Origin: a virus
Reading direction: 5' to 3' (one strand)
Length of the DNA: 22,535 nt
Virus record (IMG/VR): IMGVR_UViG_3300032397_001619
Span: 1-22,535 of that record
Part shown: piece by piece, positions 1 through 22,535 of the stretch
Position numbering within the stretch: the first letter of the stretch is position 1
How the letters are laid out: the number at the start of each line of letters is the position of its first letter
Program-made: the position numbers and the translations under genes
Notes under the pieces: generated by a model
Told to the model about the DNA's origin: nothing
The model's database searches: none
What the model saw: the letters and a program-made list of their open reading frames with translations, nothing else

Positions 1-12
1 GCGCAGTACGTC

Positions 13-175
13 GGCAGCACCACGGGCCGGGAGCGTGGGGCCGGCAACCGATATTGACCGGGCAGCACCACGGGCCGGCAATGCTTCCCGAGTGACGGGG
101 CCGGCAGCACCACGGGCAGCACGTCGGCAACCGATCTTGACCGGCAGCACCACGGGCCGGCAACCGATCTTGACC
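13..175. repeat. GC-rich interspersed/tandem repeat block
   Basis: The unit GGCAGCACCACGGG, usually followed by CCGG, occurs at 13-30, 61-78, 103-116 and 143-160. It alternates with a second unit, GGCAACCGATCTTGACC, at 43-59 (one mismatch), 126-142 and 159-175. Spacing is irregular, so this is a degenerate composite array and not a CRISPR: spacers are not unique and of even length, and the repeats are not palindromic. No ORF is supported across it. It is probably a host intergenic repeat marking DNA outside the phage-like block. Confidence 0.75.
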
Positions 176-201
176 GGCAGCACGTCGGCAATTGATACCT
201 A

Positions 202-270
202 ACCTTCTCGATTCTATTTCGCCATAACGCTATATGACAACGCCACTTAGATTATGAGAAGCGAGAAGGT
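202..270. repeat. Inverted repeat with AT-rich spacer
   Basis: ACCTTCTCG-A-TTCT at 202-215 is mirrored by AGAA-G-CGAGAAGGT at 257-270: 13 of 14 positions are complementary, around a 41-nt AT-rich interior. It could be a recombinase or regulator binding region, or the end of an old element. No function can be read from the sequence alone. Confidence 0.45.
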
Positions 271-796
271 AATGATTGCCTAAACGTGCGGCACCTCACG
301 CGCGGTTAGCGCGCACGGTTATGTTGCTACGTTACAACAGCTACATTCAATTGCTTCGTTACAACGCGGTTCGACCCGCAGAACCGACACGGCCAGGTTG
401 ACCGCCACGACCGGCCTGATCCATACGACTTAGCCTAGCTTCTGCCCGGTTGTCAACTCGGTTGACGTGGAACAACCGACTTGCCAACACGTTGCCAGCG
501 TTCGACTTATGACGATTGAACCAAAGATGTGGGCGTGTTGCTCGACGGGCAGGGGCCGGGTGGGGTCAAAACCGTCACGACCGATACAACCGGCAAAACC
601 GGCGCGACCGGCTGCTCCTTCATCTGTCGGCGTCCGTCTCGGCCGAGGTCTGACGCGGCCTTCCCGAGCCAGGTCGCCGAACCAGGGCCTTAAACTAATG
701 CCGTCCAGAGGAGGGGTGGCCAGTGAGGGTCAAAAGATCAGGATGACGAGAAAGGTACTGGACATGAAGGACGCGGCTACCCCGTCCGAGGAGGGG

Positions 797-1064
797 AAAA
801 AAGAGTAACCAAGCGGATCGAGCCAGTTCTTATCGCAACTCCAAGGGAGACAATGTGTTGCGGAAAAAACCTCGCGGCGGCGGGTTACTCTTTTTCATGC
901 TTTCACATTCTGGTCATACTAGACGAATGTTGAATTTGGAAATTAACATAGCGCGCATAGAGCCAGAATGTGGCGGACGATGCCGCGTCCCTGGGTTTTC
1001 ACCTTAACCTACTCGATGCCATAGACTTACATCAAAAATAAGCGTAACCAAAAGAGTAACCAAG
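797..1064. repeat. Repeated AAAAGAGTAACC motif, direct and inverted
   Basis: AAAAGAGTAACCAAG occurs at 799-813 and again at 1050-1064 in the same orientation. Its complement GGTTACTCTTTT occurs inverted at 883-894. A shortened copy, GTAACCAA, lies at 1044-1051, directly before the right-hand copy. Between the copies lies the nested inverted repeat CACATTCTGG / CCAGAATGTG (904-913, 963-972). Three copies in 270 non-coding bases suggest a protein binding site set, perhaps for one of the nearby recombinases; this is inference. Confidence 0.45.
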
Positions 1065-1106
1065 GCCGATTTTGCTCTGAGACAGCCGAAAATGGCGTCG
1101 AGAGGG

Positions 1107-1529
1107 TCAGAAACCAAAAGAGGGATGGACCGGATGGACCGGCTGGCCGTTGCGCGCCGGGTCCAGGTTCACGTTCGGCAGTTTCCCTTTGTAGGTCTCG
1201 GGTAGGTTTCGGTAGAAGTTGAAGAGTCGCTCCTCGGGACCAAAGCCCGCCTGAGCGGCAAGCTGGGCCAGGGCCTCAGTCGCCAAACTGCCGGTTCCGA
1301 CGCGAAAGCCGGGAGCGTAATACTGCTCGCCGGTGGCGAACAGAACCAGCACGCCGGTTGGCCTCACCATGAAATCGGCGATTACCAGGCCGGAGTCGAT
1401 CATCCGCTGAAGGTTGTCAAGCGAGACCTGCGGATCGCCCGACTCAAAGGCGAGTTCCTCGATCGCGGGCTGGTAGCTCGTCGCACCATCTCGGAATAGT
1501 CGGAGCATGGGGCTAATCGGGTCGATCAT
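1107..1529 (-). CDS. Hypothetical protein, 140 aa
   Basis: I do not recognise this protein. It is an acidic-to-neutral soluble protein without signal peptide or membrane segment. The N-terminal half is helical, with a pattern reminiscent of a small winged-helix or helical domain (residues 1-50), and the tail is Pro-rich with a repeated HPV motif. The ATG at 1529 has a purine-rich AGGGCGGGG upstream on the minus strand. A good promoter match (TTGAGT-16-TATGAT) lies 44-71 bp upstream of the start. It is divergent from the recombinase gene starting at 1751, so it could be a host gene at the edge of the element or an element gene with its own promoter. Confidence 0.55.
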   Translation of the reverse strand: MIDPISPMLRLFRDGATSYQPAIEELAFESGDPQVSLDNLQRMIDSGLVIADFMVRPTGVLVLFATGEQYYAPGFRVGTGSLATEALAQLAAQAGFGPEERLFNFYRNLPETYKGKLPNVNLDPARNGQPVHPVHPSFGF

Positions 1530-1572
1530 AATACGAACCCCGCCCTAGTTCATCGGGTGCGTCATAATGCTA

Positions 1573-1600
1573 ATCATAGTCTATTCCTCGGGTGACTCAA
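1573..1600 (-). promoter_or_regulatory. Predicted sigma-70-type promoter for the minus-strand 140-aa gene
   Basis: On the minus strand TTGAGT (1600-1595) and TATGAT (1578-1573) are separated by exactly 16 bp, the same spacing as the promoters predicted at 4209 and 4565. The sequence CTATGATTAG covering the -10 box is duplicated 35 bp away (plus-strand CTAATCATAG at 1570-1579 and 1605-1614). Confidence 0.5.
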
Positions 1601-1750
1601 AAGCCTAATCATAGCCGAATTCGGTGAAAAATCAACTCAGCGAATTGACTTTCGACCAAATGTAATGTAAGTTTGAGGCAGATACCGTAGATGCCGTGCA
1701 ACTTGAAGCGACTGTAACGAAAGCAGCGAGAATAGCAAGCGAGGAATCCC

Positions 1751-2509
1751 ATGAAACAGTACATTGCCTACTTCCGGTCCTGGCCGAGGAAAAGCCCTTC
1801 CCGCGTGGAAATTAACACGCAGGAGACGGAGGTGGCGCGTTTCGTCACCTATAACAACGGACAAGGGCAGGGGCGGATCATCGCCGAGTACACCGACCGG
1901 GAGACCAAGCTGCGTGGCCACCGGCCCGAATTGGCCAAAGCCATCGAACACGCAATCCGGTCAGAAGCCACGTTAGTCATTGCCCACCTGGGCCGGCTGG
2001 CCCGCAACGTCCCGGTCACTCGGATGTTGCTCGAAAGTCAGGTGGACTTCGTGTGTCTGGACAACCACGACATCCATCGGCGGTCGATCCACGTCATAGC
2101 AAACGTGGCCGAGGAGGAAACGCGCAAGGTTAGCGACCGGGCTAAGTCCGCCCTGGCGGCGGCGAAGGAGCGGGGTGTGAAACTCGGCTCTGCTGATCCT
2201 CGCCTCTGGAAGGGCCGCGAGCATTTGCGCGGAACGAAGAAAGCCATCGCGGCGGCAGCCAAGAAGAAACACGAGGCGACCCGGAACACCTATGCCTTCC
2301 TCATGCCGGAGATCAAGGCCCGACGGGAGCGGGGCGAGACATTGCCTGAGATCGTCGAGTGGCTGAATCAGCAGGGGCGCACGACCACGGCCGGCAAACC
2401 GTTCACCCAAACGGCCGTGTGGCGGCTGATCGACCGCTACCTGGGCAAGGAATGGCTCGGTAACATCAAGAAGCGGACCCAGGGGAGCAAGGTCAAACGC
2501 GCATCGTGA
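1751..2509 (+). CDS. Serine recombinase (resolvase/invertase family), probably catalytically inactive
   Basis: The protein has 252 aa. It has the resolvase fold pattern followed by a C-terminal HTH-like tail (VWRLIDRYLGKE), and is paralogous along its length to the product of 4634-5419. The catalytic residues do not match: the motif around Arg9 reads YFRSWPRK where the paralogue has YYRVSTKK, so the position of the nucleophilic Ser (Arg+2) is Trp11. The conserved Asp before the Arg pair is Gly81 (LGRLAR against LDRLAR). Arg9, Arg82 and Arg85 remain. From family knowledge, loss of the Ser abolishes strand cleavage, so I infer a DNA-binding regulator or a relic. GAGGAA at 1741 precedes the ATG. 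A TTGACT box lies at 1645 but its -10 is weak. Ser10, one residue off, could in principle substitute. Confidence 0.85.
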   Translation: MKQYIAYFRSWPRKSPSRVEINTQETEVARFVTYNNGQGQGRIIAEYTDRETKLRGHRPELAKAIEHAIRSEATLVIAHLGRLARNVPVTRMLLESQVDFVCLDNHDIHRRSIHVIANVAEEETRKVSDRAKSALAAAKERGVKLGSADPRLWKGREHLRGTKKAIAAAAKKKHEATRNTYAFLMPEIKARRERGETLPEIVEWLNQQGRTTTAGKPFTQTAVWRLIDRYLGKEWLGNIKKRTQGSKVKRAS

Positions 2510-2519
2510 GGATCGCGTC

Positions 2520-2669
2520 GTGAGGATGATTGTCATAGTGAGCCTGATTGCCGGGGTCGTCGGCTTCGTCGGCGGAATCGCCAACGCGATCTACTGGAAA
2601 CGGCACCCCCGAGGGTACATCTATGGCCTGCTTGGACGAAAACGCCGGCCGCGCGTTTACTACTGGTAG
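2520..2669 (+). CDS. Small single-span membrane protein, 49 aa
   Basis: This short gene starts at GTG 2520 (or ATG 2526) and ends at TAG 2667-2669. The product begins with a hydrophobic helix (IVIVSLIAGVVGFVGGIA, about residues 4-21), followed by a strongly basic tail rich in Arg, Tyr and Trp, so the C-terminus should stay in the cytoplasm. GAGG at 2508-2511 lies 8 nt before the GTG, which is why that start is preferred. It sits 10 bp after the recombinase stop codon, probably in the same operon. No function is known; holin-like size is noted, but there is no supporting context. Confidence 0.5.
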   Translation: MRMIVIVSLIAGVVGFVGGIANAIYWKRHPRGYIYGLLGRKRRPRVYYW

Positions 2670-2715
2670 GAATTACTGGTAGGACTTATTGGTGAACCTT
2701 CTTGAGGCCAGAAAC

Positions 2716-3144
2716 ATGGCGAAGAAAAAACAGACGGATGGGTGGAAGGCGGCAATAGCGGCGAAGTTCCCGCCACCCAATCAGTTTCATTGGCGTGCCG
2801 GTCCCTACCGCGCCCCAGCGGTCAGGGTCGGTGCGGTGCTGCACGACGAGTACCGGGGCGACCTGGAGGTGGAGGGCATGACCAAGGCTCCGATTCCTTG
2901 GCCGGCAGCCGACTACCGGAAAGGTCGGGGCGAGGGCCTGTTGCCGATCTTGTGCGGCGACCTGGTGCGGGCCGTGTGTGAGGAGGACGAGTTGACCGTC
3001 TCCTACTATTGGGGCGTGACCCGGTATATGGTCGAGCAGTGGAAGCGGACGCTTTCCGGGGCCAAGGACTCCAACGGCGTGTTCGCCGGTCTGGCCTTCA
3101 AGCGGGACGATCCCGAGTTTCGCAAGAGGTTCGGCTACAAGTGA
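2716..3144 (+). CDS. Planctomycete-type HTH-like hypothetical protein
   Basis: The product is 142 aa from the ATG at 2716, chosen because GAGG (2704-2707) lies 8 nt upstream; an upstream in-frame start at 2689/2692 is possible. The motif order is: basic start (MAKKKQ), FPPPNQFHWRAGPYRAP, an IPWP motif, PILCGDLVRAV (about residues 83-93), a Trp-containing HTH-like segment (YYWGVTRYMVEQWKRTL), and KRFGYK at the end. From memory, multi-copy Gemmata-type hypotheticals share the HW-x-PYR-x-P, GP/API-PWP and LCGDLVRAV-x-E-x-x-x-x-V-x-x-WGV-x-x-x-V-x-x-W pattern. A sequence-specific DNA-binding role is likely but unproven. The 3' end and stop codon are part of a 17-bp tandem repeat. Confidence 0.7.
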   Translation: MAKKKQTDGWKAAIAAKFPPPNQFHWRAGPYRAPAVRVGAVLHDEYRGDLEVEGMTKAPIPWPAADYRKGRGEGLLPILCGDLVRAVCEEDELTVSYYWGVTRYMVEQWKRTLSGAKDSNGVFAGLAFKRDDPEFRKRFGYK

Positions 3145-3176
3145 GGTTCGGCTACAAGTGAGGTTCGGCTACAATG
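3126..3176 (+). repeat. 17-bp tandem repeat spanning a stop codon
   Basis: The unit GAGGTTCGGCTACAAGT is present at 3126-3142 and 3143-3159, and a third copy with a changed end lies at 3160-3176. It contains the last sense codons of the upstream gene and, with the next unit, its TGA. It was probably made by replication slippage. Similar but shorter duplications occur at the 3' ends of the two preceding genes. Confidence 0.85.
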
Positions 3177-3253
3177 TGATGCACGCCGACGAATTAAGTC
3201 GATGAATTGACCTGCAAGTTTCTCGTCTGGCGTCCCTGCTTTGGTCGTGACTT

Positions 3254-3471
3254 GCAGAAATGGACCCAAGGACCACGGACTACATGACAAAAGATTGAAT
3301 TGACAACTTGAAATGACGCGAGAGCGTCAAGTTTCTGCCTTCCCAGAAAATTACCACGGTTGAACCTTCGGGTTCTTGAAGAAGAGAAGCAGCTACTTGG
3401 CTCACGCTCCCCGCTTGGGGGAGCGTCGGGCTGGGTGCTGTTCTCTTCTGGCCCGTGGTAAGGCTTCTGGG
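3254..3471 (+). ncRNA. Candidate structured RNA (leader or sRNA) with GNRA and UUCG hairpins
   Basis: Many complementary segments fit one nested RNA fold. An outer helix GCAGAAA (3254-3260) with TTTCTGC (3332-3338) encloses a TGACGC-GAGA-GCGTCA hairpin (3314-3329, GNRA loop). Next comes a closing helix CCCAGAA (3342-3348) with TTCTGGG (3465-3471), stacked on TTACCACGG (3351-3359) with CCGTGGTAA (3453-3461). Inside are a GAACC-TTCG-GGTTC hairpin (3362-3375) and a long arm: AGAAGAGAA/TTCTCTTCT (3380-3388, 3441-3449), CAGC/GCTG (3390-3393, 3437-3440), a G-U-rich helix 3395-3403 with 3428-3436, and ACGCTCCCC/GGGGAGCGT (3404-3412, 3418-3426). G-U pairing supports RNA rather than DNA structure. The family is not recognised. 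It ends in a terminator abutting the next gene's ribosome binding site. Confidence 0.65.
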
Positions 3472-3502
3472 GAGCGGGCTCGGTTCCGGCGCTCCCTTTT
3501 TT
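3470..3502 (+). terminator. Intrinsic terminator / possible attenuator
   Basis: GGGAGCG (3470-3476) and CGCTCCC (3490-3496) form a perfect 7-bp GC-rich stem with a 13-nt loop, followed by six T (3497-3502). The SD of the next gene (GAGG, 3506-3509) begins 3 nt after the T-run. The left arm shares G3470-G3471 with the closing helix of the structured RNA, so the two could compete. That is the layout of an attenuator or riboswitch expression platform. Confidence 0.75.
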
Positions 3503-3517
3503 GTTGAGGCGATTCAA

Positions 3518-3889
3518 ATGGTTGACCCCGATAAATGCGATCAATGTGCGGCGATCGGTCACGCGAGGGTGGTGACAACCGATGCTGACGACGACATCAT
3601 TCGTGAGGAATTGAAGAGACGTTCCGAGTTTGATAAGCAGCACAAGAAGGCCCTGCTGCGGCTGATGACCCGGCCGGAAGCGCGAGAAGGGGATCAGGCA
3701 TGGCAAAGGACGCGGGTAGTAGGCGAGACCGCGCGAGAGGTAGAACGCCGCATGGCCTTTGACGAGCATCACCCCGGCATCTACAAGACCGCCGAGGAAC
3801 GACAACAGGCGTATGCGGTCTTCAATCCTACGACGGTCCTGGACCAGTACGAGCAATCTGGCTTGAGGCCGTTCAATCCCAGCGAATGA
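3518..3889 (+). CDS. Hypothetical protein, 123 aa, downstream of structured leader
   Basis: The start is ATG 3518, with GAGG at 3506-3509 eight nt upstream; the frame is open further upstream, but that region is the structured RNA. The protein begins with a short Cys pair (CDQC, residues 7-10), followed by a charged, helix-rich body (residues 25-95) rich in Arg/Glu, and ends in FNPSE. There is no signal peptide or membrane segment, and I do not recognise a family. Its position directly behind a terminator-like hairpin suggests that its expression is conditional on the RNA at 3254-3502. It overlaps the next frame by an ATGA (3886-3889). Confidence 0.65.
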   Translation: MVDPDKCDQCAAIGHARVVTTDADDDIIREELKRRSEFDKQHKKALLRLMTRPEAREGDQAWQRTRVVGETAREVERRMAFDEHHPGIYKTAEERQQAYAVFNPTTVLDQYEQSGLRPFNPSE

Positions 3890-3901
3890 TCGCGGCTGTA
3901 A

Positions 3902-4158
3902 ATGACGACCCATTGCTCTGCTTGCAACGCGGTCGTGGCGGACGACCCGGATACCATTCGGTATCGGCTGGGCGGTCCCTGTCTTGCATGAGTTGTTGGG
4001 ACAAGGTGGCTCGCGGCGGCCGGGAGCCGAGAGAGGTGTTGGAAGCCATCTTGATCTTCGACAACGATCCCGACGTGGGCGGTCCCGACGATCCGCTGGA
4101 CCACGAGGACTACCGCGATCTCGGACGGCTCGGGCTGCTTTCTGACAGTCCGGGCTGA
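3902..4158 (+). CDS. Small zinc-ribbon protein split across two reading frames
   Basis: Frame 3902-3991 encodes 29 residues beginning MTTHCSACNAVV and ending GGPCLA. The frame one base back, open from ATG 3886 and from ATG 3988 (ATGA overlap with the first stop), carries CMSCWDKV followed by an acidic tail with ILIFDNDPDVGG and ends at 4158. The first Cys pair (CSAC) and the second (CMSC) lie in different frames, about 20 residues apart, as in one zinc ribbon. Three readings are possible: a -1 frameshifted or damaged gene, a sequencing error, or a translationally coupled pair. The 3886-start product reads less naturally in its first 30 residues. No function is assigned beyond metal binding. 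Confidence 0.5.
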
Positions 4159-4170
4159 TGTTAAGGGCAT

Positions 4171-4204
4171 CGAGCAGGTGAAATCCTGGTGCTGGCTCGG
4201 TTTT
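4171..4204 (+). terminator. Weak possible terminator
   Basis: CGAGC (4171-4175) pairs with GCTCG (4195-4199); an inner AG/CT extends the stem with a bulge. It is followed by GTTTT. The stem is short and the T-run has only four bases. The position, after a small-gene run and directly before a promoter at 4209, is suitable. Confidence 0.3.
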
Positions 4205-4208
4205 CTAC

Positions 4209-4236
4209 TTGACTTTCGCTGCTTCTGTTCTATGCT
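4209..4236 (+). promoter_or_regulatory. Predicted promoter
   Basis: TTGACT (4209-4214) and TATGCT (4231-4236) are spaced 16 bp apart. This is the same architecture as at 1573-1600 (minus strand), 4565-4592 and 8132-8159. The start codon at 4275 lies 38 nt after the -10 box. Confidence 0.5.
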
Positions 4237-4274
4237 TAACTCTAGTCTGACCGATGAACACCTTGAGAGACGCC

Positions 4275-4544
4275 ATGAGCAACCCCGTGCGCAAGCTGAT
4301 TAGCGAGATGCTATGTGTCCCCCTGGCCTGCGGCCAGGCCCTCGTCGAAATCCACTTGAGGCAACGCATCCTGACGGACGATCCCGTGCCGTACAGCCGC
4401 AAGCGGCGTTTGAAGCACACGTTTATCGTCCGGGATCAGGGCCAAGACATCAAGTTTGAGGTCTTCGCGCGGGCTACGGTGATGCCGAAGGGCCGAACAA
4501 TATCGCCTGTGAGGCCCGAAACGATCGACTTGCGCACACATTGA
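4275..4544 (+). CDS. Hypothetical protein, 89 aa
   Basis: ATG 4275 follows GAGAGA (4265-4270); an in-frame ATG at 4254 has no visible ribosome binding site, so the shorter form (89 aa) is preferred. The protein is basic, with a Cys-containing hydrophobic helix near residues 8-25 (LISEMLCVPLACGQALVEI) and a central KRRLKHTFIV strand. There is no signal peptide or recognised domain. It has its own predicted promoter and stands just before the promoter of the active recombinase. A small DNA-binding or accessory protein is possible but not shown. Confidence 0.5.
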   Translation: MSNPVRKLISEMLCVPLACGQALVEIHLRQRILTDDPVPYSRKRRLKHTFIVRDQGQDIKFEVFARATVMPKGRTISPVRPETIDLRTH

Positions 4545-4564
4545 CCTAATCGTCCTTTCGCGCC

Positions 4565-4592
4565 TTGACTTGCAGGTCTTCTGAACTATGAT
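4565..4592 (+). promoter_or_regulatory. Predicted promoter of the serine recombinase operon
   Basis: TTGACT (4565-4570), a 16-bp spacer, then TATGAT (4587-4592). The stretch CTTGACTTGCAG is identical to that of the promoter at 8132. A GATAGAT-type short tandem repeat follows immediately (4590-4605). The GTG start lies about 42 nt downstream of the -10. Confidence 0.55.
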
Positions 4593-4633
4593 AGATGATA
4601 GATAGCACGCATAAACAAATTGAAGGCAGCACC

Positions 4634-5419
4634 GTGAGCATCATCTTGAAGAAGTATGTCGCCTATTATCGGGTCAGCACGAAGAAACAGGGCAGAAGCG
4701 GCCTCGGCCTCGAAGCCCAGCAGAAGGCCGTCCGGGCGATGGCCGAGCGCAACGGGGCCACGATCATCGCCGAGTACGTCGAAGTTGAGACCGGCAAATC
4801 GGCGACCCGGCCCAAGCTGTTGGAAGCGATCCATCACGCCGGGTTGACCAACGCCACGCTGGTGGTCGCCAAGCTGGACCGGCTCGCCCGCAACGCCTAC
4901 TTCACTCGGACGCTCAAAGAGTCCAAGCAAAAGTTCACTTGCTGCGACAACGAGCACGCCAATGACTTGACTATCGACCTGCTGGCCGTGATTGCCGAGC
5001 ACGAGGCGCGGGCCATAGCGACCCGCACGAGGGAAGCCCTGGCGGTCACGAAAGAGCGCGGCAAGCTGCTGGGCTCCGCACGGCCCGGCCACTGGGACGG
5101 CCGCGAGGATCGGCGGGCGTTGGGGTTAAAGAAGTCGCAGCCGTTGGCAGCGATTTCCAATTCCCAGAAGGCAAAGGCCCGCTATCAGACGGTGCTCGTG
5201 CCCGAAATCAAACGCCGCCGCGAAGCGGGTGAGTCGCTGGTGACGATTACGGCCTGGCTCAATGAGCAAGGCTTCAGGACACGACCCACAAAGCGTTGCC
5301 CCGAGGGGAGCATCTTCACGCCGAAGATGGTCTGGCGGTTGATTGACCGCTACCTGGGCAAGGAATTGCTGGGCAACATCACGCTGAAACAACCGGCGGC
5401 CTGTGCCGCCTGCAACTAG
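4634..5419 (+). CDS. Serine recombinase (resolvase/invertase family), intact active site
   Basis: The product has 261 aa from GTG 4634, which has GAAGG 7 nt upstream and aligns with the start of the paralogue at 1751; the upstream ATG 4595 would add 13 unconserved residues and lies at the promoter. The catalytic domain has YYRVSTKKQ (Arg13, Ser15), then LDRLAR (Asp82, Arg83, Arg86) and AEHEARAIATRTREAL, typical of the resolvase N-terminal domain. The C-terminal third ends in a recombinase-like DNA-binding segment (MVWRLIDRYLGKELLGNI). It should catalyse strand exchange through a phosphoserine link. It is much shorter than large serine integrases and lacks their Cys-rich region. The stop overlaps the ribosome binding site of the SprT-like gene. 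Confidence 0.88.
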   Translation: MSIILKKYVAYYRVSTKKQGRSGLGLEAQQKAVRAMAERNGATIIAEYVEVETGKSATRPKLLEAIHHAGLTNATLVVAKLDRLARNAYFTRTLKESKQKFTCCDNEHANDLTIDLLAVIAEHEARAIATRTREALAVTKERGKLLGSARPGHWDGREDRRALGLKKSQPLAAISNSQKAKARYQTVLVPEIKRRREAGESLVTITAWLNEQGFRTRPTKRCPEGSIFTPKMVWRLIDRYLGKELLGNITLKQPAACAACN

Positions 5420-5430
5420 GAGATGCAACT

Positions 5431-6030
5431 GTGAACCGTGAAGAGTGGCTTTGTGAGTGCATCCAGCAGCTTCGCCCGGACTTCGAGCAGGTTGGCAATG
5501 CCCTGCCGCAGAAGATCCGTGCCTCATGCTCCTGGCCGAGCAAGAGCGGCCTGGCCAATAAGAAGCGCCGCATCGGTGAGGCATGGTCGGCGAAGAACAG
5601 CGCCGATCAGTCGTGCGAGGTCTTCATCAGTCCCGTGCTGAAAGACCCGCTCGAAGTAGCGGCCACCCTGGTTCACGAATTGGTCCACTGTGCCGTGGGC
5701 GTGGAAGAGGGACACAAGGGCAAGTTCCCGAGACTCGCCAAGGCCCTCGGCTTGGAAGGGAAAATGACGGCAACCACGGCCGGCGAGACCTTGAAGACTC
5801 GCTTGAAAGAGGTCACGGCGGCCGTTGGCCCATATCCGCACGCCGAGTTGACGCACTCCAACGCGACAAAGAAACAGAGTTGCCGGCTGTTGAAGGTTGC
5901 TTGTGAGTGCGGCTGCGTGGTCCGTATCACGCGGAAGTGGCTAGACGAAGTGGGGCCGCCGACGTGCGGCTGCGGCAGCGTGATGGTGGAGGAAGAGGCA
6001 GAGGAAGAGAGCAATGGCGGAGACGAGTGA
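5431..6030 (+). CDS. SprT-like zinc metalloprotease domain protein
   Basis: The product has 199 aa from GTG 5431, with AGGAG at 5418-5422. The motif HELVH (residues 82-86) gives the HExxH zinc site and catalytic Glu, and EGHKGKF supplies the likely third ligand His95. A Cys-rich zinc ribbon follows (CECGC at 158-162 and CGC at 179-181). A tail of acidic residues ends the protein. This HExxH plus downstream GH plus C-terminal zinc ribbon is the layout of SprT/Spartan-like proteins, which cleave DNA-bound proteins. It is cytoplasmic (no signal peptide). It is coupled to the recombinase by an 11-nt gap; clearing covalent or tight protein-DNA complexes is a reasonable but unproven role. Confidence 0.8.
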   Translation: MNREEWLCECIQQLRPDFEQVGNALPQKIRASCSWPSKSGLANKKRRIGEAWSAKNSADQSCEVFISPVLKDPLEVAATLVHELVHCAVGVEEGHKGKFPRLAKALGLEGKMTATTAGETLKTRLKEVTAAVGPYPHAELTHSNATKKQSCRLLKVACECGCVVRITRKWLDEVGPPTCGCGSVMVEEEAEEESNGGDE

Positions 6031-6234
6031 AATCCTGGGTAAGGCTCAGCAGCTTGCAGTGGAGTCGCGGGTTCGGGCCGGCATGATGGTGTCCGATTAT
6101 CGTTGGGGGGCCGGGAGTCCGAGGTCTTGGGTATCGCCATCAAGCGGCTCAAGGAACAGGAAACGGAGATTGATCGGCTCAACGATCTGCTTGCTGATCG
6201 GGACGCGGGAGAAAAAAACGATGAACGTGGGTGA
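6014..6234 (+). pseudogene. Small helical protein gene with apparent frameshift at a G6 run
   Basis: From ATG 6014 the first frame reads naturally for about 32 residues (start MAETSEILGKAQQLAVESRV) up to a run of six G at 6105-6110. Beyond it the natural protein continues in the -1 frame: ESEVLGIAIKRLKEQETEID and on to a coiled-coil-like helix, ending at TGA 6232-6234. Either one G is missing (G7 to G6), or ribosomes slip, or the assembly has a homopolymer error. The start overlaps the SprT-like gene by 17 nt, and the end overlaps the next start (6221) by 14 nt, which fits an intact ancestral gene. Function unknown. Confidence 0.55.
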
Positions 6235-6493
6235 CACATTTGGCAACCTTGAAGTGACGAATATCGCCTACCGTCCACGGAGAGACGGAACCCAAGGGGC
6301 ACCGCTTCTTGTGGACGTGCGATGCAAGTGTGGCGTCGAGAAGACTCTTCGAGCCGACGTGTTGACGGCGAAGCGACCACAACAGTCGTGTGGTGCCAAG
6401 GGATGCAAGAAACGGGGACCGGCGCGACCGAAGCCCGAACCCGAAATCTGGTACTGCAATCGGAGAGGCGCGGCCGACAACTTGACGATATAA
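6221..6493 (+). CDS. Small zinc-binding protein, phage HNH-associated type
   Basis: The product has 90 aa from ATG 6221, preceded by GGGAGAA. Its start VGDTFGNLEVTNI, the central RCKCGVEKTL (Cys pair) and PQQSCGAKGC (second Cys set) match the small zinc-ribbon module often found in phage proteins and beside HNH/NUMOD nucleases, with the general pattern G-x-x-FG-x-L-x-V then CxCG then SCG. No catalytic His-Asn-His is present, so it is a binding module rather than a nuclease. The C-terminus is Lys/Pro-rich. The open frame extends back to 6014, but the residues there belong to another gene. The stop overlaps the next ATG (6493). Confidence 0.6.
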   Translation: MNVGDTFGNLEVTNIAYRPRRDGTQGAPLLVDVRCKCGVEKTLRADVLTAKRPQQSCGAKGCKKRGPARPKPEPEIWYCNRRGAADNLTI

Positions 6494-6510
6494 TGGTGGC
6501 GAGGTGCAGC

Positions 6511-7950
6511 ATGAGCAACTGGTTCGATGTGGACAAGGCCGGCTTGGCGAAGCTGGTGGCGAGCAAGCCCAGGGCGTTCATCGTCTATGAGCTACTGCAA
6601 AACGCCTGGGACCAGAACGTCACTTGTGTGGATGTGACGCTGGAGCCGGTGGCCGGCACGCGCAATGCACAGATTACCGTGGCGGACGATGACCCGGATG
6701 GGTTCGCGGACCTGCGGGACGCTTATACCTTGTTCGCCGAGAGCCGAAAGAAAGCGAACGCCGAGCAGCGGGGCCGCTTCAACCTGGGCGAGAAGCTGGT
6801 CTTGGCCCTGGCAAAGGCCGCCTGCATCGAAACGACAACCGGCGGCGTGCGGTTCGACGAACAGGGCCGCCATGCCTCGCGTCAGCGGCGGGACTCCGGC
6901 TCTTTGTTCCGTGCGACGCTCCACATGACGAAAGCCGACCTGGAAGAGATCGACCAGGCCGTCAAGCGACTGATTCCGCCGGCCGACGTTGCCACGACCT
7001 TCAACGGCCGCATCCTGGAACCTCGCTTCCCAGTGGCTTTCTTCAACGAAGTCCTGCCGACCGTCGTTGCTGATGAAGAGGGCGTGCTGCGGAAGACCAG
7101 CCGCAAGACGTTGGTGCGGGTCTACGACCCGGCCGAGGGCGAGACGGCGATGCTCTATGAAATGGGCATCCCGGTGGTCGAGACAGGCGACCGCTTCCAC
7201 GTAGACGTGCAGCAGAAGGTGCCGTTGAACATGGACCGCGACAACGTGACGCCGGCCTACTTGCGGACGATCCGGGTGGCGGTCCTGAACGCCACCCATC
7301 ATTTGATTGACAAGGAAGACGCCCCGCAGACGTGGGTGCGGGAGGCGTGCAGCGACGAACGGGTCCAGCCCGAGGCGGTCAAGGTGGCCATGACTCTTCG
7401 CTTCGGGGAAAGTGCCGTTCGTTACGATCCTTCGGACCCGGAGGCGAACAAGCGGTCAGCGGCCGAGGGGCGGCCTATCGTCTATGGTGGGAATCTCACG
7501 TCGGCGGAATGGTCCAACGCGAGCCGGGCCGGCGTGTTGCCGGCGGCCGGCATCGTCACCCCGAGTCTGAAGCCGTACTCCCCTGACGGCGATCCGCTCG
7601 ACGTACTTCCCGAATCCGAGTGGACGCCGGGGATGCGGCGGGTAGCCGCTTACGCCGCCTCCGTTGGCCGTGAGTTGCTGGGGTGCGAGGTGGATGTTGC
7701 CATTGCCCGCGAGCCTGGTTGGCCGTATGGGGCAACCTACGGCAAGGGTCGGCTGGTGTTCAACCTGGCCCGGTGCGGCCGGGCGTTCTTCGAGCACGGC
7801 ATCACGGACGACGTGAACGAACTGCTAATCCACGAGTACGGCCATCATTACGAGGGCGACCATCTGAGCGCCGACTATTACAAGGCCCTGTGCCGGGTCG
7901 GCGCTCGCATGGTTCGCCTGGCCCTTGATGAACCGGAGTTGTTTCGATGA
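6511..7950 (+). CDS. GHKL-type ATPase with C-terminal HExxH metallopeptidase-like domain
   Basis: The product has 479 aa from ATG 6511 (GAGG at 6501-6504); an ATG at 6493 would add six residues. The N-terminal region has the Bergerat-fold motifs in canonical order: an N box with Glu27, Asn31 and Asp34 (ELLQNAWD), a G1-like DDDPDGF (59-65) and a G2-like RGRFNLGEK (87-95). The middle has a sheet-rich stretch like the transducer part of Hsp90/MutL-type ATPases. The C-terminal end has LIHEYGHHYEGDH, giving HExxH at 441-445 with Glu442. ATP-driven conformational change coupled to a Zn-protease domain is inferred. It is cytoplasmic. The next small gene overlaps by ATGA. It is paired with the related protein at 8208. 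Confidence 0.75.
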   Translation: MSNWFDVDKAGLAKLVASKPRAFIVYELLQNAWDQNVTCVDVTLEPVAGTRNAQITVADDDPDGFADLRDAYTLFAESRKKANAEQRGRFNLGEKLVLALAKAACIETTTGGVRFDEQGRHASRQRRDSGSLFRATLHMTKADLEEIDQAVKRLIPPADVATTFNGRILEPRFPVAFFNEVLPTVVADEEGVLRKTSRKTLVRVYDPAEGETAMLYEMGIPVVETGDRFHVDVQQKVPLNMDRDNVTPAYLRTIRVAVLNATHHLIDKEDAPQTWVREACSDERVQPEAVKVAMTLRFGESAVRYDPSDPEANKRSAAEGRPIVYGGNLTSAEWSNASRAGVLPAAGIVTPSLKPYSPDGDPLDVLPESEWTPGMRRVAAYAASVGRELLGCEVDVAIAREPGWPYGATYGKGRLVFNLARCGRAFFEHGITDDVNELLIHEYGHHYEGDHLSADYYKALCRVGARMVRLALDEPELFR

Positions 7951-8066
7951 ATCCTCTCCGCTGGTTCATTGAACGAGTGTTCGATCTGGTCTGGCCCCCG
8001 GAGAAAGGCGACCCGCCGGTGTCGTGCCGCCGAAAGGCCGAGCTTTCGCCGTCAAAGTCCTCATAA
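7947..8066 (+). CDS. Small ORF, 39 aa, translationally coupled
   Basis: ATG 7947 overlaps the TGA of the GHKL ATPase gene (ATGA), and GGAG at 7934-7937 lies 9 nt upstream. The peptide has an amphipathic Trp/Phe-rich start (MNPLRWFIERVFDLVWPPEK) and then a Ser/Arg/Lys tail. It may bind membrane or a partner protein. No family is recognised. The good ribosome binding site and coupling support translation, but the length leaves doubt. Confidence 0.45.
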   Translation: MNPLRWFIERVFDLVWPPEKGDPPVSCRRKAELSPSKSS

Positions 8067-8131
8067 TCCTCTTCGCAGCACTGGCCTCGCGGTAACTTGC
8101 CCACCTTTTAACCCAATTCTGTGTTGCTCGC

Positions 8132-8159
8132 TTGACTTGCAGACCTTCTGAGCTACTAT
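8132..8159 (+). promoter_or_regulatory. Predicted promoter of the second GHKL-like gene
   Basis: TTGACT (8132-8137) and TACTAT (8154-8159) are 16 bp apart; TATAAA at 8157-8162 is an alternative -10. CTTGACTTGCAG and CTTCTGA are shared with the promoter at 4565 in register. The ATG at 8208 follows 48 nt after the -10. Confidence 0.55.
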
Positions 8160-8207
8160 AAATAGAGTTGAACAACGAACGCTGATCTACACCCCTGAGA
8201 GAAAGTC

Positions 8208-9635
8208 ATGTTCCTTTGCATCCAGAATCCTGGTGTGGCCCCTGTGGAAGGTTTCACCTTGCTCGGCGTCTCGACGACCCGCGACTGCGGCGTGGAAGGC
8301 ACCATCGGCCAGTTCGGCTCCGGCAACAAGCACGCGATCAACGTGCTGCTGCGGGCCGGCTTGAAGGTCATTGTCTACTGCGGCAAGACCCGGCTGGACT
8401 TCCAGACCCGCGACGAGGAAGTGGACGACGGCATCGTCCGCAAACCGATCAAGCGCGTGGTCTGCAAGCTGGGCGGCACGTCCACTCGGACCATCGACCT
8501 GGGCTGGGTGCTCGACTTCGGTGCGATCGACTGGACCGACCTGGGCATGGCCCTGCGGGAGTTCATCAGCAATGCGGTGGACCGCACGATCCGCGAAGAG
8601 AACGGTGCGTTCATCCCTGCCATGCTCGACGGTCGCCTGGCCGTGACCCCGGTGTGCGACGAAAAGGCGAAAGCCAAGGATGGCTACACGCGGGTCTATG
8701 TCGAGATCAACGAAGGCGTGCAGCGGTACTACGACGAACTGCCCAAGCGGTTCGTGCATTTCTCGCACGACCCTTCACAGGTGGGCCGGTCCTTCCTGCC
8801 CAAGGCCAACCGCAACCTCAACGGCAAGCAGACGGCCATGATCTACCGGGCCGGCGTGTTCGTCCGCGAGATCGAAGAGTGCAGCGATGATTCGGTCTAC
8901 GACTACAACTTCAAGCCGACCGAGTTGCAGATCGACGAGTGCCGCAACTCCAGCGAATACACGATCAAGGCCGCCATCGCCAAGCTGTACCGCAAGGCGT
9001 CGGCTCCCGAGTTGGTCCCGGTCTTCAATGCCCTGGTCGATCAGAAATCGACGTTCGAGGGTAGCCTGGACTCGCACTACATCTGCCCCTCGTGGGAGAC
9101 GCCGAAGGAAGAGCAGCAGCAGGCATGGCAGACGGCGTGGCAGGCCGTGGCGGCGGATGCCGTCATGTGCGGCCCATCCCCGACCATCGCCGAGTTCGTA
9201 CAGCGGAAGGGCCACGACACCAAGATCATCAATGCCCCAGGCATCGTAGAGGCGGCCAGCCGCTTCGGCATCAAGACCGATTCCAAGGTGCTGACCGAGA
9301 GCGAGAAGAATGGCCGCGAGAAGACCCCGGCCACCGAGGCGGCCCAGGCCGCCGTCAATGAAGCCTGGGGCTGGCTGACGCAGTATAACCTCACCAACGA
9401 CACGGAGAAACCAGTGGTCGGGTGCTTCCGGGACGTGATGAACGGCGGAACTCGGACCCTGGGATTCTGCGACGAAACCGGCGTCTACATCGCCGACGAC
9501 CAAGCCAGTGCCCGCAGCAAGCCACTGTTGAAGACGGCCTTGGAAGAATGCGTCCACTGGGTCACGAAGGCCGGCGACAATTCCCGCGACTTGCAGGACT
9601 GTGCCTTCCGCATGGTCGTGGAGATTCTGGCCTAG
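8208..9635 (+). CDS. GHKL-ATPase-like protein with rearranged motif order and degenerate protease motif
   Basis: The product has 475 aa; ATG 8208 follows GAGAGAAA. It carries GQFGSGNKHA (34-43), like the G2 loop of GHKL ATPases, before a clear N-box-like EFISNAVD (Glu118, Asn122, Asp125). The segment VYVEINEGV after it sits where a G1 box would be. The order G2-N-G1 is a possible circular permutation of the normal N-G1-G2. The C-terminus has LEECVHWVTKAGD (about 445-457), aligning in position and surroundings with HEYGHH of the 6511 product, but the first zinc-ligand His is Glu446, so proteolysis is unlikely. The two proteins probably share ancestry in their C-terminal parts and may work together. 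The function is not established. Confidence 0.65.
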   Translation: MFLCIQNPGVAPVEGFTLLGVSTTRDCGVEGTIGQFGSGNKHAINVLLRAGLKVIVYCGKTRLDFQTRDEEVDDGIVRKPIKRVVCKLGGTSTRTIDLGWVLDFGAIDWTDLGMALREFISNAVDRTIREENGAFIPAMLDGRLAVTPVCDEKAKAKDGYTRVYVEINEGVQRYYDELPKRFVHFSHDPSQVGRSFLPKANRNLNGKQTAMIYRAGVFVREIEECSDDSVYDYNFKPTELQIDECRNSSEYTIKAAIAKLYRKASAPELVPVFNALVDQKSTFEGSLDSHYICPSWETPKEEQQQAWQTAWQAVAADAVMCGPSPTIAEFVQRKGHDTKIINAPGIVEAASRFGIKTDSKVLTESEKNGREKTPATEAAQAAVNEAWGWLTQYNLTNDTEKPVVGCFRDVMNGGTRTLGFCDETGVYIADDQASARSKPLLKTALEECVHWVTKAGDNSRDLQDCAFRMVVEILA

Positions 9636-9685
9636 TCGTCCTTGACTTTCGCTACGAAGAACGGCCTCGTGAGGATCGACTACCT

Positions 9686-10201
9686 ATGGGAAAGCGTGGC
9701 AAGATGATCGCTGAGATCGAGCGGCAGGTTGCGCGGCTGCAAGATCGGCCTGGCCTCTGTATGTACTATGCTCACCACACGGCTGCCGTCTTGCGACGGC
9801 ATGGCGTGCCGGCAGTGATTCAGGCCGGTTCGCTGCAATGGCCACGGGTTCGCCGCGAGGAAGACGACGGCCAAATTGACACGCACTTCGCCTATATGTG
9901 GACGCCCGGTACGGCTGATAGCGCCCTGTCGGTTGCCTTGGGCAACCTGCCGGAGATGCACGTTTGGGTCGGTATTGTGGATCGCCAGGAAATAGTAGAC
10001 TTTACGACACGGCAACTGCGTGCGGCGGCCGAGGCTCGTGGCATGGTGTGGAGTGCGCCTGATCCGCCTCGCTACCTGTGGTGTCCGGCGGCCGAGCCGC
10101 CGGACTGGGTGGTTTACCGCCCGGATCGTGATGCCTCGATTTATGCTTGCACGATTCTCAAGCGGCTGTTTGATCCGGTCTACTTGAAGCGAGGCCACTG
10201 A
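9686..10201 (+). CDS. Transglutaminase-like (papain-fold) protein
   Basis: The product has 171 aa from ATG 9686 (GAGG at 9671-9674, spacing slightly long at 11). The order Cys25 (PGLCMYYAHHTAAVL), His92 (PEMHVWVGI) and Asp105 (EIVDFTTR) is the Cys-His-Asp triad of transglutaminase-like enzymes, with Cys at the start of a helix and His and Asp on adjacent strands. No signal peptide is present, so it acts in the cytoplasm. The substrate is unknown: peptide cleavage, amide transfer or deamidation are all possible in this fold. A TTGACTTTCG box at 9642 resembles the other promoters but lacks a -10. It stands after the GHKL-like pair and may be part of the same functional set. Confidence 0.65.
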   Translation: MGKRGKMIAEIERQVARLQDRPGLCMYYAHHTAAVLRRHGVPAVIQAGSLQWPRVRREEDDGQIDTHFAYMWTPGTADSALSVALGNLPEMHVWVGIVDRQEIVDFTTRQLRAAAEARGMVWSAPDPPRYLWCPAAEPPDWVVYRPDRDASIYACTILKRLFDPVYLKRGH

Positions 10202-10210
10202 GGCGCGGCA

Positions 10211-10391
10211 ATGCGCTATAGCACCTCAACAGGAGTGAAAGTCGGGGTGATTACCGAGGCCGAGCGCGCCTCGACCTGCATCTTGCTCCCTGACGAATAC
10301 TGAGCTACAATTGCGTGACCCCCGCTCAGAAGGTGTGCAACTTAAAGATGGCTCCCGTGTGAAGTTGGACCCAATGTTGGAGGCCCTATAG
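10211..10391 (+). pseudogene. Small gene interrupted by UGA, with natural +1 continuation
   Basis: ATG 10211 (GAGG at 10200-10203, 7 nt upstream) encodes 30 residues ending LLPDEY before TGA at 10301-10303. Skipping the T at 10301 lets the frame continue as ELQLRDPRSEGVQLKDGSRV and on to LDPMLEAL, with the stop at 10389-10391, giving a natural-looking 59-aa protein. The cause is a 1-nt insertion, a programmed +1 shift at UGA like that of the RF2 gene, or a sequencing error. The downstream part alone has only a TTG start at 10312. Function unknown. The predicted promoter at 10283 overlaps it, so both interpretations may not hold. Confidence 0.45.
10283..10311 (+). promoter_or_regulatory. Possible promoter for the 116-aa gene
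   Basis: TTGCTC (10283-10288), a 17-bp spacer and TACAAT (10306-10311). CTGAGCTAC (10300-10308) is identical to the -10 region of the promoter at 8132. It lies inside the interrupted gene at 10211-10391, which lowers confidence. Confidence 0.3.
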
Positions 10392-10450
10392 CGCGTCGAT
10401 CCGTTTTATCGCGCTCGGCGGTGGCACCTCGCAGACCAGGAGACAGGATT

Positions 10451-10801
10451 ATGGCCGCAAAACGAACGAATCCGAAGAGTACGTCCGCCCCCGCAGTCGT
10501 CACGGAGGAAAAGAAAATGATCGACCGTGAAGTGTTCGACTGGGGCGTTCGATTGACGGCCCATCCTTTCCAGGGGACCGAGAACCATGCCCTGGTAATC
10601 CGCTCCGAGATCAGGAACTATCGGGAGCGGCGCGGCTCGGAGATTCTTATAACCTTTCCGGCCGCTTCGATGCAGAATCCGTTGCGGTTGCTCGACGCCC
10701 AAACTTGGTGCGAGGCCATGACGGCGATTATCGCCGACACGCGGGCCGTGCAGACCGAGATGCGGACGGCCGCCGGTAGCACTGGCAAGAAGAAAGGCTG
10801 A
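10451..10801 (+). CDS. Hypothetical protein, 116 aa
   Basis: ATG 10451 has AGGAG (10438-10442) 8 nt upstream; a GTG/ATG further upstream is not needed. The protein has a basic, Ala/Thr-rich start, then a compact domain with EKKMIDREVFDWGVRL, alternating strands (HALVIRSEI, SEILITFPA) and a C-terminal helix (WCEAMTAIIADTRAV), ending in a Lys-rich tail. It resembles a small single-strand-binding or accessory protein in general character, but I recognise no specific family. No signal peptide or membrane helix is present. It is the last plus-strand gene before the minus-strand island. Confidence 0.6.
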   Translation: MAAKRTNPKSTSAPAVVTEEKKMIDREVFDWGVRLTAHPFQGTENHALVIRSEIRNYRERRGSEILITFPAASMQNPLRLLDAQTWCEAMTAIIADTRAVQTEMRTAAGSTGKKKG

Positions 10802-10810
10802 ATCAGGGAT

Positions 10811-10827
10811 CGACGAATGATTCGTCG
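10811..10827. repeat. Perfect short palindrome after the 116-aa gene
   Basis: CGACGAAT-G-ATTCGTCG is an 8-bp perfect inverted repeat around one base, 10 bp after the stop of the 10451 gene. No T-run follows on either strand, so it is not a standard terminator. It could be an operator or a transcript-end stabilising hairpin between the two convergent genes. Confidence 0.4.
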
Positions 10828-10889
10828 TGCTTGGGCGACGAGGCACAGTCGAGCCGGCGCTGAAAGTCCTCCTTGGCAAGGGAGAGGCT

Positions 10890-11270
10890 CTATTTCATCT
10901 TTGCTTCACGGAAATCAGGCGACCGAGCGAGGGTGAAGAGAATAACCTCCTCGCCGGTTATGGTGCTGATGTCATGGTGCATGGTCACGACCTTGACGCC
11001 AGCGACCTTTTCGACCATCGCCTCCATGACTGGACGGGTCGTTTCGATCAGATGGAACCGCACTCGCTTGAGCAAATCCCGCCCGTTTTCGGCCGGAAGC
11101 GATTTGACCAAGTGCTGTTCGGCTGCTGCCAAGACGCCTCGAAGGCGAATCAGTAGGAGATCTTCGAGCAGGTGGACTTGGATGTCCTTGGGGCTACGGC
11201 CGATGTAATCCTGCTCGAAGCGACTGATTTCCTCGCTGATGGCAGCTTCGATCTCACCCCTGGTTCTCAT
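10890..11270 (-). CDS. DUF2294 family protein
   Basis: The product has 126 aa on the minus strand; the ATG at 11270 is preceded by GTGGAAGGA. I recognise the DUF2294 pattern from memory: start TRGEIEAAISEEISRFEQDY, then GRSPKDIQVHLLEDLLLIRL, a basic Arg/Lys stretch around GRDLLKRVRFHL, and the end VVTMHHDISTITGEEVILFTL. The length matches this family, whose function is not defined; such proteins are soluble and occur widely in bacterial chromosomes, sometimes near gas-vesicle or membrane-transport genes. It is opposite to the phage-like genes, so it is probably cargo or host DNA. A 134-nt leader lies between its start and an upstream terminator. Confidence 0.75.
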   Translation of the reverse strand: MRTRGEIEAAISEEISRFEQDYIGRSPKDIQVHLLEDLLLIRLRGVLAAAEQHLVKSLPAENGRDLLKRVRFHLIETTRPVMEAMVEKVAGVKVVTMHHDISTITGEEVILFTLARSPDFREAKMK

Positions 11271-11410
11271 GGGAATCCTTCCACACCGATGTCAGTACGG
11301 GCTGGTATCGTCTAGTTGGCGTCGGTTGCACAGGAACTACTTGGTCGTCTCGGTGCTCATCCTGCCGTGAGGCTCTTCCCCATTGGTGCCGAAGATTGTG
11401 CCTCCATCGA

Positions 11411-11465
11411 AAACAAAAAAAGCCGACGTGGTGCAACACCTTAAGGCGTTCTACCACGTCGGCTT
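11411..11465 (-). terminator. Strong intrinsic terminator on the minus strand
   Basis: AGCCGACGTGGT (11421-11432) and ACCACGTCGGCT (11453-11464) form a perfect 12-bp stem. Inside, 11435-11440 and 11445-11450 pair across a TTAA loop, but only on the minus-strand RNA, where the one mismatch becomes a G-U pair. Seven A on the plus strand (11415-11421) give a T-run after the stem on the minus strand. It should end transcripts from the 11617-12141 gene and insulate the DUF2294 gene. Confidence 0.8.
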
Positions 11466-11616
11466 ACTCTTCAACGAACCCCCCAGCAGGGCCGAGTTAT
11501 TCTTCGTCTAGTCATCCGACGACTGTTAATGTAAGGCGCGGAATACGGAAATGCAAGAGATGATTCTCGCCCTGTTCACAATGAAGGAACGTGGGGCGAT
11601 GTATATGGAATCCTCA

Positions 11617-12141
11617 CTACTGCTGCGATCTCAGCACGGCGAGCACCTGGGTGTCGATCTCGGCGGCGAGCCGTGTAAACGTCCTGTCGCTTTGGTGGGC
11701 ACCCCGGAAGGCGAGGCACTCTTTCGATTCCGGCGTCCCGGTCTGCCGTAGCAGTGCCCGGTACTGGTCGATGGGTGGCGTCTCTGGCCGGGTGTCGATG
11801 ATGTACTTGCCGGCCGGGATGTAGCCGTCGATGCACAGCACGTTGAGGATCAGACTCACGTTCTGGGTCCGCCGGCCGGCGCGGATCGCCTCGGCCTGGC
11901 GGGCGGCGTCGAGCGCCGGCGGGAGCGCCGGGCCAACGGCATATTCTGGCACTAGCCCTGGTCCTGCGCCCGTGGCCCGCAGGAAGTCGAATCCTTCCAT
12001 TCGGTAGACCTTCGCCAGATACTCTTCCAGCCGGCGGTAGTGGACCCGGAAGATAGCCAGTTGCACCATCGGCAGGGTCGGCTTGGGGCCGGCGGCCGGG
12101 GCCTTGGCGGGTGGCTGTTCGCGGTGGAAATGATGCTGCAT
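11617..12141 (-). CDS. Hypothetical protein, 174 aa
   Basis: The minus-strand ATG at 12141 has GAGGA six nt upstream; the frame is open further upstream (to 12903), but that part is antisense to another gene. The N-terminus is His/Pro/Ala-rich (residues 1-25). The body is a soluble domain with LAIFRVHYRRLEEYLAKVYR (about 28-47), GAGPGLVPEYAVG, and VSLILNVLCIDGYIPAGKYI (about 98-117). It ends with a conserved-looking RQTGTPESKECLAFRG and a C-terminal helix. No signal peptide. I do not recognise a family. A terminator lies 150 nt downstream. It is divergent from the late-gene run starting at 12319. Confidence 0.6.
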   Translation of the reverse strand: MQHHFHREQPPAKAPAAGPKPTLPMVQLAIFRVHYRRLEEYLAKVYRMEGFDFLRATGAGPGLVPEYAVGPALPPALDAARQAEAIRAGRRTQNVSLILNVLCIDGYIPAGKYIIDTRPETPPIDQYRALLRQTGTPESKECLAFRGAHQSDRTFTRLAAEIDTQVLAVLRSQQ

Positions 12142-12318
12142 CTTAGTCCTCGGGAAAGGTTCGGCCGCGTCAGTAGTAGATGAACCATTGCACGATGGCC
12201 TCATTAGATGCGCCGGGAAACGGCAGCAATTTGAGACAGCCGCGTCATTGAAATTATGAGAATCCTGGGAAAAAACGGCGGTTTGGCAGTCATGTATAGG
12301 GTAAGGAGATGATGCGCA

Positions 12319-12864
12319 ATGCAACGTGTCACCGATCTGGCCGATCCCCGCCGTTGCAAGGGCGCACAGCCTGATGGTCAGTGCCGGAACGTCGCCGAAG
12401 AGGGGTCGGACTATTGCCGGGCCTGCGGCGGCGAGAGCCGGGCACCCGCTCGACGCCTGAAGCAGTACCTCTTGACCAGGGCGCAAGATCAGGCTCGGCT
12501 GGCCCACCTTGACGATCCCGAAGGACTCAAATCGCTGCGGGACGAGGTGGTAATTGCCACGGGGATGTTGGAACGGCGGCTGAATCTGGTCAGCACGGAC
12601 GCAGAGTTTGTTGCCGCCTTTCCGCAGGTTGAGAAGTTCCTCAAGACACTCGCCGATCTCAAGAAGTCCAATTTCTTTCTGGAGCAAAAGTCCGGCGCAA
12701 TGCTCGCGCGGAGCGCGGCGTTCCGCCTGTTTCAGGACATCATCAAGATCATCGTGGACGAGTTGGACGGAATCCCGAACTACGAGCAGATCGTCGATAG
12801 GATCATCGCGCGGGTCGGGCCGGCGATTCAACACGCGGGCAACTCTGAATCCGAGACGGCATGA
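12319..12864 (+). CDS. Zinc-knuckle plus helical protein, late-region opener
   Basis: The product has 181 aa; AAGGAG (12304-12309) lies 9 nt before ATG 12319. An N-terminal zinc-binding region (Cys13, Cys22, Cys33, Cys36: RRCKG, QCRN, YCRACGG) is followed by a long helical body (residues 45-140, with a coiled-coil-like LKKSNFFLEQ) and a C-terminal helical domain (DIIKIIVDELDG, YEQIVDRIIARVG). DNA binding through the zinc knuckle is likely. Its place at the head of the late run, with a terminase large subunit 4 kb away, leaves a terminase small subunit as one possibility; nothing specific confirms it. The end overlaps the next gene by ATGA. Confidence 0.6.
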   Translation: MQRVTDLADPRRCKGAQPDGQCRNVAEEGSDYCRACGGESRAPARRLKQYLLTRAQDQARLAHLDDPEGLKSLRDEVVIATGMLERRLNLVSTDAEFVAAFPQVEKFLKTLADLKKSNFFLEQKSGAMLARSAAFRLFQDIIKIIVDELDGIPNYEQIVDRIIARVGPAIQHAGNSESETA

Positions 12865-13091
12865 ATCTCGTCTGGTGCGAAGTCTGCGGCGTGCGTCCAG
12901 CAATGTTCAACGAAAGCCGCTGCGAAGATTGCTGGGCGTCCGATCAAGACCGCTACGACCAACGGAGGGTCGCCAACATCAACACGATGGCCAACAGTTC
13001 GCGGGAGGTGAGCGATGTTCCGGTATCGGAAAAACCCGTTCATCCCCGACGAGATCAAGGCCGGGGACATCATCGGTTTCAGCGGCGATAG
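12861..13091 (+). CDS. Small CxxC-CxxC zinc finger protein
   Basis: ATG 12861 overlaps the previous stop (ATGA). Residues 6-9 (CEVC) and 21-24 (CEDC) make a compact zinc finger: MNLVWCEVCGVRPAMFNESR then CEDCW. The frame continues to 13091, overlapping the next gene by 77 nt; the last 25 residues are Arg/His/Pro-rich and look like a shadow of that gene. The original stop was probably lost, or the overlap is real. It might act as a small transcriptional or binding factor; no family is recognised. Confidence 0.5.
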   Translation: MNLVWCEVCGVRPAMFNESRCEDCWASDQDRYDQRRVANINTMANSSREVSDVPVSEKPVHPRRDQGRGHHRFQRR

Positions 13092-13617
13092 CTGGATCAG
13101 CACGCTGGTCAACATCGCCACCTACGGCATCCCGTTTTGGGGCTTGAGTCACGTCGGCATCCTGGGGCACGCGGACAACGGACGGCTGATGCTCTTCGAG
13201 AGCACGCAGCTTGACGGCCTGCCTTGCGAAATCACCGGCGACGTGTTCCTGGGAACCCAGGCCCACGAGTTGGAACACGTCGTTCAAGTCTACAAGGGAA
13301 AGGTCTGGCACTATCCGCTGTACCGGCCGCTGTATCCGACCGAAGACGAGCGCCTAACCGAGTTCCTGATGTCCACGATCCACACGCCCTACGACAAGCT
13401 GGGGGCGCTGCGTTCGGCGGGTGTCGGTTTGTCGTGGATCGAGTCCCTGCTGCACCACGACAACCTCAATTCCATCTATTGTTCCGAGTGGTGTTGTGCA
13501 GCCCACACCTACATCGGCGTCTTCCGCACGGACAACGTGAGCCGCTGGAACCCTAATCGTTTCGTGCGAACCGAGCGGCGCACTCACGTCTTGCGGGCAC
13601 CGGGGAGACTCAAATGA
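13015..13617 (+). CDS. Permuted papain-like (YiiX/NlpC-P60 type) enzyme
   Basis: The product has 200 aa; GGAGG (13003-13007) precedes ATG 13015. The motif order is His46 (WGLSHVGIL), Glu62 (LMLFEST), then Cys156 (SIYCSEWCC). This is the His-first, Cys-last order of permuted NlpC/P60-like proteins such as YiiX/YaeF. The start IKAGDIIGFSGDSWIS is also typical: the element before the His is a small beta-barrel that opens with a 'gDii' strand. Such enzymes cleave or modify amide or acyl bonds in cell-wall peptides, lipids or proteins. There is no signal peptide, so it is cytoplasmic unless released by lysis. The stop overlaps the next ATG. Confidence 0.7.
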   Translation: MFRYRKNPFIPDEIKAGDIIGFSGDSWISTLVNIATYGIPFWGLSHVGILGHADNGRLMLFESTQLDGLPCEITGDVFLGTQAHELEHVVQVYKGKVWHYPLYRPLYPTEDERLTEFLMSTIHTPYDKLGALRSAGVGLSWIESLLHHDNLNSIYCSEWCCAAHTYIGVFRTDNVSRWNPNRFVRTERRTHVLRAPGRLK

Positions 13618-14171
13618 GACGAATCCTCTTTGTGTTGGTCCTGCTTGTGCCCGTCGCCGGGTGCGAAGTCGGAGAAAACTTCGGACCTTCGGCGGTCAAG
13701 AAGGAATGGCCGACCGTCAACCTCCCGGCCGTACTGCGGCAGAGCAACTGGCGTGGTCCCCAGGGCCAAGGCTCGTGCGTCCACGCCTCGATGATTAGCC
13801 TCTTCCGCTGGCAGTACCGGCTGAGGACGGCTGACCACTGGCGGCAGACCTACGGCGACGGCGAGCAGCCGGAAGACCTGGCCGCAAAGTTTAACCAGGA
13901 GGGAATCCGGTACGCCTATGTCACCAACGGGGACGTGCGTTTCCTGGAGTGGGCGTGCCGCACAAGGCGAGGTTGCGGCATTACGGTCATGGGCGGGGCG
14001 CACATGGTCGCACTCGTGCATCTCGACGACAAGTGGGCCACGATCCTCGATAACAACAACGTCGAGAAGTTTCTATGGGTTCCGCGAGAGACGCTGATCG
14101 CGGAGTGGAAGGCATCGTATGGTTGGGCCGTCGCCCCGATTTACACGCCCGCTGCTCCCTTGCCTCAATGA
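13614..14171 (+). CDS. Papain-like (C39-like) cysteine peptidase lipoprotein
   Basis: The product has 185 aa. A lipoprotein signal (hydrophobic residues 4-15, lipobox VAGC with Cys17) precedes a domain with GQGSCVHASMISLF (Cys55 at a helix start), GGAHMVALVHLDD (His130) and ILDNNN (Asp146/Asn147). This is the Cys-His-Asp/Asn order of papain-like C39-type peptidases. The enzyme should be anchored to a membrane and face the periplasm. ATG 13614 overlaps the stop of the permuted papain-like gene, and the product may act with it. Activity on a peptide leader or on cell-wall peptides is possible; the substrate is unknown. Confidence 0.7.
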   Translation: MRRILFVLVLLVPVAGCEVGENFGPSAVKKEWPTVNLPAVLRQSNWRGPQGQGSCVHASMISLFRWQYRLRTADHWRQTYGDGEQPEDLAAKFNQEGIRYAYVTNGDVRFLEWACRTRRGCGITVMGGAHMVALVHLDDKWATILDNNNVEKFLWVPRETLIAEWKASYGWAVAPIYTPAAPLPQ

Positions 14172-14641
14172 CTGCTGCACGTAAGTCGCCGTACAGCAGG
14201 GCAGCAGATGGCACGCTACAAAAAGCGTGCTCACGTTGCGGCCGGACGCTGAGTGTCAAACATTTTTATCGGCATCGGCATAGCCGCTACGTCGCTGCTT
14301 GCAAGAGTTGCATGAGAGCAACTCGCGCACATTCAACACGACAGGAACAGATGCGACGAGCGAGCCGTCGTGGACAACTTCGCCGATACGGTCTTACGGA
14401 AGAGCAGTATGGAGAGATGCTGAAAGCCCAAGGTGGCCGGTGCAAGATTTGCGGCACAACCGACCAGCTAAGAAAGAATCGGTCTCTCTGCGTGGACCAC
14501 GATCACTGCACGGGCACGGTTCGAGGATTGCTGTGCGGCGAATGCAACCGACTGTTGGGTTGCGCACGCGACCGACCACAAGTGCTTTTGGCTGCCGCAA
14601 CATATCTCAAGACAAGTCCCCAACAAGAGAGGAAACCATGA
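14168..14641 (+). CDS. Recombination endonuclease VII-like protein
   Basis: The product has 157 aa from ATG 14168, which overlaps the previous stop (ATGA). An N-terminal zinc ribbon (CSRC at 21-24, CKSC at 45-48) is joined by a basic linker to an endonuclease VII domain. That domain shows YGLTEEQYGEML, GGRCKICG (Cys92, Cys95), VDHDHCTG (109-116, catalytic His/Asp cluster), VRGLLCGECN (Cys123, Cys126) and NRLLGCARD. T4 endonuclease VII uses this fold, with a four-Cys zinc site, to resolve Holliday junctions and debranch DNA before packaging, a role that fits a gene shortly before terminase. The zinc ribbon extension may add DNA specificity. The end overlaps the next gene. Confidence 0.85.
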   Translation: MTAARKSPYSRAADGTLQKACSRCGRTLSVKHFYRHRHSRYVAACKSCMRATRAHSTRQEQMRRASRRGQLRRYGLTEEQYGEMLKAQGGRCKICGTTDQLRKNRSLCVDHDHCTGTVRGLLCGECNRLLGCARDRPQVLLAAATYLKTSPQQERKP

Positions 14642-15327
14642 ACAAGCTGCTCCTGAGTGTGCTGTGCTTGCTCGCAGTGTTTGCGGCGGCCGTGCCCTGC
14701 TTCGCCGATACCGTCAACGGTGTCCTGGCCGAAGAGCGCATCGTCAACCTTCCGCAGGACCAGGGCAAGTGGTACGTGAGCGTGGTCGGCAACGCGACCG
14801 ACTCCCGCTACAACGAGATCGTGGGCTGGTTCGACACCAACGCCAGTCTGAAGAAGCTGAAGAATCAGGTCCATTTCTGCCCGGTCACGAGCGACACGGC
14901 GATCTATCAGGCCCGTTACGCCAGCAATGTGAAGGCCCTGCCGACCGTGCGGATGCAGAAGCCGGATGGCACCGTGGTCTATGAAGCTGCCGGGAAGAAC
15001 ATCCCCATGACGGCTGCGGGCTTGAACGGTGCGCTGGCTGGTGCGGTGAACACGGCCCAAGGGATTCGCCCGGTCCTGCCGTGGCGAAGGGACATGGAGC
15101 GCCGGTGCCCTGGCCCCTCCCCGAATCCGCAGCCGCAGCCGCAACCACAGCCGGACCCCGCACCTCAGCCGATTGACGACAACGGGCCGCCGAATGTCGA
15201 GCCGGAGCCGCAAGCCGATCTGCCGCCGTGGGGCGTGGCTGTCATCTGTCTCGCGGGTGTGCTCATCGGCATTGCCAGCGGCTACGGCCGTCAGTTGTAC
15301 GGCAAGCTGCATCCGACCGTGAAGTAG
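14638..15327 (+). CDS. Exported thioredoxin-fold protein with Pro-rich linker and C-terminal membrane anchor
   Basis: The product has 229 aa from ATG 14638 (AGAGGAAA upstream; ATGA overlap with the nuclease gene). A signal peptide (residues 1-23, cleaved near CFA|DT) leads a thioredoxin-like domain. KWYVSVVGNATD takes the place of the active-site loop and has no CxxC, and ALPTVRMQKPDG holds the expected cis-Pro (Pro102). A Pro-rich linker with a PQ repeat (about 159-197) follows, then a transmembrane helix (198-216) and a short basic tail. I infer a membrane-anchored, redox-inactive thioredoxin-fold binder. It is paired with the catalytic thioredoxin lipoprotein at 15926. Confidence 0.7.
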   Translation: MNKLLLSVLCLLAVFAAAVPCFADTVNGVLAEERIVNLPQDQGKWYVSVVGNATDSRYNEIVGWFDTNASLKKLKNQVHFCPVTSDTAIYQARYASNVKALPTVRMQKPDGTVVYEAAGKNIPMTAAGLNGALAGAVNTAQGIRPVLPWRRDMERRCPGPSPNPQPQPQPQPDPAPQPIDDNGPPNVEPEPQADLPPWGVAVICLAGVLIGIASGYGRQLYGKLHPTVK

Positions 15328-15411
15328 TCGCGTCTCGTACTTGCGTGTCATGTATCCTGTGACCATTCTGCTGTCCTGCGACAGCCACCTCGAAAACCCG
15401 GAGAAGAAAAG

Positions 15412-15807
15412 ATGAACCCCACCGTTGTGATCTGGATTCTGGCCGCTGTGGTCGCCGTGTTGGTCGGTCGTGAAGTCGGCAAGCGCCTCTTCGACGTGAA
15501 CGCGAAGCTGATGGCGAAGAAACGCGCCGCCCAAGTGCTCGCCGCCAAGCTGCGGGACAACGGACTGAAACTGCTCCCCGCTCTGCTCGAAGACTTCGCC
15601 GTAGGCGACGTGCAGGACATGGTGGAGAAGATTCACGATGTCGCCAAGCTGGTCGAAGCCGGTAGTAACGCCATCGAGAAGGAACTGGAGCAGACCTACG
15701 AAAACGTGTTGGCGAAGAAACTCGCCACCCCCGAGGGCATGGCCCTGATTAAGGCGAAGATCGCCGAGATCGAGGGTGCGGCCCCTGCTCCGGCCCTGGC
15801 CCAGTAA
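15412..15807 (+). CDS. Small membrane-anchored helical protein, 131 aa
   Basis: ATG 15412 follows GGAGAAGAAAA. An N-terminal transmembrane helix (residues 4-20, TVVIWILAAVVAVLVG) precedes a charged helical domain rich in Lys/Glu/Ala that spans almost the whole protein. The tail is Ala/Pro-rich (APAPALAQ). The architecture resembles anchored coiled-coil accessory proteins; I recognise no family. A small hairpin (CTGTC/GACAG, 15371-15384) and a weak TTGCGT-17-CATTCT promoter-like pair lie in the 84-nt gap before it. It stands between two exported thioredoxin-fold genes and may contribute to the same envelope complex. Confidence 0.6.
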   Translation: MNPTVVIWILAAVVAVLVGREVGKRLFDVNAKLMAKKRAAQVLAAKLRDNGLKLLPALLEDFAVGDVQDMVEKIHDVAKLVEAGSNAIEKELEQTYENVLAKKLATPEGMALIKAKIAEIEGAAPAPALAQ

Positions 15808-15867
15808 GCCCCTCTACGGATAGCATCCGCAGACTTCCGAGCCCGGTTGCGGCCATACGCGGCCGGG

Positions 15868-15916
15868 CCGGTTCTCGGATGGCTCCCGGACCTGCCGCGA
15901 GCCATCCGAGAACCGG
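15868..15916 (+). promoter_or_regulatory. Long perfect hairpin partly covering a ribosome binding site
   Basis: CCGGTTCTCGGATGGCTC (15868-15885) and its exact complement (15899-15916) form an 18-bp stem with a 13-nt loop. GGAG, the Shine-Dalgarno of the thioredoxin lipoprotein gene (15915-15918), begins inside the right arm, so the hairpin can limit ribosome access. No T-run follows, so it is not a simple terminator. It could also protect an mRNA end after processing. Confidence 0.7.
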
Positions 15917-15925
15917 AGACCCAAG

Positions 15926-16294
15926 ATGAAAGCCAAGACCTTCGTACTGTCCGTGGTGCTGCCATTGTCGGCGCTGATTTCCCTGCTGGTGTTGATCGCT
16001 GGCTGTGTGACGCTGCCGAAGCAAGAGCAGCGTCAAGGCTGCCAGCGTCCCAAGGTGCTGGCCTTCACGGCATCCTGGTGCGTTCCGTGCCAGCGTGCCA
16101 AGCCGGCTTTGGTGCAGATCAAGGCTGCCGGCGTGGACGTGCAGATCATCGACATCGACGAGCAACCTGAGTTGGCGCGGCAGTATGGCGTCAGCAGTGT
16201 GCCGACCTTCTTCGTGTACGTGTGCGGAAAAAAGGCCGTGCGGACCCAGGACATCACCGTGGTGGTCTCCCTGACGCGCTTTGGGTGTAGGTGA
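15926..16294 (+). CDS. Thioredoxin-like lipoprotein
   Basis: The product has 122 aa; ATG 15926 follows GGAG (15915-15918). A lipoprotein signal with lipobox LIAGC (Cys27) precedes a thioredoxin fold: LAFTASWCVPCQRAKP with active site Cys52-Val-Pro-Cys55, a central strand VQIIDIDE, and SSVPTFFVY with cis-Pro93. The protein should be anchored to a membrane with a catalytic CVPC facing the periplasm, and carry out disulfide reduction or exchange. Its ribosome binding site is partly inside the hairpin at 15868-15916. The end overlaps the next gene by ATG/TGA. A free-standing lipoprotein thioredoxin in a phage late region is uncommon. Confidence 0.8.
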   Translation: MKAKTFVLSVVLPLSALISLLVLIAGCVTLPKQEQRQGCQRPKVLAFTASWCVPCQRAKPALVQIKAAGVDVQIIDIDEQPELARQYGVSSVPTFFVYVCGKKAVRTQDITVVVSLTRFGCR

Positions 16295-16494
16295 TGGCAC
16301 GTCGCTGCCGCAACTGCCCCGAGAAACCTCAGTCCGTGCCGCAGCCCAAGTCACCCGAGGCGTCGAGCGATGCCGGCCTCAGTCAGCCCCGAGGCCGTGG
16401 ACGAACCATGAGGTTGCACCGGGCCGAACGCCGAAGCAACCAGCGAGCCGCACTTGCCGCTGACCTACGCGAACCTGAGATGCAACCTCATTAA
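16294..16494 (+). CDS. Small basic protein, 66 aa
   Basis: ATG 16294 overlaps the stop of the thioredoxin lipoprotein gene. The protein is very basic and low-complexity, with a CRNC Cys pair at residues 5-8, a Pro/Gln/Ser-rich middle and an Arg-rich C-terminal part (RLHRAERRSNQRAAL). DNA binding is likely. It lies 20 bp before the terminase start, where terminase small subunits often lie, but nothing in the sequence confirms that. Confidence 0.4.
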   Translation: MARRCRNCPEKPQSVPQPKSPEASSDAGLSQPRGRGRTMRLHRAERRSNQRAALAADLREPEMQPH

Positions 16495-16514
16495 ACTACC
16501 AATGATGCCGCTCC

Positions 16515-18188
16515 ATGAGTTTTCTCGACGAATTGCGGGAGTTTGTCAAAGAGGGGCTGCGGAGCAACAACCTTCGGTCTTGCAGCCGATGGGCCGAACA
16601 TCGACGGGTGATGGGGGCACCCTTTAACGGCAACTACGGCTTCCTGCACCACCCCTGGTGCCGCGAAATTCACGACAGCCAGGCGGCCTGGACGATTGCC
16701 ATGAAGGCCGCCCAGTTGGGCGTGACGGAGACAGGGATCAACCGGGCCTTCTTCACGCTTGACCAGTCGAAACGGGACGTGCTCTATGTCCTCCCGACGG
16801 CGCTGAACGCGAGCGACTTTTCCAAGGCCCGTTTTGCAACTGCCCTGAAGCTCAGCCCCTACCTCAAAAACCTGTTCGTCGATACGAACACCGTGGGGCT
16901 GAAATCGACCGGCGCGAACGTCCTGTACATTCGTGGTAGTCGTGGCGACAGCAACTTGAAGTCCATCCCCGTGTCCGAGTTGGTCTTGGACGAGTTGGAC
17001 GAGATGGACACCCATGCGGTGTGGCTCGCCTTGGAGCGGTTGTCGGGGCAGATCGAGAAGCACATCCTGGCGATCTCCACGCCGACCGTGCCGAAGTACG
17101 GCATCCACAAGCTGTACCTGACCAGCACACAAGAGCACTTCTACTTCCAGTGTCCATGCTGCTCGCGCTGGACGGAGTTGACTTGGCCCGACTGCGTGGA
17201 AATCATCGGCGAGTCGGTCAACGATCCGCGTTGCAAGGAATCGTTCCTCAAGTGCAAGGAGTGCAAGCATAAGCTGGAACACGCGGTCAAGCCGCTCTTC
17301 CTGGCTGGCGGCCAGTGGAAGGCGACGGAAACCAACGTCCTGCCGGAAGAGTCGCGGGGCTTTTACATCAACCAGCTTTACTCGTCCACGGTGACGCCCG
17401 GCGAACTGGTCACAGCCTACCACCGTGGCTTGGGCGACGAGGCGGCGAACACGGAGTTTCATTGCAGCAAACTGGGCCTGCCGTTCATCGGCGTGGGTGC
17501 CCAGGTGACGGACGAGATGATCGAAGCCTGCCTCAAAGGGCATACGATCAACGAGGCCCGGCCGCAGATTGGCGGCAACCGCTTGATAACGATGGGAGTG
17601 GACCAGGGCAAGACGGGATACATTTCGGTCGTCGAGTGGCTCTTCGACGAGCATCCGGGAAGCGACATCAGTTCCGCCGCCATCGGCAAGCTGCTGTGGT
17701 TCGGTAAGTTCGCGGAAGACGATTGGAGCTACCTCGGCGAGTTGATGCGGGAATGGCAGGTGCTTGCCTGCGTGGTGGACGCCGACCCGAACGTCAACGA
17801 CGCCCGCCGCTTTGCCAAGAAGTTCCACGGCTATGTGTGGCTGACACGATACCGGCGCGGCCAGACAGCCAAAGAGGTGGCCCTTAGCGAGGAAGAGACG
17901 GGTGCGCCGTTCGCCACGGTGGATCGCACAAGCTGGCTGAGTTGCACGCTCGGCCGTTTCAAGACGACGCCATCCCGCATCTTGCTGCCGCGCGACATTT
18001 CCTTTGAGTATCGGGAACACGTCAAGAATCTGGTGCGAACCTACGAGAAGGACAACACCGGGAACATGGTGGCCACCTACGTGAACACGGGACCGGACCA
18101 TTTCGCGCACAGCCTCGTCTATGCGGACATCGCTCTGACTCTAGCTCCGCTGACGACCGGCGGCGAAGACATCGGGAAAGTCACGTAA
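16515..18188 (+). CDS. Phage terminase large subunit (GpA type)
   Basis: The product has 557 aa; ATG 16515 begins MSFLDELREFVKEG. The N-terminal ATPase has a degenerate Walker A-like segment (KAAQLGVTET, about 64-73) and a clear Walker B (LVLDELDEM, Asp159-Glu160). A central zinc-binding insertion (CPCC at 213-216, CKEC at 247-250) is typical of GpA. The nuclease domain has MGVDQGK (Asp363), VVDADPN (Asp422/Asp424) and PDHFAHSLVYAD (Asp528-Asp538). It translocates DNA into the prohead through the portal and cuts the concatemer. The length is slightly below lambda GpA. The portal gene follows after a 13-bp gap. Confidence 0.9.
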   Translation: MSFLDELREFVKEGLRSNNLRSCSRWAEHRRVMGAPFNGNYGFLHHPWCREIHDSQAAWTIAMKAAQLGVTETGINRAFFTLDQSKRDVLYVLPTALNASDFSKARFATALKLSPYLKNLFVDTNTVGLKSTGANVLYIRGSRGDSNLKSIPVSELVLDELDEMDTHAVWLALERLSGQIEKHILAISTPTVPKYGIHKLYLTSTQEHFYFQCPCCSRWTELTWPDCVEIIGESVNDPRCKESFLKCKECKHKLEHAVKPLFLAGGQWKATETNVLPEESRGFYINQLYSSTVTPGELVTAYHRGLGDEAANTEFHCSKLGLPFIGVGAQVTDEMIEACLKGHTINEARPQIGGNRLITMGVDQGKTGYISVVEWLFDEHPGSDISSAAIGKLLWFGKFAEDDWSYLGELMREWQVLACVVDADPNVNDARRFAKKFHGYVWLTRYRRGQTAKEVALSEEETGAPFATVDRTSWLSCTLGRFKTTPSRILLPRDISFEYREHVKNLVRTYEKDNTGNMVATYVNTGPDHFAHSLVYADIALTLAPLTTGGEDIGKVT

Positions 18189-18201
18189 CGAGAGAGCAGT
18201 C

Positions 18202-20025
18202 ATGGCCGAAAGTCAAACGCTCAACTTGGTAGACAGCCGCCATCCTGGCTATTTGTCCGGCATGACCGACTGGGCCAAGTGGCGCTTGTCCTACAACGGC
18301 GGTGACGAGTTCCGCGAGGCGTACCTGGAACGGTTCTCCATGCGGGAAGACCCGCTGGAGTTCAACGCCCGTAAGGCCATGACGCCGATCCCGAAGTTTG
18401 CGGGCGCGGCGATCAACGACATCAGAAATGCCATCTACCAACGTATGCGGGACATCACGCGCAAGGGTGGCAGGAAAGCCTACCAGTACGCGGTCAACGG
18501 AAACAACCTTGGCGTGGATCGGCGCGGTTCGACCATGAACGCCTTTATCGGCGTGAAGGTCTTGACCGAGTTGCTGGTCATGGGCCGGGTGGGCGTCTTC
18601 GTCGATGCCCCACCTGTGCCGTCGGGAGCAACCTTGGCGGACATCGGCGGCGTTTCGCCGTACCTCTACAAGTACGACATCGAAGACATCCTTTCCTGGA
18701 CCTGCTCGAAGCCTGAAGCCCCGTCCGAGTTCGACGCAATCCTGCTGCGGGACACGGCGATGCAGTACGATCAGGCGTACTTCCTCCCTACGGTCTCGGT
18801 GCAACGCTACCGGTATCTGCGGGTCAACCCAGAGACCGGCAAGGTCGGCCTGCAATTTTACGATCTGCAAGGCCAGCCCGTCGATCAGTATGGTCAGCCG
18901 GGCGGCGAAATCCAGTTGGAACTAGACCGCATCCCGTTCGTGATGCTGGACATCGGCAGCAGCCTGATTAAGGACGTGTGCCAGCACCAGATCGCGCTGC
19001 TGAACCTCGGTTCGAGCGACGTGAGCTACGCCCTCCGCAGCAACTTCCCGTTTTACGTGGAGCAGAAGGACTTGCGGGCGGTGGGTGCCCACTTGAAGCA
19101 CGCCGCCACGGCGGAGGGCACGGCGACCACGGGCGGCCAAGGTGCGGGCGAGACGGACATCAAGGTTGGTGCGACCCACGGCCGGGCCTACGACAAGGGG
19201 ATGAATCCTCCGGGCTTCATCAATCCCTCGGCCGAGCCGCTGCGGGCGAGCCTGGAGTTGCAGGACCGGCTCAAGCGGGACATCCGCGAATTGGTCAACC
19301 TGGCCGTGTCGGCACTGGCGGTGCGGGCCTCGGCCGAATCAAAGGCGATGGACAACCAGGGCCTTGAAGCCGGGTTGTCCTACATCGGACTGCTGTTGGA
19401 AAGCGCCGAGCGGCAGCTTTGCGAACACTGGGCCGCTTACGAAGATCGGACGGTGACGAAGCGCGAAGTCGCCACGATCAAGTACCCGGATCGCTACTCG
19501 CTCAAGACCGATGCCGACCGGATCAAGGAAGCCCAGGACTTGACGAAGCTGATGAACAGCGTCCCCGGCCGCAAGGTCAAGCGGGAGTTGTCCAAGGGAG
19601 TCGTGCAAGCCTTGCTCGGCGGCAAGATTGGCGTGGACGATCTGGACGCAATCAATCAGGAGATCGACAGCGCGCATTACACGAACAGTGACCCGACGAC
19701 GATCATCCAAGCCGTGCAAGCCGGGCTGGTCGGCGAGAAGACCGGTTCGGTGGCCCTGGGGTTCGACGACGACGAATACCTGGCGGCCCGCCAAGATCAC
19801 CTGGAGCGCGTGAAGCGAATTGCCGAGGCCCAGGGGATGGCGGGTGGTCAACACGGCCGGGCTGGTGCGGACGGCGGCGGCGGCGATCCGGCGGCCCGAG
19901 GCGTACCCGACCTTTCGGCGAATACCGCGGCCGGAGCCGACGAGAAAACGGCCAGCCGAAACACTGACTTGGAACCGACGACAGCCTCGCGCGTGCGAGG
20001 CGCGGGGAAACCGAAGTTGGCGTAA
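18202..20025 (+). CDS. Phage portal protein (DUF4055-like)
   Basis: The product has 607 aa; GAGAG precedes ATG 18202. The N-terminal wing has DWAKWRLSYNGGDEFREAYL, typical of DUF4055-like portals. Central parts are RYRYLRVNPETGKVGLQFYD and IPFVMLDIGSSL. A long helix with ELVNLAVSALAVRASAESKA (about 363-382) corresponds to the portal stem/clip region. The C-terminal 100 residues are Gly/Ala/Asp-rich and probably disordered. Portals form dodecameric rings at one capsid vertex through which terminase pumps DNA. The position directly after terminase supports the call. No capsid or protease gene follows. Confidence 0.85.
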   Translation: MAESQTLNLVDSRHPGYLSGMTDWAKWRLSYNGGDEFREAYLERFSMREDPLEFNARKAMTPIPKFAGAAINDIRNAIYQRMRDITRKGGRKAYQYAVNGNNLGVDRRGSTMNAFIGVKVLTELLVMGRVGVFVDAPPVPSGATLADIGGVSPYLYKYDIEDILSWTCSKPEAPSEFDAILLRDTAMQYDQAYFLPTVSVQRYRYLRVNPETGKVGLQFYDLQGQPVDQYGQPGGEIQLELDRIPFVMLDIGSSLIKDVCQHQIALLNLGSSDVSYALRSNFPFYVEQKDLRAVGAHLKHAATAEGTATTGGQGAGETDIKVGATHGRAYDKGMNPPGFINPSAEPLRASLELQDRLKRDIRELVNLAVSALAVRASAESKAMDNQGLEAGLSYIGLLLESAERQLCEHWAAYEDRTVTKREVATIKYPDRYSLKTDADRIKEAQDLTKLMNSVPGRKVKRELSKGVVQALLGGKIGVDDLDAINQEIDSAHYTNSDPTTIIQAVQAGLVGEKTGSVALGFDDDEYLAARQDHLERVKRIAEAQGMAGGQHGRAGADGGGGDPAARGVPDLSANTAAGADEKTASRNTDLEPTTASRVRGAGKPKLA

Positions 20026-20039
20026 TGGGATAATCAACC

Positions 20040-20318
20040 ATGCACGAACCAGCATCCGATTTCTGGACCGATGCCGGCACCTGCACCACGACGCCGAAAC
20101 GGCTCAAGGACTTGTCCTTTCCGTTGAAGCATTACGTCATGGTCAGGGCCAACACTGGCAACACCAAGGTTATCTGCATCGGAAACTCCGACTGCAAGAA
20201 TACCGGCCTTATCCTGGCCGGTGGTGAGCAAACACCGCCCATCCCCATCGACAACCTCAATAAGTTGTGGGTGGCTTCGGCCGAGGGCGACCAGGGATAC
20301 TCCTGGATCGCTCTGTAA
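20040..20318 (+). CDS. Small structural-type protein, 92 aa (paralogue 1)
   Basis: ATG 20040 has only a weak ribosome binding site. The protein is beta-rich: FPLKHYVMVRANTGN, KVICIGNSDCKN, GGEQTPPIPIDNLNKLWV, and a terminal GDQGYSWIAL. It is similar in layout to the next gene product: a central strand pair, a G-E-x-x-P-I loop, a Trp-containing strand and a final W-x-AL/AV. Such small beta-sandwich proteins are common among phage head decoration and fibre-attachment proteins, so this role is inferred. No signal peptide. Confidence 0.6.
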   Translation: MHEPASDFWTDAGTCTTTPKRLKDLSFPLKHYVMVRANTGNTKVICIGNSDCKNTGLILAGGEQTPPIPIDNLNKLWVASAEGDQGYSWIAL

Positions 20319-20338
20319 CCCTAGCCCGGAGAATAGCT

Positions 20339-20653
20339 GTGGACGTAGTAAAAGAATCCGTCAGCGATATATTCTTCGGGCACACGTCCGTGGGAACCAC
20401 CGCGAAGAAGATCGTACCGCAAAAGTTCCCGGTCCAGAAGGGCGTCCTGTTGCGAAGCCCCGGTGCTGGAGACCCCGTGCCCAATACCCGCCCCGTCTGG
20501 ATTGGCGGGTGCGGCGTGACAGCCGACTCTTTGGCAACAGGTGGCGTGCCGCTGTGTCCCGGCGAGTCAATGTTCATTCCCTTGGAAGACCCGACGAGAC
20601 TCCACGCTGTCTCGACGGCCGAAGATCAAGACCTTGCTTGGATGGCGGTATAG
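20339..20653 (+). CDS. Small structural-type protein, 104 aa (paralogue 2)
   Basis: The start is GTG 20339, preceded by GGAGAA. The product, MDVVKESVSDIFFGHTSVGT and on, has FPVQKGVLLRSPGAGD, PVWIGGCGVTADS, CPGESMFIPLEDPTRL and a terminal DQDLAWMAV. This matches the preceding 92-aa protein in motif order (glycine-loop, P-G-E loop, hydrophobic pair, W-x-A-V/L end), so the two probably arose by duplication. A virion accessory role is likely. The stop is 2 bp before the fibre gene start. Confidence 0.6.
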   Translation: MDVVKESVSDIFFGHTSVGTTAKKIVPQKFPVQKGVLLRSPGAGDPVPNTRPVWIGGCGVTADSLATGGVPLCPGESMFIPLEDPTRLHAVSTAEDQDLAWMAV

Positions 20654-20655
20654 TC

Positions 20656-21327
20656 GTGAGCACGTTCTATCACTCTTCACAATCTGGCGGCGGCCCGCCC
20701 GGTCCACCCGGCGCAAAAGGCGACCAGGGCGACCGAGGCCCTGGCGTCTTGAATTGGCGGGGTGATTGGAGCGTTACAGAAGCCTACGAGCCGAACGATG
20801 CCGTGGCCCTCGACGGTTCTGCGTACATCTGCGTGGAAGCCCACACGGGTTCACAACCGCCATCGGCGAGGTGGAACCTTTTTGCCAGCCGTGGAAGCCA
20901 AGGCGTCCAGGGCGAGAAGGGTGATGAAGGCGACCAGGGCGAGAAGGGTGATCGGGGCGACCGTGGCCCGCAAGGAGTGCCTGGCGAACAAGGCAGGCAA
21001 GGCGTCCCCGGCGCGCGCGGCTATCCCGGAGAGAAGGGCGATGAAGGCGACAAAGGCGACCCCGGCATCAGGTGGCGAGGCGCGTGGGACAGCCTTACGC
21101 AGTACGTACCGGGCGATGCCGTTCAACATGATGGCTCGTGCCACATCTCGGTCGCCGAGAGCATTGGGTCCGAACCTCCTTCGGCAAACTGGGGTTTGAT
21201 GGTTGCCAAAGGCGTGCCCGGCGAGCCTGGGGCACAGGGCAATGATGGAACACCGGGCCTCAACTGGAAGGGCGAATGGAACGACATCACGACCTACGAC
21301 CGCAACGACGTTGTATTCTTCAACCCG
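20656..21327 (+). pseudogene. Collagen-like tail fibre with carbohydrate-binding-like modules, truncated by insertion
   Basis: From GTG 20656 the protein alternates Gly-X-Y collagen stretches (residues 11-30, about 80-138, 185-202) with three copies of a module of the pattern W-x(2)-W-x(5,8)-Y-x(2)-N/GD-x-V, then G-x-x-Y/H and P-x-x-x-x-W. The first two are complete (33-78, 139-184) and the third is cut after DVVFFN (residue 223). The pattern resembles chitin-binding CBM5/12-like modules. The break coincides with the TTATGTGG end repeats at 21328, so an inserted element interrupts the gene. The frame happens to stay open to 22275, antisense to the recombinase gene, which would give a junk tail. 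It is probably a phage receptor-binding fibre. Confidence 0.75.
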
Positions 21328-21436
21328 TTATGTGGTCCACCACATAAACTGTTTTATGTGGCGCATTCAGTTATGTGGCGTCCAGCACGAATCGCCAGCG
21401 ATTTAAGGGGTCGTTACTGTGCTGAACGCCACATAA
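21328..21436. repeat. TTATGTGG palindrome, direct and inverted repeats at element end
   Basis: TTATGTGGT-CC-ACCACATAA at 21328-21347 is a perfect palindrome. TTATGTGGCG is repeated directly at 21354-21363 and 21371-21380 (17-bp period). The longer TTATGTGGCGTCCAGCAC (21371-21388) is mirrored at 21419-21436 with one mismatch. Paired, spaced half-sites of this kind are typical of tyrosine recombinase binding sites. They lie between the cut fibre gene and the recombinase genes, so they probably form the left end of the element. Confidence 0.75.
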
Positions 21437-21444
21437 TCTGTGTC

Positions 21445-22455
21445 CTACAGGCTTCGCAGAAACTCCATGAGTCCTGGATTCTTACGCCACGGCTTCTTCG
21501 GTGTGCCATCCTTGATTTCGCACTTTGCAAGCGCTTTGGCCTTCATTTCCAGATCGACCTCCGCATACACATTGGTCGTACTGAGACACACATGACCCAG
21601 CCAGGCTCGAATCGTGTTGATGTCCACGCGGGCTCGAAGCAAGTGGGTCGCGGTCGTGTGGCGTATCGTGTGGGGACTGACACGTTTCTTCGCCATCGAC
21701 GGCAGTTTCGTTGCCACCTGAGCGGCGTACCGTTCGACCATCGCATGAATCCCGAATCGCGTGAGCGGCTGCCCACGCCGGTTGAGGAAGACATGCTGGG
21801 ATTCACCACGACGGTCAATGAGAGGTCGCAATTCGTCAACCGTCTTTGGCCACAGCGGACAACGGCGGGGCTTGTTTCCCTTTCCGTGGATGAGAACGGA
21901 CGAGGAGTCGCGGTTGGATGCGACACCGAGGTCGAGGTCGCCGATCCGTACTTGGGCTACCTCGTCGGCCCGAGCACCAGTGTTGTACATGAACAGAAGT
22001 ATCGCGTAGTCCCGACGGCCTTGGGCAGTACGACAGTCGGGCGCTTTCCGCAACGCATCCATCTCGTCCTTTTCCAAGTACCCGACCAGCGGGCGCGCGA
22101 CCTTCTTCAACGCGATGCTCTGAATCTGACCGACCCATTCCAGGTGTTCCGGGCCGTGCTGACCGATGAATCGCGCCAAGGAACGAATCGCAGCGAGACG
22201 CTGATTTCGTGTGGCAACCCCGCAACCGTGAGTTTTTTCCAAGTCTCGGAGAAAAGACCGGGTGCGGGCTGGTGATACATCCTCCACAAGAAGTCGCTCG
22301 ATCCGCCGGTGGGCGGCGCGAGCGACGAACGGCAGGAATTGTAGCAACGCATCCCTATAGCTCTTCTGCGTATTGTGGGCGAGATTCCGTTCGGCAACGA
22401 GGTGCTCTAACAAGAACCGGCGAACCCAGGGGCTAAGCAAATCGGTGTTAGGCAT
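21445..22455 (-). CDS. Tyrosine recombinase (site-specific integrase)
   Basis: The product has 336 aa; the minus-strand ATG at 22455 has AAGGAG 9 nt upstream and overlaps the end of the preceding gene. The N-terminal SAM-like core-binding domain covers about 5-105 (LVAERNLAHNTQKSYRDAL, RLAAIRSLARFI). The catalytic domain has NTGARADEV (Arg162), a Lys in HGKGNK (Lys192), SPHTIRHTTATHLL (His262, Arg265), LGHVCLSTTNVY (His288, Tyr297), all six expected residues. It should cut and join DNA through a phosphotyrosine, acting on the nearby TTATGTGG sites. All motifs are intact, so it could be active. Confidence 0.92.
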   Translation of the reverse strand: MPNTDLLSPWVRRFLLEHLVAERNLAHNTQKSYRDALLQFLPFVARAAHRRIERLLVEDVSPARTRSFLRDLEKTHGCGVATRNQRLAAIRSLARFIGQHGPEHLEWVGQIQSIALKKVARPLVGYLEKDEMDALRKAPDCRTAQGRRDYAILLFMYNTGARADEVAQVRIGDLDLGVASNRDSSSVLIHGKGNKPRRCPLWPKTVDELRPLIDRRGESQHVFLNRRGQPLTRFGIHAMVERYAAQVATKLPSMAKKRVSPHTIRHTTATHLLRARVDINTIRAWLGHVCLSTTNVYAEVDLEMKAKALAKCEIKDGTPKKPWRKNPGLMEFLRSL

Positions 22456-22535
22456 GACGGCGCTCCTTCCCGGCATAGCGCTCGAAGCGCTGGCTGGCCT
22501 CACGAAGAAGTTCGGGTGTCATGCTCAGATACACC
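22448..22535 (-). CDS. C-terminal end of a second tyrosine recombinase (partial)
   Basis: The minus strand from the window edge reads VYLSMTPELLREASQRFERY and ends AGKERRHA before TAA at 22450-22448. The tail directly after an expected catalytic Tyr (V-Y-L-S) is typical for a tyrosine recombinase C-terminus. It overlaps the start of the next recombinase by 8 nt, which shows an operon. Only 28 residues are visible; the catalytic motifs lie outside the window. Confidence 0.65.
   Translation of the reverse strand, partial: VYLSMTPELLREASQRFERYAGKERRHA

Follow-up and report, generated by a model that had tools for sequence, protein, structure and literature searches.

Positions 3302-3502 (+) of the window encode a real structured RNA with evolutionary support. 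The window is the whole stretch of DNA analysed (22,535 nt), a 22.5 kb linear IMG/VR virus record with terminase, portal and tail genes. The RNA represents a new family within the structured noncoding RNAs of phages and falls into no curated RNA family tested. Its fold includes a pseudoknot, it occupies a variable slot of phage genomes in the manner of an accessory cassette, and it is conserved independently of 3518, the small gene that follows it in the window. We lean towards reading it as a stand-alone accessory phage RNA gene of about 200 nt, which would have its own promoter and terminator and act in trans.

A structured RNA family in seven phage records

The segment 3254-3502 has a minimum free energy of -113 kcal/mol, compared to -83.3 +/- 4.9 in dinucleotide shuffles (z -6.1), and none of 200 shuffles equalled it. 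When a sliding fold scan was run over the window, 3300-3499 (+) was the lowest of 276 segments, with a z of -7.1. The original prediction of an undescribed structured RNA held up, given strong covariation and a scan of Rfam 15 without a match. At gathering thresholds the window had no match in Rfam 15 and the related loci matched only tRNAs. Permissive scans gave only sub-threshold chance matches. Bacterial 6S RNA and the riboswitches of Rfam, which are independently transcribed or leader RNAs, share a closing helix and a long arm with the RNA described here, but it matches none of them at gathering or permissive thresholds. No published description of this RNA was found in a literature search confined to open papers. 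A tiny ORF within the RNA was rejected as a gene; its frame is not kept in members L023 and L122, where the loop of the first hairpin is one nucleotide shorter, and therefore the RNA is not coding.

Relatives were reached through the neighbouring proteins, A1 (2689-3144) and terminase. Homologues of the RNA were found in six other phage records, representing five distinct sequences that are 65-82% identical to the window's; the copies in G017 and G018 are identical over the stretch compared. The family thus comprises seven records and six distinct sequences, with pairwise identities of 61-82%. DNA similarity to the window was 83% over 223 nt in G015, 70% in G011 and 72% over 137 nt in G017/G018. 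The copy in G014 was spotted by eye, and the copy in G038 matched covariance model R1, built without G038, at 112 bits (E 2.6e-27).

Searching the remaining records with R1 gave no further convincing matches, and a direct DNA search of named phage and plasmid collections found nothing. The terminase had a single distant match among GTDB representative genomes, at 25% identity, from which no host could be assigned. R1 had no match in 59 bacterial genomes of the phylum of that match, which served as a rough specificity control. DNA patterns made from the conserved blocks were also tried, and every new match checked was due to chance. Two folded regions in the shared slot were rejected as members: that of L001 (z -1.7) and that of L029, at 7060-7380 (-) with a z of -4.5, which has a different, terminator-like hairpin of 15 bp.

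Conserved helices and a pseudoknot

The elements of the RNA and its flanks are as follows.

3290-3295 (+): -10-like box ahead of the RNA, reading AAAGAT here and TAAGAT or TAGGAT in the other five members
3302-3502 (+): conserved structured noncoding RNA, about 200 nt, with covariation; R1 match of 176.9 bits, a score that is not independent because the window belongs to the training set of R1
3314-3329 (+): P0, 5' hairpin with a GAGA loop; 100% of cells paired, no two-sided changes
3335-3347 (+): 5' strand of P1, the closing helix, partner 3466-3477; compensatory changes in CCCAGAA/TTCTGGG
3351-3357 (+): 5' strand of P2, partner 3455-3461; two-sided changes in six of seven pairs
3362-3375 (+): P3, hairpin with a UUCG loop in the window; 100% of cells paired, three of five pairs compensatory
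3380-3449 (+): P4, long arm; 29 pairs, 13 of them two-sided, 93% of cells paired
3450-3465 (+): P5, pseudoknot hairpin 3450-3453/3462-3465; 96.7% of cells paired, four of five pairs compensatory
3470-3502 (+): terminator-like hairpin GGGAGCG...CGCTCCC plus T6, by direct reading; equivalent in six members

Most of the fold had been anticipated. The GNRA-capped hairpin has its GAGA loop at 3320-3323, the UUCG-capped hairpin reads cUUCGg with the loop at 3367-3370, and both the junction and the long arm are present. Within this arm, complete pairing of 3395-3403 with 3428-3436 needs G-U pairs, as can be read from the sequence. The P0 loop is GNRA in the window, L101 and L104, GAGT in L102, and only 3 nt in L023 and L122.

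Compensatory changes in homologues, the check proposed with the original prediction, were then counted. In alignment A5, which holds the six members, standard pairs make up 94.9% of cells, and two-sided changes occur in 29 of 60 nested pairs, a count biased toward the structure because A5 was fitted to the covariance model. Shuffles of A5 gave 12.1 two-sided pairs, and sliding the partners gave 2-8 pairs with 39-46% of cells paired. A model-free MAFFT alignment of four sequences already had 23 of 53 pairs compensatory.

The P5 pseudoknot was absent from the original prediction. It closes a six-base loop formed by the 3' strand of P2, and the helix has five pairs in members other than the window. 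Slid controls gave 0-2 compensatory pairs, compared to the 4/5 observed. Since the 5' strand of P5 is unpaired in the nested model, its covariation is independent of that model. P2 and P5 may form simultaneously, as in a kissing loop, or alternately. A further candidate, helix X, between the right strands of P4 and of the terminator hairpin, pairs 60/60; it was set aside, as this comes mostly from the shared GGGAGC/GCTCCC and from the terminator's upper stem.

Boundaries of the RNA and its genomic slot

Sequence conservation begins at a TARGAT box and runs on into GACAACUUG. In five members this box precedes the conserved start by 4-11 nt; the window has AAAGAT instead. Conservation starting at this box suggests that the RNA most likely begins near 3302, excluding the outer helix from 3254. 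The start had been placed at 3254, about 48 nt too early, and the outermost GCAGAAA/TTTCTGC helix drawn from there is not conserved among members. L101 carries a full sigma70-like match, CTGACA-N17-TAAGAT, and by eye L104, L023 and L122 have TTGCAC or TTTGCA 16-18 nt from the box. The -35 is poor in the window and L102. The window's box is weak and a promoter scan made no call there; by homology with the other members, it would function as a promoter.

At the 3' end, the hairpin was confirmed as described, with a 7-bp GC stem (3470-3476/3490-3496), T6 at 3497-3502 and 3 nt between it and GAGG (3506-3509). A generic terminator scan, which considers loops of 3-8 nt only, did not call it. In all six members the 3' end is a GC hairpin with a T-rich tail, consistent with a putative intrinsic terminator.

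The RNA lies in a slot with these neighbours in the window.

2689-3144 (+): A1 gene, left border of the slot, by conserved gene order
3518-3889 (+): p3518, small downstream gene, 123 aa; by tblastn, G015 and G011 have relatives that follow the RNA, and L024 has one where the RNA is absent
4595-5419 (+): serine recombinase gene rec2, right border of the slot (PF00239, E 3e-23)

Eighteen loci have recA1 and A1, and most also have rec2 and an SprT-like gene beyond the variable slot, giving the conserved order recA1-A1-slot-rec2-sprT. The slot is gene-free in L131 and L132 and holds other genes elsewhere. The RNA occupies the equivalent slot in all seven records, in both orientations: on the + strand in the window, G015 and G011 and on the - strand in G017/G018, G014 and G038. 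An 11-bp inverted repeat (3209-3219/4568-4578) was considered as the borders of an invertible segment and rejected, since its second copy is missing in relatives.

Several other features of these loci were recorded. A conserved box, TAAGGGCATCGAGCAGGT (4162-4179), lies between the slot and the recombinase gene and is also found in L020, L024 and L112, with variants in L021, L022 and L023; it could be a recombination or regulatory site. Record G015 (103 kb) has two recA1-A1-rec2 modules (L024 and L112) and two terminases. One of its slots holds the RNA and the other holds p3886-like and p3518-like domains in one frame. An RNA carrier, G011 (94 kb), has an array of 25 tRNA genes (L108, 22-2781). 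A slot ORF in L004, at 5153-5356 (-), resembles a Flp-type pilin, judged by sequence. The A1 protein is predicted to have a beta domain and, after it, helices that resemble a helix-turn-helix; its matches to LuxR/NarL-type and CdnL/CarD domains are weak and non-significant, and its one named-phage relative is in Acidovorax phage AP1. Tandem duplications at 2500-2527 (14-nt unit), 2661-2693 (13-nt unit) and 3126-3179 (17-nt unit) each span a stop codon, those of the consecutive ORFs recA1, a 47-aa ORF and A1. The window has six near-perfect tandem duplications, overlapping rows included, compared to 0-1 per shuffle in five shuffles.

Gene 3518 and the possible roles of the RNA

Relatives of p3518 follow the RNA in three of the six distinct members (the window, G015 and G011), and none was found after the RNA in L104, L023 or L122. 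The gene is intact in two members, start-less in one and absent in three, the start-less copy being that of G011, where a one-base deletion leaves no start codon in the expected place. L024 lacks the RNA but has a p3518-like domain, which follows a p3886-like domain in a shared reading frame. Searches of Pfam, PHROG, NCBIfam and PADLOC gave no match for p3518, and its model, predicted to be all-helical (pLDDT 76), had no significant PDB fold match. Protein patterns used to look for relatives in IMG/VR gave none that were confirmed.

The region had been predicted to be a riboswitch or attenuator before this small gene, which is not the best reading of the family. As a cis-acting leader of 3518, P1 would hold the terminator's left arm; a ligand or protein stabilising P1 would allow read-through, and loss of P1 would lead to termination. 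The arrangement in the window fits such a leader, as 3518 starts 15 nt past T6 with a Shine-Dalgarno sequence between, and the order RNA-terminator-p3518 is common to G015 and G011. The overlap of the closing helix with the terminator's left arm also exists, though it covers about six or seven bases in the covariation-supported structure, not the two originally given. The P1 3' strand and the terminator's left arm compete in four of six members (the window, L101, L102 and L104), where P1 is favoured by 7.7, 5.1, 3.3 and 0.8 kcal/mol. The overlap is energetically neutral in L023, where no competition is measurable, and is lost in L122. Therefore, a switch is not a property of the family, and could operate in some members. 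The RNA does not lie upstream of and co-oriented with the gene throughout, as a riboswitch of 3518 would: three of the six members lack the gene and have the RNA inverted. Members of the gene family are also found where the RNA is absent, and the G011 copy lacks its expected start codon. We consider a cis-acting leader unlikely.

Another possible explanation is a toxin-antitoxin pair. RCd22, from Clostridioides difficile phages, has its own promoter and a Rho-independent terminator before a gene and acts in cis and in trans (PMC12373285). Type III antitoxin RNAs (ToxI, CptI and TenpI) combine a pseudoknotted RNA, a terminator and a small gene (PMC5086642). The layout of putative promoter, RNA, terminator and gene in half of the members resembles AbiF and type III loci, but the defining features tested for were not found. 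By analogy, the RNA would be an antitoxin that silences the 3518 protein, the terminator would leak slightly into the toxin gene, and gene-less copies would be orphan antitoxins, a scheme that suits an RNA kept in six of six members beside a gene kept intact in two. The AbiF RNA (RCd22, RF03085) is likewise a phage-borne structured RNA just ahead of a gene, but it is about 90-115 nt long, with two abiF motifs and an AbiF toxin gene, whereas the RNA here is about 200 nt and its gene is unrelated and not always present. It had no RF03085 match at the gathering score, and no AbiF (Abi_2-type) protein is adjacent. ToxI, CptI and TenpI are tandem repeats cut into short units, in contrast to the single non-repetitive unit here; the only tandem repeats found nearby are the 17-nt array at 3126-3179, outside the RNA. 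The 3518 protein showed no kinship to ToxN/AbiQ, TenpN or CptN by Pfam, NCBIfam, PADLOC or PDB fold and lies outside every toxin or defence family searched. Together with the RNA-less p3518 relative in L024, these data make an antitoxin role improbable.

The RNA could instead mimic or titrate away a defence or processing component of the host, much as RNA anti-CRISPRs do, which is a special case of the stand-alone gene. Phage RNAs with such a use are known (PMC10651486), and this role would suit a stand-alone gene that sits in an accessory slot behind a promoter-like box of its own. Racrs are, similarly, solitary phage noncoding RNAs behind a promoter, but they imitate the CRISPR repeat, whereas the RNA here has a large multi-helix fold (PMC10651486). 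Since no resemblance to known RNA families was found, we give this idea very little weight. GOLLD and ROOL are ornate phage-encoded RNAs whose function is not known, and they frequently neighbour tRNA islands (PMC12286853). A tRNA array is likewise found within a few kb of one member of the present family; however, those RNAs are much longer, GOLLD often exceeding 800 nt, and their Rfam models had no match here.

A stand-alone RNA gene is the explanation we favour, with some reservation. The RNA cassette is carried in the variable slot between A1 and the serine recombinase gene, and would be transcribed from its own putative promoter and ended at its own intrinsic terminator. It folds into the closing helix, the P2/P5 pseudoknot, the small hairpin and the long arm. 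More speculatively, its action may be in trans, on a factor of the phage or the host, as a structured RNA that binds protein. A conserved -10-like box, a T-tailed hairpin and conservation independent of 3518 and of orientation speak for a small RNA gene. Against it, the window's own putative promoter is weak, the window, G015 and G011 have no space for another promoter before p3518, and the P1/terminator competition in four of six members is what a switch would show. In addition, a rough search for complements of the RNA 5' tail found no coding-strand excess. A more ambitious and rather doubtful version is a new phage RNA machine, pseudoknotted and swapped in and out of a recombinase-bordered slot either way round, that would disarm a host protein or a companion toxin, for which 3518 is one candidate.

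Few phage RNAs have complex conserved folds, and among these are several that proved to act as decoys or antitoxins or to build large RNA assemblies. The present family contributes an accessory type that is compact and pseudoknotted, moves independently of its neighbour gene and occurs in both orientations within one slot. With carriers, non-carriers and empty slots all found within one phage group, the search for its partner is tractable.
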